Source of the DNA: Arthrobacter nitrophenolicus
GTDB lineage: Bacteria; Actinomycetota; Actinomycetes; Actinomycetales; Micrococcaceae
Length of the DNA stretch: 64,000 bases
Direction of reading: 5' to 3'
Assembly: GCF_000332815.1 (NCBI RefSeq)
Contig: NZ_AOFD01000001.1
Coordinates: 62,001 to 126,000 of the forward strand
Numbering within the stretch: the first letter of the stretch is position 1; every line of letters starts with the position of its first letter. A program made the position numbers and the translations under genes. Below, piece by piece: positions 1 to 64,000 of this stretch. The notes beneath the pieces are model-generated. The model was not told the DNA's origin. It searched no databases and saw nothing but the letters and a program-made list of their open reading frames with translations.

Positions 1-647
1 TCCTTGTCCGGGTAGCCCATGGAAATCCGCGCCATGAAGCGGTCCCGTTGGGCTTCGGGCAGCGGGTACGTCCCTTCCATTTCAATGGGGTTCTGGGTGG
101 CGACCACCATGAAAGGCTCGCCCAGGCGGTAGGAGGTACCGTCCACCGTCACCTGGTGTTCCTCCATGCACTCCAGCAGTGCTGACTGGGTTTTGGCCGA
201 GGCGCGGTTGATTTCGTCGCCGATGACGATGTTGGCAAAGACTGCCCCGGGCCGGAACTCAAACAGCCGGGAGGCCTGGTTGTAGATGGACACACCCGTA
301 ACGTCGGACGGCAGCAGGTCAGGCGTGAACTGGATGCGGTTGACGGTGCAGTCGATGGTCCGCGCCAGGGTCTTCGCCAGGAGCGTCTTTCCCACTCCGG
401 GCACGTCCTCAAGCAGCAGGTGGCCCTGAGCCAGCAGGACGGTCAGAGCAAGCTTGGCGGCATCGGATTTCCCGTCGATCACGGTATTGACTGTTGTGAG
501 GATGCGCTGGCTGGCGGCGTGGAACGACTCACCGTCCATCGCGGCCGCCTGCCGGTGACCGTTCAGCCGGCTGACAGGCTCTGCGACGCCCTTGAAATTA
601 CCGGCGGCAGTGCTTCCCTCGGTGGCAATACGTCGGTGGGGTTCCAT
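1..647 (-). CDS. MoxR-family AAA+ ATPase (C-terminus outside window)
   Basis: The reverse strand encodes about 215 residues of a MoxR ATPase, a chaperone-like AAA+ protein usually paired with VWA-domain proteins or transglutaminases in maturing membrane or metal-dependent complexes. The Walker A motif GVGKT is at residues 84-88 inside [15 protein letters not shown]. The Walker B/DEXX stretch is [10 protein letters not shown], followed by the sensor region [19 protein letters not shown], which is typical of MoxR. The start ATG at 647-645 is preceded by a GAAAGG ribosome-binding site. About 40 weakly conserved residues precede the AAA core. The gene runs off the left edge, so about the last third is missing. 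It is divergent from tatD. The family assignment is certain; the partner is not visible. Confidence 0.93.
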
Positions 648-810
648 CGGCAACCTTTCAGCCCGGGTTTCACCTGGACGTGACAGCAAGCCTGCCTTCG
701 CCCCTCGGTGGGCGTTCGCATCTGTTCGTACCAGACTACTAACACAACTGCACCGGCAGACAGAGAGTTCCGACAAAAATGGGGCACCCTCCCGCGGTTA
801 GGCTGGATGG

Positions 811-1716
811 ATGTGCACTTCGCTGATTCCCGACGCTTACCGCACCACCGCCGCCGGGGAAGCCCCGGATGACGCAGGCGGCCGGACCAGGGATTTCCCG
901 CCGGCACCGGAACCGCTGCCGGTGCCGGTCATGGACAACCACACCCATCTTGATTTCCCGGAGGGGAAAGCGCCGGTTGGAATCCGGGCGGCCCTTGACG
1001 CTGCTGCCGCGGTGGGAGTCCAGGGAGCCGTCCAGGTGGGATGCGACCTGGAGTCCTCCCGTTTCACTGTCCAGGCGGTGGAACAGGACGAACGGCTTCT
1101 CGGCGCCGTTGCCCTGCACCCCAACGACGCACCCCGTTATGCGGCCAGGGGCGAACTGGAGGAGGCCCTTGACGAGATCGAGAAGCTGGCCTCCCACCCG
1201 CGGATCCGCGCCATCGGCGAAACCGGGCTCGACTTTTACCGGACCAGGGGCGAAGGCCTGGCCCACCAGAAGTACTCCTTCCGGCGCCACATCGACATCG
1301 CAAAGCGCCTGGACCTGACGCTGCAAATCCATGACCGGGATGCGCACAGCGAGGTGGTGCAGGTCCTGCGCGAGGAGGGCGCACCGGAGAGGGTGGTGTT
1401 CCACTGCTTTTCGGGGGACGAAGAGCTTGCGGAAATCTGCAACCGGGAGGGCTGGTGGATGTCCTTCGCGGGCACGCTGACCTTCAAGAATGCCGCGAAC
1501 CTGCGCGCGGCGCTCACCGTTGCGGATCCCGCCCTGGTCCTGGTGGAGACCGACGCGCCGTTCCTGACCCCCCATCCCCACCGGGGGCGCCCGAACGCGA
1601 GTTACATGGTGCCCTATACCGTCCGGGCGATGGCCGAATTGACAGAATCCGACCTGGGCGCGCTTTGTACCCGAATCAGCGAAAATACCGTGCGGGCATA
1701 CGGATCCTGGTCGTGA
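811..1716 (+). CDS. tatD: TatD-family metal-dependent DNase
   Basis: A 301-residue TatD hydrolase, a TIM-barrel metalloenzyme with 3'-5' exonuclease activity linked to DNA repair and fragmentation. Metal-binding motifs are visible: HTH at residues 44-46 in DNHTHLDF, the glutamate in AIGETGLDFYR, the histidines of LQIHDRDAH and VVFHCFSG, and the C-terminal aspartate in LVETDAPFLTPHPHRG. The first 40 residues are an extension with no family match. Met41 would give a standard-length enzyme, but TAGGCT lies exactly 6 nt before the ATG at 811, which suggests a leaderless transcript from that start. In actinobacteria tatD usually follows metG; here it heads the rpf-rsmA-ispE block and metG is absent. 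Confidence 0.95.
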   Translation: MCTSLIPDAYRTTAAGEAPDDAGGRTRDFPPAPEPLPVPVMDNHTHLDFPEGKAPVGIRAALDAAAAVGVQGAVQVGCDLESSRFTVQAVEQDERLLGAVALHPNDAPRYAARGELEEALDEIEKLASHPRIRAIGETGLDFYRTRGEGLAHQKYSFRRHIDIAKRLDLTLQIHDRDAHSEVVQVLREEGAPERVVFHCFSGDEELAEICNREGWWMSFAGTLTFKNAANLRAALTVADPALVLVETDAPFLTPHPHRGRPNASYMVPYTVRAMAELTESDLGALCTRISENTVRAYGSWS

Positions 1717-1997
1717 TAGCAGCGCAATCCTGGGTGTTCAGGGGAATACCTGGTATGCAGATTTGTTGGCCGGTTTATAACGCTACGGTTACAGTGGGAA
1801 ACTGTTAGCCGGGGTCGGGGAAGGCCATCGGGTAATTCACTTCATCTTGCAACACGCGCGGGCGGGCCTTGGTCCGCCCTGGCCGTTGCGCGGAGTGTGG
1901 CGGCGCAACGGTGCCCGGACTGCTGTTATACACGGTAGTGCCGGGCATTTTATTGCGCGATCCCCGTGCCCGGAAGGACCTAAAGTTACGGGCAAAC
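1717..1997. other. Intergenic region upstream of rpf
   Basis: This is 281 bases without a convincing gene, between tatD and rpf. It contains an AT-rich patch (TTTATAAC near 1774-1781) and an inverted repeat ACAGT-GGGAA-ACTGT at 1791-1805. Together these suggest a promoter with an operator, and a long 5' leader of roughly 190 nt. I looked for the c-di-AMP (ydaO) riboswitch found before some actinobacterial rpf genes and did not find its conserved blocks. Confidence 0.4.
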
Positions 1998-3163
1998 GTG
2001 GTCAAGTTCTTCACAACGGACGGCAAGATCAGCTTTTTCAAGGTCGGTGCCCAGATGCTGGTGCTCTGTGCACTGGTGGTGGGGCTCGTAGCTTCGTGGG
2101 CAATAACAAAACCGTCACGGTGAACGTGGACGGCAAAGTCACGTCCGTGCAGACTTTCGGCGGAACGGTCGGCCAGGTGGTTAAAAGCGCCAACCTGGAA
2201 CTCAAGGCGACGGACAGGGTTTCCCCCGCAGTTGACGCCACCGTCCAGGACGGCACCGTCATCAACGTGAACCAGGCCAAGGAAGTCACCGTGAGCCTGG
2301 ACGGGGCGGAAAAGACCGTCAACACCACCGCCCAGGACGTGGAGGACCTGGTGACCGAACTCGGTGTTGCCAGTGCCTCATCGGTATCCGCTCCCAAGGA
2401 CGCCCAGCTCGCCGTCGAGGGTTCATTCGTGTCCATCTCCACGCCCAAGACCGTCAGCATCGTCGCCGACGGCAAGGTGGACACCACCACCACTACGGCC
2501 GCTACCGTGGGCAATGTCCTGGAAGATGCAGGCCTGGCCCTTGGCGCCAACGACCGCACCTCCCAGCCCGCCAACGCACACGTGGTCAACAACATGGTGA
2601 TCAAGGTTTCCCGTGTTGATAACGCCCAGACCGCTGTGGCCACCGAGGACGTTGATTTTGAAACGGTGACCACCGAAAGCGCCGAACTGCTGAAGGGTGA
2701 AAAGGAAGTCACCCAGGCCGGTTCCGCCGGCAAGGTGGAGAAGACCTACAAGCTGGTCCTGGTGGATGGCCGCGAGGCCTCCCGGACCCTTGTGTCCGAG
2801 ACGGTCACCGTGCAGCCGGTGGCGGAAAAGATCACGGTAGGCACCAAACCCAAGCCCGTCACCCAGGCTGCCCCGGCAACCACCGGCAGCAACACCGGTG
2901 CTGCCGCGCCGGCGATGATGAACGAGGCCATGTGGGACAAGATTGCCCAGTGTGAGTCCGGTGGAAACTGGAGCATCAACACTGGCAACGGCTACTACGG
3001 CGGCCTGCAGTTCGATATCCAGACCTGGATTGGCGCCGGCGGCGGGGCCTATGCCCCCAACGCCAGCCTCGCCACCAAAGCCCAGCAGATCGACATCGCC
3101 AACCGCGTCTACGCACAGCGCGGCCTGCAGCCCTGGGGCTGCGGCTGGGCAGCCACCAGCTGA
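1998..3163 (+). CDS. rpf: Resuscitation-promoting factor, RpfB type (frameshift near 2092)
   Basis: An exported muralytic lytic transglycosylase that restarts growth of dormant cells by cleaving peptidoglycan. In order: a short cytoplasmic start (VKFFTTDGKISFF), one membrane helix (MLVLCALVVGLVA), three DUF348 repeats beginning NKTVTVNVDGKV, a G5 domain (about TTESAELLKGEKEVTQAG through VSETVTV), and the C-terminal lysozyme-like domain with catalytic Glu in IAQCESGGNW, ending GLQPWGCGWAATS. The frame changes between GLVA and FVGNNK at about 2090-2093. One extra T (GTA GCT TTC GTG) restores it, so one base is probably missing. The GTG at 1998 starts at the conserved N-terminus but has no strong ribosome-binding site. 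The next gene, rsmA, follows in the same direction. Confidence 0.9.
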
Positions 3164-3316
3164 CCGCCAGCTGCCCCGCCCTTGGCGCCTGCGGCCGGGT
3201 CCGGACTTTCCGGGCCCGGCCGCAGCCGTTAACCGGCGGCCCGGAGTTCTTTTCCGGACAGGTCCGGCATATGCGGCTGTCCCGGACGGAATCTCCGCGC
3301 GGGATAGGATACCTAG

Positions 3317-4189
3317 GTGACTGAACCCATCCCCGCCGCGCCCGCACCGCTGTTTGGTGCCTCCGATATACGCCGGCTGGCGGAGGAAATAGGGGTCAGG
3401 CCCACCAAGACCCTCGGCCAGAACTTCGTCATCGACGGCAACACCATCCGCCGGATCGTCGCTGCCGCTGACGTGGAGCCTGGCGAGACAGTACTGGAGG
3501 TGGGCCCCGGCCTCGGGTCCCTGACCCTTGGACTGCTGGACGCCGCTGCCGCTGTGGTCGCCGTCGAAATTGATCCCGTCCTTGCGGCGAAACTGCCCGA
3601 AACCGTGAAGGAATGGCGTCCCGCCGCCGCAGCTGCCTTCCACCTGGTGCACGCCGATGCCATGAAGGTCACCGGACTTCCGGTCCAGCCCACAGCACTT
3701 GTGGCCAACCTGCCATACAACGTGGCGGTGCCCGTGGTGCTGCACCTGCTGGAGCAATTCCCCAGCCTGCAGCACGGGCTGGTCATGGTGCAGGACGAAG
3801 TGGCGGACCGCCTCGCGGCCGGCCCCGGTTCGAAGACCTATGGCGTCCCATCGGTGAAGGCCGCCTGGTACAGCCACATGCGCAAGGCCGGCGTCATCGG
3901 CATGAATGTCTTCTGGCCCGCGCCAAAGATCCACTCCGGCCTGGTTGCCTTCACCCGCCGCGAGCCGCCGGCCACCACGGCAACCCGTGAACAGGTGTTC
4001 GCGGTGGTGGACGCCGCGTTCGCGCAGCGCCGCAAAACCCTGCGTGCCGCGCTTGCCGGCTGGGCCGGGGGAGCGCCGGAAGCTGAACGCTGCCTGCTGG
4101 CAGCCGGCGTGGACCCCACTGCCCGCGGTGAAGTCATTGACATCGCCGCGTTTGCCCGGATCGCCGAGGCCAAGGAAACCGGGGCGTGA
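3317..4189 (+). CDS. rsmA: 16S rRNA dimethyltransferase RsmA/KsgA
   Basis: A 290-residue S-adenosylmethionine-dependent enzyme that dimethylates the two adjacent adenosines near the 3' end of 16S rRNA during 30S maturation. Visible family motifs: [10 protein letters not shown] near the N-terminus, the SAM-binding motif [11 protein letters not shown], the acidic strand VVAVEIDP, and catalytic motif IV NLPYN. The start is GTG at 3317. It has no Shine-Dalgarno sequence, but TAGGAT sits at 3305-3310, exactly 6 nt upstream, as expected for a leaderless message. The stop overlaps the ispE GTG start in a GTGA junction, so the two are translationally coupled. Length and motifs are normal for the family. 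Confidence 0.97.
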
Positions 4190-5151
4190 CGGCGGCGCGG
4201 CCGGGCCGGTTCACTGCCAGGACCGTCAGGGTCAAGGCACCCGGCAAAGTCAACGTGTCCTTGGACGTCGGGCCCCTCCGCCCCGACGGCTACCACTCGG
4301 TGGCCAGCGTTTACCTCGCGGTCTCCCTGTATGAGGAAGTGGCCGCCACCAGCACCGAGACGCCCGGGATCACGGTCAGCATCAGCCCGGACAGCACACT
4401 GGACCTGGACGCCGTCGACATTCCCCTCGACGGCAACAACCTGGCGTACAAAGCCGCCGCCATCATGGCGGACGTTTCCGAACATGCCACCGGAGTGCAC
4501 CTGGAAATCACCAAGCGCGTCCCGGTGGCCGGCGGCATGGGCGGCGGATCCGCCGACGCCGCGGCGACACTCCTGGCCTGCGACGCACTCTGGAACAGCG
4601 GCCTCTCCCGTGAAGAACTGGCCCACTTGGCCGCGGAGCTCGGTGCCGATGTCCCGTTCTCCCTTCTGGGCGGCACCGCCGTCGGCCTGGGCCTGGGCGA
4701 CAAGCTGTCCCCGGCACTGGCCAAGGCGCAAACCCACTGGGTCCTGGTCACCGCCGACTACGGCCTGTCCACACCTGAGGTGTACCGGACCCTGGACCGG
4801 CTGCGTGAAGCTGAAGGGGTGGAAGCAGCCGAGCCCACCGGCGTCGACCCCCAGATCCTGACTGCCCTGCGCGGTGGTGACGCTGAAGCGCTGAGCCGGG
4901 TCCTGGTCAACGACCTCCAGCGGGCGTCCATTGAACTTGCCCCGTCCCTGCGCGATACGCTGGGCATCGGCGAATCCCACGGGGCCATTGCCGGCATTGT
5001 GTCCGGCTCCGGTCCAACCGTGGCCCTGCTCGCGGATGATTCGGTGGCCGCGGAGGCCCTGGCTGAGGCTTTGCAGCGCTACGGCTTGTCGGCCCTGGCC
5101 GTGCACGGTCCGGTTCCGGGGGCGCGCATCGTCTCCGACACTCTGATCTGA
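4186..5151 (+). CDS. ispE: 4-diphosphocytidyl-2-C-methyl-D-erythritol kinase
   Basis: A 321-residue GHMP kinase of the MEP isoprenoid pathway; it phosphorylates the 2-hydroxyl of CDP-ME. The N-terminal motif [14 protein letters not shown], the ATP-binding glycine-rich loop [17 protein letters not shown] and the C-terminal [14 protein letters not shown] are all present. The GTG start overlaps the rsmA stop by 4 nt. The rsmA-ispE-ABC-F order is common in actinobacteria. It is slightly long because of a C-terminal extension ([16 protein letters not shown]), which is normal in this group. Assignment is secure. Confidence 0.97.
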
Positions 5152-5191
5152 CCCCTTTTACTCCCACCCGAGCAGCAGAAAGCAGTTCCCT

Positions 5192-7021
5192 TTGGCACAC
5201 CTTCTTGGCGGCGAAAACCTGACGGTTTCCTACGCAACCCGCACCGTCCTTGACGGCGTCACCCTGGGACTCGAGGAGGGCGACAGGATCGGCATGGTGG
5301 GCCGCAACGGCGATGGCAAGTCCACCCTGATGAGGTTGCTCGCCCTGCGTTCCACGCCGGATTCCGGCCGGGTCACCAAGCGCGGCGACGTCAACATCGG
5401 CTACCTGGACCAAAGCGACGTGCTCGACGGCGACCTGACCGTGGGTGCCGCGATCGTGGGGGACCAGGCCGACTACGAGTGGGCACGCAATCCCCGGATC
5501 CGGGAAATCATGGGCGGGTTGGTGTCCGACGTCGACTGGCACGCCAATGTCCATGCCCTGTCCGGCGGGCAGAAACGGCGGGTTGCCCTCGCCAAGCTGC
5601 TCATCGAGGACCATGACGTCATCATGCTTGACGAACCCACCAACCACCTCGACGTTGAAGGTGTGGCCTGGCTGGCCCGGCACCTGAAATCGCGCTGGCG
5701 CGCCAACCAGGGCGCCTTCCTGGTGGTGACCCACGACCGGTGGTTCCTCGATGAAGTGTGCACCAAGACGTGGGAAGTGCACGACGGCATCGTGGACCCC
5801 TTTGAAGGCGGCTATGCGGCCTACGTCCTTGCCCGCGCGGAGCGGGACCGGATGGCCGCCGTCGTGGAGAGCAAGCGCCAGCAGCTGGTCAAGAAGGAAC
5901 TGGCCTGGCTCCGGCGCGGCGCGCCCGCCCGGACGTCCAAGCCGAAATTCCGGATCGAAGCGGCCAACGCCCTGATCGAGGATGTCCCGGAGCCGCGCGA
6001 CTCCATGGCGCTGAACAAGATGGCCACGGCCCGGCTGGGCAAGGATGTACTGGACCTCGAGCACGTCTCGCTCAACTTCCGCGGCGGCGACGACGGCCGG
6101 AAGCTTTTCGACAACATCACCCTGCGCCTGGCGCCGGGTGAGCGCCTGGGGCTGGTGGGCGTCAACGGCGCCGGCAAGACTACCCTCCTCAAGCTGCTCA
6201 ACGGCGAGATTACGCCTGACGCCGGCAAGCTGAAGCGCGGCAAGACCGTGGTCACGGCCGTGCTCACGCAGGAAGTCAAGGAACTCGACGACGTCTCCGA
6301 CCTCCGCGTCATTGAGGTCATCGAGCGGGAAAAGCGGTCCTTCAACGTGGGCGGCCGGGAATTCACGGCAGGCCAGCTGGTGGAGCAGCTGGGCTTCACC
6401 AACCAGAAGCAGTGGACCCCGGTCAAGGACCTGTCCGGCGGTGAACGCCGGCGCCTGCAGCTCCTGCGGCTCCTGGTGGGGGAGCCCAACGTCCTGATGC
6501 TGGACGAGCCCACCAACGACCTGGATACAGACACCCTGGCTGCGGTTGAGGATGTCCTGGACGGCTGGCCGGGCACCCTGGTGGTGGTCAGCCACGACCG
6601 CTACCTGCTTGAACGCGTGACGGACCACCAGATGGCCCTGCTCGGCGACGGCAAGCTCCGCGGCCTGCCCGGCGGCGTGGACCAGTACCTTGAGCTCCGT
6701 GAGTCCGCCCTCGCCGGATCCACGGTGACCGGCGGCGGCAACCCTGTCACCAGCGCCGGCGGCGCGGCTCCGGCCGCCGCCCAGTCAGGCCCTTCCGAGG
6801 CGGAAAAGCGGGAGGCCCGCAAGGCCCTCAACCGGATCGAGCGGCAGCTGAAGAAGCTCGAGCAGCAGGAAAAGAAGCTCCACGACGACATGGTCAAGAG
6901 CACGGAGAAGTCCGACTTCGACGCCCTGGCGGAACAGAACAAGCAGCTCAAGGACCTGGGCGAGGAAAAGGACGCCCTGGAAATGGAGTGGCTCGAAGCC
7001 TCGGAGCTCCTGGGCGACTGA
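5192..7021 (+). CDS. ABC-F family ATPase (Uup-like, ribosome-associated)
   Basis: A 609-residue protein with two fused ABC domains and no membrane segments, which defines the ABC-F translation factors that act at the ribosomal E site. Walker A motifs are GRNGDGKST and GVNGAGKTT; signatures are LSGGQKRR and LSGGERRR; both Walker B motifs end in DEPTNHLD or DEPTNDLD. The inter-domain linker carries basic residues (WLRRGAPARTSKPK). The C-terminus has a predicted coiled coil beginning EAEKREARKALNRIERQLKK, as in Uup. The start is TTG at 5192 after AGAAAG. It lies 40 nt after ispE and is probably cotranscribed. Whether it is a housekeeping Uup or an antibiotic-resistance ABC-F cannot be told from sequence; the Uup tail favours housekeeping. 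Confidence 0.93.
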   Translation: MAHLLGGENLTVSYATRTVLDGVTLGLEEGDRIGMVGRNGDGKSTLMRLLALRSTPDSGRVTKRGDVNIGYLDQSDVLDGDLTVGAAIVGDQADYEWARNPRIREIMGGLVSDVDWHANVHALSGGQKRRVALAKLLIEDHDVIMLDEPTNHLDVEGVAWLARHLKSRWRANQGAFLVVTHDRWFLDEVCTKTWEVHDGIVDPFEGGYAAYVLARAERDRMAAVVESKRQQLVKKELAWLRRGAPARTSKPKFRIEAANALIEDVPEPRDSMALNKMATARLGKDVLDLEHVSLNFRGGDDGRKLFDNITLRLAPGERLGLVGVNGAGKTTLLKLLNGEITPDAGKLKRGKTVVTAVLTQEVKELDDVSDLRVIEVIEREKRSFNVGGREFTAGQLVEQLGFTNQKQWTPVKDLSGGERRRLQLLRLLVGEPNVLMLDEPTNDLDTDTLAAVEDVLDGWPGTLVVVSHDRYLLERVTDHQMALLGDGKLRGLPGGVDQYLELRESALAGSTVTGGGNPVTSAGGAAPAAAQSGPSEAEKREARKALNRIERQLKKLEQQEKKLHDDMVKSTEKSDFDALAEQNKQLKDLGEEKDALEMEWLEASELLGD

Positions 7022-7178
7022 CAAAGGCGACGCGGGCACCAGCGGTGCAGGAGGCCTTCGTGTAGTCGCGCATCGCGGCGCATCGGGCGCCGGAGGTCGC
7101 CCAGCGACCGCAGGTGCCCCTATGCGTTGTGTCTAAGCGACGGCGAAGGGCTCCTGTGCCGCGGACGGAACCAGGCAG

Positions 7179-7805
7179 TTACGCCTCAGACCGCAGCTCC
7201 GGGTCCTTCTTGAGGCCGGTCAGGCCGTTCCAGGCGAGGTTGACCAGGTGCGCTGCCACAGTGTGCTTGTCGGGCTGGCGGCTGTCCTGCCACCACTGGC
7301 CGGTCATGGCCACCATGCCCACGAGCATCTGGGCGTACATGGCGCCGTCTTCACCGCTGAAGCCGCGGCGGGAGAATTCGTCGGAGAGGATGTGCTCCAC
7401 CCGGGCGGTGACGTGCGAGAGCAGGGTGGAGAAGGCCCCTTCGGGCTGGGAGGGCGGGGCGTCCCGCATCAGGATGCGGAAGCCTTCCGTGCGGTCCTCG
7501 ATGTAGGTCAGCAGCGCCAGCGCGGCGCGCTCCACGAGGACCCGCGGCTTTGCCTCCTCGGCCAGGGCGGCGCTGATGGAATCCAGGAGGATGTGGAACT
7601 CGCAGTCCACCACCTCGGTGTAGAGCCCCTCTTTCGAACCGAAGTGTTCGTAGATGACCGGCTTGGATACGCCTGCGCAGGCGGCGATCTCCTCGATGGT
7701 GGTGCCGTCCAGGCCCCGGACGGCAAAGAGGCCCCGTCCGACGCCGATCAGCTGGCTCCGGCGCTGCAGTGCGGTCATCCGGGTCCGCGGGGGGGTGTTG
7801 CTCAC
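7179..7805 (-). CDS. TetR-family transcriptional regulator
   Basis: A 208-residue TetR regulator. The N-terminal helix-turn-helix is clear (LFAVRGLDGTTIEEIAACAG followed by VSKPVIYEHFGSKEGLY). The C-terminal ligand domain resembles actinobacterial TetRs that act near cell-envelope or lipid genes, but its ligand is unknown. The frame is open back to 7937. I choose GTG at 7805 (VSNTPPRTRM) because it gives a standard length and has CATGAT exactly 6 nt upstream. The longer version would add low-complexity residues and run up to the tRNA. It converges with the ABC-F gene, with no strong terminator in the 157-nt gap. Confidence 0.88.
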   Translation of the reverse strand: MSNTPPRTRMTALQRRSQLIGVGRGLFAVRGLDGTTIEEIAACAGVSKPVIYEHFGSKEGLYTEVVDCEFHILLDSISAALAEEAKPRVLVERAALALLTYIEDRTEGFRILMRDAPPSQPEGAFSTLLSHVTARVEHILSDEFSRRGFSGEDGAMYAQMLVGMVAMTGQWWQDSRQPDKHTVAAHLVNLAWNGLTGLKKDPELRSEA

Positions 7806-7939
7806 ATTTCCATCATGCCCTACGGCCCTGGCCCGGCTTTCCGGGGCTGCGGAGCGGGCGCGGCGGGCCCGTGTCGCGCCGCGCCCCGAACCCATGGCAA
7901 AATAGGGACTTGTGCCCGGGCCTAGCGCCTGGGGCATGG

Positions 7940-8011
7940 TCCGCTCTGGTGTAACGGCAGCACCCCGGCCTTTGGAGCCGTGGAGTATAGGTTCGAATCC
8001 TATGGGCGGAA
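7940..8011 (+). tRNA. tRNA-Gln (anticodon TTG)
   Basis: A 72-nt cloverleaf. Acceptor stem TCCGCTC (7940-7946) pairs with GGGCGGA (8004-8010), and the discriminator base is A8011. The anticodon loop CTTTGGA gives anticodon TTG for glutamine. The T arm is ATAGG-TTCGAAT-CCTAT. The 3' CCA is not encoded. The outermost anticodon-stem pair appears to be a C-T mismatch, which I note but do not regard as disabling. It lies between a TetR gene on the other strand and glmU. Confidence 0.96.
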
Positions 8012-8112
8012 CTGCTGTGCGAGGAGTTCAGTAGGAGGACACCCGGTACCGCGCCAACAGGCCGGCCGGACACCGCAAGCGCCAGCGCAACCCAGGCAAG
8101 GAGAGCCCGTAC

Positions 8113-9591
8113 GTGATCCCCGAGAAAACCGGCCCGGCCGCCGTCATCGTCCTGGCAGCAGGCGCCGGTACGCGGATGAAGTCACGTACCCCCAAGATCC
8201 TCCACGAAATCGGTGGGCGGTCCATGGTGGGGCACGCGCTCCTGGCGGCCCGCAGCATCAACCCGCAGCAGCTCGCCATCGTGGTCCGCCACGAACGCGA
8301 CCTGGTGGCGGAGCACGTTTCCCGGCTCGACCCGTCGGCCCTGATCGTTGACCAGGACGACATCCCCGGCACCGGCCGCGCCGTCGAAGCGGCACTCCAG
8401 GCCCTTGACGCGGAGCAGCAGCTCACCGGCACCGTGGTGGTCACCTACGGCGACGTCCCGCTGCTGTCCGGCGGGCTCCTGGCCGAACTGGTTGCCACCC
8501 ATGAGCGCGAAGCCAACGCGGTGACCGTCCTGACCGCGGTGCTGGACGACGCCACCGGCTACGGGCGGATCCTGCGCGGTGAGGACGGCACGGTCACCGG
8601 GATCAGGGAGCACAAGGATTCCACCGAGGCCGAGCAGCTCATCCGCGAGGTCAACTCCGGCATCTACGCCTTCGACGCCGCGGTCCTGCGGGAAGCCCTG
8701 GGCAAGGTCACCACCGAGAACGCGCAGGGGGAGAAGTACCTCACGGATGTCCTCGGACTGGCGCGGGAGGCAGGGGGCCGCGTGGCCGCCGTCGTCACTG
8801 CGGACCGCTGGCAGGTGGAAGGCGCCAACGACCGCGTCCAGCTCGCAGCGCTTGGCGCGGAACTGAACCGGCGCACCGTGGAAGCCTGGATGCGCGCCGG
8901 CGTCACCGTCGTGGACCCCGCCACCACCTGGATCGATTCCTCCGTCACGCTCGACGAGGACGTCCGGCTCCTGCCCAACATCCAGCTCCATGGAGCCACC
9001 ACCGTGGCACGGGACGCCGTCGTGGGCCCGGACACCACCCTGACGGACGTTACCGTCGGCGAAGGAGCCAAGGTGGTCCGCACCCATGGTTCCGGTGCCG
9101 TGATCGGGAAGGGCGCCGCCGTCGGGCCCTTCACGTACCTCCGCCCGGGCACGGTCCTGGGCGAAAGCGGCAAGATCGGCGCCTTCTACGAAACCAAGAA
9201 CGTGACCATCGGCCGCGGCTCCAAGCTGTCCCACCTCGGCTATGCAGGTGACGCCGAAATCGGCGAGGACACCAACATCGGCTGCGGAAACATCACAGCC
9301 AATTACGACGGCGAAAAGAAGCACCGGACGGTCATCGGCTCCGGTGTGCGTACAGGTTCCAATACGGTCTTTGTTGCTCCGGTCACCGTGGGGGACGGCG
9401 CCTACAGCGGCGCCGGTGCGGTGATCCGCAAAGACGTACCCGCCGGCGCCCTTGCGTTGAGCATCGCTGCCCAGCGCAACACCGAAGGCTGGGTCCCCGC
9501 CCACAGGCCGGGAACCCGTTCGGCCGAACTGGCCCAGGCGGCCACCAAAGACTCCTCAAGTACCCCGGCATCTACAGAAGAGGGCAAGTAA
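8113..9591 (+). CDS. glmU: Bifunctional UDP-GlcNAc pyrophosphorylase / GlcN-1-P acetyltransferase
   Basis: A 492-residue two-domain enzyme making UDP-N-acetylglucosamine for peptidoglycan. The N-terminal uridyltransferase has VLAAGAGTRMKS, TYGDVPLL and EVNSGIYAFD. The C-terminal left-handed beta helix has hexapeptide repeats and the acetyltransferase signatures FTYLRPGTVLG, FYETKNV and GCGNITANYDGEKKH. The start is GTG at 8113 with AAGGAG about 10 nt upstream. It is followed after 2 nt by prs, so the two form an operon, a conserved arrangement in bacteria. The extra C-terminal tail (ATKDSSSTPASTEEGK) is variable. Confidence 0.98.
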   Translation: MIPEKTGPAAVIVLAAGAGTRMKSRTPKILHEIGGRSMVGHALLAARSINPQQLAIVVRHERDLVAEHVSRLDPSALIVDQDDIPGTGRAVEAALQALDAEQQLTGTVVVTYGDVPLLSGGLLAELVATHEREANAVTVLTAVLDDATGYGRILRGEDGTVTGIREHKDSTEAEQLIREVNSGIYAFDAAVLREALGKVTTENAQGEKYLTDVLGLAREAGGRVAAVVTADRWQVEGANDRVQLAALGAELNRRTVEAWMRAGVTVVDPATTWIDSSVTLDEDVRLLPNIQLHGATTVARDAVVGPDTTLTDVTVGEGAKVVRTHGSGAVIGKGAAVGPFTYLRPGTVLGESGKIGAFYETKNVTIGRGSKLSHLGYAGDAEIGEDTNIGCGNITANYDGEKKHRTVIGSGVRTGSNTVFVAPVTVGDGAYSGAGAVIRKDVPAGALALSIAAQRNTEGWVPAHRPGTRSAELAQAATKDSSSTPASTEEGK

Positions 9592-9593
9592 TA

Positions 9594-10574
9594 ATGAGCG
9601 AAATTACGGCGCACGGCGAGAAGAAGCTGGTGCTCGCCACCGGGCGGGCACACCCGGAGCTTGCCCGGGAAATCGCCAAGGAGCTCGGGACGGACCTCCT
9701 CCCGGTGGACGCCTACGATTTCGCCAACGGTGAGATCTACGTCCGCGCGGGCGAAAGCGTCCGCGGCACGGACGCCTTCGTAATCCAGGCGCACCCGGCC
9801 CCGCTGAACAACCACCTGATGGAACAGCTGATCATGATCGATTCGCTGAAGCGCGCCTCAGCCAAGCGGATCACCGTGGTATCGCCGTTCTACCCGTACT
9901 CCCGGCAGGACAAGAAGGGCCGCGGCCGCGAGCCCATCTCCGCCCGCCTGGTGGCCGACATGTACAAGACCGCCGGCGCGGACCGCATCATGAGCGTGGA
10001 CCTGCACACCGCCCAGATCCAGGGCTTCTTCGACGGTCCCGTGGACCACCTGATGGCCATCCCGCTGCTGGCCGACTACATCCGCACCCGGGTGGACGCC
10101 GACAACATCACCGTTGTTTCCCCCGACACCGGACGCGTCCGGGTGGCTGAACAGTGGGCCGAACGGCTGGGCGGCGCGCCCCTGGCATTCGTGCACAAGA
10201 GCCGCGACCTGACCGTCCCCAACCAGGCCGTGTCCAAGACCGTGGTGGGCCAGATCGAGGGGCGCACCTGCGTCCTCATCGACGACATGATCGACACCGG
10301 CGGAACCATCTCCGGTGCAGTCCAGGTGCTGAAGAACGCCGGCGCCAAAGATGTCATCATCGCCGCCACGCACGCCGTCTTCTCCGAGCCCGCCGCCCAG
10401 CGGCTCTCGGACTCCGGTGCCCGCGAAGTGGTTGTCACCAACACCCTTCCGCTGTCCGCCTCCCAGCGGTTCCCGCAGCTGACCGTGCTGTCCATCGCGC
10501 CGCTGATCGCACGCGCCGTCCGTGAAGTGTTCGACGACGGCTCCGTCACCAGCCTGTTCGACGGCAACGCGTAG
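9594..10574 (+). CDS. prs: Ribose-phosphate pyrophosphokinase
   Basis: A 326-residue PRPP synthetase that transfers pyrophosphate from ATP to ribose-5-phosphate, feeding purine, pyrimidine, histidine, tryptophan and NAD synthesis. Visible: ATP-binding stretch VSPFYPYSRQDKKGRGREP, the divalent cation site RIMSVDLHTAQIQGFF, and the PRPP-binding loop VLIDDMIDTGGTISGA. It starts 2 nt after the glmU stop with little ribosome-binding sequence, consistent with translational coupling. The 3' end is followed by a large palindromic repeat. Confidence 0.98.
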   Translation: MSEITAHGEKKLVLATGRAHPELAREIAKELGTDLLPVDAYDFANGEIYVRAGESVRGTDAFVIQAHPAPLNNHLMEQLIMIDSLKRASAKRITVVSPFYPYSRQDKKGRGREPISARLVADMYKTAGADRIMSVDLHTAQIQGFFDGPVDHLMAIPLLADYIRTRVDADNITVVSPDTGRVRVAEQWAERLGGAPLAFVHKSRDLTVPNQAVSKTVVGQIEGRTCVLIDDMIDTGGTISGAVQVLKNAGAKDVIIAATHAVFSEPAAQRLSDSGAREVVVTNTLPLSASQRFPQLTVLSIAPLIARAVREVFDDGSVTSLFDGNA

Positions 10575-10581
10575 CGCTCCT

Positions 10582-10626
10582 GGTGGTTAGGCCTGTCGAA
10601 ACCCGGTTTCGACAGGCTCATCCACC
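10582..10626. repeat. Head-to-head pair of the GGTTTCGACAGGCTC repeat (palindrome)
   Basis: The core GCCTGTCGAAACC (10591-10603) and GGTTTCGACAGGC (10605-10617) is a perfect 13-bp inverted repeat around a single C. Flanks GGTGGTTAG and TCATCCACC extend it with one bulge. Each arm matches the dispersed unit seen singly at 56687 and 58666. Its position just after prs suggests it may act as a terminator or mRNA stabiliser, although there is no T-run. Confidence 0.85.
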
Positions 10627-10689
10627 GGCGACCGGGCCCGGTTTAAGGAAACCGGCCCGCCGCTGGTAGGCTTGTCCCCGATACCTTGG

Positions 10690-10876
10690 CGAGGGAGAGC
10701 AGCCGGTTGGGTGTACGCCCGGCAACGGCCTGCAGTCTCCGTTATCGACTGGGTCTGATCTGCCCTTCATTGCGAAGGGCGCCTTCGTGAAGAGCCGCCT
10801 CCGGGCCGCCCGGCGTTGAAGGTCGAACCAGACCTCCGCCCTTGCTGAACACCGTTTAGTCTTCAAGGAGATTTCC
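10690..10876 (+). promoter_or_regulatory. Structured 5' leader of rplY (candidate cis-regulatory RNA)
   Basis: About 190 nt before rplY can form nested stems. GGAGA-GCAG (10694-10702) pairs with CTGC-AG-TCTCC (10730-10740) around an inner GGG/CCC hairpin. GGTCTG (10752-10757) pairs with CAGACC (10829-10834), closing a multibranch element that holds CCCTTC/GAAGGG (10763-10779) and a CGGGC/GCCCG hairpin. AAGGAG then precedes the ATG. Ribosomal protein genes often have autoregulatory leaders, but I cannot match this to a named family. Confidence 0.4.
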
Positions 10877-11494
10877 ATGTCTGAGCAGAAGCTCGCAGCA
10901 GAACTGCGCACCGAATTCGGCAAGGGCTACGCCCGCCGCGCCCGGATGGCCAACCTGATCCCCGCCGTCATCTACGGCCACGGCGCAGAGCCCATCCACA
11001 TCACCCTCCCGGCCAAGGCCACCACCCTGGCTGTCCGCACCCCCAACGCCCTGCTGTCCCTGGACATCAACGGCGACGGCCACCTGGCCCTGGTCAAGGA
11101 CATCCAGCGCGACCCGATCAAGCAGATCATCGAGCACATCGACCTCCTGACCGTCCGCAAGGGCGAGAAGGTCACCGTTGACGTCCCCGTCCACGTTGAA
11201 GGTGAAACCGCCCCCGGCACCGTCCACAACCTCGAACTGACCGTTGTGTCCCTCGAGGCCGAGGCAACCCACCTGCCCGAGTCCGTTGAGGTCAGCATCG
11301 AAGGCCGCGCCGCAGGCGAGCACATCCACGCCTCCGACCTGGTCCTGCCCAAGGGTTCGGTCCTGCTGACCGACGCCGAGGCCCTCGTGGTCAACATCTC
11401 CGAGGAAGTCGCCGCCGAGGAAGAAGCTCCCGAAGAAGCCGAGGCCGCTTCCGAAGAAGCTCCCGAAGCAGCCGAGGAAGCAGCAGCCGAGTAA
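10877..11494 (+). CDS. rplY: 50S ribosomal protein L25 / general stress protein Ctc
   Basis: A 205-residue two-domain L25 (TL5/Ctc type) that binds 5S rRNA. The N-terminal 5S-binding domain (LAAELRTEFGKGYARRARMA, then IPAVIYGHG) is followed by the Ctc beta domain with VDVPVHVEGE and EAEATHLPESVEVSIEG. The last 40 residues are Ala/Glu-rich (EEAPEEAEAASEEAPEAAEE), typical of high-GC actinobacteria. The start has AAGGAG 8-10 nt upstream. A long structured leader precedes it and a strong hairpin follows, so it is probably monocistronic. Confidence 0.97.
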   Translation: MSEQKLAAELRTEFGKGYARRARMANLIPAVIYGHGAEPIHITLPAKATTLAVRTPNALLSLDINGDGHLALVKDIQRDPIKQIIEHIDLLTVRKGEKVTVDVPVHVEGETAPGTVHNLELTVVSLEAEATHLPESVEVSIEGRAAGEHIHASDLVLPKGSVLLTDAEALVVNISEEVAAEEEAPEEAEAASEEAPEAAEEAAAE

Positions 11495-11512
11495 CAACCG
11501 CTATGCCCTTGC

Positions 11513-11545
11513 CAGTGGCCGGATCCCCCTGGGGTCCGGCCACTG
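11513..11545 (+). terminator. Hairpin after rplY
   Basis: CAGTGGCCGGA (11513-11523) pairs with TCCGGCCACTG (11535-11545), with additional C/G pairing inside. There is no T-run, as is common for actinobacterial terminators. Confidence 0.7.
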
Positions 11546-11603
11546 CCATGTCCACCGCCGCTGGCCTGCGGCTTGTCCCAACCGCCCACCTTAGGATTGA
11601 CCC

Positions 11604-12194
11604 ATGACTGACACCTGGCTGATCGTTGGCCTCGGAAACCCCGGAGTCCAGTACCAAGGCAACAGGCACAACGTCGGCCAGATGGTCCTCGACGAACTGG
11701 CAGGCCGGATCGGTGCCGGGTTCAAGACCCACAAGGCGCGCGCCCAGGTGCTGGAAGGACGGCTGGGGATTGGCGGCCCCCGGGTTGTCCTGGCCAAACC
11801 GATGACCTACATGAATGTTTCCGGCGGCCCGGTGTCCGCATTGGCCAACTTCTACGGCATCTCGCCCGACCATGTGGTTGCCGTCCACGACGAAATCGAC
11901 ATCCCTTTTAACACTGTGAAGCTCAAGATCGGCGGCGGCGAAGGCGGCCACAACGGGCTGCGCGACATCTCGAAAGCGCTGGCCACCAAGGATTACCTGC
12001 GGGTCCGGGTGGGGGTCGGGCGTCCTCCCGGCAGGATGGACACCGCCGACTACGTGCTGCGGGATTTTGGCACCGCGGAGCTCAAGGAACTGCCGTTCCT
12101 GCTCGATGAAGCGGCGGATGCCGTGGAGGCGCTGCTGCACGAGGGCCTTACGGCAGCGCAGCAGAAGTACCATCCCGCCAAAACCGGGCGGTAG
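11604..12194 (+). CDS. pth: Peptidyl-tRNA hydrolase
   Basis: A 196-residue Pth that releases peptides from tRNAs dropped off the ribosome. The catalytic histidine is in NRHNVG and the aspartate in VHDEIDIPF; the family N-terminus LIVGLGNPG and the GGGEGGHNGLRDI loop are intact. The ATG has no Shine-Dalgarno sequence but TAGGAT at 11592-11597 lies exactly 6 nt upstream, so the message is probably leaderless and expressed separately from rplY. The rplY-pth order is conserved in many bacteria. Confidence 0.98.
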   Translation: MTDTWLIVGLGNPGVQYQGNRHNVGQMVLDELAGRIGAGFKTHKARAQVLEGRLGIGGPRVVLAKPMTYMNVSGGPVSALANFYGISPDHVVAVHDEIDIPFNTVKLKIGGGEGGHNGLRDISKALATKDYLRVRVGVGRPPGRMDTADYVLRDFGTAELKELPFLLDEAADAVEALLHEGLTAAQQKYHPAKTGR

Positions 12195-12228
12195 CAATAT
12201 AGAAACTTAAACCCGTTTCAACCTGTTT

Positions 12229-12247
12229 CCCTGTGGGTGCCACAGGG
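12229..12247. promoter_or_regulatory. Inverted repeat upstream of the first LAL regulator
   Basis: CCCTGTGG-GTG-CCACAGGG is a perfect 8+3+8 dyad about 68 nt before the ATG at 12316. Such dyads are typical operators; autoregulation by one of the two downstream LuxR-type proteins is a reasonable guess but not shown. Confidence 0.4.
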
Positions 12248-12315
12248 TACTCTTCTTGCTATGCGGGGGAGCAATGGGGCTACAACCCGCTATCGGGGAT
12301 GTAGGGGATAAGTTC

Positions 12316-15050
12316 ATGTCAATCGAGCCACTCAGCTGGGGACGTGGGTCAACACCTCACGACGTTGGGCTGCGCGCCCATGCCTCGGAAGCACCGGAGC
12401 AGCAATGGTCCGCGCCTGCCCGCAGTGCCAACCTCGAAGCCATCCACACAGCGTTGACGAGCGAAAATTCCCTGGGAGCCGTCATCACCGGCAGCCGGGG
12501 GGTGGGAAAATCCTCCCTCGCCCGCGCAGCCGTGGCCGACCTTGGCCCGGACGTCTGGTCGTTGCAGCTCCGCAACGGGCCCGCCGGATCCACCACCCCC
12601 TATGGGTGCCTTTCCTTCCTGCTGGCCAGGCTTCCGCAGGCTACATGGGGTCGCCCACAGCCATCCTCCGCGGCATCACCTCGCTCATCCGCAGCGACGC
12701 GGCAGGCAGGCCCTGCATCATCACCCTCGACACCGCCGGCAGCATCGATGACATGAGCGCCGGCGTGCTGTTGAACGTGCTCCTGACCGGTACCGCCAAA
12801 ATCATTGCTGTGGCACCGGGCATCAGCGACCTTCCGGCCGACTTCCACTGGCTGCTCACGGACCACCGGCTGACCGAGGTGCGGCTCAGCAACCTCAACG
12901 AGCTGCAGACCCGCCAGGTCCTGCTGTCCCTGCTGGGCCACCGGGTATCGGCCTCCCTGGTCAACACCTACCACCGCATGGTGGGCGGCAACCCGCTCCT
13001 GCTCAAGGCCCTGGTCACTGAGCAGCAGCTGTCCGGAAACCTGGTGCTGTCCGATTCCGTCTGGACCCTCCGCGACAAGGTGGTGCTCGACGGCGCCGCC
13101 AGCCTCGATGACATCGTCCGGTCCCGCTGGTCACGGGAAACCCCGGAAACCCGGGAAGTCATCGAGATGCTCTCCTGCGCACGGCGCGTGGAACTGTCCC
13201 GGCTTACCTCCATCTACAGTGCCGACGTGGTGGCCGACATGGAAGACGGCGGCCTGCTCGGGATTGACGACTCCGACCACCGCTGGGTATCGCTGCGCGA
13301 AAAGTACATTGGCGACGTCGTACGGACCTGGCTGAGCATCGCCCGGCGCCGGGAACTGCGCAGCGTCCTGCTTGGCGGCCAGGAACCCGACCCCGTTGGA
13401 ATGACGGTCGAGGAGCTGATGGCCTTCGCCGCCTGGACCCATGAATGCGAGGCTGAGCTGAGCCCGGCCTTCGCCCTCGCGGCCGCGGAAGCGGCGGTCC
13501 AGCTGTTCGACCCCAAGTTCGCCCTCACCTACGCCGACATGCTGAAGAGGACCGACCCCCAGTGGGTTCCCGCACAGCGGCAGAAAGCTGCCGCTTACCT
13601 TCAGCTGGACATGCCGGTCCAGGCCCTGTCAGCCCTCGATGAGATCACCCGGCCGGAAATCGATGCGCTGGACGACGCCGAGGAATACGCCCACCTGGTG
13701 GCTGCGAAGGCCCGGGTGATGATGCGGCTTCCGAACCAGGCAGGCAAGGTGCCCGCCCTCCTTGCGGAGGCAAGGGAACGCCTCGCCTCCGCTGGAAGGG
13801 GTGCATCCTGGCCTGAACCGGGCGCCGCGGCGCTCAACCGCGTTGCCCTGGCGGAGTTCGAATACCGGGCGTTTGCCGGCGATTACGCGGCGTTGATTCC
13901 CGCGCTCGAGTCCGCCGCGGACCCGGCATCGAATCCCGACACCGAATACCGCATGAATGCCGCCATCATCCTGATGACGGCACTGGCACTGACCGGGCGG
14001 GAGATGGATGCCCTGAGCCTGATGCGGCAGCTCGGCGGGCAGATCAGCGATGCCTCCCACGTTGTGGGCCTCCGCGAGCGCTACAACCGTGAGGCCTACC
14101 TGGTGCTGCTGATGGCAGGCCAGTGGCGGCGGTGCATCGACCTCCTGGGCACGCACAACGCCGAGGAACCATCCCGGCTGCCGTTCGGCAGCGCCGCAGC
14201 AGAACTCGCCGCCGGAATCGCCTATGTCTATTCCGGCCGTGGTGCCGCCGCCCTCGATCCCCTGATGTCCGCCGCAGCCCAACTGGAACTGCAGCCGGTG
14301 CAGACCGCACTCCGGTTCGCATACTCGGCCACAGCCCTTGCCCACGCACAGATCGGCAACGTGGTCCAGGCCAGGAAATACCTCGCCAAACTCCAACGGG
14401 TCTCCGGCACATCAGGTTTCGCCACCGACAGCCTCATCGATTTCTGTGCCCTTGTGGCGGGGCGCTGGCTGAACGACCCCGACGCCGTCAGCAAGCTCAA
14501 GCAATCGGCCCGCCGGAACATGGATGCAGGGCGGTACACGATTGCAGGGGTGGAGCTCCTCGCGGCCACAGTGAACGGGAGCGATGCCGACTTCCGGCTT
14601 CTGGAGGAGATTGCAGACCACCGGCAGGGACCCCTTGCAGAGGTGTCCCGACTGATAGCGCTGGGCAGCCGCACCAGGGACGCCAAGGTACTCCTCGCCG
14701 GCGGAGAGCTCGCCGCCACCCTGGAACTGGACGCCGTCGAGGCCCGGTGCATGGCCCTCGCCGTGGACTTCGCACGGCAGGACGGGGACTCAATGTCCGC
14801 CCGGACCGCCCAGGCCCGCCTGGACATCCTGGCCGCCACAGTGACCAACCTGCCGATCGTGCCCAGCAGCGGCAGCCCGCTGCTCACCAGCAGGGAGCGC
14901 CAGATTGCGCGACTGGCCGGCCGGGGTGCGTCGAACCGCGACATTGCCCTGGAAATGGGCGTGTCAGTCCGGACTGTTGAGGGGCACCTCTACCAGGTGT
15001 TCACCAAGCTCGGCGTAACTTCCAGGGGTGATCTGACTGGACTCGTCTAA
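12316..15050 (+). CDS. LuxR-family LAL-type (STAND) regulator 1 (frameshift near 12645)
   Basis: A large ATP-binding LuxR-type regulator of about 911 residues once the frame is repaired. The P-loop is GSRGVGKSS at residues 59-67. The Walker B-like segment reads CIITLDTAGSIDD, so the usual second acidic residue is Thr; hydrolysis may be weak or absent. A long helical repeat region follows, and the C-terminus is a LuxR helix-turn-helix (LTSRERQIARLAGRGASNRD, then VSVRTVEGHLYQVFTKLGV). The frame changes between LARLPQAT and GSPTAILRG; one added base repairs it. The ATG is preceded by GGGGATAAG. The stop overlaps the ATG of the next gene (TAATG). The signal and targets are unknown. Confidence 0.85.
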
Positions 15051-17694
15051 TGGACACAAGCCCGGCGCCGCGCACCGGTCACTTACGGGCCGCCGCGAGC
15101 CGCTGGACAGGATCTGCAACATTGTCCGGAACCGCACCAGCCAGGCCGTCTTCGTCATGGCCGGGCCGGGCATCGGCAAGTCGTCGCTGACGGAGACGGT
15201 GGCAGAGCGGTTCGCGGGGGAGTTGAACATCCTGCAGGTCCATGGCAGTTCGGCGCTCGCCGCCGTGCCATTTGGCGTGCTGACCCCCTACACCACCGAC
15301 CTGACCGCCGAGGAATCAGTTTCGCCCGTGGCGGTCCTGCGGTCCATGTGGACGTATTTCGAGAAGCTGAAAGCCGGGAACGGCAACCCGGTCCTGCTGC
15401 TGGTGGACGATGCCCACCATCTGGATGAGGCCTCCGCCGGCGTTCTGGCGGACCTGATTTCGGCCGGCTGGGCCACCGTGGTGGCGGCGGCGAGGCCGCG
15501 GCCCGGACTCCCGCAGCCGCTCGACCAGTTGTGGTACGACGGCCTTGCCGAGCGCGTTGACCTGCGGCCACTGAACCGGGAACAGATCGAGGAGGTCCTG
15601 GAACACCTCCTGTCGGGAACGGTCCCGGCGGCCACCATAGACGCCGCCTGGAGCGCATCCGGCGGCAACCCCCGCCTGCTGGACGCGCTGCTCCACGACG
15701 CCGCCGAAGCAGGGATCCTGTCCAAGCGCAACGGCATCTGGGTCCTGCTGGGCTCACTGCCCTCTGATGGTGCCCGGCTGACGGCGGTGGTGGCCAAGGA
15801 CCACCTCCGGCGGCGGCCCGAAGAACAGGAAGCACTCAAACTCATCGCCCTCGCCGGGCCGGTCGGCAGGAAAGTCATCGAGGACATCTGCGGGGCGCCG
15901 GTGGTCCGCTCCCTGCTGGACCAGCAGATGGTGGTGGAAACATCCGGCGTTCCGGCTGAACTTTCCCTCTGGAACGGCCTCTTCGCCGAGGCCATCAGGA
16001 ACACCATCTCCGTCTCGCGCAGCCTCCAGCTGCAGGAAAAAATCCGTGCCCACCAGGACGGCACCCTACTCCGGGGCGAAGGCCGGCTGCGCTCGGTGGA
16101 ATGGGCTTTGGAGTGCGGACTCCGCGTGCCTGACGCCGACCTGCTTGAATCCGCCGTCGAGGCGCTGTCCCGGTACCGCAACCCCAGCGCGCGAAGCATC
16201 GCGGCCCGGTGCATGCCCCGGACCTCCTGCCGCTGGCCCAGGCGGTCCAGGCCCGCGCCCTGTACAACGAGGGGGCCTATGCTGATGCGGCCGCCCTGCT
16301 CGACGAATGCTGGCTTCCGCTCACTGACCTTCCCCAGGGCCCGGCAGTCCTGCTGCTGCGGGTATCGGCGCACCAGGCGGCCGGTCACCAGCTGACTGCC
16401 ATCGCGGAGGACGTGCGGGAACAGGCAGGTTCATCGGGGGAGGGGATCCGGGGCCTGGCAGGAGGATATCCTCCAGCTGCTGAAGGCAGGGTCAGAAGTG
16501 GACCACCGTGCGCTGGCAGCGGCCGTGGAGACCATCAGGCACCGTCCGTTGGATGACGGCCACCAGCCAGTGGCGGCCGTTGCTGAAGCGCTGCTGGCCC
16601 ATGCCCTCACCGCCGCCGGCCGCCCTGCCGATGGCCTGGATGCCGCGCTCCTGGCCGCATCCGAGCTGCCGCCCCTGGACGGCAGCCTGTTCTTCTTCCC
16701 CGAGTTTGTGCTGGGCCGGCTGGTCGCCAGTTACCTGGCCATGGGCGAATGGGAATCGGCGGAACGCGAGCTGAACAGCTATGCCGCCCACCACGCCGCC
16801 GGTGCTGGAACGTTTGACGGCGGCCTGCAGTTGCTCAGGGGCTACTCGCTGCTGCGTCAGGGCAGGATGGAGCGCGCCTACCAGTTGCTGCTGCCGGCCG
16901 TGGAAGCGCTGAGGCTCAATGACCCGCTCCACCTGTTCCGCTTTGGATCTTCCCTTGGTTTCTACGTCGCGGCGCGGCTGGGGGATGCAGCCCAGGCCAA
17001 GCGCCTGGAACAGGACTACAAGGATGCTGTTGCCGGCGGTCCGCAGCACGACCTCTTGGCCGGCGCCTATGCCGCCGCGGCGGGCGAATACCTGGCCCAC
17101 GACGGCAAGGGCCTCGCCTCGCTGCACACCATGATGACTGCCGCGGAAGCCGCCGGGCGGACCGGACACCTGCTCGAGCTGTTGGCCGTGTGCTGGGACC
17201 TGGGGGATCCCTCGGTGATCCCCATGGTGAAGGACACCGCAGGCGCCGTGCAGGGACGCTGGGCTGCTGCGATGCTGACCCTGGCCACCAGCTGGGAAGC
17301 TGCCGACGGCGATGCCCTGATGGCAACCGCGGCATCACTGGAGGAATCCGGCTTCGTCAACCTCGCCCGTGAGGCGTACGCCCGTGCCAGCACAGTCCTG
17401 GAGCAGGCCGGGGAACGCCGCCGGTCCCGGCAGGCGGTGGCCCAGCGGGAGAAATGCGACCACGAACTCGGGGAACGGTTCCGCGAGGGACGCTTCATCG
17501 CCGCGGCCCCCGCCGTGCACCTTACCCGCCGGGAACAGGACATCGTGGAGCTGGCCGTCCAGGGCCTCACCGACCGTGAGATCGCCCAGCGCCTCATGGT
17601 GTCGGTCCGGACGGTGGAAGGACACCTGTACCGGACCTACGTCAAGCTGGGCGTGCGCAGCAGGGACGAACTGGAGTCCGCGCTGCCCAAGTAG
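15050..17694 (+). CDS. LuxR-family LAL-type (STAND) regulator 2 (three frameshifts)
   Basis: A second LAL regulator of about 880 residues, paralogous to the gene before it. It has a canonical Walker A (MAGPGIGKSS) and Walker B (LLLVDDAHHLDEASAGVL), a tetratricopeptide-like middle, and a C-terminal LuxR helix-turn-helix (LTRREQDIVELAVQGLTDRE, then VSVRTVEGHLYRTYVKLGV). The ATG at 15050 overlaps the upstream stop, but the conserved frame (RSLTGRREPLDRI) is entered by a shift at about 15060-15080. Further shifts lie near 16206 (missing base) and near 16456 (extra base, EGIRG to WQEDILQ). Three indels in one gene, in a window full of similar indels, point to read errors. The intact HTH and uninterrupted repaired sequence argue against decay. 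Confidence 0.8.
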
Positions 17695-17862
17695 CAGCCG
17701 CCTCAGGGCGATTGGAACCGCAAAAGCTGCCTCCCGCCGTCGTGCCCTTGCCTGACTGCCGCACGTCGAAACCTGCGCGCCCTGGATGGAGGCGGGCGAA
17801 TGGCGCGCGATCCGGCAGCCCCTGTCCCGCGCGGCAGCCCAAGTAGTGCCTTCCGGAGGAAA

Positions 17863-17888
17863 ACGAGTACACCCTACTCGTGTATAGA
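17863..17888 (+). promoter_or_regulatory. Promoter with LuxR-like dyad overlapping the -35 region
   Basis: ACGAGTA-CACCC-TACTCGT (17863-17881) is a perfect 7+5+7 dyad. A TATAGA -10 hexamer begins 2 nt later, at 17883. A dyad at this position suits a class II activator or a repressor. It lies just after the two LAL genes and reads toward the 6C-like RNA and sufS. A strong AAGGAGG nearby (about 17909) has no start codon in range. Confidence 0.5.
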
Positions 17889-18005
17889 CGGGTGCCGCAG
17901 GATTTACTTAAGGAGGCAAAGGAGCGGCGGGAAGGAAGCCGCAGAGATTGCCGCAGGACATCAAGGCCTCTTTCGACTTCCGGCCCCAAGGGACCGGGCC
18001 GAGAC

Positions 18006-18132
18006 GGGGCCGGCGACGTCAGAGTCTTCTGAGACCGAGACTCTCCCCCCAGCCGTCGCCGGCCCTCCGCTCCGCGGGCTGAAGCCCGGAGCGGCTGTGG
18101 CGGCTGCCCCCCTCGGGCGGCCGCCACAGCCG
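18006..18132 (+). ncRNA. 6C-like structured RNA
   Basis: Three strong hairpins stand in a row. Stem 1 is GGGCCGGCGACG (18007-18018) with CGTCGCCGGCCC (18054-18065), enclosing AGAGTCT/AGACTCT and a CCCCCC run at 18045-18050. Stem 2 spans 18067-18094. Stem 3 is CGGCTGTGGCGGC (18092-18104) with GCCGCCACAGCCG (18120-18132), whose loop holds CCCCCC at 18107-18112. Two hairpins, each with six unpaired Cs, is the hallmark of the actinobacterial 6C RNA motif. Its role is unknown. It could alternatively act as a terminator or leader for sufS. Confidence 0.55.
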
Positions 18133-18181
18133 TGCTGTGGGACAATTGAGTGTCATCCGTTGGCATCTCAAGGAGTTCGTT

Positions 18182-19507
18182 TTGGCCCTAGTATCAACGC
18201 CAGCCACACTGGAGCAGGCCCTGCCGGTGATGGATAACGCCGAAGTGATGCGCATCCGGAACGACTTTCCGGTCCTCCACCAGCTCGTCAACGGACGTCC
18301 CCTGGTCTACCTGGACTCGGGCGCCACCTCGCAAAATCCCGTGAGCGTCATGGAAGCCGAGCAGGAATTCTATGAGCAGCGGAACGCCGCGGTTCACCGG
18401 GGCGCCCACCACCTTGCCGTGGAGGCCACGGAGGCCTTCGAGGACGCCCGGCAGACCGTAGCTGATTTTGTTGGTGCCGACTACTCCGAGACCATCTGGA
18501 CCTCCAACGCCACCGAAGGCCTCAACCTCATCTCCTATGCGCTGTCCAACGCCGGGCTCTGGGCTTCGCAGGGCCGCGGCGATGCCGGGCTCAGGGACCT
18601 CGCGCTGGCTCCCGGGGACGAGATCGTGGTCACCGAGATGGAGCACCACGCCAACCTCATACCGTGGCAGGAACTTGCCTTCCGTACCGGCGCAACGCTC
18701 CGCTACATCCCCATCGATGATGCCGGAAGCCTCAGGATGGACCAGGCGGCGCAGATCATTGGCAGCCGCACCAGGCTTCTGGCCTTCACCCACGCCTCCA
18801 ACGTCCTCGGGACCATCAATCCGGTCCGCGAACTCGTGGCCCTTGCCCGGTCGGCCGGCGCACTGGTGGTGTTGGACGCGTGCCAGTCGGCACCCCACCT
18901 TCCGCTGGACGTCAAGGACCTGGACGTGGACTTCGCCGTGTTCTCGGGCCACAAGATGCTGGCCCCCACGGGCATCGGCGTCCTGTACGGCAAGCAGGAA
19001 CTGCTCGACATCCTGCCGCCCTTCCTCACCGGCGGCTCCATGATCACCACCGTGACCATGGAGCGCGCCGAATACCTGCCGGCACCCCAGCGTTTCGAAG
19101 CCGGTACACAGCGCATCTCACAGGCCGTTGCCCTGGCCGCCGCCGCCAACTACCTCACGGAAACCGGGCTGGACCGGATCCACCGCTGGGAAGCCGAACT
19201 CGGTGCACGGATGGTCGCGGGACTCGAATCGCTCCCCGGCATCAGGGTCCTGGGGCCTGACGCCGGAAAGGAGCGGATCGGCCTGGCGGCGTTCGACGTC
19301 GAGGGCGTCCATGCCCATGACGTGGGGCAGTTCCTGGACTCCCGCGGAATCGCGGTGCGGGTGGGCCACCACTGCGCCCAGCCGCTGCACCGCAGGCTGG
19401 GCCTGACAGCCACCACCCGGGCAAGCACCTACCTGTACAACACCACGGATGACGTGGACCAGTTCCTGGATGCCGTGTCCGGCGTGCGGGCCTACTTCGG
19501 CGCCTAG
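18182..19507 (+). CDS. sufS: SufS-type cysteine desulfurase
   Basis: A 441-residue class V aminotransferase-fold enzyme that takes sulfur from cysteine for Fe-S assembly. Visible: YLDSGATSQNP near the N-terminus, the PLP-binding lysine in FSGHKMLAPTGIG, the histidine of VTEMEHHANLIPW, and the persulfide cysteine in VGHHCAQPLHRRLG, with the short loop typical of SufS (group II). The start is TTG at 18182 with AAGGAG 8 nt upstream. A longer reading from 18137 would overlap the RNA hairpins. It is followed by sufU, its usual sulfur acceptor. It sits apart from any sufBCD genes in this window. Confidence 0.95.
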   Translation: MALVSTPATLEQALPVMDNAEVMRIRNDFPVLHQLVNGRPLVYLDSGATSQNPVSVMEAEQEFYEQRNAAVHRGAHHLAVEATEAFEDARQTVADFVGADYSETIWTSNATEGLNLISYALSNAGLWASQGRGDAGLRDLALAPGDEIVVTEMEHHANLIPWQELAFRTGATLRYIPIDDAGSLRMDQAAQIIGSRTRLLAFTHASNVLGTINPVRELVALARSAGALVVLDACQSAPHLPLDVKDLDVDFAVFSGHKMLAPTGIGVLYGKQELLDILPPFLTGGSMITTVTMERAEYLPAPQRFEAGTQRISQAVALAAAANYLTETGLDRIHRWEAELGARMVAGLESLPGIRVLGPDAGKERIGLAAFDVEGVHAHDVGQFLDSRGIAVRVGHHCAQPLHRRLGLTATTRASTYLYNTTDDVDQFLDAVSGVRAYFGA

Positions 19508-19528
19508 CCTGACGATGGAAGGTAACCC

Positions 19529-19978
19529 ATGAGCCTTGACCAGCTGTACCAGCAGATCATCCTTGACCATTCCAAGGCCCGGCACGGCAGCGGCCTGGCC
19601 GCGACCGAAGCCCCCGAAGGGGCATCCACCGGGCAGTCCCACCAGCTCAACCCGGTGTGCGGGGACGAAGTGACCCTGCGCCTTGCGGTGGAGGACGGAC
19701 GGATCGCCCAGGTCTCCTGGGACGGGGCCGGCTGCTCCATCTCGATGGCATCGGCGTCGGTGCTCACCGACCTGGCGGAGGGCATGACCGTGGCGGAGCT
19801 GCACGAAGTCATCGACAGCTTCCGGGAAGTCCTGCGCTCGCGGGGAAAGATCCATGCCGATCCGGAGCTGCTCGGGGACGCCGCCGCGTTCGAGGGTGTG
19901 GCCCGCTACGCTGCCCGGGTGAAATGCGCCATGATCTCCTGGGTGGCCGCCGAGGATGCCTTGAACCAGGCAGCCTGA
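19529..19978 (+). CDS. sufU: SufU sulfur-transfer protein
   Basis: A 149-residue zinc-binding SufU that accepts persulfide from SufS. The three conserved cysteines are in NPVCGDEV, DGAGCSIS and ARVKCAMIS, and the Asp after the first Cys is present. The extra loop between the second and third cysteines distinguishes SufU from IscU. It begins 21 nt after sufS with GAAGG upstream, so it is cotranscribed, and it ends at a strong bidirectional terminator. Confidence 0.96.
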   Translation: MSLDQLYQQIILDHSKARHGSGLAATEAPEGASTGQSHQLNPVCGDEVTLRLAVEDGRIAQVSWDGAGCSISMASASVLTDLAEGMTVAELHEVIDSFREVLRSRGKIHADPELLGDAAAFEGVARYAARVKCAMISWVAAEDALNQAA

Positions 19979-19997
19979 CCGCCAGCCCACCAACGCG

Positions 19998-20032
19998 AAA
20001 AGGCTCTCCTCCCGCCGGGAGGAGAGCCTTTT
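19998..20032. terminator. Bidirectional rho-independent terminator
   Basis: AAAAGGCTCTCCTCCC (19998-20013) and GGGAGGAGAGCCTTTT (20017-20032) form a perfect 16-bp stem with a GCC loop and T-runs in both directions, between convergent sufU and the small membrane gene. Confidence 0.95.
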
Positions 20033-20044
20033 GCGCGTTCGAGG

Positions 20045-20266
20045 TCAGGCGAACAGCCCCATGATGCCGATGAGTGCCGTTGCCGCACCGAGCACCATGG
20101 ATACGCTCACCAGCACCACGTGGACGGTAAGGAACTTGGTTGCCTTTCCATCAGCGTCCCGGGCCCGGGGGTCCTTCATGACCCGGCGCAGGAACTGCGG
20201 CCAGACCACCAGGGACCAGACGCCGGCCACGATCAGGACCAGGGCCGCGAAAACCGGCAGTTCCAC
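20045..20266 (-). CDS. Small SCO4848-like membrane protein
   Basis: A 73-residue protein with two predicted membrane helices (FAALVLIVAGVWSLVVWPQF and VHVVLVSVSMVLGAATALIG) joined by a charged loop (RRVMKDPRARDADGK). Pattern and length resemble the uncharacterised actinobacterial SCO4848 family. It is 4 nt downstream of the DUF2505 gene and probably cotranscribed. No function is known. Confidence 0.75.
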   Translation of the reverse strand: MELPVFAALVLIVAGVWSLVVWPQFLRRVMKDPRARDADGKATKFLTVHVVLVSVSMVLGAATALIGIMGLFA

Positions 20267-20270
20267 CGGA

Positions 20271-20768
20271 TCAGTGGCTTTCCAGCCAGGCCTGCGCCTG
20301 CTGCGCCTGCAGGTTCAGCGCCTTGGCCACCATGGGCTCGGCAGCGTCGGCGATCTTGCCGCCCAGGAACGGCACGGAGGACTTGACCTCGCCCTCGAGC
20401 TCAACGCGGGTTCCGCTGGCCTCGGCCACCAGGCGCTGGACGGCGGTGACGTCCACGGGTGCGCCGGCGATCTTCAGGGAAATGTTGCTCTGGCGGGAAC
20501 CGTCTGCCGCGGGGGCGTTCCAGCTTTCCACCTGGGTCACCTTCAGGTGCTCGCCCACGAACTTGCGGGCAATCTCGGGCAGGCGGGTGGTGGGGAGGGT
20601 GCGCACCGAGGTGGCGCTGAAGGCGCCGGCAACGTCACCGTCCACGGTGAAGGATTCCAGGTTTCCGCCCACCAGCTGGCTGACGTGGCGCTGGAAGTCC
20701 TCGTTCACCAGGACAGCTGCGACGCTGTCGACGGAGTGCGGAAGGGAAGTGGTTGCGCTCAGGGCCAT
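20271..20768 (-). CDS. DUF2505 domain protein
   Basis: A 165-residue protein of the DUF2505 family, which has a START/SRPBCC-like fold predicted to hold a hydrophobic ligand. It starts MALSATTSLPHSVDSVAAV and contains the alternating pattern of beta strands (VTQVESWNAPA, VELEGEVKSSVPFLGGKI) with a C-terminal amphipathic helix. The reading frame stays open upstream, but AGGAGGACCC directly precedes the ATG at 20768 and decides the start. It lies in a minus-strand group with the neighbouring SDR gene. The ligand is unknown. Confidence 0.85.
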   Translation of the reverse strand: MALSATTSLPHSVDSVAAVLVNEDFQRHVSQLVGGNLESFTVDGDVAGAFSATSVRTLPTTRLPEIARKFVGEHLKVTQVESWNAPAADGSRQSNISLKIAGAPVDVTAVQRLVAEASGTRVELEGEVKSSVPFLGGKIADAAEPMVAKALNLQAQQAQAWLESH

Positions 20769-20812
20769 GGGTCCTCCTGGGACATTGGGGAACGGATTTA
20801 ACTCAAGACATC

Positions 20813-22318
20813 CTACGGGGTCCCGGCCGGCCGCTCCGCATCGATGAGCTTTTGTGCCGCCCCGGTGATGTTCCGGGCCATCGCCGGGAAGATCAGGCTG
20901 TGGAACGGCAGGACCGCCAGCCAGTAGAGCCGGCCACTGAGGCCCTTGGGGAAGAAGATGGCCCGCTGGCGGTACAGGCTGCCGGAGCCGTCGGGCTCCA
21001 CGGACAGCTCCAGCCATGCCCGGCCGGGTGCCCGCATCTCGGCCCGCAGCCGGAGCAGCCTGCCGCGTTCGATCCGTTCCACCCGCCACCAGTCCACCAC
21101 TTCCCCGGCGGCCAGCATCTTGGGGTGCCGACGCCCGCGCAGCAGCCCGGCCCCGCCGGTGAGCTTGTCCAGCCAGCCGCGCACCTGCCAGGCAAGCGGC
21201 AGGGAGTACCAGCCGTTCCGGCCGCCGATTCCCTCGATGATGGTCCACACGTGTTCCGGGTCCACATCCCCGTGGAAGGTGCGTTCGTCGATGTAGACCG
21301 TGTGGCCGGACCAGTCGGGGTCGCTTGGCAGGGGATCGGACGCCACGCCGGCATTGGCCCAGGTGGTTTCCACCTGCCCGTCCCGTTCCTTGCCCAGTGC
21401 CAGCGCGACGGCGGTCCGGTAGGGGGTCAAGCCGCCGTCGGGCTGGGGGATGTACCGGTCGATGTCATGCTCGCTGGACACGGCGTCGTGCTGCAGGGAC
21501 TGGACCAGGGGGAACGCCATGGACAGCGGGATGGGGGTGGTGAGCGCCACCCACATTCCCGCGAGCTTGGGGGCCGGGACCGGCAGGGCCAGCACCACCC
21601 GGTGGGGCAGGCCGGCCTCGGCGGCGTATTCCTTCATCATCGCGGCGTACGTGAGCACCTGGCGGCAGCCGATATCAAAGCTCCGGTTGATGGGCCCGTC
21701 CAGGGATGCCGCGGCCACCAGATAGTACAGAACGTCCCGCACGGCGATCGCTTCGATGCGGTTCCGGACCCAGCTGGGCGCCGGCATCAGGGGCAGCGTC
21801 TCGGACAGGTGCCGGATCATCTCGAAGGACGCCGAACCGGAGCCGATCACCACGCCGGCCTGGAAGACGATGGCGTCCACCTGGCCGTCAAGGAACACCT
21901 GGCCCACTGCCTCCCTGGACCGCATGTGGGTGGACAGTTCCACACCCTGCGGATGCAGTCCGCCAAGGTACACGATCCTGCCCACCCCGGCATCGGCCGC
22001 CGCCAGGGCCGCGATGCCGGCCATTGCCTTCTCCTTGGCTTCGAAACCCGCCCCGGCAGCCATGGAGTGCACCAGGTAGTAGAAGACCTCGACTCCGTCC
22101 AGCGCCTTGCGCAGCGCGTCGCCGTCGTCCAGGCTGCTTTCCACCACCTCCACCTTGTCCCGCCACGGCACGCCGGCAATCTTGTCCGGGGAGCGGACCA
22201 GTACCTTGACGGTGTGGCCGGCCTCGAGGAGTCGGGGCACCAGCCGGCCGCCGATGTAGCCGGTGGCTCCCGTCACCAGGACTGTCTTGGGGATCTGCGC
22301 TGCATTGGTTCCGGTCAT
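20813..22318 (-). CDS. NAD(P)-binding SDR protein with C-terminal DUF2867 domain
   Basis: A 501-residue two-domain protein. The N-terminal atypical extended SDR domain has the nucleotide-binding VLVTGATGYIGGRLVPRL and continues to about residue 320. The C-terminal DUF2867/SRPBCC-like domain (from about HTVYIDERTFHGDVD to the end) ends in hydrophobic segments (LYWLAVLPFHSLIFPAMARN). This fusion is widespread in actinobacteria; substrate unknown. The ATG has AGGAG upstream. It is divergent from mfd across a 260-nt region with 17-bp tandem repeats, and upstream of another SRPBCC-like gene. Confidence 0.85.
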   Translation of the reverse strand: MTGTNAAQIPKTVLVTGATGYIGGRLVPRLLEAGHTVKVLVRSPDKIAGVPWRDKVEVVESSLDDGDALRKALDGVEVFYYLVHSMAAGAGFEAKEKAMAGIAALAAADAGVGRIVYLGGLHPQGVELSTHMRSREAVGQVFLDGQVDAIVFQAGVVIGSGSASFEMIRHLSETLPLMPAPSWVRNRIEAIAVRDVLYYLVAAASLDGPINRSFDIGCRQVLTYAAMMKEYAAEAGLPHRVVLALPVPAPKLAGMWVALTTPIPLSMAFPLVQSLQHDAVSSEHDIDRYIPQPDGGLTPYRTAVALALGKERDGQVETTWANAGVASDPLPSDPDWSGHTVYIDERTFHGDVDPEHVWTIIEGIGGRNGWYSLPLAWQVRGWLDKLTGGAGLLRGRRHPKMLAAGEVVDWWRVERIERGRLLRLRAEMRAPGRAWLELSVEPDGSGSLYRQRAIFFPKGLSGRLYWLAVLPFHSLIFPAMARNITGAAQKLIDAERPAGTP

Positions 22319-22380
22319 GCTGGCTCCTGTTCGTCCTCAGCGGTTCGGAGCGGCAGCCTGTCCGGACGGCCGCGCCCGTA

Positions 22381-22431
22381 AATCAGTGGCCCTGCTGAAT
22401 CAGCGGCCCCTGTTAATCAGCGGCCCCCCTG
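22381..22431. repeat. Three tandem 17-bp repeats
   Basis: Units begin AATCAG(T/C)GGCCC at 22381, 22398 and 22415, each 17 bp, with only small differences. They lie in the gap between the divergent SDR and mfd genes. Apart from these, the 22319-22579 gap shows only the mfd ribosome-binding site. Confidence 0.85.
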
Positions 22432-22579
22432 CCAGCCTAAGCGCAGGGGCCGCTTCCGGGACTGCCGGGGGCCGGAATGTCGCCGGTGCGCGGTAGGCTG
22501 GAGGTTACCCGGGATTCGCAGCGAATTTCGGGTTTTCGCGTTGCCTGCGATCCCCTTGAACACCACAGGAGCTTCCGCC

Positions 22580-25500
22580 ATGAGCCTTCCCGGCCCGTCC
22601 GCCGCCGGCACATCAACTGCAGGCCCGTCGCTTGATGGCCTGCGGCGCGTCCTCGCCGAGGACCAGACCTTCTCGCGCGTCCGGGCGGAAGCAGCCAGGG
22701 GATTCAGCGTCCGCGGCCAGGACTACCAGATCAGCGCACCCGCCGGGCTGCGTCCGGTGCTGCTCGCCGAGATGGCCGACGGCCTCGCAGCCGCCGGGGG
22801 AGCAGAGTCCGACGGCGGCGGGCCGGGCGTAGTACTCGCCGTCACCGCCACGGGCCGGGAAGCGGAGGACCTTGCAGCGGCGCTGCGCGCCTACCTGCCC
22901 GCGGATGCCGTGGCCGAGTTCCCCAGCTGGGAGACGCTGCCGCACGAGCGCCTCTCGCCGCGTTCGGACACGGTGGGACGGCGGCTGGCCGTCCTGCGCC
23001 GGCTGGCCCATCCGGAGACTTCGGCGGCGGGCCGGCTCCGGGTGGTGGTGGCACCCGTCCGGGCCGTGGTCCAGCCCGTGGTGGCCGGACTGGGTGACCT
23101 GGTGCCGGTCACGTTGAAGGTGGGCCAGGACATCCCGTTCACGGATGTGGTGCGGAGCCTCGCCGATGCCGCCTACGCCCGCGTGGACATGGTGACGCAC
23201 CGGGGCGAGTTCGCCGTCCGCGGCGGCATCATCGACGTTTTCCCGCCCACCGAGGACCACCCCATCCGCGTGGAGTTCTTTGGCGATGAGGTGGACCAGA
23301 TGCGCTGGTTCGCCGTGGCCGACCAGCGCTCGCTGTCAGCCCCCGGAATCCACCATCCACCGAGCTGCATGCGCCGCCCTGCCGGGAAATCCTCATCACC
23401 CCGTCGGTGATGTCCCGCGCCGCGACGCTCAAGTCACAGCTCCCGGCCGCTGCAGACATGCTTGAGAAGATCGCCGGCGGCATCGCCGTGGAGGGCATGG
23501 AATCCCTGGCTCCGGTGCTGGTGGATGCCATGGTCCCGTTTGTGGACCAGCTTCCTGCCGACTCCATCGCCGTTGTGATCGAGCCCGAGAAGGTCCGCAC
23601 CCGCGCCCACGACCTCGCGGCGACCAACGAGGAATTCCTGGAGGCTGCCTGGTCCACAGCGTCCGACGGCGGGACGGCGCCTTTGGACCTCAGCTCCCAG
23701 GCGTCGGCGGCGCTGCACTCGGCCAGCTTCCGCTCGCTCGGCGAGACCCGCGCGTCCTCGCTGGAGCACGGCGTGTCGTGGTGGTCCATCACCTCGCTGG
23801 CCCAGGACGCGGAACTGCTCCCGGAGATCGACGTCCTGAACCTGCACGCACGGGAGCCCCGCGGCTACCAGGGCGACGTCGCGGAGATGATGGACTTCAT
23901 CGGCTCGCACGTGCGCGACCAGTGGCGGATCGTCGTGGCCACGGAAGGCCCGGGGCCCGCCCAGCGGCTCGCGGAACTGTTCCACGACGCCGATATCCCC
24001 TGTGCCCGGGTGGACAGCCTGGACCACGAGCCCCAGCCGGGGATCATCGAGGTGACCACCGCCGCCGTCGGACGCGGTTTCGTCCTGGACGGCCTGAAGC
24101 TGGGGCTGCTCACGGAAGCCGACCTGCTGGGCCGGACCTCCGCAGCCTCCACCAAGGACATGCGGCGGATGCCGTCCAAGCGGCGCAACGCCGTCGACCC
24201 CCTGCAGCTGGTGGCGGGGGACCATGTGGTCCACGAACAGCACGGCATCGGCCGGTTCGTCGAGCTCATCCAGCGCAAGGTGGCCGGCGGTGCCGACGGC
24301 GTGCGCGAATACCTGGTCCTGGAGTACGCGCCGTCCAAGCGGGGCGCGCCGGGGGACCGCCTGTTCGTGCCAACTGACCAGCTGGACCAGGTGACCCGCT
24401 ACGTGGGCGGAGACACGCCGGTCCTGAGCAAGATGGGCGGCGCGGACTGGGCGAGCACCAAGTCCAAGGCCCGGAAGGCCGTCAAGGAGATCGCCGGGGA
24501 GCTGATCCGGCTGTACTCGGCACGGATGGCCTCGCGCGGCCACGCCTTCGGCCCCGACACCCCCTGGCAGCGGGAACTGGAGGAAGCCTTCCCGTACGTG
24601 GAGACGCCGGACCAGCTGACCACCATCAACGAGGTCAAGGCGGACATGGAGCGGGAGATCCCGATGGACCGCCTGGTGTCCGGGGACGTGGGCTACGGCA
24701 AGACCGAGATCGCCGTGCGCGCAGCCTTCAAGGCGGTGCAGGACGGCAAGCAGGTGGCTGTGCTGGTGCCCACCACGCTCCTGGCCCAGCAGCACTACGA
24801 AACCTTTACCGAACGGTTCTCCGGCTTCCCGCTGCGCGTGAAGCCGCTGTCCCGCTTCCAGAGTTCCAAGGAAGCCAAGGAGACGGCGGAAGGTGTCAAG
24901 AACGGCGCGGTGGACGTGGTGATCGGCACGCACCGGTTGCTGTCCAAGGACTTCGAGTTCAAGGACCTGGGGCTGGTGATCGTGGACGAGGAGCAGCGGT
25001 TCGGCGTCGAGCACAAGGAAGCGCTGAAGAAGATGCGCACCAACGTGGACGTGCTGGCCATGAGCGCCACCCCGATTCCCCGGACACTGGAGATGTCCCT
25101 CACCGGAATCCGCGAGACCTCCACGCTGGCCACCCCGCCGGAGGAGCGCCACCCCGTGCTGACCTACGTGGGCCCGTACACGGACAAGCAGACCTCCGCC
25201 GCGATCCGGCGGGAGCTGATGCGCGAAGGCCAGGTGTTCCTGGTCCACAACCGGGTGTCCACCATTGAACGGACTGCGGCGAAGATCCGCGAGCTGGTTC
25301 CGGAAGCCCGGGTGGAGGTGGCGCACGGCAAGATGTCCGAGAGCCGCCTGGAGCAGATCATTGTGGACTTCTGGGAGCGGCGCTTCGACGTCCTGGTGTG
25401 CACCACCATCATCGAGACCGGCCTGGACATCTCCAACGCGAACACCCTGATCGTGGACGGCGCGGACAAGTACGGCCTGTCCCAGCTCCACCAGCTTCGC

Positions 25501-26268
25501 GGCCGCGTGGGCCGCGGCCGGGAACGTGCCTATGCCTATTTCCTGTACCCGTCCGAGAAGCCGCTGGGGGAGGTGGCGCTGGAACGCCTCAAGGCCGTGG
25601 CGGCGCACAACGAGCTCGGCGCGGGCATGCAGCTGGCCATGAAGGACCTGGAAATCCGCGGTGCGGGCAACCTGCTGGGCGGCGAACAATCCGGCCACAT
25701 CCAGGGTGTCGGGTTCGACCTCTACATCCGGCTGGTGGGCGAAGCGGTGGCCGACTTCCGCGGCGAGGCCGAGGAGAAGGCGGCTGAGATGAAGATCGAG
25801 CTGCCTGTCAACGCCCACCTTCCGCACGACTACGTTCCCGGCGAACGGCTGCGCCTCGAGGCCTACCGCAAGCTGGCGGCAGCGCAGACCCACGAGGCGA
25901 TCGACGAGGTCCTCGCCGAGCTGGTGGACCGCTACGGTGAGCTGCCGCTGCCGGCGCAGAACCTGGTGGCCGTGGCCCGGTTCCGGGTGGGCGCCCGCGA
26001 GGCAGGACTGTCCGACGTGGCGCTGCAGGGCAACTTCATCAGGTTCTCGCCCGCCCAGCTGCCGGAGTCCAAGGTCATGCGCCTGAACCGGATGTACCCG
26101 GGATCGCAGGCCAAGCCGGCACTGGACGCGGTGCTGATTCCCAAACCCAAGACCGCACGGATCGGCGGCCGCGACCTGCAGGACGCGGAAATCCTGGAAT
26201 GGGCCGACGGCGTCATCCGCAACATCTTCTCCGACCAGCCGGTCACCGTCGCGCAGACGGGGGCCTGA
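22580..26268 (+). CDS. mfd: Transcription-repair coupling factor Mfd (frameshift at 23357)
   Basis: After repair, about 1229 residues. Mfd displaces RNA polymerase stalled at DNA damage and recruits UvrA. Domains in order: UvrB-homology region (FPSWETLPHERLSPRSDTVG), RNA-polymerase interaction domain (DHVVHEQHGIGRF), and the SF2 translocase with Walker A SGDVGYGKTEIAVRAA, DEEQ box VIVDEEQRFGVEHKE, SATPIPRTL and QLRGRVGRG, then the C-terminal regulatory domain. The frame breaks at GIHH: CATCCACCGAG should be CATCCCACCGAG (PTELHAPPCREIL), a C-run shortened by one. ATG 22580 has AGGAG upstream. Mfd is conserved nearly everywhere, so a read error is far likelier than loss. Confidence 0.95.
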
Positions 26269-26271
26269 CGG

Positions 26272-27087
26272 ATGATGGGAGGACACCACGCCGCGTCGGG
26301 AGCCGCGGCGTGGGTGGCTGTTGCCTCCACAGGGCCGTACACACTTGGCTGGTACCCGCTGGATTCCGCCGGCATCCTGATAGGCGGCCTGGCCACCGCA
26401 GGAACGGCCCTGGTTTGCGACTGGGACCACCGGTCCAGCACCGTGGCCCAGTCCCTGCCGCCGCTGTCCAATGCGATTGCCCGGGGCATTGAGAACGCCA
26501 GCGGCGGGCACCGGCAGGGAACGCATTCAATCCTTGGCGCGGGGGTCTTCGTCCTGCTCGCCGCGCTGGCGTCCCGGTTCCAGCTGGAGACCCCGTGGGG
26601 GCTCCTGTCCGTGGGTGCCGGCCTGCTGTGCATGTTCCTGATCAACATCGCTGCGAAGGCGCTGAAGCTTTTTCCCAAAAGCGGGTTCCTGACCAACTGG
26701 GCCTTCGCGCTGGCCATGGCCGGACTGGTCACGGTGTATGCCCCGGAACAGTGGACGTGGCTTCCCGTGTCCATGCTCATTGGCGTGGTGGTGCACATCG
26801 TGGGCGACCTCATCACCACCGGGGGAGTGCCGCTGCTGTGGCCGCTGGTGGTCCGGCCCCCGAAGCCGCTCCGCAGGGTTCCGCTGCTCCGGCAGGTGTG
26901 GCGGCCCAACGGGGCACTGTCGGTGCCGCTGCTGGGACGGGCCGGCTCCAAACGCGAGTGGCTGGTGCTGATCCCGGTGAGCGCGTACGCCATGGTGGGC
27001 ATGACGGTGGCCGGCTGGTCCATTGCGCAGAGCCAGTGGACACGGGTGGCGGACGCCGCCGTGGCCTGGACCAGGCTCTGGTTCTAG
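26272..27087 (+). CDS. Integral membrane metal-dependent hydrolase-like protein (DUF457/YdjM type)
   Basis: A 271-residue polytopic membrane protein resembling the YdjM/DUF457 family. It has an early histidine pair (GGHHAASGAAAW), an acidic-His motif (LVCDWDHRSSTV), a second (HRQGTHSILGAG), and VVVHIVGDLITTGGVPLLWP, the pattern of conserved D/H residues used to call a membrane metal hydrolase. Helices include FVLLAALASRF, LLSVGAGLLCMFLINIA and WAFALAMAGLVTVY. It begins 3 nt after mfd, so it is likely cotranscribed. E. coli YdjM is LexA-controlled; the link to repair here is only positional. Confidence 0.8.
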   Translation: MMGGHHAASGAAAWVAVASTGPYTLGWYPLDSAGILIGGLATAGTALVCDWDHRSSTVAQSLPPLSNAIARGIENASGGHRQGTHSILGAGVFVLLAALASRFQLETPWGLLSVGAGLLCMFLINIAAKALKLFPKSGFLTNWAFALAMAGLVTVYAPEQWTWLPVSMLIGVVVHIVGDLITTGGVPLLWPLVVRPPKPLRRVPLLRQVWRPNGALSVPLLGRAGSKREWLVLIPVSAYAMVGMTVAGWSIAQSQWTRVADAAVAWTRLWF

Positions 27088-27090
27088 CGC

Positions 27091-27131
27091 ACGAAAAGGA
27101 CCCCCGGACAGCGTCCGGGGGTCCTTTTCGT
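27091..27131. terminator. Bidirectional rho-independent terminator
   Basis: ACGAAAAGGACCCCCGGAC (27091-27109) pairs with its exact complement at 27113-27131 around AGC, with T-runs on both strands, between two convergent genes. Confidence 0.95.
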
Positions 27132-27142
27132 AAAACGGGCTT

Positions 27143-27403
27143 CTAGTGCTCGCCGGCGGAGTCCGAGCGGCCCCAGATGGTCTGCGGAATCCAGAACGCC
27201 AGGGCGAACAGCACCAGGCAGGCGGCCATCGGCCAGGGGTTGCCGAGTGTGAGGAAGGACAGCGAGTAGATCGCCCCGAAGAACAGCGCCATGATGCTCA
27301 CGAACAGCACGATGCTTCCGGAGAGCTTGTTCTCGTTCTGCGGGGTCCGGACAGTGCGCTGGTCCGATGAGTCCTGGCCGGACGCGTTAATCTTGCTGGA
27401 CAA
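27143..27403 (-). CDS. Small hypothetical membrane protein
   Basis: An 86-residue protein with a hydrophilic N-terminus (SSKINASGQDSSDQRTV) and two membrane helices (SIVLFVSIMALFFGAIYSLS and WPMAACLVLFALAFWIP). The start is TTG with GAGGA upstream. I do not recognise a family. It follows deoC in the same direction after a 55-nt gap. Confidence 0.7.
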   Translation of the reverse strand: MSSKINASGQDSSDQRTVRTPQNENKLSGSIVLFVSIMALFFGAIYSLSFLTLGNPWPMAACLVLFALAFWIPQTIWGRSDSAGEH

Positions 27404-27458
27404 TTTCGTTCCTCCTCGGCCCCGCAGGGCTCAATCTGTGGCGGCGTCCGGCCCGCAG

Positions 27459-28175
27459 TCAGTAGGCGGCTGAACCCTGTTCACCCTTGACGATGGCAAT
27501 GCCGGAGCTGGCACCAATACGTGTTGCACCAGCAGCAATCATAGCCTGCGCGTCGGCCAGGGAGCGCACGCCGCCGGAGGCCTTGACACCGAGGTCCGGG
27601 CCGACGGTCCTGCGCATGAGGGCGATGTCCCCGGCCGTGGCGCCGCCGCCGTTGAAGCCCGTGGACGTCTTCACGAAATCGGCGCCGGCTTCAACGGCTG
27701 CCTGGCAGGCGAGGACCTTCTGGTCGTCCGTGAGCATTGCGGTCTCAATGATCACCTTGAGAATGGCGCCGCTGGCGTGCACCGCCTCCGCCACGGCACT
27801 GATGTCCTCGGTGAGTGCGCCCTTGTCCCCGGCGCGGGCGGCCGCGATGTTGATGACCATGTCCACCTCATCGGCGCCGTCAAGCACCGCGCCGCGCGCC
27901 TCGAACGTCTTGACGTCCGTGGGCGTGGCACCCAGCGGGAAGCCGACCACCGAGCAGGTGAGGACGCCCGAGCCTTTGAGGGCATTCTTGACCGTCTTGA
28001 CCCAGATCGGGTTGACGCACACTGACTTAAAGCCGTACTCGGCCGCCTCCGCGCAGACCTTCAGGACGTCCGCCTCGGAGGCTTCGGGCTTCAAAAGCGT
28101 GTGGTCGATGTAGCTGGCAATGCTTCCGGCATCAGCGGCGGCTGGCTGAACGGAAGGGGTGGCTTCGTTGCTCAT
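27459..28175 (-). CDS. deoC: Deoxyribose-phosphate aldolase
   Basis: A 238-residue class I aldolase that splits 2-deoxyribose-5-phosphate to glyceraldehyde-3-phosphate and acetaldehyde in deoxynucleoside catabolism. The Schiff-base lysine is in [22 protein letters not shown] and [13 protein letters not shown] are also typical. The ATG has GGAAAGGA upstream. An 18-bp tandem duplication lies in its promoter region. It fits functionally with the purine nucleoside phosphorylase and sugar-phosphate mutase about 8 kb away. Confidence 0.97.
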
Positions 28176-28209
28176 GATGGTCCTTTCCGGGGGGCCTTGT
28201 GGGCCCTGG

Positions 28210-28245
28210 CACGTCCTGGAACTCGGTCACGTCCTGGAACTCGGT
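28210..28245. repeat. 18-bp tandem duplication upstream of deoC
   Basis: CACGTCCTGGAACTCGGT occurs twice without a spacer (28210-28227 and 28228-28245), 35 nt before the deoC start. It could be two binding sites or replication slippage. Confidence 0.9.
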
Positions 28246-28291
28246 TCGGCACCATCTTGTCACAGCCGGGACACCGGCAAAGTGCGGCCTG

Positions 28292-29149
28292 TCAGGCGGC
28301 CGCCTGCAGGACCGGCCCGGCCGAGGCGGCGGTCAGAAGCTGCGTGGCGCAGGCTCCCGCGGCGGAAGCTGCCGCCACGAGCAGGCCCAGCCGGACGCCG
28401 TCGTACGCTGCTGCGTCCCCGATGGCCCAGATGCCGGGGACGGACGTCCGGAAGTCCTGGCTGATGACGATTCCTCCGCTGGCAGCGGTCCGCAGTCCTG
28501 CGCTGGCGGCGAGGCCGTCCCGGGCCACGCGCTCTTCAGCCAGGACCACCAGGTCCCCGCTCATGCTGCTGCCGTCCTCGAAGACAACTGCGGAGGCCGC
28601 CAGTCCGGACACGGATTGCCCGGGAACGACGGCGGCCGGGCGGGCGGTGGTGCGGATGGGGCGCACGCCGCGGGCACGCAGGACGGCTTCAGCCTGGCCC
28701 GCGGCAGTCCCGTTGCCCACCAGGATGCCCAGCGGACGCCGGCCCAGCTCCCGGGTCACCCTCCCCACGGCCTCGGCGATCCGTGCGGCGTCGTCGATGG
28801 TGGAGTAGCTCAGGCACTGCGCCGCACCCTCCACGGGGTTGGCAACGGGGGCTGATCCGGTGGCGATCACCAGGTGGTCGTAGGAGAATTCCAGGCCGTC
28901 GGCCGTGGCTACGGTCCGGTTCACGGCGTCGATGTGGCTGGCGGGCTGGCCGAACCGCACCGAAACCTGGGGGAGCAGGGCGAGCTCCAGCAGCTCCTCT
29001 GGTGTGTCGTCCCGGCTGCTGAGGACCGTGATGGTCCCGGCGAAGCTTGCCCGGTCCAGCTGGCTGACGAGGGCCTGGGCGGCCGGGCCGGCACCGGCGA
29101 TGACGATGCGGGTGGCGGAGGTGGACGGGGTGGGTGCCGGAGCGGACAT
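28292..29149 (-). CDS. Short FAD/NAD(P)-dependent oxidoreductase (NirB N-domain-like)
   Basis: A 285-residue pyridine nucleotide-disulfide oxidoreductase-fold protein. Dinucleotide-binding motifs are IVIAGAGPAAQALVSQL near the N-terminus, VIATGSAPVANP, GILVGNGTAAGQAEAV, and the FAD motif IWAIGDAAAYDG. It resembles the N-terminal reductase part of NirB and NasC but has no [2Fe-2S] or sirohaem regions and is shorter than usual. The open frame reaches 29329, but GAAAGG before the ATG at 29149 fixes the start. It lies downstream of nirB-cobA-nnaR in the same direction, so a role in electron transfer for nitrate assimilation is likely but inferred. Confidence 0.8.
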   Translation of the reverse strand: MSAPAPTPSTSATRIVIAGAGPAAQALVSQLDRASFAGTITVLSSRDDTPEELLELALLPQVSVRFGQPASHIDAVNRTVATADGLEFSYDHLVIATGSAPVANPVEGAAQCLSYSTIDDAARIAEAVGRVTRELGRRPLGILVGNGTAAGQAEAVLRARGVRPIRTTARPAAVVPGQSVSGLAASAVVFEDGSSMSGDLVVLAEERVARDGLAASAGLRTAASGGIVISQDFRTSVPGIWAIGDAAAYDGVRLGLLVAAASAAGACATQLLTAASAGPVLQAAA

Positions 29150-29261
29150 GTGCTGGCCCTTTCGCTGGCGGCCTGGACGGCCGGAAGTTCGTGATGGAAC
29201 CCAGCGTAGGGGGACGCCTTTACCGTTGTGTTTCCCGTCCATTGCTGCTTTGAAGGGGCCC

Positions 29262-29288
29262 GTTCGCCAGTTTTTACCGGCCGGTAAC
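29262..29288 (-). promoter_or_regulatory. Weak GlnR-like half-site array
   Basis: On the minus strand, GTTAC, GTAAA and CGAAC follow each other at 11-bp intervals, 113-140 nt before the oxidoreductase start. Only the first matches the GTNAC half-site perfectly, so this is a tentative third member of the GlnR-like sites at nirB and narK. Confidence 0.3.
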
Positions 29289-29358
29289 AGAACCGGTGAC
29301 GCGGCTCTCATCCCACCGGTGCCGGACACATTCGGCCCGACCCGCCCACAACCAAAGG

Positions 29359-29423
29359 CGAGACTTTTGTCCAGATACGGCGACCATAAGGGCCTTGAGG
29401 TCGCCGTATCTGGACAAAACTCG
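29359..29423. repeat. Long near-perfect palindrome (TTTTGTCCAGATACGG element)
   Basis: The left arm (29359-29385, starting CGAGACTTTTGTCC) pairs with the right arm (29399-29423, starting GGTCGCCGTATC) with only a two-base bulge, around a 13-nt loop. It sits 6 nt beyond the nnaR stop. No T-run follows on either strand, so it is more like a REP-type dispersed palindrome than a classical terminator. Confidence 0.85.
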
Positions 29424-29429
29424 AAGGGG

Positions 29430-30578
29430 TTAGACGCGGATCCGGTAGCCCCGCTTGACCACGGTTTCCACCAGGCGTCCGTCCGGCAGCGAGGACCGCA
29501 GCCGGCTCACGGTCATGTCCAGGGCGTGGACGGATCCCCGCAGTTCCAGCAGCTCGGAGAGCGACTCCCGCGAGAGGACCGCGCCGCCCGCGCCCAGCAG
29601 CGCCCGCAGCAGCAGCAGCGGGGCAGGCGCCAGTTCCACGGGCTGGCCGTCGATGCGCAGGCTCCGCCCCCGCAGCTCGATGTTCCCGGACCTGGTTTCC
29701 AGGCGGCGGACGTGGTTCAGCGCCAGGTGCTCGCAGACCAGCCGGATCAGGGCACCCATGCGGAAGCGTTCCGGGACCAGGGGCGTCACCCCTGCGTCAA
29801 TCAGTGGCTGCGCAGTCACGGGCCCCACCACCGCGGTGGTGACGTTCGTCTTCAGGCTGTCGATCAGCTGCTTGTAGACGCCCATCTCGTGCGCCGTGCT
29901 CCACATCGCATCCACGGCGGGGGCGCTGGTGAAGGTGAGGACGTCCAGGTTCCCGCTGCAGGCGGCCTCGATGAGGCGCGGAAGCTTGTCCTCGCCGTCG
30001 GGCTTCACCCAGCGGTAGGGCGTAACGGTCAGGACGGTGGCGCCGGACATGCGCAGGCGCTCCAGCTGGCGGACATCCGTGTAGCCGTGCAGCTGCACCG
30101 CCACCGTCTTGCCGCGGACACCTTCGTTGAGCAGCATGTCCACCAGCGTGGCGGTGGTCTCGTCGCTGCTGATTCCGACGTCGGCGAGTCCGGCCGCGCG
30201 CACGGCGCCGCGGGCCTTTGGTCCCCGCACGAACATCCGGCAGGCGCCCAGGGTCTCCAGGAGCTCGTCGCCGATGCCGAAGGAATCCGCGGCCTCGCAC
30301 CAGCGCCGCATGCCGTAGGCGGTGGTGGCGATGCACAGGTCCGGCTTGGCGGCGATGATGGCCCGGGTGTCCTCGATGAGGCGCATGTCCTCCTGGACGG
30401 GGGCGATCTTCAGGGCAGGGGCGTGCAGCACTTCAGCGCCGCGGCGTTCCAGGGCGTCGATCAGGTCCTGGGACCTGCGGTCCGAAGTCACGCCGATGCG
30501 GAAACCCTCCAGCGGGGATTCTGCAGCATCGGGTGTTTCTTCGACCTGCGGTGTTTCGGCCGGTGCAAGTGCAGTCAT
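29430..30578 (-). CDS. nnaR: NnaR-like regulator: HemD domain fused to winged-helix DNA-binding domain
   Basis: A 382-residue protein. Residues up to about 280 form a uroporphyrinogen-III synthase (HemD) fold (FRIGVTSDRRSQDLIDALER through TTAVVGPVTAQPLIDAG). The last about 90 residues are an OmpR/PhoB-type winged helix (LRIDGQPVELAPAPLLLLRA, DMTVSRLRSSLPD, VVKRGYRIRV). In Streptomyces and Mycobacterium this fusion, NnaR, activates nitrate/nitrite assimilation genes with GlnR; the location here, at the end of nirB-cobA, supports that role. ATG 30578 has AAGGA 11 nt upstream; ATG 30596 overlaps the cobA stop (ATGA) and is the alternative. Whether it retains synthase activity is unknown. Confidence 0.88.
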   Translation of the reverse strand: MTALAPAETPQVEETPDAAESPLEGFRIGVTSDRRSQDLIDALERRGAEVLHAPALKIAPVQEDMRLIEDTRAIIAAKPDLCIATTAYGMRRWCEAADSFGIGDELLETLGACRMFVRGPKARGAVRAAGLADVGISSDETTATLVDMLLNEGVRGKTVAVQLHGYTDVRQLERLRMSGATVLTVTPYRWVKPDGEDKLPRLIEAACSGNLDVLTFTSAPAVDAMWSTAHEMGVYKQLIDSLKTNVTTAVVGPVTAQPLIDAGVTPLVPERFRMGALIRLVCEHLALNHVRRLETRSGNIELRGRSLRIDGQPVELAPAPLLLLRALLGAGGAVLSRESLSELLELRGSVHALDMTVSRLRSSLPDGRLVETVVKRGYRIRV

Positions 30579-30592
30579 GGGGGTCAATCCTT

Positions 30593-31624
30593 TCATGAAC
30601 CCAGCAGCGAGGCCGCCAGCCTGTCCAGGTCGGCGGCGGCCTCAGCATGCCCGCGGTTGGCCTCCGCCACCCGAACCACCTCGCCGATGACCAGCACGGC
30701 CGGGTTGCTGCACCCGGAAGCGGCCGAGGTGATGGTGCCCAGGTCTGCGATGGTGGTCCGCTGGCCCGGTCGGTAGCCGCGTTCGACGACGGCCATCGGC
30801 ATGTCGGGGCGCATGCCTGCCCGGCGGAGTCCGGCGGCCAGCTGGTGGAGGGTGCCGATGCCCATCAGCACCACGATGGTGCCGCCCAGGCCGGCGAGGT
30901 GCTGGTGCTCCTTTTCAGTGAGCGGCGCGTGGCCGGAAACCACGGTGAACATGTGGCTGACTTCCCGGTGCGTGACCGGGATGCCGGCAGCTGCCGGAAC
31001 GGAGATGGCGCTGGTGACACCGGACACGACGTGGACCTTGACGCCGGCGGCCACGCATGCGGCCACTTCCTCGCCGCCGCGGCCGAAGACGTAAGGGTCA
31101 CCGCCCTTGAGGCGGACCACGTTGTTGCCGGCGAGGGCGCTTTCCACCATGAGCTTTTCGATGTCAGACTGGCTGACCTTGTGGTGGCCCGGCTTCTTGC
31201 CCACGTCCACCAGTTCGGCGGAGGTGAGGGACGGCAGCTCCTGGTACGGAGCGAGGCGGTCGTAAAAGACCACATCAGCGTCGCGCAGGGCCTTGACCGC
31301 GGCGACGGTCAGGAGGTCGGTGGTGCCGGGGCCGCCGCCCACCAGGGTGACGTGGCCGGCGGCGCCGGCAGCGGGTTCGGCGGCCACGGGAATCCCGGTG
31401 ATCCGGCAGCGGTCCAGGAGGCGTCCCAGCCGGGCTGGCCGTCGTCGACCGCCGCCACGAGGAACGGCCGCTCGGGCAGCGGGCCGTCATGGCCCGCGCT
31501 GCGGGGTGCTCAGGCGATACACGACGGCGCCTGCGGCTTCGTAGCGGCGCACCGCCTGCCGGGCGGCAGTGTCGGAGCCCGTGACCAGGACGTCGCGTCC
31601 GGTGAGGTCGATGCTGAGCTGCAT
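30593..31624 (-). CDS. cobA: Uroporphyrinogen-III C-methyltransferase with N-terminal sirohaem-synthase-like segment (two compensating frameshifts)
   Basis: The C-terminal about 260 residues form a complete SUMT that makes precorrin-2 for sirohaem, the NirB cofactor: VTLVGGGPGTTDLLTVAA, RLKGGDPYVFGRGGEE, VSGVTSAISVPAAAGIP and TIVVLMGIG. In front, from ATG 31624, is a short Rossmann-like segment (MQLSIDLTGRDVLVTGSDTA) like the CysG/Met8 dehydrogenase N-terminus. Its frame is lost near 31495 (an extra G, GGG for GG) and regained near 31420 (a missing C), reading GHDGPLPERPFLVAAVDDG between. The indels cancel, leaving SUMT in frame. ATG 31624 is 2 nt beyond the nirB stop. It is followed by nnaR. 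Confidence 0.88.
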
Positions 31625-31626
31625 GG

Positions 31627-34257
31627 CTATACCTCGTTCTCGTTGCCGGAGCGTACCGGGATGGAGGCCCCGATCAGGACCTTGCCCTTCTCTTCCGGAG
31701 TGGCGGGGCGCATCTGGCCGCGCTCGTCCGGGACGAAGGTGATGGAGTCGTCCTTCTGGTCGGGGGCGTTGACGAAGGAACGGAACCGGCGCAGGCGCTC
31801 GGGGTCCTTGAGGGTGTCAGCCCACTCGTCGATGTAGGTGTCCACGTGCTTGGCCATGGCCGCCTCGAGGTCCTCGGCGATGCCCAGGGTGTCCTTGACC
31901 ACCACGTCCTCGACGTGCTTGATGCCGCCGTCGAGCTCTTCCTGCCAGCGAGCCGTGCGCTGCAGGCGGTCCGCGGTGCGGATGTAGTACATGAAGTAGC
32001 GGTCGATGTACTTGATCAGCGTTTCGTCATCGAGGTCCTTGGCGAGCAGCTGTGCGTGCGCGGGGGTTGCACCGCCGTTGCCGCCGACGTACAGGTTCCA
32101 GCCGTCCGCCGTGGCGATCACGCCCACGTCCTTGCCGCGGGCCTCGGCGCATTCGCGGGCGCAGCCGGAAACGCCCATCTTGAGCTTGTGCGGGCTGCGC
32201 AGGCCGCGGTAGCGCAGCTCCAGCTTGATGGCCATGGCCACCGAATCCTGGACGCCGAACCGGCACCAGGTGGAACCGACGCAGGACTTCACCGTGCGCA
32301 GGCTCTTGCCGTAGGCCTGGCCGGATTCGAAGCCGGCATCCACCAGTTCCTTCCAGATTTCGGGGAGCTGTTCCAGCCGGGCGCCGAACATGTCGATCCG
32401 CTGGCCGCCGGTGATCTTGGTGTACAGGTTGTACTTCTCGGCCACGGCGGCAATGACGCCGAGCTTCTTGGGCGTGATCTCACCGCCGGCGATGCGCGGG
32501 ACCACCGAGTAGGTGCCGTCCTTCTGCATGTTGGCCAGGGCGCGGTCGTTGGTGTCCTGGAGGGTGCCGCGGCCGGCGTCCAGCACGTAGGCGCTGTTCT
32601 GGCTGGCAAGGATGTTGGCGATGGTGGGCTTGCAGATGTCGCAGCCTGCGCCCTTGCCGTACTTGGCCATGATCTCTTCGAAGGAGGTCAGTTCCAGGAC
32701 GCGGATGGCGTCGAAGAGTTCCTGGCGGGACAGCTCGATGTGCTCGCAGAGGGCCTTGGAGACCTCAACGCCGGACTTGGTGAGTTCGGTTTCCAGCAGC
32801 TTCTTGAGCATCGGAACGCAGGAGCCGCACTGGGTGCCGGCGCGGGTGCAGCCCTTCAGCTCGCCGAGTTCCTGGACGGGTGCGTTGCCCTCGCAGGCGC
32901 CGCAGCCGTTGATGGCGTCGCGGATGCTTCCCGCGGTGACGTTGTTGCAGGAGCACAGGGTGGCGTCGTCGGGCAGTTCGGTCTCGGGTGCGTCGCCGCC
33001 GCCGGCGGCGCTGAGGAACGCGCCGGGCTCGGCGGGAAGTTCGCGGCCGAGGAGCGGGCGGAGGCTCATGTACGGCGAGGCGTCGCCGACGAAGATGCCG
33101 CCCAGCAGGGTCTTGGCATCGTCGGTGGTGACGATCTTCTGGTAGACGCCGCGGGCCGGGTCGGCGTAGACGATCTCGAGGGCGTGCTCGGTTTTGGCGA
33201 AGGCGTCGCCGAAGCTTGCCACGTCCACGCCGGAGAGCTTCAGCTTGGTGGCGGTGTCGAAGCCGGGGAACGTGGCGTCGCCGCCGTGGAGGCGGTCGGC
33301 CACGATCTCCGCCATGGTGTTGGCGGGAGCCACCAGGCCCAGGCACATGCCGCCGTAGTTGGCCACCTCGCCAATGGCCCAGATGCCGGGCACTTCGGTT
33401 TCGCAGTAGTCGTTGATGACCACGCCGCCGCGGGGACCCAGGCTGAAGACCTGTTCCTCGCCCTCGGCGGCGCGGAAGAGTTCGTCGCGGGGCCGGACGC
33501 CGATGGCCACGATGACCATGTCCGCTTCGATGATGCGGCCGTCTGCCATGAGGACGCCGGTGACCTGGCCGTCGTCGTCGGAGAGCACCTCGGACGGGAA
33601 GACGCCACCGTGGACTTCGAAGCCCTTGGCCTTGATGAGCCGGCCCATCGCCTGGCCCGCGCCTTCGTCCAGCTGGGTGGCCATCAGCCACTGGGAGCCG
33701 TCAATGACGATGGGGTTGGCGCCAAGCTGTTCCGTGCCGGCGGCCGATTCGAGGCCCAGCAGGCCGCCACCGATGGTGACGGCGTTGACCTTCCGGCCGA
33801 GCTTCTCGGTGAGTTCGGCAATCTTCTGATTAATGGTCCAGACGTCTTCGAGCGTGCGGTAGACGTGGGTGAGCTCGTTGCCGGGGATGGGCAGGCGGGC
33901 GGCGTTCGAGCCGGTGGCCACCACCAGTTCGTCATAGGGGTAGGTGTTGCCGGTGGAAGTCTCCACGGTCTTCGCGGCGGCGTTGATCTTCACAACGCGC
34001 TCGCCGGTCTTCAGCTCCAGCGAAGGGTGGTCCCACATGGAAGCGGATCCCAGGGTCAGGTCCACGCCGGTATCGGTGAGGGCCTTGGACAGCGCAACGC
34101 GGTCGTAGGGGAGGTGTGCTTCCTCGGTGAGGACCGTGACATGCCAGCCATCGAGGCCACGGGCATGCATCGCGTCCGCAAAACGGTGGGCCGCGGGGCC
34201 GCCGCCGGCGACGACAATGCGGCGCGTTGTCTCGGTGTTTGAAGTCTGTTCGGTCAC
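31627..34257 (-). CDS. nirB: Assimilatory nitrite reductase large subunit
   Basis: An 876-residue NAD(P)H-dependent nitrite reductase that takes nitrite to ammonium. In order: FAD domain (RRIVVAGGGPAAHRFADAM), NAD(P) domain (VTIGGGLLGLESA), BFD-like [2Fe-2S] domain (CSCNN then GTQCGSC), nitrite/sulfite reductase ferredoxin-like half domains, and the sirohaem/[4Fe-4S] site (KSCVGSTWCRFG and GVSGCARECAEA, four Cys). The open frame extends to 34314, but GTG at 34257 with GAAAGG 8 nt before is the likely start. It heads nirB-cobA-nnaR. Unusually, nirD is on the opposite strand across a shared promoter region with a GlnR-like array. Confidence 0.97.
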   Translation of the reverse strand: MTEQTSNTETTRRIVVAGGGPAAHRFADAMHARGLDGWHVTVLTEEAHLPYDRVALSKALTDTGVDLTLGSASMWDHPSLELKTGERVVKINAAAKTVETSTGNTYPYDELVVATGSNAARLPIPGNELTHVYRTLEDVWTINQKIAELTEKLGRKVNAVTIGGGLLGLESAAGTEQLGANPIVIDGSQWLMATQLDEGAGQAMGRLIKAKGFEVHGGVFPSEVLSDDDGQVTGVLMADGRIIEADMVIVAIGVRPRDELFRAAEGEEQVFSLGPRGGVVINDYCETEVPGIWAIGEVANYGGMCLGLVAPANTMAEIVADRLHGGDATFPGFDTATKLKLSGVDVASFGDAFAKTEHALEIVYADPARGVYQKIVTTDDAKTLLGGIFVGDASPYMSLRPLLGRELPAEPGAFLSAAGGGDAPETELPDDATLCSCNNVTAGSIRDAINGCGACEGNAPVQELGELKGCTRAGTQCGSCVPMLKKLLETELTKSGVEVSKALCEHIELSRQELFDAIRVLELTSFEEIMAKYGKGAGCDICKPTIANILASQNSAYVLDAGRGTLQDTNDRALANMQKDGTYSVVPRIAGGEITPKKLGVIAAVAEKYNLYTKITGGQRIDMFGARLEQLPEIWKELVDAGFESGQAYGKSLRTVKSCVGSTWCRFGVQDSVAMAIKLELRYRGLRSPHKLKMGVSGCARECAEARGKDVGVIATADGWNLYVGGNGGATPAHAQLLAKDLDDETLIKYIDRYFMYYIRTADRLQRTARWQEELDGGIKHVEDVVVKDTLGIAEDLEAAMAKHVDTYIDEWADTLKDPERLRRFRSFVNAPDQKDDSITFVPDERGQMRPATPEEKGKVLIGASIPVRSGNENEV

Positions 34258-34332
34258 TGTGGGCCTTTCGCATGGGCCGCAGCGGTGCTCCGGCCTTCTC
34301 TGACGAGTGTCCATCCAGACTAGGTAGAGGCA

Positions 34333-34370
34333 GTTTCGCCTCAGTTTCCCAATTGTTTCGCGAACTTAAC
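34333..34370 (-). promoter_or_regulatory. GlnR-like operator upstream of nirB
   Basis: On the minus strand, GTTAA-n6-GAAAC-n6-GAAAC-n6-GAAAC: four half-sites at exact 11-bp steps (plus-strand starts 34333, 34344, 34355, 34366), 76-113 nt before the nirB start. GlnR of actinobacteria binds GTNAC-n6-GAAAC type sites. The array is also 157 nt before nirD and may serve both genes. Confidence 0.7.
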
Positions 34371-34526
34371 TTCTGCATCACGAACTCATTTCCGGCCGGG
34401 TTAGGTGTCTTTTACGCGCCGGACACATTTGCTGCATCCCTACGAAACACCCCGCGCCTAGCGTGGAATCCGGCGGCACAGGCTGCCGCAACCCACGGAC
34501 AACAAGCACAGGGAAAGGAGCCGGAC

Positions 34527-34913
34527 ATGACGGCAACACTGGAACTTGGGGCGCTCGACACCGCAACCGCCGAGGCCGGAGCGGCCGCTGCCGCCGGGTG
34601 GCACCGCGTCTGCCACCTGGACGACCTGGAACCCTCCTGGGGTGAAGCGGCCCTCGTCGCCGGGCGCCAGATCGCGCTCTTCCGTACCGGGCCCGGTGAA
34701 GTCTTCGCGGTGGCCCACGAGGATCCGGCCACCGGAGCGCACGTCATGGCCCGCGGGATCCTTGGCTCCAAGGGGGCCCGGCCCACCATCGCCTCGCCCC
34801 TGCACAAAGAGGTCTACGACCTCGAAACCGGCGAGTGCTTCAGCACCCCCGGCCTGAAGCTTGCCGCCTTCAGCAGCCGCATCGTGGACGGCTTCGTCGA
34901 AGTGGAGCTGTAA
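34527..34913 (+). CDS. nirD: Nitrite reductase small subunit
   Basis: A 128-residue Rieske-fold protein of the NirD family, which lacks the Cys/His ligands of true Rieske proteins; none are visible here in the right spacing. Characteristic segments: VCHLDDLEPSWGEAALVAGR, IALFRTGPGEVFAVAHEDP, and ASPLHKEVYDLETGECFS. The ATG has AAAGGAG 6-7 nt upstream. It is divergent from nirB rather than downstream of it, and ends at a terminator hairpin shared with the mutase gene. It must partner NirB to give full activity. Confidence 0.93.
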   Translation: MTATLELGALDTATAEAGAAAAAGWHRVCHLDDLEPSWGEAALVAGRQIALFRTGPGEVFAVAHEDPATGAHVMARGILGSKGARPTIASPLHKEVYDLETGECFSTPGLKLAAFSSRIVDGFVEVEL

Positions 34914-34943
34914 CCAGCACAGGATTTCGAACCACGCAGGAAG

Positions 34944-34968
34944 AGGGGCGCCCAGGCAGGGCGCCCCT
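34944..34968. terminator. Terminator hairpin between nirD and the mutase gene
   Basis: AGGGGCGCCC (34944-34953) pairs with GGGCGCCCCT (34959-34968) around a 5-nt loop, followed by TT, between convergent genes. Confidence 0.85.
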
Positions 34969-34976
34969 TTCGCGGT

Positions 34977-36728
34977 TTAGAGCCCCAGCGCCTCGCTGAC
35001 GTCGCGGAGTACTGCATCCAGTGATGCCCGGGCTGACTGCCGGGCTGCGGGCAGTTCGGCGGCGGAGGCAGCATGGTGGATCACTTCCAGGTAGCACTTG
35101 AGCTTGGGCTCAGTTCCGCTGGGCCGGATGATCACCCGGGTCAGGTCCCGCGTGACATACAGGAGGCCGTCCGTGGGCGGCAGCTGGTCCGTGCCCTGGG
35201 AGAGGTCGGTGAAGACTTCCACGGCGGATGACCCGAAGGATTCCGGGGGTGACACCCGGAGGCGGTTCATCATCGCGTCCAGGAGCCCCAGGTCGGCGAC
35301 CCTGATGCTGAGCTGGTCGCTCGCGTGCAGGCCGTGCTTGAGGTACAGCTCATCGAGGGTATCGAAGATGGTTTTTCCTCCGGCCTTGGCTGCCGCCGCC
35401 AGCTCGGCGATGAGGACCGCGGCGGAGATGCCGTCCTTGTCCTTCACCAGGTCCGGTGCCACGCAGTAGCCGAGGGCTTCCTCGTAACCGTAGACCAGCC
35501 CGGGTACCCGGGAAATCCACTTGAATCCGGTGAGTGTTTCCTCATGCGCGTAGCCGGCGGCGGTGGCAATCCGGGCCAGCAGGCGCGAGGACACGATGGA
35601 ATTGGCGAAAACGCCGGTCACACCCTGGGCCTCACCGCCGGGGGCAGTGGCGGCCAGCCGGGCCACCACATGGGCGCCCAGCAGAGCCCCCACTTCGTCA
35701 CCCCGCAGCATCCGCCATGCGCCGGTATCCGGGTCCTTTGCAGCCACCGCGGCCCGGTCCGCATCGGGGTCGTTGGCGATCACAATGTCGGCATCCAGCC
35801 GGGCTGCGGTCTCGAGGGCGAGGTCCAGCGCGCCGGGTTCTTCCGGGTTGGGGAAACTGACGGTCGGAAATCCGGGGTCCGGCTCTGCCTGTTCTGCCAC
35901 CAGGGTGACGTCGGTGAAGCCCGCGGCCTGGAGCACGGCCAGTGCTGTTCCGCCGCCCACGCCGTGTAGGGGAGTGAGCACGATGCGCAGGTCCCGGGCA
36001 GGGAAGTGGTCCCGAAGGGCGAGGGCGGCCGCGGCGCGCTGGTAGTCCCCGGCGATGGAGCCGTCCAGGACGGTCCAGCCTTCCGGTGCCAGCGTGATTG
36101 ATTCCAGGGGCCCCACGGCGCTGATGCGGGCCGCGATCTCGGCGTCGTAAGGGGTGACGATCTGGGCGCCGTTGCCGCTGTCAGGGACTGCGTGCCGGCC
36201 CAGGTACACCTTGTAGCCGTTGTCCTGCGGGGGATTGTGGCTGGCAGTGACCATCACGCCGCCGTCGCACCCCAGTGCCCGCACGGCGTAGGCCAGCACG
36301 GGGGTGGGCAGCGCCGATGGCATCAGGAAGGTTTCGATTCCGGCAGCCGTGAAGATGGCCGCGGTCTCCGCCGCGAAGATGTCCGAGTTGTAGCGGGCGT
36401 CGTACCCGACGACGGCGCGCGGCCGGGTTCCCGGGGACGTCTGGCCCACCGCGTCCACCAGGAACGCTGCCAGCCCCGCCGCGGCGCGCCGCACCACCAC
36501 GCGGTTCATGCGGTTCGGCCCGGGGCCAAGCGCGGCCCGCAGGCCGGCCGTGCCGAACTGGAGGGTGCCGCGGAAGCTGTCTTCGAGTTCCTGCCGGGCG
36601 GCCGGATCGCCCTCTTCCACCAGCCTGACCAGTTCAAGGAGGGACGCCGACGTTGCGGGATCCGGGTCTTGGGAGGCCCAGGCGCGGGCTTCGTCGAGCA
36701 GGCGGAAATCGGCATCGGAAGACGTCAT
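34977..36728 (-). CDS. Phosphoglucomutase/phosphomannomutase family enzyme
   Basis: An alpha-D-phosphohexomutase of about 583 residues. The catalytic phosphoserine is in GGVMVTASHNPPQDNGYKVY, the metal-binding loop is NDPDADRAAV, the sugar-binding loop TLTGFKWIS, and the phosphate-binding loop VIIRPSGTEPKLKCY. It resembles the PgcA-like phospho-sugar mutases of Gram-positives; whether it prefers glucose, mannose or pentose phosphates cannot be told. It lies beside purine nucleoside phosphorylase, so action on ribose-1-phosphate is conceivable. The frame opens at 36734, but ATG 36728 with TAGCGT 7 nt upstream looks more likely. Confidence 0.92.
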   Translation of the reverse strand: MTSSDADFRLLDEARAWASQDPDPATSASLLELVRLVEEGDPAARQELEDSFRGTLQFGTAGLRAALGPGPNRMNRVVVRRAAAGLAAFLVDAVGQTSPGTRPRAVVGYDARYNSDIFAAETAAIFTAAGIETFLMPSALPTPVLAYAVRALGCDGGVMVTASHNPPQDNGYKVYLGRHAVPDSGNGAQIVTPYDAEIAARISAVGPLESITLAPEGWTVLDGSIAGDYQRAAAALALRDHFPARDLRIVLTPLHGVGGGTALAVLQAAGFTDVTLVAEQAEPDPGFPTVSFPNPEEPGALDLALETAARLDADIVIANDPDADRAAVAAKDPDTGAWRMLRGDEVGALLGAHVVARLAATAPGGEAQGVTGVFANSIVSSRLLARIATAAGYAHEETLTGFKWISRVPGLVYGYEEALGYCVAPDLVKDKDGISAAVLIAELAAAAKAGGKTIFDTLDELYLKHGLHASDQLSIRVADLGLLDAMMNRLRVSPPESFGSSAVEVFTDLSQGTDQLPPTDGLLYVTRDLTRVIIRPSGTEPKLKCYLEVIHHAASAAELPAARQSARASLDAVLRDVSEALGL

Positions 36729-36796
36729 GGGCATAACGCTATCGTCATTGTTCCCTTACATCGCGCAACGCGGAGCCCGGTTGGGCGGCGCCGCTG

Positions 36797-37615
36797 TCAG
36801 AGTTTGGCGATGATATCGGCGAGGAGTTTGGAGATCCGCGGGCCTGCTGCCTGTCCCGATTCGATGACCTCCTGGTGGCTGAGCGGCTGCGGGCTGATGC
36901 CGGCGGCCAGGTTGGTGACCAGGGAAATCCCGAACACCTCCATGCCCGCATGCCGCCCCGCGATGGCCTCCAGCGCCGTCGACATGCCGACCAGATCAGC
37001 GCCAATCCGCTTGGCATACTGCACTTCCGCCGGCGTCTCGTAATGGGGCCCGCTGAACTGGGCATAGACCCCTTCGTCAAGGGTGGGGTCCACCTCACGG
37101 GCAAGGGTGCGGACCCGGGAGGAATAGAGATCTGTCAGGTCCACGAAGGTGGCCCCCTCCAGCGGGGATGCCGCGGTGAGGTTTATGTGATCTTTGATGA
37201 GTACCGGCGTGCCCGGAGCCCAGTCCTCGTTGAGCCCGCCGCAGCCGTTGGTGAGGACCAGCGTGCGGCAGCCTGCGGCGGCCGCGGTGCGGATCCCGTG
37301 CACAACGGCCCGCACCCCCTTGCCTTCGTAGTAGTGGGTCCTGGCGCCCAGGACCAGCGCGCGCTTGCCGTCCCTGGCGAGCACGGAGCGGATGGTGCCA
37401 ACATGCCCTTCAACAGCGGGGGCGTGGAAACCGGGGACTTCTTCAGCGGACAGGGTGGCGGTGGTTTCACCGATCAGGTCGGCGGCGGCGCCCCAGCCGG
37501 AGCCAAGCACCAGCGCCACGTCGTGGCGGTCCACCCCTGTTTCTTCGGCGATGTAATCGGCAGCGGCGCGGGCCGCGGCAAACGGATCCGTGTTCAGGAA
37601 GTCTGTTGTACTCAC
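36797..37615 (-). CDS. punA: Purine nucleoside phosphorylase (trimeric type)
   Basis: A 272-residue PNP of the trimeric low-molecular-mass class; it splits inosine and guanosine with phosphate. Motifs: VALVLGSGWGAAADLIG, the phosphate-binding GARTHYYEG, LVLTNGCGGLN, FSGPHYETPAEV, and the base-recognition segment GADLVGMSTALEAIAGRHAG. The start is GTG at 37615 with TAACTT exactly 6 nt before it and no Shine-Dalgarno sequence, so the mRNA is probably leaderless. It is divergent from lpdA and followed by the mutase; deoC is elsewhere in the window. Confidence 0.97.
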   Translation of the reverse strand: MSTTDFLNTDPFAAARAAADYIAEETGVDRHDVALVLGSGWGAAADLIGETTATLSAEEVPGFHAPAVEGHVGTIRSVLARDGKRALVLGARTHYYEGKGVRAVVHGIRTAAAAGCRTLVLTNGCGGLNEDWAPGTPVLIKDHINLTAASPLEGATFVDLTDLYSSRVRTLAREVDPTLDEGVYAQFSGPHYETPAEVQYAKRIGADLVGMSTALEAIAGRHAGMEVFGISLVTNLAAGISPQPLSHQEVIESGQAAGPRISKLLADIIAKL

Positions 37616-37718
37616 CAGTACAAGTTATCCTGCCGCTCCTGTTGCACCCGCCACAGGCGGCCGCGGCGGAGCATGGAATTCTTGGTGCTGCGGCAGTGAT
37701 GGGCGAGAATGATTGATT

Positions 37719-39134
37719 GTGACTACGCATCCAGATTTCAGTTCACCCCGCATCGCAATCCTGGGAGGTGGTCCGGGCGGATACGAGGCCGCCATGGTGG
37801 CCGCCTCGCTGGGAGCACAGGTCACCATCATCGAGCGTGCGGGCCTGGGCGGCTCCGCCGTCCTGACGGACGTTGTGCCGTCCAAGACCCTGATCGCCAC
37901 CGCGGACCTGATGACGCGCGTTGCCGAGGCAGGCGAACTGGGCGTGAAGTTCGACGTCGACGGCGGCGATTTCGTTCCGGTGATGCGGGCCGACCTGAAG
38001 CACATCAATGACCGCCTGCTGAACCTTGCCCGGAGCCAGTCGAAGGACATCCACGACGGCCTCGAGGGCCAGGGCGTGCGCATCCTGACCGGTTCCGGCC
38101 GGCTGCTGGACAACCACACCATCGAGGTCATCACGCTGGACGGCACCGAGATCGTGGAGGCGGACACTATCCTGCTGGCGGTCGGCGCGCATCCGCGCGA
38201 GCTGCCCACCGCCCGGCCGGACGGTGAACGCATCCTGAACTGGACCCAGATCTACAACCTGGATGAGCTGCCCGAGGACCTGATCGTGGTGGGCTCCGGT
38301 GTCACCGGCGCGGAATTCGCCTCCGCCTACAACGGCCTTGGCTCCAAGGTCACGCTGGTCTCCAGCCGCGACCGCGTGCTGCCCGGCTCCGATGTGGACG
38401 CCGCCGTGGTGCTGGAGGAAGTGTTCGAACGCCGCGGTGTCCGGGTTATGTCGCGTTCCCGCGCGGAATCCGTGGAACGCACGGAGGACGGCGTGGTGGT
38501 CACCCTCAGCGACGGCTCCAAGGTGACGGGCAGCCACTGCCTGCTCTGCCTGGGCTCCATTCCCAACACTGCCGGCATCGGGCTGGAAGAGGCGGGCGTG
38601 GCCCTGAGCGAAAGCGGCCACATCAAGGTCGACGGCGTCTCCCGCACCAGTGCGCCGAACATCTACGCCGCCGGCGACTGCACGGGTGTCCTGCCGCTGG
38701 CCTCCGTGGCAGCCATGCAGGGCCGGATCGCCGTCGCGCACTTCATGGGTGACGTCGTTACTCCGCTGAAGCTGCACCAGGTGGCCTCCAACATCTTCAC
38801 GTCCCCCGAGATCGCCAACGTGGGCGTTTCGGAAGCCGAGATCGAGTCGGGCAAGTACCAGGGCGACGTGGTGAAGCTTTCGCTGCGCAGCAACGCCCGG
38901 GCCAAGATGCGCAACGCCCGGGACGGGTTCGTGAAAATCTTCGCCCGCAAGGGATCCGGCACGGTGATCGGCGGCGTGGTGGTAGGCCCCAACGCGTCGG
39001 AGCTGATCTTCCCCATTTCCATCGCCGTGAAGCAGAAACTGCATGTGGACGATGTGGCAAGCACCTTCACTGTGTACCCGTCGCTGACCGGATCCATTTC
39101 CGAGGCGGCCCGGCGCCTGCACGTGCACCTGTAA
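37719..39134 (+). CDS. lpdA: NAD(P)H-quinone dehydrogenase LpdA
   Basis: A 471-residue flavoprotein of the disulfide reductase family. FAD motif ILGGGPGGYEAAMVAA, NAD(P) motif VVGSGVTGAEFASAYNG, and the second FAD motif IYAAGDCTGVLPLA are intact. The redox-active CxxxxC pair of lipoamide dehydrogenase is absent: the segment reads GLGGSAVLTDVVPSK. This matches M. tuberculosis Rv3303c, a quinone reductase, not a true lipoamide dehydrogenase. GTG 37719 (VTTHPDFSSP) is the probable start; a TTG at 37713 is in frame. A GAGAAT hexamer lies 8 nt upstream. Confidence 0.92.
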   Translation: MTTHPDFSSPRIAILGGGPGGYEAAMVAASLGAQVTIIERAGLGGSAVLTDVVPSKTLIATADLMTRVAEAGELGVKFDVDGGDFVPVMRADLKHINDRLLNLARSQSKDIHDGLEGQGVRILTGSGRLLDNHTIEVITLDGTEIVEADTILLAVGAHPRELPTARPDGERILNWTQIYNLDELPEDLIVVGSGVTGAEFASAYNGLGSKVTLVSSRDRVLPGSDVDAAVVLEEVFERRGVRVMSRSRAESVERTEDGVVVTLSDGSKVTGSHCLLCLGSIPNTAGIGLEEAGVALSESGHIKVDGVSRTSAPNIYAAGDCTGVLPLASVAAMQGRIAVAHFMGDVVTPLKLHQVASNIFTSPEIANVGVSEAEIESGKYQGDVVKLSLRSNARAKMRNARDGFVKIFARKGSGTVIGGVVVGPNASELIFPISIAVKQKLHVDDVASTFTVYPSLTGSISEAARRLHVHL

Positions 39135-39270
39135 CGCCAGGTAACCGGGAGGCGGCGGGGGTCTGGACCCTGCCGCTGCCGCCTGCATAGACTCCTTCAA
39201 GGACCGGCCGGGAATTCCCTAACGAATTTCCGGCCGTCCCTGCATCAGCCGACGACGCGAGGAGAATCCC

Positions 39271-39528
39271 ATGGAACTGCAGGACGTCAAATGGAACGGG
39301 CAGGCACGCGAGAAAATCCTGCTGGACGCCGACAGGGCGCTGCAGGAAGCGGTCCGTGAAGCAGCATCGTCCCTTTCCGACGCCGGCAAGGATGAGGTGT
39401 ACAAGTTCCTGTACGAGAAGCTGAAGCCGCAGTTCGTGGACTTCCAGCCGGGACCGGACCTCACCCAGTACGCGGAAGCAGTGGCCGGCGGCGAATTCTC
39501 CGCCGCCGAAGCCCGGGCCGAGGGGTAG
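39271..39528 (+). CDS. Hypothetical protein
   Basis: An 85-residue soluble protein, highly charged and mostly helical (ILLDADRALQEAVREAASSL, DEVYKFLYEKLKP). AGGAG precedes the ATG. It is 8 nt before a PspC-domain gene and likely cotranscribed. I do not recognise the family; no motif indicates function. Confidence 0.75.
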   Translation: MELQDVKWNGQAREKILLDADRALQEAVREAASSLSDAGKDEVYKFLYEKLKPQFVDFQPGPDLTQYAEAVAGGEFSAAEARAEG

Positions 39529-39536
39529 GCGGAACG

Positions 39537-39722
39537 ATGGCAATGGCTCTTGAACGGCCCCGCCGCGGCAAGATGATCGGCGGCGTCTGCGCAGCGCTCT
39601 CGGCCCGGTTCGGCCTTCCGAAGTTCCTGGTGCGGTTGGCGTTCGTGATCTTCGGCCTGGTGGGGATCGGCGAACTGGTCTACATCGCGCTGTGGATCAT
39701 TATCCCGAAGGCGCCGGCATAG
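39537..39722 (+). CDS. PspC-domain membrane protein
   Basis: A 61-residue protein that is essentially a single PspC domain: RPRRGKMIGGVCAALSARFG followed by one hydrophobic helix (LVRLAFVIFGLVGIGELVYI) ending in IIPKAP. Such proteins are linked to membrane stress sensing in Gram-positives. It lies 8 nt after the previous gene and ends at a strong terminator. Confidence 0.9.
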   Translation: MAMALERPRRGKMIGGVCAALSARFGLPKFLVRLAFVIFGLVGIGELVYIALWIIIPKAPA

Positions 39723-39732
39723 CAAACAAAGC

Positions 39733-39767
39733 AATGGGTTGGCCCCTAAAAGGGGCCAACCCATTTT
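39733..39767. terminator. Rho-independent terminator after the PspC gene
   Basis: AATGGGTTGGCCCC (39733-39746) pairs with GGGGCCAACCCATT (39752-39765) around TAAAA, followed by TT. It also suits the convergent minus-strand gene. Confidence 0.95.
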
Positions 39768-39771
39768 GCGT

Positions 39772-40086
39772 TCATGGTGCCGGCGGGTGGAATGCTTCCG
39801 GGTACGGCATCAGATGGCCGTTGCACGCCATGCCTGGGTGTTCACCTATGGACTTGGCGAAAGCGGGATCGAACTCGGGAAGCTTAATGAGCTGGCCGTA
39901 GGACTGCACGCGGCCCCCGAAGGGGTACTCCTCGTTGGGGTCGTCGTTGAGCCCCGAGAACGAACAGATGGAGTTGGCGTGTTCGGGGCCCCTCTCGGAC
40001 TGCCCCGCGGCAGTGGCAGGAGCGGCAACTGATCCGACGAGGGCCAGCGTGCAGACGGCAGCCCCAAGCAAGGATTTCTTGTGCAT
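39772..40086 (-). CDS. Small secreted protein, unknown function
   Basis: A 104-residue protein with a clear signal peptide (MHKKSLLGAAVCTLALVGSV, cleavage after APATAA). The mature part is about 77 residues with two cysteines (NSICSFSGLND and GMACNGHL), which could form one disulfide, and is rich in Pro, Glu and Asp. GAGG lies upstream. I do not recognise the family. Confidence 0.8.
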   Translation of the reverse strand: MHKKSLLGAAVCTLALVGSVAAPATAAGQSERGPEHANSICSFSGLNDDPNEEYPFGGRVQSYGQLIKLPEFDPAFAKSIGEHPGMACNGHLMPYPEAFHPPAP

Positions 40087-40226
40087 TGCTTACCTCATTC
40101 TGTAGGAGTTCCGCGAAACCGGGACGGGCCCGTGCGGGGACTCTATCCAGCGGCGACAGCCGGTGGAATGAGATCAGCAAATCCGTGTGGAAACCCGCAG
40201 CCTGGCACCGCGGCGGTGTACCTTAC

Positions 40227-41789
40227 TCAGGCGGCTGAGACCGCCTGAAAATGTTTTTCGATCAGCCCCTTGATGTCCTCGTGGCAGCCGCCGCAGCCGG
40301 TTCCGGCGCGGGTTGCCTTGGAGACTTCAGCCACGGTGGAGCAGCCCTCCGTGACGGCGTCCTGGATGGCAGTGCCGCTGACACCCGCGCACCGGCAGAC
40401 GGTGCCTGCAGGATCGGCCGTTCCGGCTCCGGGCAACTGGTCCGGGCCGTCCAGGCGCAGCAGCAGCGACCGGTCCGCCGGCAGTTCGGCCGAACGCTCA
40501 AACAGTCCCACGAGTTCGGCGGCGGTCCGGGGCATGCCCACCGCCACCAGCCCTTCCAGGACACCGCCCCGGGTGGTCATCTTCACGTAGCGGCCGTGTT
40601 CCGGATCCGCCCACTGGGCCACCTGGAGCCGGGGACGCCCGTTCACGGCGCCAGCGTTCAAGGCTTCGTCATCCCAGGGATCGGCGCTGTTGTCGCCGGC
40701 CACGGCCATGTTCAGGCCGCGGGCCTTCAAAACAATCACGCCGGCCTGTTCCGCCGGCAGTTCCGGGAGGACCTCTGCGTCGTCGAGGGCGCCGGAGGCG
40801 AGCAGGGTCAGGTACTCCGCCAGCCATTCGGCCTGGCGCCAGCCGGGACCCACCAGGCCGGACGGACCCTTGGCGTTGCGGCAGGCCGAGCAGTCCGGGT
40901 CCGGGCAGCGCACCTCCGCGCAGTCGCCGATGGCGAAGATGTGCGGCTCATGGTGGGCGCGGAGCCGGTGGTCCACGAGGATGCCTGCAGCGGTGGACAG
41001 CCCGCAGCCTTCGGCCAGTTCGGTGCGGGGACGGACGCCGCATGAGATGACCAGGAGGTCGCCGTCGATCGCCGAACCGTCATCGAGCAGCAACGCCGAG
41101 AAACCGCCGTCGGGCGCGTTGTGTTCAACACCGGTGGATCGCGCGTTTCCGGCCATCCGGACGCCGCAGCGGCGCAGCCCTGCAGCCAGCACGGCGCCGC
41201 CGCCGCGGTCGATGTTGCGTCCCAGCGGGTGCGGGCCGTTGTGGACCACCGTCACTGTGGCGCCTTCCTCGGCCGCGGCGAGGGCTGTTTCCAGGCCCAG
41301 GACACCGCCGCCCAGGACCACCACGCGCTTGCCGCCGTCCACCGCCCGCCGGAGCACGTCGGCGTCGCGAAGGTCGCGCAGGGCCGTCACGCCTGCCGGC
41401 AGGACCGGGGAGGTGGGGTCCGGGTTGACGCCCGTCAGGTTGGGGATGACCGGACGCGAACCGGTGGCGAACACCAGCCGGTCATAGTGGACGGAGTCGC
41501 CACCGGACAGGAGGACCTGCTGCCGGGCGCGGTCCACGCGCCGGACCCGGACGCCCAGGCGGACGTCAACGCCCTCGGCCACCAGGGCGGCGGCGTCGGA
41601 GAGGGCGAGGGCGTCGGCCGTGGTGCGGCCAACTCCGAGGTCCGCCACCAGGACGCGGTTGTAGGCGGCTTCAGCTTCCTCGCCCACCACGGTCAGTCCC
41701 GCGTGTCCGGCACGTACGGCGGGGAGGAGTTCGTCAACCAGCCGGGCAGCCACCGGGCCGAATCCAACAATGACAACCTGCTCGCTCAT
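40227..41789 (-). CDS. nasC: FAD-dependent nitrate reductase electron-transfer subunit
   Basis: A 520-residue protein: FAD domain (VVIVGFGPVAARLVDELLPA), NAD(P) domain (VVVLGGGVLGLETALAAAEE), second FAD motif (IFAIGDCAEVRCPDPDCSAC, with an unusual Cys cluster), and a C-terminal BFD-like [2Fe-2S] domain (TVCRCAGVSG then GTGCGGC). It resembles the NADH-linked electron-transfer component of assimilatory nitrate reductase and probably feeds NasA. ATG 41789 overlaps the nasA stop by 4 nt (ATGA), so the two are coupled. The name nasC versus nasB varies between organisms. Confidence 0.88.
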   Translation of the reverse strand: MSEQVVIVGFGPVAARLVDELLPAVRAGHAGLTVVGEEAEAAYNRVLVADLGVGRTTADALALSDAAALVAEGVDVRLGVRVRRVDRARQQVLLSGGDSVHYDRLVFATGSRPVIPNLTGVNPDPTSPVLPAGVTALRDLRDADVLRRAVDGGKRVVVLGGGVLGLETALAAAEEGATVTVVHNGPHPLGRNIDRGGGAVLAAGLRRCGVRMAGNARSTGVEHNAPDGGFSALLLDDGSAIDGDLLVISCGVRPRTELAEGCGLSTAAGILVDHRLRAHHEPHIFAIGDCAEVRCPDPDCSACRNAKGPSGLVGPGWRQAEWLAEYLTLLASGALDDAEVLPELPAEQAGVIVLKARGLNMAVAGDNSADPWDDEALNAGAVNGRPRLQVAQWADPEHGRYVKMTTRGGVLEGLVAVGMPRTAAELVGLFERSAELPADRSLLLRLDGPDQLPGAGTADPAGTVCRCAGVSGTAIQDAVTEGCSTVAEVSKATRAGTGCGGCHEDIKGLIEKHFQAVSAA

Positions 41790-44009
41790 GAGGCCTCCGT
41801 CGTTTGAAGCATTTTGCTGGACAGGGGTGCAGCCACGGCCCGCACCCAAACCTTGTTGAATTTGAACTCAGGCATTCCGGATGTCGGGTCCGTGGCGGCC
41901 TCTGTCAGCCGGTTTGCGCTGCCCAGGCCGGGGAAGTGGAACGGCAGGAAGACAGTGTCCGGCCGGATGTCGGTGCTGAGCTCGGCCTTGCACACCACCT
42001 CGCCGCGCTCGTTCGCCACGGACACCAAAGAGCCGGCCATGATGCCCATGGCCTCGGCGGCCGCGGGGTGGACCTGGACCATCGCCTCGGGCTGGGATGC
42101 CAGCAGTTCGGTGACACGGCGTGTCTGCGCACCCGACTGGTAGTGCTCCAGGAGCCGGCCGGTGATGAGGGTCATGGTTTTCGCTGCCGGGTCAGGGCTG
42201 GCGGCAGGCGTACGACGGCGGCGGGGGACCACGGCGGTCATCACGCTTTGCCGTCCGGGTGGGCGAAGCGGTCCCGGAACAGCCGGGGCGTGCCCGTGCT
42301 GCCGGCAGGGTAGGGCCAGTAGGCGGCTTCCCCGCGGTCCAGCATCGCGTAATCGATGCCTGAGTAGTCGGCCAGGCCACCGGCGGAGGCGAGGCGCAGT
42401 TCCTCGAAGACGGTTTCGGGGTCCTCGCTGTATGTGGACGGGGCGTCCAGCCGCTCCGCGAGCCGCGCCATGATCCACAGTTCGCTGCGGGCACCGGCGG
42501 GCGGGGCCAGGGCCCGGCGGCGGCGAAGGACCCGTCCTTCGAGGTTCGTGAGGGTGCCTTCCTCCTCGGCCCACTGGAGCACCGGAGGATGAGATCGGCC
42601 TCTGCGGCGGTCTCCGACATGAAGAAATCGCAGACCACCAGGAAGTCCAGGCTCCGCAGGCCGGCGGTCACAGCGTTCGCGTCAGGGGAGGCCACCACCA
42701 CGTTGGAGGCATGGATGAACAGGCACCGGACGCCGTCGGGCTGTCCCAGCGACTTCAGCAGCTGGACCGCGGGCAGGCCGGGACCGGGAATGGTTTCCTC
42801 CGGAACACCCCAGACGCGGGCCATGTGGGCGCGGGCGGCGGGGTCGGTGATCTTGCGGTAGCCGGGCAGCTGGTCGGCCTTCTGGCCGTGCTCGCGGCCG
42901 CCCTGGCCGTTCCCCTGGCCGGTGAGCGTGCCATAGCCGCTGCGTGCGGACCCGGGCAGGCCCAGCAGGAGGCTGAGGTTGATGGCCGCGGTGGCGGTGT
43001 CGGTACCGTCCGTGTGCTGTTCCACGCCGCGGCCGGTGAGGATGTAGCTGCCGCCCTGGCGGGCGCCGGCGGCAAGCCTGCGGGCGGTTTCCCGGATGAG
43101 GTCGGCGGGGACGCCGGTGAGGGACTGGACGCGTTCGGGCCAGAAGGAGTTGACGCTGCGGACCACGGCGCTGTAGCCCGCAGTGCGTTCCTCGACGAAG
43201 GCCGTGTCCACCAGGCCTTCGTGGATGACCACGTGGGAGATGCCCAGCAGGAGGGTGAGGTCGGTGCCCGGCAGGGGCTGGAGGTGGAGGCCCCCGCCGT
43301 CGGCCGTGAAGGCGGCCGTGGCGGAGCGGCGCGGATCCACCACAATCAGCCCGCCGGCGTCGCGCGCTCCCTTGAGGTGCTGGACGAAGGGCGGCATGGT
43401 TTCGGCCACGTTGGAACCGAGCATGAGGATGGTGCTGGCGGTGTCCAGGGCCTCCAGCGGGAAGGGCAGCCCGCGGTCCACGCCGAAGGCGCGCATTCCG
43501 GCGGCCGCCGCGGAGGACATGCAGAAGCGGCCGTTGTAGTCGATGCGCGAGGTGCGCAGGGCCAGCCGGGCAAATTTGCCCAGCATGTAGGCCTTTTCGT
43601 TGGTGAGCCCGCCGCCGCCGAACACGCCGACGGCGTCGGCACCGTAGCGTGCGCGCGCGTCCCGGACGGCGGAGGCGGCCAGGTCCAGGGCGTGGTCCCA
43701 GCTGATGGGCCGGTGCACGCCGTCGGGACCTTTGAGGAGGGGCTCGGTGATCCGGCCCGGGTGGTTCAGGAGGGTTGCGGAGGTCCAGCCCTTGCGGCAC
43801 AGGCCTCCCCGGTTGGTGGGGAAATCGCGTCCGCTGACCTCAAGGGCGGCAGGTGCCGCGGCTGCCGGGGCGGAGGAGTGCAGGGTGGGCAGGAGCGGCA
43901 CGGGGACTGGCCCCGGCTGGGGAGCCGGGGCCAGTTCCGCTGGAGACGTGAGCGTCATGGCGCACTGCAGGGCGCAGTAAGGGCAGTGCGTGTCGGCGCT
44001 GTTGGTCAT
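41786..44009 (-). CDS. nasA: Assimilatory nitrate reductase catalytic subunit (two frameshifts)
   Basis: A molybdopterin oxidoreductase reducing nitrate to nitrite, about 740 residues when repaired. The N-terminal [4Fe-4S] cysteines are in [12 protein letters not shown] and [10 protein letters not shown]. Mo-bis-MGD segments include [20 protein letters not shown] and [11 protein letters not shown]. Near the C-terminus are [19 protein letters not shown] and [18 protein letters not shown]. The frame breaks near 42585 (CTCCGG should be CTCCCGG, giving [13 protein letters not shown]) and near 42242, after HPDGKA. ATG 44009 is one base after the narK stop. Both lesions look like missing bases, and the repaired protein is complete. 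Confidence 0.9.
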
Positions 44010-44010
44010 G

Positions 44011-45479
44011 TTAGACGTGTCCCATCGCATTTCGGTTGGCGTTGCGGATGTAGCAGAACCAGCAGACGGCGAGCATCAGGCGTAGGCCGCGACGAAGCCG
44101 TAGAAGGCCGGGGTGTAGGAGCCGCTGGCCGAGTTCGATGCGTTCAGCACCTGCGGGATGACGAAACCGCCGTAGGCGCCGATGGCGGAAATCAGGCCCA
44201 GTGCCGAGGAGGCCAGGCGCTGGGTGGCCACCGAGCTTGCCCCGGATTTCGCTGCCCGGCTGGAAGTGGCGAAGATGACCGGGATCATGCGGTAGGTGGC
44301 GCCGTTTCCGAAGCCGCTGGCGGTGAAGAGCATCAGGAAGAGGACCAGGAAGAGCCAGAAGTTCTTCAGCGGCAGGGTCCAGATCATGGTCAGGGTGATG
44401 ACGCCCATGGCGGCGAAGGCGGTCACGGTCATCCGGGCTCCACCCATGCGGTCTGCCATGCGTCCGCCGTAGGGGCGGGCCAGGGAGCCCACCAGGGGGC
44501 CGAGGAACGCGAGCGAGAGGGCGACGGTACCGACGGCGATCGAGGAGAACTCCGGGAAGTAGTCCTTGATGAGCTTGGGGAACACGCCGGCGAAGCCGAT
44601 GAAGGAGCCGAAGGTGCCGATGTACAGCAGCGCCATGATCCACAGGTGCGGTTCCTTGAGCGCCGCGACGGAGCCGGCCACGTCACCCTTGGCACTGGTG
44701 AGGTTGTCCATGTACTTCCAGGCGCCGAAGGCGGCGAGCAGGATCAGCGGGACCCACATCCAGCCCGCAATGGGCAGGTTGACGGTGCCCGCGGCCAGGA
44801 GGGTGATGGCGATCGGAACGGCGAGCTGCGCGACGGCGGCACCGACGTTTCCGCCCGCGGCGTTCAGTCCCAGCGCCCAGCCCTTTTCGCGGGCCGGGTA
44901 GAAGAAGGTGATGTTCGCCATGGAGCTGGCGAAGTTGCCGCCGCCGAAACCGGCCAGGGCGGCGATCAGCAGCATGACACCGAACGGCGTTTCCGGATTG
45001 GAGACACACAGGGCCAGGCCGATGGAGGGGATCAGGAGCAGCAGGGCCGAGACGATGGTCCAGTTGCGGCCGCCGAAGCGGGGGACCATGAAGGTGTAGG
45101 GGATGCGGAGCGTGGCGCCAACCAGGCTGGGCATCGAGATGAGCCAGAAGATTTCCGACGTGGAGAAGGTGAATCCGGCGGCGGGGAGCTGGACCACCAC
45201 GATGGACCACAGCTGCCAGACGACAAAACCGAGGAATTCGGCGAAGATGGACCAGTTCAGGTTGCGGCGGGCGATGGAGCGGCCTGCGGTTTCCCACTGC
45301 TCCTTGTTTTCGGCATCCCAGTTGGCAATCCAGCGGCCGGGACGGAATTCAAGGGCGGGGGCGTCAGTGGTGCGGGTAGTGCCGGGCTGTGCGCTGGCGG
45401 ATGCGGCTGCTGGCCCTTGTGCATCGTCAAGGTCCAGGGAATTGCCGGTGCCGGCATCTGCGGTGCGGTCGACAGTCAC
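44011..45479 (-). CDS. narK: Nitrate/nitrite transporter, NarK/NasA MFS type (frameshift near 44078)
   Basis: A 12-helix major facilitator of the NNP family, about 489 residues. The family signatures are GFGGGNFASSMANITFFYP and LGLNAAGGNVGAAVAQ. The written frame stops early at FVAAYA. Adding one C (GCCTGATG to GCCCTGATG) restores the last helix, ALMLAVCWFCYIRNANRNAM, and a stop at 44011-44013, immediately before nasA. The start is GTG at 45479 with GGAGG upstream. A GlnR-like array lies 50-87 nt upstream. It heads the narK-nasA-nasC operon. Confidence 0.93.
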
Positions 45480-45528
45480 GGGTTACCTCCTTCGGGGGGA
45501 TGTTGTCCTTCCAAGGTAGGGACGGCGC

Positions 45529-45566
45529 GTTTCACAGACCGACGCCGGATGTTAACGCGTTGTGAC
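45529..45566 (-). promoter_or_regulatory. GlnR-like operator upstream of narK
   Basis: On the minus strand GTCAC-n6-TTAAC-n6-CGTCG-n6-GAAAC, with half-sites at exact 11-bp steps (plus-strand starts 45529, 45540, 45551, 45562), 50-87 nt before the narK start. The first and last half-sites match the GlnR consensus and the third does not. The rest of the 45480-45757 gap holds the MHS gene promoter, which I cannot place precisely. Confidence 0.6.
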
Positions 45567-45757
45567 ATTTGCCTATCGGGCCGTTGCGGCCACCGTTAGG
45601 ACTTCCCGGAGATCCACCCAATGAGACGGACGACACGGGTCCGTATCGTGGACCTTTCGTCCATTGACTGGACCGCGGGAACTAAGATTGAACTCTAACT
45701 ATTTCGAGCCGGGGGCTGTCTGCGTCCGGCGGGTTCTCACGAAAGCGTTTACCTTTT

Positions 45758-47168
45758 ATGTCTTCCACCGATACGTCCACGCTGCCGGGCGCACCCCAGC
45801 CGGTGAACTCCCGCGGCCGCGTGATCGTCGCCAGCCTGATCGGCACCACGGTTGAGTTCTATGACTTCTATGTCTACGCCACCGCCGCGGTCCTCGTGTT
45901 CCCGCAGCTGTTCTTCCCCAGCCAGAACGAGACCACCCAGCTCCTGAGCTCCTTCGCCGTCTTCGGCGTCGCATTCATCGCCCGGCCGCTGGGCTCGATT
46001 GTCTTCGGCCACTTCGGCGACAAGTTCGGCCGCAAGGGCACCCTGGTTGCCTCGCTGCTCACCATGGGCATCGCCACCTTCCTGATCGGCTGCCTGCCTA
46101 CGGCGCTGGTGCCGGCTGGGCATTCTGGCTCCCGCCCTGCTGGTGGTCATGCGGTTTGCGCAGGGCCTGGCCCTGGGCGGCGAATGGAGCGGCGCAGCCC
46201 TCCTGGCCACCGAGAACGCACCGGCGAACAAGCGTGCAATCTACGGAACCTTCCCCCAGCTGGGGGCGCCCATCGGCTTCATCATCGCGAACGTGATCTT
46301 CCTGGTGTTCAGCTACGCATTGTCCCCGGCTGACTTCATGGCCTGGGGCTGGCGGGTTCCGTTCCTGCTCAGCGCCATCATGGTGATCATCGGGCTGTAC
46401 GTCCGCCTGAAGTTGATCGAAACCCCCGCCTTCACCAAGGTGATCGAATCCAACGAGGTGGCAAAGCTTCCCCTGGGCCGCGTGTTCAAGTCCAGCTGGC
46501 GCCAGCTGATCCTGGGAACGTTCATCATGCTCGCCACCTACGTGCTCTTCTACCTGATGACCACGTTCACCCTGACCTACGGCACCCGTCCGGCCAGCCT
46601 GGAGGCTGCCCGCGCTGCCGCCGAGAAGGCCGGCAAGCCGATGACGGAAGCCGCTGCCGCCGCCTTTGTCCCCGGCCTGGGCTACACCCGCAACGACTTC
46701 CTCTGGATGCTGATTGCCGGCGTCGTGTTCTTCGGCATCTTCACGCTCGTCTCCGGGCCGCTGGCTGAGAAGTACGGCCGCCGCAAGATGCTCCTGGCGG
46801 TTACGGGCGGGATCTTCGTGTTCGGCCTGCTGTTCGTCCCGCTCTTCAGCGGCGGGTTCGTCGGCACCATGGCGCTGCTGGTCATCGGGTTCTCGCTGAT
46901 GGGCCTCACCTTCGGCCCCATGGGTGCGCTGCTGCCCGAGTTGTTCCCCACCAACGTCCGGTACACCGGGTCCGCGGTCAGCTACAACTTCTCCAGCATC
47001 CTCGGCGCCGCGGTGGCTCCGTTCATCGCCGTCGCACTGTGGGAAGCAGCGGACGGCAGCCCCGTCCTGGTGGGTGTCTACCTGACCGCCATGGCCGTGC
47101 TCACGCTCATCGCCCTGTTCGTGAGCAAGGAAACCCGCGACGTGGACTACGAGAACAACGTGGCCTAA
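45758..47168 (+). CDS. MHS-family metabolite:H+ symporter (frameshift near 46118)
   Basis: A 12-helix MFS transporter of the metabolite:H+ symporter (MHS) group, about 469 residues. Signatures: GTTVEFYDFYVYATAAVLVF at helix 1, GSIVFGHFGDKFGRKGTLV between helices 2 and 3, and RFAQGLALGGEWSGAALLA at helix 4-5. The frame changes in VPAG-ILAPALLVVMRF: a GGG run at 46118-46120 has one G too many. Relatives carry dicarboxylates, shikimate or proline/betaine; the substrate is not predictable. It is divergent from narK and ends at a strong terminator. Confidence 0.88.
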
Positions 47169-47181
47169 CAGCCGCAGGTTG

Positions 47182-47224
47182 CGAAAATGCCCGGCGTGGT
47201 CCTCGGACCCGCCGGGCATTTTCG
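47182..47224. terminator. Bidirectional rho-independent terminator
   Basis: CGAAAATGCCCGGCG (47182-47196) pairs with CGCCGGGCATTTTCG (47210-47224), with T-runs on both strands, between convergent genes. Confidence 0.95.
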
Positions 47225-47227
47225 TGT

Positions 47228-47957
47228 TTAGGCCGCGTAGCGGGCCACGAAGTTCCGCAGGATCTTCATGGGTTCCGTGACTGTGTACTGCCGGGCCTTG
47301 TCCATCAGCTCCTCCGCCGATTCGGGCGGGAAGTAGCCGGCGTGCCGGTAGATGTCGATCCGGGTGATGAGGCCCTCCACGTCCAGCTCCGGATGGAACT
47401 GCGTGGCGTACAGGTTCTTGCGGATGCGGAACATGTGGACCGGGCAGGCTGCGGAACGCGCGAGCAGCACGGCGTGCGGCGGCAGGACGGTGCAGGCTTC
47501 CTTGTGCCCCGTGAACGCCGGAAAGCTCTGCGGCATGCCCTCGAGCAGCGGGTCCGCCAGCCCGGCGTCGGTCAGTTCAATCTCCACCCCGCCCAGCGGT
47601 TCGCCATAGGTCCTGTCGATGACCGCGCCCTGGTGCCTGCCCAGGGTCCCGACGCCGTAGCACGCACCAGGAAGGGGAAATCCCGCGCCACCAGCTCATC
47701 CAGCAGCCCGGAAAGCTCACGTTCCACCGGTGCTGCACGGCAGTCTTCTCCGCCGGCGGGTCACTGGACGTGAACGGGCTACCGCCCACAATGACGCCGG
47801 AGTAGCGGGAGAAGTCAAGGCTGGGCATGGGCGCCGCCTCCAGCCGGATCCGGTGGAGTTCCTGCGGTTCCAGGCCGCCGTACCGGAGGTAGGCGGCGTA
47901 CTCGTCCTCCGCCGCGGCATCTTCGGCCCTGGACGCGAGCAGCAGGAATGGCAGCAT
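47228..47957 (-). CDS. Class I glutamine amidotransferase (two frameshifts)
   Basis: A GATase1-fold protein of about 243 residues, like the GuaA-related stand-alone amidotransferases. After repair the nucleophile cysteine is in FLGACYGVG, and the His-Glu pair is in ATQFHPELD. Frames break near 47730 (CACCGGTGGAA should be CACCGGGTGGAA, giving HRVERELSGLL) and near 47668 (a missing G before TGCTACGG). Both are G runs shortened by one. Near the N-terminus are LEAAPMPSLDFSRYSGVIVG and GGSPFTSSDP. The substrate is unknown. Confidence 0.83.
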
Positions 47958-47988
47958 CTGCTAAGTGTGCCTTGCTGCGCGCCCGCTG

Positions 47989-48429
47989 TCAGCCGCCGGC
48001 CGGCTGGCTCAGGGAGCGGCGCGACTGCGGCCTGGCAGCCGGGTCGGCGTGCCGGTGCACCAGCTTCCAGTAGCCTTCCTCGCGGCGGAAAACGCTGGTC
48101 ACCCGGAGCGCGAACTCCTCGGCGACACCGGCGCCGTCCAGGCGGGCACGGAAGTGTTCGGTTTCCACCAGGAATGCCGTGTTGCTGGCCTTGTAGGACG
48201 TGATGGTGTCGAAACCGAGCATTTCGCCGTCCTGAAACTGCCGTGCGGCCTGGTCGAGCCGTGCCTCCACCTGCGCCCAGCCCCTGGCGATGCCGCCGAA
48301 GGGATTGGCCAGGGTGACGTCGTCGAGCCGCGAGTACAGCTCCTTGATGGGTTCCGGGTTGCCCCGGGTGATCTCGGGAACCGCGGCGTGGTAGCGGTCC
48401 ACTTCTTCCTGAAAGCTGGGTGCGAGCAT
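47989..48429 (-). CDS. SnoaL/NTF2-like protein
   Basis: A 146-residue protein with the cone-shaped NTF2/SnoaL-like pattern: an N-terminal helix, ELYSRLDDVTLANPFGGIAR, then a beta-rich half ending VTSVFRREEGYWKLVHRHAD, as in DUF4440 proteins. GGAGG precedes the ATG. It lies 15 nt downstream of the carboxylase alpha gene and is probably cotranscribed. It may be a small-molecule-binding or isomerase-like protein; function unknown. Confidence 0.82.
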   Translation of the reverse strand: MLAPSFQEEVDRYHAAVPEITRGNPEPIKELYSRLDDVTLANPFGGIARGWAQVEARLDQAARQFQDGEMLGFDTITSYKASNTAFLVETEHFRARLDGAGVAEEFALRVTSVFRREEGYWKLVHRHADPAARPQSRRSLSQPAGG

Positions 48430-48444
48430 GGTTGCCTCCGGCGG

Positions 48445-50253
48445 CTAGTCTTCGATGATGGCGATGACGGCCCCGGCGCTGACCGTTTCGCCGGCTGCTG
48501 CCGTGAGGCCCGTGATGGTGCCGGAGCGGTGCGCGGTCAGCGGCTGTTCCATCTTCATGGCCTCCAGGACCACCACCAGGTCGCCCTCCACCACGATGTC
48601 GCCGTCGGTCACCGCCACCTTCACGATGGTGCCCTGCATGGGGGAGGCGAGGGCGTTGCCGGTCGCGGCGGCCGGGCCGCCGGAGCGGGACCGCTTCTTG
48701 GACTTGGCGGGCTTGGATGCCACCGCCGCTCCTGCGCCTGCCGACGCCAGCGACGCGGGCAGCACCACTTCGAGGCGCTTGCCGCCTACCTCGACCACCA
48801 CCCGCTGGCGGTCCTCCGCGGCTTCGCCCTCGGCGGTGCCGTCAGGGGTCCAGGCCGGGAGGTTGTTGGAGAATTCCGTCTCGATCCAGCGGGTGTGGAC
48901 CTTGAACGGTCCCTCTGCGGGGGCGAACGCGGGGTCGGAAACCACTGCCAGGTCGAACGGGATGACGGTGGGGATGCCCTCCACCACCATCTCCTCCAGG
49001 GCCCGGCGGGCGCGCTGCAGGGCCTGCGGCCGGCTGGCGCCGGTGACAATCAGCTTGGACAGCATGGAGTCGAAGTTGCCGCTGATCACGTCACCCTGTT
49101 CGATGCCGGAATCGATGCGGACGCCGGGGCCGGTGGGGTTCTTCAAAACGCGCACGGTGCCCGGGGCGGGCATGAAGTTGCGGCCCGGGTCTTCGCCGGT
49201 GATGCGGAACTCGAACGAGTGGCCGCGGACCTCGGGGTCGCCGTAGCCGAGCTCCTCGCCGCGGGCCAGCCGGAACTGCTCGCGGACCAGGTCGATGCCG
49301 GTGACCTCTTCGGAGACGCAGTGCTCCACCTGGAGCCGGGTGTTCACTTCGAGGAAGGAGATGGTGCCGTCCTGGCCAACCAGGAACTCACAGGTTCCGG
49401 CGCCAAGGTAGCCGGCTTCCTTGAGGATCGCCTTGGAGGATTCGTAGAGCCGGCGGTTCTGGTCCTCCGTCAGGAACGGGGCAGGCGCTTCCTCCACAAG
49501 TTTCTGGTTGCGGCGCTGCAGCGAGCAGTCGCGGGTGGAAACCACCACCACGTTGCCGTGGGCGTCGGCAAGGCACTGGGTCTCAACGTGGCGGGGCGCG
49601 TCAAGGAAGCGCTCAATGAAGCACTCGCCACGGCCGAAGGCGGCGGTGGCTTCGCGGACCGCTGACTCGTAGAGTTCGGGGATCTCCTCGCGGGTACGAG
49701 CCACCTTGATGCCGCGGCCGCCGCCGCCGAAGGCCGCCTTAATGGCCACGGGAAGCCCGTGCCGGTCCACGAAGGCCAGGATCTCTTCGGCGGATTCCAC
49801 GGGATCGGCGGTGCCGGGAACCAGGGGAGCGCCAACCTTTTCGGCGATATGCCGGGCCTGGACCTTGTCGCCGAGGGCGGAGATGGCCTCCGGGGACGGC
49901 CCGATCCAGGTGATGCCCGCTTCGATCACGCGCGCGGCGAACTGGGCATTTTCGGCCAGGAAGCCGTAGCCGGGGTGGATGGCGTCCGCGCCGGACTGCC
50001 GGGCGGCGTCAATGATCTTGTCCATCACCAGGTAGGACTCGGCCGCGGTGTTGCCGCCCAGGGCATAGGCCTCGTCAGCGAGGCGGACGTGCAGGGCATC
50101 GCGGTCCGGGTCGGCATACACGGCTACGGACGCGATGCCTTCATCGCGGGCGGCGCGGATGATGCGGACGGCGATTTCTCCGCGGTTTGCGATCAGCACC
50201 TTTGTGAGGGTCGACTGCGTGGTTCCTGCGGACTGCTCCAAATTTGCTGACAA
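48445..50253 (-). CDS. accA3: Acyl-CoA carboxylase alpha subunit (biotin carboxylase plus BCCP)
   Basis: A 602-residue biotin-dependent subunit. Biotin carboxylase part: [20 protein letters not shown], the glycine-rich ATP loop [32 protein letters not shown] linker ([13 protein letters not shown]) leads to the BCCP domain with biotinyl lysine in [11 protein letters not shown]. It carboxylates biotin and passes it to beta subunits for acetyl-CoA or propionyl-CoA carboxylation. The start is TTG at 50253 with AAGGAG. A TTTGTAG-GGAAG-CTACAAA palindrome lies about 93 nt upstream and is shared with the beta-subunit gene. BirA, encoded near 62000, would biotinylate it. Confidence 0.96.
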
Positions 50254-50343
50254 GGCGTCTCCTTCTTTCCTTCAGGAACCCTAGCGCGCTTTTGGAGGTT
50301 TCGCCGATATTACTTGCGGAATCCGCGTGTAAACCGGGACGGC

Positions 50344-50362
50344 TTTGTAGGGAAGCTACAAA
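50344..50362. promoter_or_regulatory. Acyl-CoA carboxylase operator, copy 1
   Basis: TTTGTAG-GGAAG-CTACAAA, a 7+5+7 dyad in the gap between maf and the alpha-subunit gene. Its 15-bp core differs at one base from the dyad at 60425-60439. Confidence 0.65.
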
Positions 50363-50383
50363 ATGCTTCGAATTGGTGATGGT

Positions 50384-51031
50384 TTATGGCGCGGGCCAGA
50401 GATCGGTGATGCGGACGTTCGCGGAGGCGAGCAGGCCCCGGAGCGTGGATACGGACAGCCCGACGACGGCGTGCGGGTCCCCGTCCACCTTGCGGATGAA
50501 CGCTCCGCCCAGGCCGTCAATGGTGAACGAACCGGCGCAGTGCAGGGGCTCGCCGGTGGCGATGTATGCCTCGATCTCCTCAGGATCCATCTCCATGAAG
50601 GCGACTGCCGCGGAGGCAACCGCCCCCAGCGTGGCACCTGAGCCGGGCTCCCCGCCGTCGTCGTCCCCGTCTGTGTCCCGGCAGTCCACCAGCCAGTGCC
50701 CGGTATGCAGGACCCCCGCGTTGCCGCTCATCCGGAGCATCCGCTCGCGCGCGATGTCTGGCGTGTATGGCTTGCCGTGTGCCTCGCCGTCAAACTCGAA
50801 GACCGAGTCGCAGCCCAGGACCAAGGCCCCCTCGGCTTCGGGCAGCGCCGCCACGGCTTCGGCCTTGGCCCGGGCCAGCAGCAAGGCCGTATCGTGCGGG
50901 TCGGTGACGCCGTAGCGGGCCTGGACGGCGGCCTCGTCCACGTCGGAGACCAGGACGGAATGCTGGATGCCGGCCTCGGCCAGGAGCTTGGTGCGGGCGG
51001 GGGACTGGGAGGCGAGAATCAGGCGGACCAC
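50384..51031 (-). CDS. maf: Maf-family nucleoside triphosphate pyrophosphatase
   Basis: A 215-residue Maf protein that hydrolyses noncanonical or modified nucleotides (dTTP/UTP type) and affects septum formation. Motifs: LILASQSPARTKLLAEAG, SDVDEAA, LVLGCDSVFEFDGEAHGKP, and the C-terminal GLGGAFIRKVDGDPHAVVGL. It carries an Asp/Gly-rich insert (DTDGDDDGGEPGSG). GTG 51031 has TAGGCT exactly 6 nt upstream, suggesting a leaderless message. It lies between the MMPL gene and the carboxylase alpha gene, all on the same strand. Confidence 0.95.
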   Translation of the reverse strand: MVRLILASQSPARTKLLAEAGIQHSVLVSDVDEAAVQARYGVTDPHDTALLLARAKAEAVAALPEAEGALVLGCDSVFEFDGEAHGKPYTPDIARERMLRMSGNAGVLHTGHWLVDCRDTDGDDDGGEPGSGATLGAVASAAVAFMEMDPEEIEAYIATGEPLHCAGSFTIDGLGGAFIRKVDGDPHAVVGLSVSTLRGLLASANVRITDLWPAP

Positions 51032-51040
51032 GGATAAAGC

Positions 51041-53575
51041 CTAGTGGACCGGCTCGGCCGCTTTGGCGTGCTTGGGGTGGCCGCTGCCCGGCTTCACCAG
51101 TTTGGCCCCCTCAACGTCCACGTCCGGCAGGATCCGGTCCAGCCAGCGGGGCAGCCACCAGGACTTTTCGCCCAGCAGGTACATGACCGCCGGGACGATG
51201 GTCATTCGGACCACGAAGGCGTCGAGGAGTACACCGAAGGCCATGGCAAAGCCGAGCGGCCGCACCATGGTGAGGTGGCTGAAAATGAAGCCGGCGAACA
51301 CGCTCACCATGATGATCGCGGCGGCCGTGACCACCGCTGCGGCGTGCCGGAATCCCACCCGTACTGCCTCCTTCGCCGATGAGCCGTGCATGTAGGCCTC
51401 GCGCATGCCGGATGCGATGAACACCTGGTAGTCCATCGCCAGGCCGAACAGGACACCGATCAGGATGATGGGCAGGAAGCTCAGGACCGCCCCGGGGTTG
51501 GCCACGTCGAACACGCTTCCCAGCCACCCCCACTGGTACACGGCCACCACGGCGCCGAAGGCCGCGGCGAGGGAGAGCAGGAACCCGCCGGTGGCGAGCA
51601 GCGGCACCACGATGGAGCGGAACACGAGCAGCAGCAGGATCAGGGACAGTCCGACGACGATTGCCAGGTAGGGCGGCAGGGCCTCGCCGAGCTTGGTGGA
51701 GACGTCGATGTTGCCGGCGGTCTGGCCGGTCAGGCCCATGGCCACGTCGTACTCCGCCTGGATCTCATCGTTCAGGCCGCGCAGTTCGGAGACCACCTTG
51801 ACGGTGCTTGCGCTGGCCGGGCCTTCCTCGGGGATGACCTGGAAGACGGCCGTCCGGCGGTCCTCGCTGAGCGCTACGGGCACCGCGGCCACCACGTTCT
51901 CGACCTCACGCAGTTTGTCCGCGACGTCGTACTGCAGGGCCTGCGCCCGGGCCTCGTCAAGGTTGGCGGGGAACTCGCCCACGGCCACGATGGGGCCGGT
52001 GACGCCTTCGCCGAAGCTCCGGGCCGTCAGGTCGTAGGCCTGGTAGGCCTCGGACTCCAGGGGCTCCGAACCGCCGTCGGGCAGGGCAAGCTGCAGCTGC
52101 GCAGCGGGCAGGGCAAGGGTTCCCAGCAGGAGCACGCCGGCGAGCAGTGCCAGCACCGGATGCCGGGTGACCATGCCGCCCCAGCCGTGCGTGCTGCGTT
52201 CACGGTCGGCCGCCTCGTCCGCTGCTTCGTGCCCGGGCTCGGCGTTATGGGCCTCTGCCTGGGCCCAGGCCCGCCGGGAAATGATCCGGCGGCCAATCAG
52301 GGACAGCATGGCCGGGGTGAGGGTGATGGCCACGAGGACCGCTACGGCTACCGTGCCGGCAGCTGCGAGGCCCATCACTGTGAGGAACGGCAGCCCGGGA
52401 ACCACCAGGGCTGCGAGGGCGATGATGACCGTAAGCCCGGCAAACACCACGGCGTTGCCGGACGTGCCCGTGGCGCGTGCCACCGACTCCTCGGGGTCCA
52501 TCCCGGCCAGGAGCTGGGTACGGTGCCGGTTCACGATGAACAGCGAGTAGTCGATGCCCACGGCCAGGCCAAGCATGAGGGCCAGCATGGGCGAGATGGA
52601 GCTCATGTCGAAGAGGCCGGACAGCGCGAAGGTGGTGCCGACGCCGACGCCAACGCCCACCACCGCCATGAGCAGGGGCAGGCCGGCCGCCACCAGCGTG
52701 CCGAGCATGATGATCAGCACCAGGGCCGCCACGGCGATGCCGATGATCTCGGCGGCGCCGAAGAGTTCGGAGATATCCTCGGTGATTTCCTTGCTGGCCA
52801 GTGCGGTGACGCCGGCGGAGGACGTCTCGTGGGCGATGTCCTGCACCTGCTGCCGGGTTTCGGGGCTCAGCCCGTTGATGGAGGTGTTGAACTGCACCTG
52901 CGCGACGGCGGCCCGGCCGTCCCCGGACACGAACCGGATGGCGGACGATGCCTCGGCCTGGCGCTTGCCCAGTTCCAGCTTCGCCTTGTTTGCATCAAGC
53001 TCCTGCTGGCCGGCCTGCAGCCGGGCCTCGCCCGCCGCCAGCTCCGCTTTCTGCTGCCCCAGCTGGGCTTCCACCAGGGCTGCGGGGGCGCCAGCCGCGG
53101 CCAACTGCTGCTCGGCCGCCGCGAGCTGTGCCTTGCCGGCCTCGAGTGTGGCGCGGGAGGCGTCCAGCTGCGCCTGCCCGGCGGCGAGCTGCTGCTCGCC
53201 GTCGGAAATGGCCTGTCCTGCCTGGTCCACCTGGGCCTGTGTGGCGAAGGGGTCCACGGTCCCGCGGACGTCCGGCAGGGTCTCGAGCTTCTGCAGCACG
53301 CCGGTGACGGCGGCCCGGCCCTCGTCCGTGAAGCCGCCCTCCGGGGCTTCAAAGACAATGGTGGCGGAGCCGCCGGAGGCCGAGGGCAGGTCCTCTTTCA
53401 GCTTGTCCGCGATCCGCTGGGTTTCCGTGCCGGGGATCTGGAAGTTGTTGGAAAGGGTGCCGTGGAAGGCCGCGGCCGAACCGCCGACAGCCACCAGGGC
53501 GGCCAGCCACAATGCGATGACCAGCCAGCGCCGGCGGTAGGAGAACTTGCCAAGGCGGTAGAGGAACAGTGCCAT
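51041..53575 (-). CDS. MMPL-family (RND-type) membrane transporter
   Basis: An 844-residue MMPL exporter. The first helix (LVIALWLAALVAVGGSAAAF) is followed by a periplasmic loop with a long heptad-like region from about residue 118 to 205 (for example EQQLAAGQAQLDASRATLEA, QQKAELAAGEARLQAGQQEL), predicted to be coiled coil. Then come two sets of helices, including AVGIDYSLFIVNRHR and IGVLFGLAMDYQVFIASGMR with the proton-relay Asp-Tyr motifs. The frame stays open upstream, but MALFLYRLGKFSYRRRW at 53575 is the family-like start. It lies 16 nt after a TetR gene, its probable repressor. Substrate unknown. Confidence 0.93.
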   Translation of the reverse strand: MALFLYRLGKFSYRRRWLVIALWLAALVAVGGSAAAFHGTLSNNFQIPGTETQRIADKLKEDLPSASGGSATIVFEAPEGGFTDEGRAAVTGVLQKLETLPDVRGTVDPFATQAQVDQAGQAISDGEQQLAAGQAQLDASRATLEAGKAQLAAAEQQLAAAGAPAALVEAQLGQQKAELAAGEARLQAGQQELDANKAKLELGKRQAEASSAIRFVSGDGRAAVAQVQFNTSINGLSPETRQQVQDIAHETSSAGVTALASKEITEDISELFGAAEIIGIAVAALVLIIMLGTLVAAGLPLLMAVVGVGVGVGTTFALSGLFDMSSISPMLALMLGLAVGIDYSLFIVNRHRTQLLAGMDPEESVARATGTSGNAVVFAGLTVIIALAALVVPGLPFLTVMGLAAAGTVAVAVLVAITLTPAMLSLIGRRIISRRAWAQAEAHNAEPGHEAADEAADRERSTHGWGGMVTRHPVLALLAGVLLLGTLALPAAQLQLALPDGGSEPLESEAYQAYDLTARSFGEGVTGPIVAVGEFPANLDEARAQALQYDVADKLREVENVVAAVPVALSEDRRTAVFQVIPEEGPASASTVKVVSELRGLNDEIQAEYDVAMGLTGQTAGNIDVSTKLGEALPPYLAIVVGLSLILLLLVFRSIVVPLLATGGFLLSLAAAFGAVVAVYQWGWLGSVFDVANPGAVLSFLPIILIGVLFGLAMDYQVFIASGMREAYMHGSSAKEAVRVGFRHAAAVVTAAAIIMVSVFAGFIFSHLTMVRPLGFAMAFGVLLDAFVVRMTIVPAVMYLLGEKSWWLPRWLDRILPDVDVEGAKLVKPGSGHPKHAKAAEPVH

Positions 53576-53591
53576 GAGGGAACCGATCTGA

Positions 53592-54262
53592 TCAGGAGGA
53601 ACGGGAGTCTGACGGGGAAGCGTTGAAGCCGGCGCCCAGCAGGGCCATGGCGTCGATGAGCAGCTGGCGCAGCTCGGCGAGGGACGCGGGGGAGAGGTCC
53701 GGGCCGCGGCGGCTGAACCAGACCTCCAAAGCGGCCTTGCCGCAGGAGATGACGGAGCCCGCAAGAGCGTGGATGTACAGGTCATCCTGCCCGCCGCGCC
53801 GGCCACCCACCCGCTCGCGGGTGATGGCGAAGACCTGCGCCCTGCAGTGGTCCCAGGCCTCAAGCTCGGTGTGCGACATGAGTGGGCTCTGCTGGGTCAG
53901 CGTGAACAGCTCGGCAAGGGGTGCGATGGCCTTCGGATCCGCGAGGGCCATCAGGGCCGCCTGGCTGAATCCAGGACAGGTTCGTCCGCGGGCCGCAGCC
54001 TCAGCTGCTGGATGGCGTTGTCCAGGAAGGCGTGCGTGATGGCGGCGAGGGCGGCGTCCGTGCTGCTGAAGTAGTTGAAGAACGTGCGTCGCGAGATTCC
54101 GGCGGCCTCGGCGATGTCTTCGGCGGTGAAATTGCCCGGGCCGTTGGCGCGCAGGAGGCCAAGCGCGGCGTCGGTGATCGCCTGGCGCGTGGCGGCCTTG
54201 TTAAGCTCCCGCCGGGACGGAGGTGCGCCCGGATCAGCGGTTATCGGAATGGCAGCAGACAT
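53592..54262 (-). CDS. TetR-family regulator of the MMPL gene (frameshift near 53957)
   Basis: A TetR protein of about 223 residues. The helix-turn-helix reads FTAEDIAEAAGISRRTFFNY, then a ligand domain (LFTLTQQSPLMSHTELEAWD, ALAGSVISCGKAALEVWFSR). The frame is lost after PVLDSAR; the observed AGGCGG should be AGGGCGG, restoring AALMALADPKA. TAGTGT lies exactly 6 nt before the ATG, so the mRNA is probably leaderless. A 14-bp palindrome overlaps this promoter. The gene is upstream of and cotranscribed with the MMPL transporter, a common repressor-pump pair. Confidence 0.88.
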
Positions 54263-54268
54263 GTTCTT

Positions 54269-54289
54269 ACACTACGTGCAAGTTTGCAC
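54269..54289 (-). promoter_or_regulatory. TetR operator and -10 box of the TetR-MMPL operon
   Basis: GTGCAA-GT-TTGCAC (54276-54289) is a 14-bp dyad directly upstream of the TAGTGT -10 hexamer (54269-54274, minus strand). This position is right for autorepression by the adjacent TetR. It is also about 135 nt from the divergent secreted-protein gene. Confidence 0.6.
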
Positions 54290-54423
54290 TCCGGGCAACT
54301 TACTTTCACAGCTGAATGAAAGGTTGCCGACAGCCTGCACAGAACCTGCTTTCCGATGCTTGGTATGCCTGAATGAGGCGAACACAGCAGCCGTCCCACG
54401 ACGGCGGATCCAGGAGACAAGAA

Positions 54424-54978
54424 ATGTCACGCACGAAGAAAATGACCCTAGGCTTGTCAGCCACGGCGCTGGCTCTTGGCGCCGGCATCGGAGTGGCCGG
54501 CATGGCCTCCGCAACAACCACGCCCGCGCCCAGCCCCAGCGTGAGTTCCAGCGCCACTCCGGACGGCAGCACCGGCGGCGGCATGGGCAAGCACGGCGGC
54601 CGGGGCGGTGAGCGCGGCGTCGCGCAGGCTTCCGCCCTGGCCGAAAAGCTTGGCGTGGAGGAGGCCAGGGTGACGGAGGCGCTTCAGGCCTTCCGCGAAG
54701 CCAACAAGCCTTCCACGCCGCCGGCGGACGGGGAGAAGCCTGACGCTGCCGCCCGGGACGCGGCCCTGGCCACATCCCTGGCGGAAGCACTGGGCATCGA
54801 AGAGTCCAAGGTGACCGCCGCGCTGGAGGAGCTGCGCAGCGAGAAGCAGGCGGAGAGGGCCGCGGCGCTGAAGTCGCGGCTGGACCAGGCCGTGGCGGAC
54901 GGCAAGCTGACCCAGGCCGAAGCCGACGCCGTCACCAAAGCCGTGGAAAGCGGTGTGATCGGCGGCGGCAGGCACTGA
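54424..54978 (+). CDS. Secreted helical-repeat protein
   Basis: A 184-residue exported protein: signal peptide (SRTKKMTLGLSATALALGAG, with GMASA before the likely cleavage site), a Ser/Pro/Thr-rich segment, a Gly-rich patch (GGGMGKHGGRGG), then two similar about 22-residue helical repeats (LAEKLGVEEARVTEALQAF and LAEALGIEESKVTAALEEL) and an acidic helix (LTQAEADAVTKAVESGV). AGGAGACAAGAA precedes the ATG. It is divergent from the TetR-MMPL operon. Similar LGVxxxxVxxAL repeats occur in actinobacterial secreted proteins of unknown function. Confidence 0.8.
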   Translation: MSRTKKMTLGLSATALALGAGIGVAGMASATTTPAPSPSVSSSATPDGSTGGGMGKHGGRGGERGVAQASALAEKLGVEEARVTEALQAFREANKPSTPPADGEKPDAAARDAALATSLAEALGIEESKVTAALEELRSEKQAERAAALKSRLDQAVADGKLTQAEADAVTKAVESGVIGGGRH

Positions 54979-55017
54979 CCGGGAGCCCGGCAGGGCATGA
55001 CGGGAACGGCATAGCAA

Positions 55018-55059
55018 AAAGGAAGTCCCCGGGGATTCTTCTTCCCGGGGACTTCCTTT
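55018..55059. terminator. Bidirectional rho-independent terminator
   Basis: AAAGGAAGTCCCCGGG (55018-55033) pairs with CCCGGGGACTTCCTTT (55044-55059) around a 10-nt loop, between convergent genes. Confidence 0.95.
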
Positions 55060-55074
55060 GATCACACCCGGCGC

Positions 55075-56522
55075 TTAGGCCTTGGCATCCTGCAGCTCGC
55101 GCGGAGCGGTGTCCGTGCTGGTTCCGTCAGACGGGGTGCCGGCGGACGGAGCGGCGGCGTCGCTGTCATCCACGAACGGGGTGCCGTTGCGCGGCGCGTT
55201 GTACAGCGCCTCGTCCAGGATGCCCTGGCGCTTGGCCACGATGGTGGGGACCAGCGCCTGGCCTGCAACGTTCACCGCGGTGCGGCCCATGTCCAGGATG
55301 GGGTCGATGGCCAGCAGGAGGCCGACGCCGGCGAGCGGCAGTCCCAGCGTGGAAAGGGTCAGCGTCAGCATCACCACGGCGCCGGTGGTTCCGGCAGTGG
55401 CCGCCGAGCCCAGGACGGAAACCAGGGCGATCAGCAGGTACTGGCTGAAGTCGAGCTGGATGCCAAAGAACTGTGCCACGAAGATGGCGGCGATGGCCGG
55501 GTAAATGGCGGCGCAGCCGTCCATCTTGGTGGTGGCGCCCAGCGGCACGGCGAAGGAGGCGTAGCCGCGGGGGACGCCCAGGCTGCGCTCGGTGACCCGC
55601 TGCGTGAGCGGCAGGGTCCCTACGGAGGAACGGGACACGAAGGCGAGCTGGACTGCCGGCCAGACACCCGAGAAATACTGCTTGATGGAGAGCCCGTGGG
55701 TGCGGACCAGGACGGGGTACACCACGAAGAGCACCAGGGCCAGGCCAAGGTAGATGGCGGCCGTGAATTTGCCCAGCGAGCCGATGGTGTCCCAGCCGTA
55801 GACGGCGACGGCGTTGCCGATGAGCCCGACGGTGCCAAGGGGAGCGATGCGATGATCCACCACAGCACCTTCTGGATCACGGCCAGGGCGGAGGCGTTCA
55901 GGGCCAGGAAGGGTTCTGCCGCCTTGCCCACCTTGAGCGCGGCCACGCCGACGGCGATCGCGATCACCAGGATCTGCAGGACGTTGAAGCTGACGGACGT
56001 GGTGACGGCGCCGGATTCAGCCACCGTGGAGGTGGCCCCCAGGCCCAGGAAGTTCTTGGGGAACAGCCCGATGAGGAAGGACCACCAGTCACCCGACTTG
56101 CCGGAGTACTTCGCCTCCTCGGTGATCCCGGTGTTGGCGCCCGGCTGCAGGAGCACGCCCAGGCCGATGCCGATCAGCACGGCAATCAGCGAGGTGATGG
56201 CGAACCAGAGCAGGGTGTTCCACGCGAGCTTCGCGGCGTTGGACACCTGGCGCAGGTTGGAGATGGAGCTGACGACTGCGGTGAAGATCAGTGGAACGAC
56301 GGCGGTCTGCAGCAGGGAGACATAGCTTGAGCCAATGGTCTGCAGCGTGGCGCCCAGGCCGTTGGGAGCGGCCTTGGTGCTGCCGGTGTACTTGGCCAGC
56401 AGGCCGAGTCCGAGGCCGACGATGAGGGCGGCGATGATCTGGAAGCCGAATGAACCAGCCCACTTGGGGAGCTGGAAGCCGGTCTTTCCTGCGGTATCTG
56501 AGGGGCGGGTCGATGTGCTCAC
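55075..56522 (-). CDS. Dicarboxylate/amino acid:cation symporter, DAACS family (frameshift near 55852)
   Basis: A sodium- or proton-coupled symporter of the GltP/DctA family, about 482 residues when repaired. N-terminal helices include FGFQIIAALIVGLGLGLLAK, and VVPLIFTAVVSSISNL. The serine-rich re-entrant loop is FVSRSSVGTLPLTQ, and the NMDG-like substrate site reads TTKMDGCAAIYPA. The frame changes after VLWWII; ATCATCGCATCG should be ATCATCCGCATCG, giving RIAPLGTVGLIG. GTG 56522 has TAGCGT exactly 6 nt upstream and no Shine-Dalgarno sequence. The hydrophilic C-terminal tail (PSAGTPSDGTSTD) is unusual but not disruptive. Confidence 0.93.
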
Positions 56523-56686
56523 CCGAATACGCTAGGTCCACCGCAAATACCACGTCGAAAGCATGTTGAGAAATATTACGCGCCATCTTTTGCTTGCGTG
56601 TCTCATCTTCCGCGCAAAATCAGGGGTTTAGAGGCGTATTGTTACTTATTCCCGGCCGGGATGTGGCATATATCTCCTCCAGCACC

Positions 56687-56713
56687 GGATTCCGACAAGC
56701 TCAATCACCGGTG
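56687..56713. repeat. Degenerate copy of the TTTCGACAGGCTCAACCACC repeat
   Basis: GGATTCCGACAAGCTCAATC followed by ACCGGTG matches the dispersed unit with a few changes. The DUF885 stop codon (56701-56703) lies inside it, so the element marks the 3' end of that gene. Confidence 0.7.
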
Positions 56714-58392
56714 AGCAGGGCGCGCCTCAGGGTGTCCAGTCCCACGGAACCGACATTCAGGGCACGGGTGTGGAAGTCCTTAAGGTTGAATCCCGGGCGG
56801 GCCTCCAGCTCGGCGCGGATCTGCTCCCAGAGCCGCTGCCCCACCTTGTAGGAGGGGGCCTGGCCCGGCCAGCCAAGGTACCGGGCGAACTCGAAGTCGA
56901 GTTGTCCCTCGCTGATGGCCAGGTTCTGCTTCAGGAAGTCGTACCCCTTCTCCGGTGTCCAGGTCCCCGACCCCCAGCGTGCCGGCATGGCCAGTTCCAG
57001 GTGGACGCCGATGTCGAACACCACGCGTGCCGCGCGCATCCGCTGCATGTCCAGCATCCCCATGTGGTCGCCGGGATCGTTGAGGTAGCCCAGTTCCTGC
57101 ATCAGCCGTTCCGCGTAGAGTGCCCACCCTTCGCCATGGCCAGATGTCCAGCAGATGTTGCGCCGCCATTTGTTCAGCAGTTCACGCCGGTAGGTGGCAG
57201 TGGCAACCTGGAGGTGGTGGCCCGGAACGCCCTCGTGGTAGACGGTGGTGGTTTCAGCCCAGGTGGTGAAGGAGTCCTCGCCGGCCGGCACCGACCACCA
57301 CATCCGGCCGGGCCTGCTGAAGTCATCGGAAGGGCCGGTGTAGTAGATGCCGCCCTCGTCCGTGGGTGCGATCAGGCACTCCAGCTTCTTCATGACGTCC
57401 GGAATGTCGAAGTGCACGCCGGCGAGTTCGGCCACCGCCTTGTCCGAGAGCTCCTGCATCCATTCCCGCAGCGCCTCAGTGCCTTTGAGCCGGCGGGCAG
57501 GGTCGCTGTTGAGGATCTCCTTCGCCTCGGCAATGCCCGCACCCGGCTTGATGGCGGCGGCCACCTCTTCCTGCTCGGCGATGATGCGGTCCAGTTCCTG
57601 CACGCCCCAGGCATACGTTTCGTCCAGGTCCACGACGGCGCCGAGGAAGGCCCTGGAGGCGAGGGCATAGCGTGCCCGGCCAACGGCGTCTTTTTGCGGG
57701 GCGGCAGGAAGCAGTTCATCGCAGAGGAATTCTGCGAGCCGGATGTAGGCGCCGCGGGCGGCGGCCGAACCGGCGTCGAGCTTTTGCCGCACCTCAGTTC
57801 CCAGCGGGCCGGCTGCCGTGGCGGCGCCGCCGGCAAGCTTGGCGAAGAAGCCGTCGGCCGCTGCGTACCTGGTGGCCTGGTCGATAACGATCTTCACCTG
57901 GCGGGCGGCGGCGACCCGGCCGGCGTCGCGGGCGGACCGCAGGGATTCGATGTAGCCCTCGATGGCGCCGGGCACGTTGTGCGCGCGGCCGGCAATATTC
58001 GCCCAGTCCTGTTCCGTCGCCGTGGGCATCAGGTCGAAAATGGACCGGATGTCCTGGGCGGGCGAGGCGATGTTGTTAAGGTCGGCGTAGTCCCAGCCGG
58101 ACGCGTGGATCAGCAGCTGCAGGCCGAGCCGCTCCTGCATCGCGTCCAGCGTGACGGTGTCCACCTCATCCTGGGGCTCCAGGCCTTCCAGGTCGGACAG
58201 GGCCTTCCGGGCTGCCTCCGCGAATCCCGCGATCCCTGCGGGCGAGAAGTCCTGGAATTCCGTCTCATGCCCCGGTACGCCCAGGGTGGTGGCCAGCGAC
58301 GGGTTCAGGCTGACGAGCGTGTCGGTGTAGGCATCCGCCACGGCATCAATGCGGGTCTGCGGACGGGCGGCAGGAGCGGTCTCGGTAGTCAC
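56701..58392 (-). CDS. DUF885 family zinc peptidase-like protein
   Basis: A 563-residue cytosolic protein of the DUF885 family, distantly related to M2/M3-like metallopeptidases. The zinc motif HEGVPGHH (in TTTVYHEGVPGHHLQVATAT) and the downstream glutamate region SGHGEGWALYAERLMQELG are intact, so it is probably catalytic. GTG 58392 has TAGTCT exactly 6 nt upstream. The stop lies inside a short dispersed repeat. Its natural substrate is unknown. Confidence 0.9.
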   Translation of the reverse strand: MTTETAPAARPQTRIDAVADAYTDTLVSLNPSLATTLGVPGHETEFQDFSPAGIAGFAEAARKALSDLEGLEPQDEVDTVTLDAMQERLGLQLLIHASGWDYADLNNIASPAQDIRSIFDLMPTATEQDWANIAGRAHNVPGAIEGYIESLRSARDAGRVAAARQVKIVIDQATRYAAADGFFAKLAGGAATAAGPLGTEVRQKLDAGSAAARGAYIRLAEFLCDELLPAAPQKDAVGRARYALASRAFLGAVVDLDETYAWGVQELDRIIAEQEEVAAAIKPGAGIAEAKEILNSDPARRLKGTEALREWMQELSDKAVAELAGVHFDIPDVMKKLECLIAPTDEGGIYYTGPSDDFSRPGRMWWSVPAGEDSFTTWAETTTVYHEGVPGHHLQVATATYRRELLNKWRRNICWTSGHGEGWALYAERLMQELGYLNDPGDHMGMLDMQRMRAARVVFDIGVHLELAMPARWGSGTWTPEKGYDFLKQNLAISEGQLDFEFARYLGWPGQAPSYKVGQRLWEQIRAELEARPGFNLKDFHTRALNVGSVGLDTLRRALLTGD

Positions 58393-58455
58393 CTCCCGAG
58401 ACTAACGGGGGTCCGGGGCTTAGCAAAGCACCGGGTTGGCAGTGCCGCGGGCCGA

Positions 58456-58704
58456 TCAGCCCCGGCTGCGTTTCCAGGCGCCGGGCCCCGGCGTCGGAGC
58501 GAGCCGCAGCTGCTGCCGCCGCACCCAGTGCCGGACCGAGGGCGTGCGCGCCGGAGCAGGTGCCGATCCCCCGAGGGCGAGGACGACGGCGGTCAGCGCC
58601 GCCAGTTCCTCGGCGTCCGGCTGCCCCTTGACCACCGAAAACAGGGGCGCGGCGGGCGGTTCAGGGGTTTCGACAGGCTCAACCACCGGGTTCTCCCTGT
58701 TCAC
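58456..58704 (-). CDS. accE: Acyl-CoA carboxylase epsilon subunit
   Basis: An 82-residue epsilon subunit that helps assemble or stabilise the carboxylase. The family core is [20 protein letters not shown]. The N-terminus ([13 protein letters not shown]) is encoded by a copy of the dispersed repeat at 58666-58689, so part of this protein was created by repeat insertion. The GTG start overlaps the beta-subunit stop (GTGA). A Pro-rich, basic tail ([20 protein letters not shown]) follows. Confidence 0.9.
58666..58689. repeat. Dispersed repeat copy inside accE
   Basis: A 24-bp copy, GGTTTCGACAGGCTC followed by AACCACCGG, identical over most of its length to the right arm of the palindrome at 10605. 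In this orientation it encodes VVEPVETP in accE. VVEPVETP stretches occur in many Arthrobacter and related proteins for the same reason. Confidence 0.9.
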
Positions 58705-60284
58705 AGCGGGATGTTTCCGTGCTTCTTGGCGGGGAGGCTGGCGCGTTTGTCACGCAGCGCGCGGAGCCCCTTGATAATCTGCACCCGCGTATCGGAGGGT
58801 GCGATGACGGCGTCGACGTAGCCGAGCTCGGCCGCCTGGTACGGGTTGAGGAGTTCCTCCTCGTACTGCCGGATGACCTCGGCCCGGCGCGCCTCCACGT
58901 CGCCGCCCGCCTCCGCGACCGCGGCGAGGTCGCGGCGGTAAAGGATGTTGACGGCGCCCTGGGCGCCCATCACGCCGATCTGGGCGGTGGGCCAGGCAAG
59001 GTTCAGGTCGGCGCCGAGCTTCTTGGAGCCCATCACGATGTAGGCGCCGCCGTAGGCCTTGCGGGTGATGACGGTGAGCTTGGGAACGGTGGCCTCGGCG
59101 TAGGCGTAGAGCAGCTTGGCGCCGCGCCGGATGATGCCTTGGAATTCCTGGTCCTTGCCGGGGAGGAAGCCCGGGACGTCCACGAGGGTGATGATCGGGA
59201 TGTTGAAGGCGTCGCAGTGGCGGACAAAGCGGGCCGCTTTCTCCGAGGCCGCGATGTCCAGCGTTCCGGCGAACTGCAGCGGCTGGTTGGCAACGATGCC
59301 CACCGTGTGGCCTTCAACCCGGCCGTAGCCGATCATGACGTTCGGTGCGTAGAGTGCCTGCATTTCCAGGAAGTGGCCGTCGTCCACGATCTGTTCGATC
59401 ACGGTGCGCATGTCGTAGGGCTGGTTGGCGGAGTCCGGGACCAGCGTGTCGAGGGCGAGGTCGTCGTCGTCGATCTCCAGCTCCTGCTGGTGGTCCGCCA
59501 CCGGGGCCTCGGAAAGGTTGTTGGAGGGCAGGAAGTCCAGCAGCTCACGGACGAACTCGATCGCATCGCTTTCGTCCGAGGCCAGGTAGGTGGAGGTGCC
59601 GGTGGTGGCGTTGTGCTGGCGGGCGCCGCCCAGGGTCTCCATGTCCACGTCTTCGCCCGTGACCGTCTTGATGACGTCGGGGCCGGTGATGAACATGTGC
59701 GAGGTCTTGTCCACCATCACCACGTAGTCCGTGAGGGCGGGGGAGTAGGCCGCGCCGCCGGCGGAGGGCCCCATGATCATCGAGATCTGCGGGACAACGC
59801 CCGAGGCGTGGACGTTGTTGCGGAAGATGTCCGCGAACATGGCCAGCGAGGCGACGCCTTCCTGGATGCGGGCGCCGCCGCCGTCCAGGATGCCCACCAC
59901 GGGGCAGCCGTTCCGCAGGGCGAACTCCTGCACCTTAACGATCTTTTCGCCGTTGACCTGGCTCAGGGAGCCGCCGTAGACGGAGAAATCCTGGCTGTAG
60001 ACGGCCACGAGGCGGCCGTCCACGGTGCCGTAGCCCGACACCAGGCCGTCGCCCAGGGGCTTCTTCTTCTCCATGCCGAATGCCGTGGAGCGGTGCACGG
60101 CCAGCGCGTCGAACTCCACGAACGAGTCCTCGTCCAGCAGGAGGCCGATGCGTTCGCGGGCCGTGTTCTTGCCGCGTGCGTGTTGCTTTTCGATGGCTTC
60201 GGGGCCGGAGGGCTGTTCGGCACGGGCCTGGCGGTCGCGGAAATCGGCTATCTTTCCCGCTGTCGTGGTCAGATCGTGGCTCAT
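58701..60284 (-). CDS. pccB: Acyl-CoA carboxylase beta subunit (propionyl-CoA type)
   Basis: A 527-residue carboxyltransferase that moves the carboxyl group from carboxybiotin to acetyl- or propionyl-CoA. Motifs: [56 protein letters not shown], and the second domain with [13 protein letters not shown] and [20 protein letters not shown] 7-8 nt before the ATG at 60284 fixes the start; an open frame runs further upstream. It is coupled to accE downstream. Its operator matches that of the alpha-subunit gene. Confidence 0.96.
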
Positions 60285-60424
60285 CAGGTATCTCCGGCTC
60301 TGTTGCAGATTTTGTTTCGTGGCGCTCTGGTCTCTGGCGGCTGCGCCGGGGCGGAGCTTAAGTAGCTTCCACACAAAGGACGAACCCTGCAGGCAAGTCT
60401 AGTGACGCTTTGTGCGCCCGCAGC

Positions 60425-60439
60425 TGTAGGGAACCTACA
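60425..60439. promoter_or_regulatory. Acyl-CoA carboxylase operator, copy 2
   Basis: TGTAGG-GAA-CCTACA, 141 nt before the beta-subunit start and 71 nt before the divergent SDR start. It differs from the copy-1 core at 50346-50360 at one of 15 bases, which strongly suggests one repressor. Confidence 0.65.
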
Positions 60440-60471
60440 ATTTTCTGCCGTGCCCCCAGCCGCACCACTAT

Positions 60472-60487
60472 GTTACTCACCGGTAAC
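60472..60487. promoter_or_regulatory. Fatty-acid-regulator-like dyad before the SDR gene
   Basis: GTTAC-TCACCG-GTAAC is a perfect 5+6+5 dyad at the -35 position relative to TACAGT (60498-60503), the putative -10 of the SDR gene. Its shape resembles operators of TetR-type fatty acid regulators in actinobacteria; the specific regulator is a guess. Confidence 0.5.
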
Positions 60488-60509
60488 TTGACTGGGTTAC
60501 AGTAGGCAG

Positions 60510-61397
60510 ATGACTTCGAGCAATGACGCTGCGCATGCCATCCCAAGCCCCTATCGCGCTTCGGGTTCGCTTCACGGACAGACGGTCCTCATCTCCGGCG
60601 GAAGCCGCGGCATTGGCCTCGCCATCGCCGTCCGCGCCGCCCGGGACGGCGCCAATATCGTCCTGATGGCGAAGACCGGGGAACCGCACCCAAAGCTCGC
60701 CGGCACGGTCCACACGGCGGCCCGGGAGCTGGAGGAGGCAGGCGGCCAGGCACTGCCCCTGGTGGGGGACGTGCGCCGCGACGAGGATGTTGCCCGTGCG
60801 GTTGCGGCCGCCGTCGAACGGTTTGGCGGCATCGACGTCGTCATTAACAACGCCTCCGCCATCGACCTTTCGCGGACTGATGACGTGGACATGAAAAAGT
60901 ACGACCTCATGCAGGACATCAACGTCCGCGGCACGTTCCTGCTCTCCAAGCTGGCGCTGCCGGCGCTGCGTGCGTCTGGGCAGGGCCAGATCCTCACCCT
61001 TTCGCCGCCCCTGAACCTCAACCCCTTCTGGGCAGGTAAACACCTGGCCTACACCATGGCCAAGTACGGCATGAGCCTTACCACCCTGGGGCTTGCCGAA
61101 GAGCTGAAGGCCGACGGGATACGGGTGAATTCGCTCTGGCCCTGCACACTCATAGACACAGCCGCGATCCGGAACATGCCGCACGGCGACGTGATGGTCC
61201 AGGCAGCCCGGGGACCGGCCATCATGGCGGACGCCGCCCACGCCATCCTCACCGGCGGCAACCTGGGCGCAGGTGGCTCGCCGAGCGGCAATTTCTACAC
61301 GGATGAGGAGGTCCTGGCGGCCGCGGGGGTCAGCGATTTCAGCCCCTACAGCCTCGGCGCGCCCGAGGACCAGCTGGTTCCGGATATCTTCCTCTAG
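60510..61397 (+). CDS. Short-chain dehydrogenase (HSDL2-like)
   Basis: A 295-residue classical SDR. The nucleotide motif is VLISGGSRGIGLAIAVRAAR, the structural motif VVINNASAIDLS, and the catalytic Tyr-Lys is in YTMAKYGMS, although the usual Ser is replaced in LTLSPPLNLNPFW. It resembles the hydroxysteroid dehydrogenase-like 2 group, active on acyl-CoA or lipid-derived alcohols. ATG 60510 has TACAGT exactly 6 nt upstream and so a leaderless message. It shares a divergent region with the carboxylase beta gene, supporting a role in fatty acid metabolism. Confidence 0.9.
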   Translation: MTSSNDAAHAIPSPYRASGSLHGQTVLISGGSRGIGLAIAVRAARDGANIVLMAKTGEPHPKLAGTVHTAARELEEAGGQALPLVGDVRRDEDVARAVAAAVERFGGIDVVINNASAIDLSRTDDVDMKKYDLMQDINVRGTFLLSKLALPALRASGQGQILTLSPPLNLNPFWAGKHLAYTMAKYGMSLTTLGLAEELKADGIRVNSLWPCTLIDTAAIRNMPHGDVMVQAARGPAIMADAAHAILTGGNLGAGGSPSGNFYTDEEVLAAAGVSDFSPYSLGAPEDQLVPDIFL

Positions 61398-61487
61398 CCG
61401 CCGGGCTGGTCCAGCGGAAGTGGCGCGTGCCGCGGACGGTTTGCACCGCGCTGCTCCCGGGCGCGTTTGGCTCGCTAGGATTTAGGC

Positions 61488-62396
61488 ATGGATGACGCGC
61501 ATAACCCGGGCACCCCCCTCAACCGCTGGGACCTGGATGACCAGCGCTTCCTGTCCGCCACCGGGATTCCCCGGATGGAGGTGGTTGACTCCACGGGTTC
61601 CACCAACGCGGACCTCCTCCGGGCAGTCACTGTGGAACCCCAGGCCTGGCCGGACATGTCGGTCCTGACCGCGGAATACCAGACAGCGGCCAGGGGGCGC
61701 CTGGACAGGCATTGGGAGGCGCCGCCGCTGAGTTCCATCTCCGTGTCGGTGGTCCTGCGGCCCGTCAATGCCGACGGCAGGCCGCTTCCGACGCACAGCT
61801 ATTCCTGGCTCTCGCTCATCGCCGCGCTTGCCCTGCGGGAGACCCTGCTGGAAACCGCCGGCCTTCCCGCCGAACTCAAGTGGCCCAACGACGTCCTGGT
61901 CCGGGGCCGCAAGATCGCGGGCATCCTGGCCCAGCTTGGTCCCATGGGGGACGGGTCGGTGCCGCCGGTCATCCTCGGAACGGGCCTGAACGTCACACTG
62001 CGCGAGGGTGAGCTGCCGGTTCCCACTGCCACCTCCGTTGCCCTGGAGGGTGCCCGCACCACGGACCGGACCCTGCTCCTGAAGAGCTACCTGTCGCATT
62101 TCGCAGTGCTGTACCGCAGCTTCTGCAATGCCGACGGCGATCCGGCGGCGGGAATGGCCGGCGGGCCGTCCCTGCACAAGCGCGTGGAAGCCGTGATGGC
62201 CACCCTGGGCAAGCAGGTCAGGGCGCAGCTGCCCGGAGACCACGAAATCATCGGGCATGCCTCGCGGCTGGACGACTACGGCTCGCTGCTGGTGGTGGAC
62301 AAGGACTCCCGGGAGCACGTGGTGACCGCCGGGGATGTGGTGCACCTGCGCCCCTGGACGTCCCCTGGCGACGCCGGCCAAGGCGGCTATGCGTAA
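61488..62396 (+). CDS. birA: Biotin-[acetyl-CoA-carboxylase] ligase
   Basis: A 302-residue biotin protein ligase without an N-terminal DNA-binding domain (monofunctional). Motifs: DSTGSTNADLLRA, the GRGRxGRxW-like loop AARGRLDRHWEAP, and KWPNDVLVRGRKIAGIL, followed by the SH3-like C-terminal domain. It attaches biotin to the alpha subunit encoded near 48445. ATG 61488 has TAGGAT exactly 6 nt upstream, so it is probably leaderless. The stop overlaps the next gene by 8 nt. Confidence 0.96.
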   Translation: MDDAHNPGTPLNRWDLDDQRFLSATGIPRMEVVDSTGSTNADLLRAVTVEPQAWPDMSVLTAEYQTAARGRLDRHWEAPPLSSISVSVVLRPVNADGRPLPTHSYSWLSLIAALALRETLLETAGLPAELKWPNDVLVRGRKIAGILAQLGPMGDGSVPPVILGTGLNVTLREGELPVPTATSVALEGARTTDRTLLLKSYLSHFAVLYRSFCNADGDPAAGMAGGPSLHKRVEAVMATLGKQVRAQLPGDHEIIGHASRLDDYGSLLVVDKDSREHVVTAGDVVHLRPWTSPGDAGQGGYA

Positions 62397-62988
62397 AGAC
62401 CTCGCACCGGGCGAGCAGGTGATTGTCACCACACGCCCGCAGCCGAGGAAGCTGGCAGGAGCCGCGCTCGCCTTCGTTGTGTCACCCGCGCTTGCCGCGT
62501 TTGCTTCCGCCTGGATTATCCGGGGCGAGGCCCGCCGTTATGTGCCGTTCCTCACTCCCCAGTGGACTCCCTGGCTGGTGGCTGCCTGCGCCGGTGCCGT
62601 GGCCTGGGTGTGGCTGGGCTATTGCCTGCCCCGCCTGCTGCGCTGGCACGGCACGCGCTACACCCTGACCAGCCGCAGGATGGTGGCAAGGTACGGCCGG
62701 CTCAAGCGGCGTGACCAGCAGGTGGACCTGGCCTGGATCCGCAACCTGACCGTCCACGAAACGGTGCTGCAACGCCTCCTTCGCTCGGGGAATATATCCT
62801 TGGAAACCGGGTACCAGGGCGTGGTCACATTTCAGGACGTGCCGGAGGTTGCCCGGTTCAGGGAATTCATCCTCGATGCCATCGGGGAATTGCCGGACGA
62901 AGGTGATGCCCAGCCGGGCGGCGCAACGCACTACCCCGCCGAAGCTTTGCCGTGGGACATGAGAGAAGGTGGACGGGATGACCGATGA
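62389..62988 (+). CDS. PH-domain (bPH2/YdbS-like) membrane protein
   Basis: A 199-residue protein with two membrane helices (AALAFVVSPALAAFASAWII and WLVAACAGAVAWVWLGYCL) followed by a bacterial PH domain (YTLTSRRMVARYGRLKRRDQ, then QVDLAWIRNLTV). ATG 62389 overlaps the birA stop by 8 nt and its own stop overlaps the cyclase ATG by 11 nt, so birA, this gene and the cyclase are tightly coupled. Role unknown; bPH2 proteins are membrane-associated. Confidence 0.88.
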   Translation: MRKDLAPGEQVIVTTRPQPRKLAGAALAFVVSPALAAFASAWIIRGEARRYVPFLTPQWTPWLVAACAGAVAWVWLGYCLPRLLRWHGTRYTLTSRRMVARYGRLKRRDQQVDLAWIRNLTVHETVLQRLLRSGNISLETGYQGVVTFQDVPEVARFREFILDAIGELPDEGDAQPGGATHYPAEALPWDMREGGRDDR

Positions 62989-64000
62989 GGACCAGCAGGA
63001 ACGCGTCGACCCCATAACGCTGCCGCCCGCCACGGACCCGAACCCGGCCACCGGCACCATGTCCGCGGAGCGACTGGCCATGAAGGCGCTCGAAGCCCGG
63101 CTGCTGGGCGGGGAACGCAAGCTCCGCCGCCGTGAAGTGGCCGCCGGCGCCGGGCTGTCCCTGCTGTCCGCACGCAAGCTGTGGCGCGCCCTCGGCTTTC
63201 CGAACTTCGGCGACGAGGACGTCGCCTTCACCGAACGTGACCAGGCCGCCCTGTCCACCGTGGTGGACCTGGTCCGCGCCGGTAAGCTCACCGAGGAAGC
63301 CGCCATTTCCGTCACCCGGGCCATCGGCCAGATGACGGACCGGATGGTGGTGTGGCAGATCGAGGCGCTCGTGGAGGACATGGTCCATGAACAGGGCGTC
63401 ACTGACGCCGTAGCCCGTAAACGGCTGGTCAACGAACTTCCCGCCCTGGTGGACGCGCTTGAGGAAGTGCTGGTCTACTCCTGGCGGCGCCAGCTCAACG
63501 CCGGCGTCCAGCGGCTCGCCGTGCGCGCCGAGGCCGGCCTGCAGGCCAGTGAAGAGGGCCGGGAGGGCGACGAGGATGACGCGCCGCTGCCGCTGGCCCG
63601 TGCCGTTGGTTTCGCCGACCTCGTTTCCTACACCAGCCTGTCCCGCCGGATGAACGAGAAGACCCTGGCGCGCCTGGTCCAGCGGTTTGAGAACAAGTGC
63701 GCCGAGATCATTTCCGTGGGCGGCGGCCGGCTGGTGAAGACGGTGGGGGACGAAGTCCTGTATATCGCCGAAACGCCTGCAGCCGGCGCGGAGATCTCCC
63801 TGGCCCTCGCCCAGGCCTTCACGGAGGATGAGATCCTTCCCGAGGCCCGGGTAGCCATGGTCTGGGGCCGGATCCTGTCCCGGCTCGGCGACATCTACGG
63901 GCCCACCGTCAACCTCGCCGCACGCCTGACAACCCTCGCAGATCCCGGCACCGTGCTCGTGGACTCCATGACCGCTTCCGCCCTTGAGCACGACGAGCGT
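62978..64000 (+). CDS. Class III adenylate cyclase with pH-sensing-type regulatory domain (3' end outside window)
   Basis: 341 residues are visible with no stop. The N-terminal about 160 residues (LGGERKLRRREVAAGAGLSL, FGDEDVAFTERDQAALSTVV) resemble the autoinhibitory domain of M. tuberculosis Rv1264. The catalytic domain begins RAVGFADLVSYTSLS, with a metal-binding Asp, continues VKTVGDEVLYIAETP and reaches GDIYGPTVNLAARLTTLADP, where the transition-state Asn and Arg are expected. It makes cAMP; regulation by pH is inferred by homology. AAGGTGGACGGG precedes the ATG. Confidence 0.9.
   Translation, partial: MTDEDQQERVDPITLPPATDPNPATGTMSAERLAMKALEARLLGGERKLRRREVAAGAGLSLLSARKLWRALGFPNFGDEDVAFTERDQAALSTVVDLVRAGKLTEEAAISVTRAIGQMTDRMVVWQIEALVEDMVHEQGVTDAVARKRLVNELPALVDALEEVLVYSWRRQLNAGVQRLAVRAEAGLQASEEGREGDEDDAPLPLARAVGFADLVSYTSLSRRMNEKTLARLVQRFENKCAEIISVGGGRLVKTVGDEVLYIAETPAAGAEISLALAQAFTEDEILPEARVAMVWGRILSRLGDIYGPTVNLAARLTTLADPGTVLVDSMTASALEHDER

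Follow-up and report, generated by a model that had tools for sequence, protein, structure and literature searches.

In Streptomyces, the glnA, glnII and nirB promoters are described as carrying two GlnR boxes, that is, four half-sites in the order a1-b1-a2-b2 (PMC5826061, PMC10704036), and the sections cited report activation of nirB by GlnR in both Streptomyces and mycobacteria (PMC10704036, PMC3662644, PMC4950008). In Mycobacterium smegmatis, the nirB and narK transcripts are reported to drop in both glnR and nnaR mutants, and the NnaR motif given there, ctCAC[ac]-N16-[tg]GTGag, lies beside the GlnR site at a fairly conserved spacing (PMC6277429); a related form of this motif is quoted for S. 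coelicolor and M. tuberculosis (PMC11162112). As for Arthrobacter, higher expression of nirB, nirD and nasA on nitrate or nitrite than on ammonium is reported for strain 24S4-2 (PMC9975570), and nirBD is reported to be raised by nitrate in strain M7-15 (PMC12010642).

The locus analysed here lies in a 64-kb stretch of DNA, referred to as the window. It resembles the Streptomyces two-box promoters, as described in the sections cited, in having four half-sites at 11-bp steps upstream of nirB; it differs from them in that the a2 position of the nirB arm reads GAAAC and in that the array is doubled, as a mirror image toward nirD, round an NnaR-type repeat. Like M. smegmatis msmeg_0427 (nirB) and msmeg_0433 (narK), it probably belongs to a type of element with a CAC-N18-GTG core near the GlnR site, at a fairly conserved spacing, and the start site lies downstream of the GlnR site in the M. 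smegmatis NnaR/GlnR promoters, as the layout would also have it here (PMC6277429). The M. smegmatis promoters are apparently one-directional, however, whereas here a single inverted repeat stands between two outward arms, with nirD split from nirB. There are also more than four half-site-like units, as in S. coelicolor amtB with its three GlnR boxes, but the extra units at amtB are described as a GlnR/PhoP box (PMC5826061), whereas those found here are read as an NnaR site. The parts are of known kind, and a four-half-site GlnR array at nirB is an ordinary layout. A mirror-symmetric nirB/nirD element with fixed distances was not found in the open-licence PMC literature, whose scope leaves out the S. 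coelicolor GlnR-regulon, nnaR and GlnR/PhoP competition papers, so that this is no proof of novelty. Our preferred reading, which we consider probable, is that GlnR and NnaR jointly activate nirB and nirD from this divergent, mirror-symmetric element.

Genes and regulators

The element lies between the divergent nirB and nirD genes, and the nirB cluster encodes an NnaR-type protein, recognized as such by its domain content (HemD plus DNA-binding domain):

31627..34257, minus strand: nirB, nitrite reductase large subunit, GTG start (TIGR02374, 909.8 bits, cut-off 578.35)
34527..34913, plus strand: nirD, nitrite reductase small (Rieske) subunit (TIGR02378, 87.3 bits, cut-off 74.65; PF13806)
30593..31387, minus strand: uroporphyrinogen-III C-methyltransferase, siroheme for NirB (TIGR01469, 254.4 bits, cut-off 185)
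29430..30596, minus strand: nnaR-type regulator, HemD domain plus OmpR-type DNA-binding domain (PF02602 and PF00486; NF005568 'uroporphyrinogen-III synthase', 510.3 bits, cut-off 273)

ATG 34314 was considered as the nirB start and dropped for GTG 34257, which is preceded by GAAAGG; the GTG is more likely because the ATG would precede the expected transcription start. Just past nnaR, at about 29366-29415, a long inverted repeat between T and A runs can be seen by eye, terminator-like both ways.

GlnR is encoded in the same genome by two gene pieces (L011) that match PDB chain 4o1h, deposited as 'Transcription regulator GlnR'. Their further PDB matches (4o1i, 8hih, 8hig and 8hml) carry general regulator names; 8hih and 8hig we take to be GlnR structures. 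In the draft assembly, the glnR frame is broken inside the DNA-binding domain (C11, about 2816-3500), probably through an assembly error, since open glnR frames of at least 261 aa are present in all 22 same-genus relatives searched.

A four-half-site array toward nirB

On the minus strand, from 34370 down to 34333, GTTAA, GAAAC, GAAAC and GAAAC follow one another at exact 11-bp steps with 6-nt spacers, precisely where an earlier note on this DNA had put four such units. The counts given below refer to 81 rows anchored on the array without gaps, namely the window plus the best 80 of 156 loci encoding a relative of the NirB N-terminus, with no row dropped; 79 of these best 80 loci have Arthrobacter or Pseudarthrobacter in their titles, the remaining one being a Micrococcaceae MAG.

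34366..34370, minus strand: putative GlnR half-site a1 toward nirB, GTTAA (81/81 rows; 0 changes on the tree)
34355..34359, minus strand: putative GlnR half-site b1 toward nirB, GAAAC (81/81 rows)
34344..34348, minus strand: putative GlnR half-site at the a2 position toward nirB, GAAAC, with b-type letters (79/81 rows)
34333..34337, minus strand: putative GlnR half-site b2 toward nirB, GAAAC (GAAAC 73/81, GAAAT 8/81)
34317..34322, minus strand: probable nirB -10 box TAGTCT, 10 nt past the last GAAAC (TA in 81/81 rows; six types, all TAnnnT)

The array has the half-site geometry of a GlnR box (5 nt, 6-nt gaps, 11-bp step). As for the a/b alternation (gTnAc / GaAAc), b1 and b2 both read GAAAC, and a1 (GTTAA) and a2 (GAAAC) are neither of them GTnAC. 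A GlnR site is the best reading of the array, and it lies in the right place for one, at nirB and divergent from nirD, as the note had proposed. Under a first-order Markov model, the expected number of GAAAC triplets stepped by 11 bp is 2.9e-5 for both strands of the 64-kb window. The strict four-unit pattern has one match in the 4.39-Mb genome, which is this array, and the reversed control pattern also has one, so that the genome count alone is weak evidence. The idea that such an array is stronger than usual finds no support, because two boxes (a-b-a-b) are the typical layout of GlnR targets, described at Streptomyces nirB as well (PMC5826061, PMC10704036).

The 11-bp array could be bound mainly by another OmpR-type regulator, be it MtrA or, for example, PhoP, in competition with GlnR or in its place. 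The motifs and DNA-binding domains of MtrA and GlnR are called nearly identical, and MtrA is reported to bind mycobacterial nirB (PMC6277429); mtrA is also present in this genome (L005; NF040689, 396.9 bits, cut-off 300), so that MtrA may compete for the site. GAAAC-type b-sites beside nitrite reductase genes, together with an NnaR-type site, are nevertheless the known GlnR/NnaR setting, and we consider it very unlikely that MtrA or a similar regulator is the main binder, even if some part for MtrA is conceivable. The GlnR reading of the array is the one retained below.

A central inverted repeat as a putative NnaR operator

The nirB array is directly adjoined upstream by an inverted repeat, with GTGA at -11 and TCAC or TAAC at -33 in the 81 aligned rows:

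34378..34403, minus-strand reading: probable NnaR operator, T(C/A)AC-N18-GTGA, TAAC...GTGA in the window (GTGA 81/81; TCAC 65/81, TAAC 16/81)
34388..34392, minus strand: GAAAT within the inverted repeat, keeping the 11-bp register of the array, with weaker conservation (GAAA[CT] in 73/81 rows; 4.2 changes per column)

The core reads CAC-N18-GTG in 65 of the 81 rows and AAC-N18-GTG in the other 16, and the array always follows at a fixed 11-bp step; the window belongs to the 16 rows, its left half being TAAC and not TCAC. The core spacing is that of the published NnaR motif, and the match is limited to the core: the base preceding GTG is C in the window instead of t/g, which is why we grade the repeat only as a probable NnaR operator.

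Since GTGAT and GAAAT, the two further units upstream of the nirB array, share its 11-bp register, all the stepped units might be taken as six GlnR half-sites in a row, with no part for NnaR, and three GlnR boxes are indeed described at Streptomyces amtB (PMC5826061). Several observations argue against such a row: GTGA and TCAC/TAAC form an inverted pair that is conserved round a more variable centre, similar inverted pairs recur in front of narK and in some other families, and the CAC-N18-GTG spacing is that of the M. smegmatis NnaR motif (PMC6277429). We set the six-half-site row aside as unlikely, given that GTGAT pairs with TCAC/TAAC at the NnaR spacing and that the middle GAAAT is less conserved; for GTGAT, half of an NnaR-type site is probably a better reading than a GlnR unit.

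A mirror arm toward nirD and a shared geometry

From the central repeat, a second 11-bp-stepped row can be followed in the opposite direction, to nirD. The plus-strand half of the repeat that leads into this arm reads GTGAG in 65 of the 81 rows and GTTAG in 16, and TTTAC, GACAC, a weak TGCAT and GAAAC come after it:

34411..34415, plus strand: GlnR-like half-site a1 toward nirD, TTTAC (80/81 rows)
34422..34426, plus strand: GlnR-like half-site b1 toward nirD, GACAC (78/81 rows)
34433..34437, plus strand: weak a2 position toward nirD, TGCAT (TGCAC 35, CGCAC 13 and TGCAT 11 of 81; 8.4 changes per column, spacer-like)
34444..34448, plus strand: putative GlnR half-site b2 toward nirD, GAAAC (79/81 rows)
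34459..34464, plus strand: probable nirD -10 box TAGCGT, 10 nt past GAAAC (the ten commonest types, 78/81 rows, are all TAnnnT)

The weak third unit fits with published cases of a non-essential a2, one at Streptomyces amtB and another at the nas operon of Amycolatopsis (PMC5826061). Both arms finish with GAAAC-N10-TAnnnT, both -10 boxes lie 71.0 bp from the midpoint of the repeat (34390.5), and the distance from repeat half to -10 box is 59 bp on both arms in the 81 aligned rows, apart from one row (L083) whose nirD arm does not keep the register. When both strands of the window are ranked by a composite score, whose consensus was derived from these arms and set after seeing them, the two arms come first and second (24 and 21 of 25). 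The next scores belong to the first arm in a shifted register (18) and to five places, the narK promoter among them, that reach 17. A sigma-70 consensus scan of 34250-34530 returned 0 promoters (shuffles, 0.1), flagging neither -10 box and showing no -35 box; this is compatible with activator-dependent promoters and is no proof of the -10 boxes. Altogether, the earlier interpretation of the region as a GlnR site is supported as regards site type, location and conservation; it finds no support as regards unusual strength, and it had missed the NnaR-type repeat, the mirror array and the shared -10 geometry.

Conservation in close relatives

Whether related genomes keep the periodic half-sites had been set beforehand as one half of a test of the GlnR interpretation, and the array passes this half: of the 20 half-site letters of the nirB arm, 18 or more are kept in 81/81 rows. 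Changes were counted by parsimony, column by column, on a tree that FastTree built from 567 nt of the nirB coding sequence. The 43 core columns, which comprise both NnaR halves, units a1 to b2 of the nirB arm and units a1, b1 and b2 of the nirD arm, show 0.70 changes per column versus 8.70 in the 88 spacer and flank columns, i.e. about twelve-fold fewer; on the same tree, nirB codon positions 1, 2 and 3 show 3.4, 3.0 and 13.8 changes per column. The Mann-Whitney p value of 5.4e-11 is only descriptive, as the columns were labelled with the alignment already in view.

Certain spacer columns hardly vary either, namely parts of the spacers within the nirB array and the GCAGAA (34371-34376, minus strand) that follows GTGAT and precedes GTTAA. 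Formally spacer, this GCAGAA is nearly invariant in the 81 rows and may reflect an extra contact that the layout leaves unexplained.

As the 80 loci are the closest relatives (best 80 of 156), one could argue that the conservation merely reflects shared ancestry or a constraint on DNA structure, the motif having no regulator. On the tree, however, spacers and third codon positions have changed many times and the half-sites hardly at all, and the pattern recurs at narK and in other families, which makes such an explanation extremely improbable.

The narK promoter and its neighborhood

A one-directional version of the element lies upstream of a transporter gene of the same window:

45513..45598, minus strand: narK promoter, TAAC..GATAG-GTCAC-TTAAC-(CGTCG)-GAAAC-N10-TACCTT (16/16 same-genus genomes, including this one)
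44076..45479, minus strand: NarK-type nitrate/nitrite MFS transporter (PF07690; TIGR00886, 289.7 bits, below the cut-off of 311.7)

The same succession is found in 16/16 same-genus genomes: CTCAC or CTAAC, GATAGG, GTCAC, a TTAAC-like unit, a weak unit, GAAAC or GAAAT, N10 and TAnnnT, the right operator half being GATAG at the narK promoter of the window. Neither of the two narK upstream regions from other families has the pattern (0/2).

Other features of the window were recorded in passing. A nitrate-reductase-like molybdoprotein with Molybdopterin and Molydop_binding domains is spread over two overlapping frames (41786-44030, minus strand), reflecting either a broken gene or an assembly error, and a NirB-like electron-transfer protein is encoded at 40227-41849, minus strand. 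GTTAC-N6-GTAAC-type sites, possibly of MtrA or GlnR type, are present on both strands at 60450-60487, ahead of a gene for a short-chain dehydrogenase (60510-61397).

Spread beyond the close relatives

The composite score was also applied to 53 further nirB upstream regions, five from the same genus (L140-L144) and 48 (L132-L139, L145-L184) from 47 genomes of other genera, the latter chosen by hand from match lists (one of which has a match in 115/246 genomes) and including one region of only 140 bp (L179). Both arms score at least 21 of 25 in 5/5 of the same-genus regions. Outside the genus, a score of 18 or more is reached in either direction by 21 of the 48 hand-chosen regions (5/8 and 16/40), and the other 27 stay below 18; in Markov shuffles of 40 of these regions (25 each), a score of 18 was reached at a rate of 0.001 (1000 shuffles). 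More specifically, in genus g21, which belongs to another family, the gene divergent from nirB is nirD in 4/4 regions (L132, L145, L146 and L147; over the TIGR02378 cut-off). There the arm toward nirD scores 21, 21, 20 and 19 and the arm toward nirB 16, 20, 15 and 18, with an operator centre that is shorter, about 16-17 versus 18, an approximate value taken from positions. Within the genome of the window itself, a looser operator-plus-array pattern with at most one mismatch occurs at four places, two of which are this element, and the control matches three times; with about as many control matches as true ones, this search is uninformative.

A model for joint control of nirB and nirD

In the model that we propose, the array would be the nirB arm of a mirror-symmetric element that lies between the two divergent genes. 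The central inverted repeat would be bound by NnaR, probably in dimeric form, and the GlnR half-sites would step outward from each repeat half by 11 bp, about one helical turn, as far as the -10 box. Under nitrogen limitation, GlnR and NnaR lined up on one face of the helix would recruit RNA polymerase to both promoters, so that both subunits of the assimilatory nitrite reductase would be made together.

A more specific proposal, which is possible and which we put forward tentatively, is that a single NnaR dimer sets both outward GlnR arrays in phase, at exact helical turns, and that the resulting symmetric complex activates in both directions and couples the output of nirB to that of nirD. 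If true, the element would be a fixed-geometry bidirectional activator site that balances two enzyme subunits despite their split genes.

The loose rule that GlnR and NnaR sites lie close together would give way to an exact geometry, with 11-bp steps, 59 bp from operator half to -10 box and a shared mirror plane. The element would be a natural case for studying the cooperation of two DNA-binding domains of OmpR type on the same face of the DNA, and it bears on how soil actinobacteria that assimilate nitrate and nitrite may keep subunits encoded on opposite strands in step.
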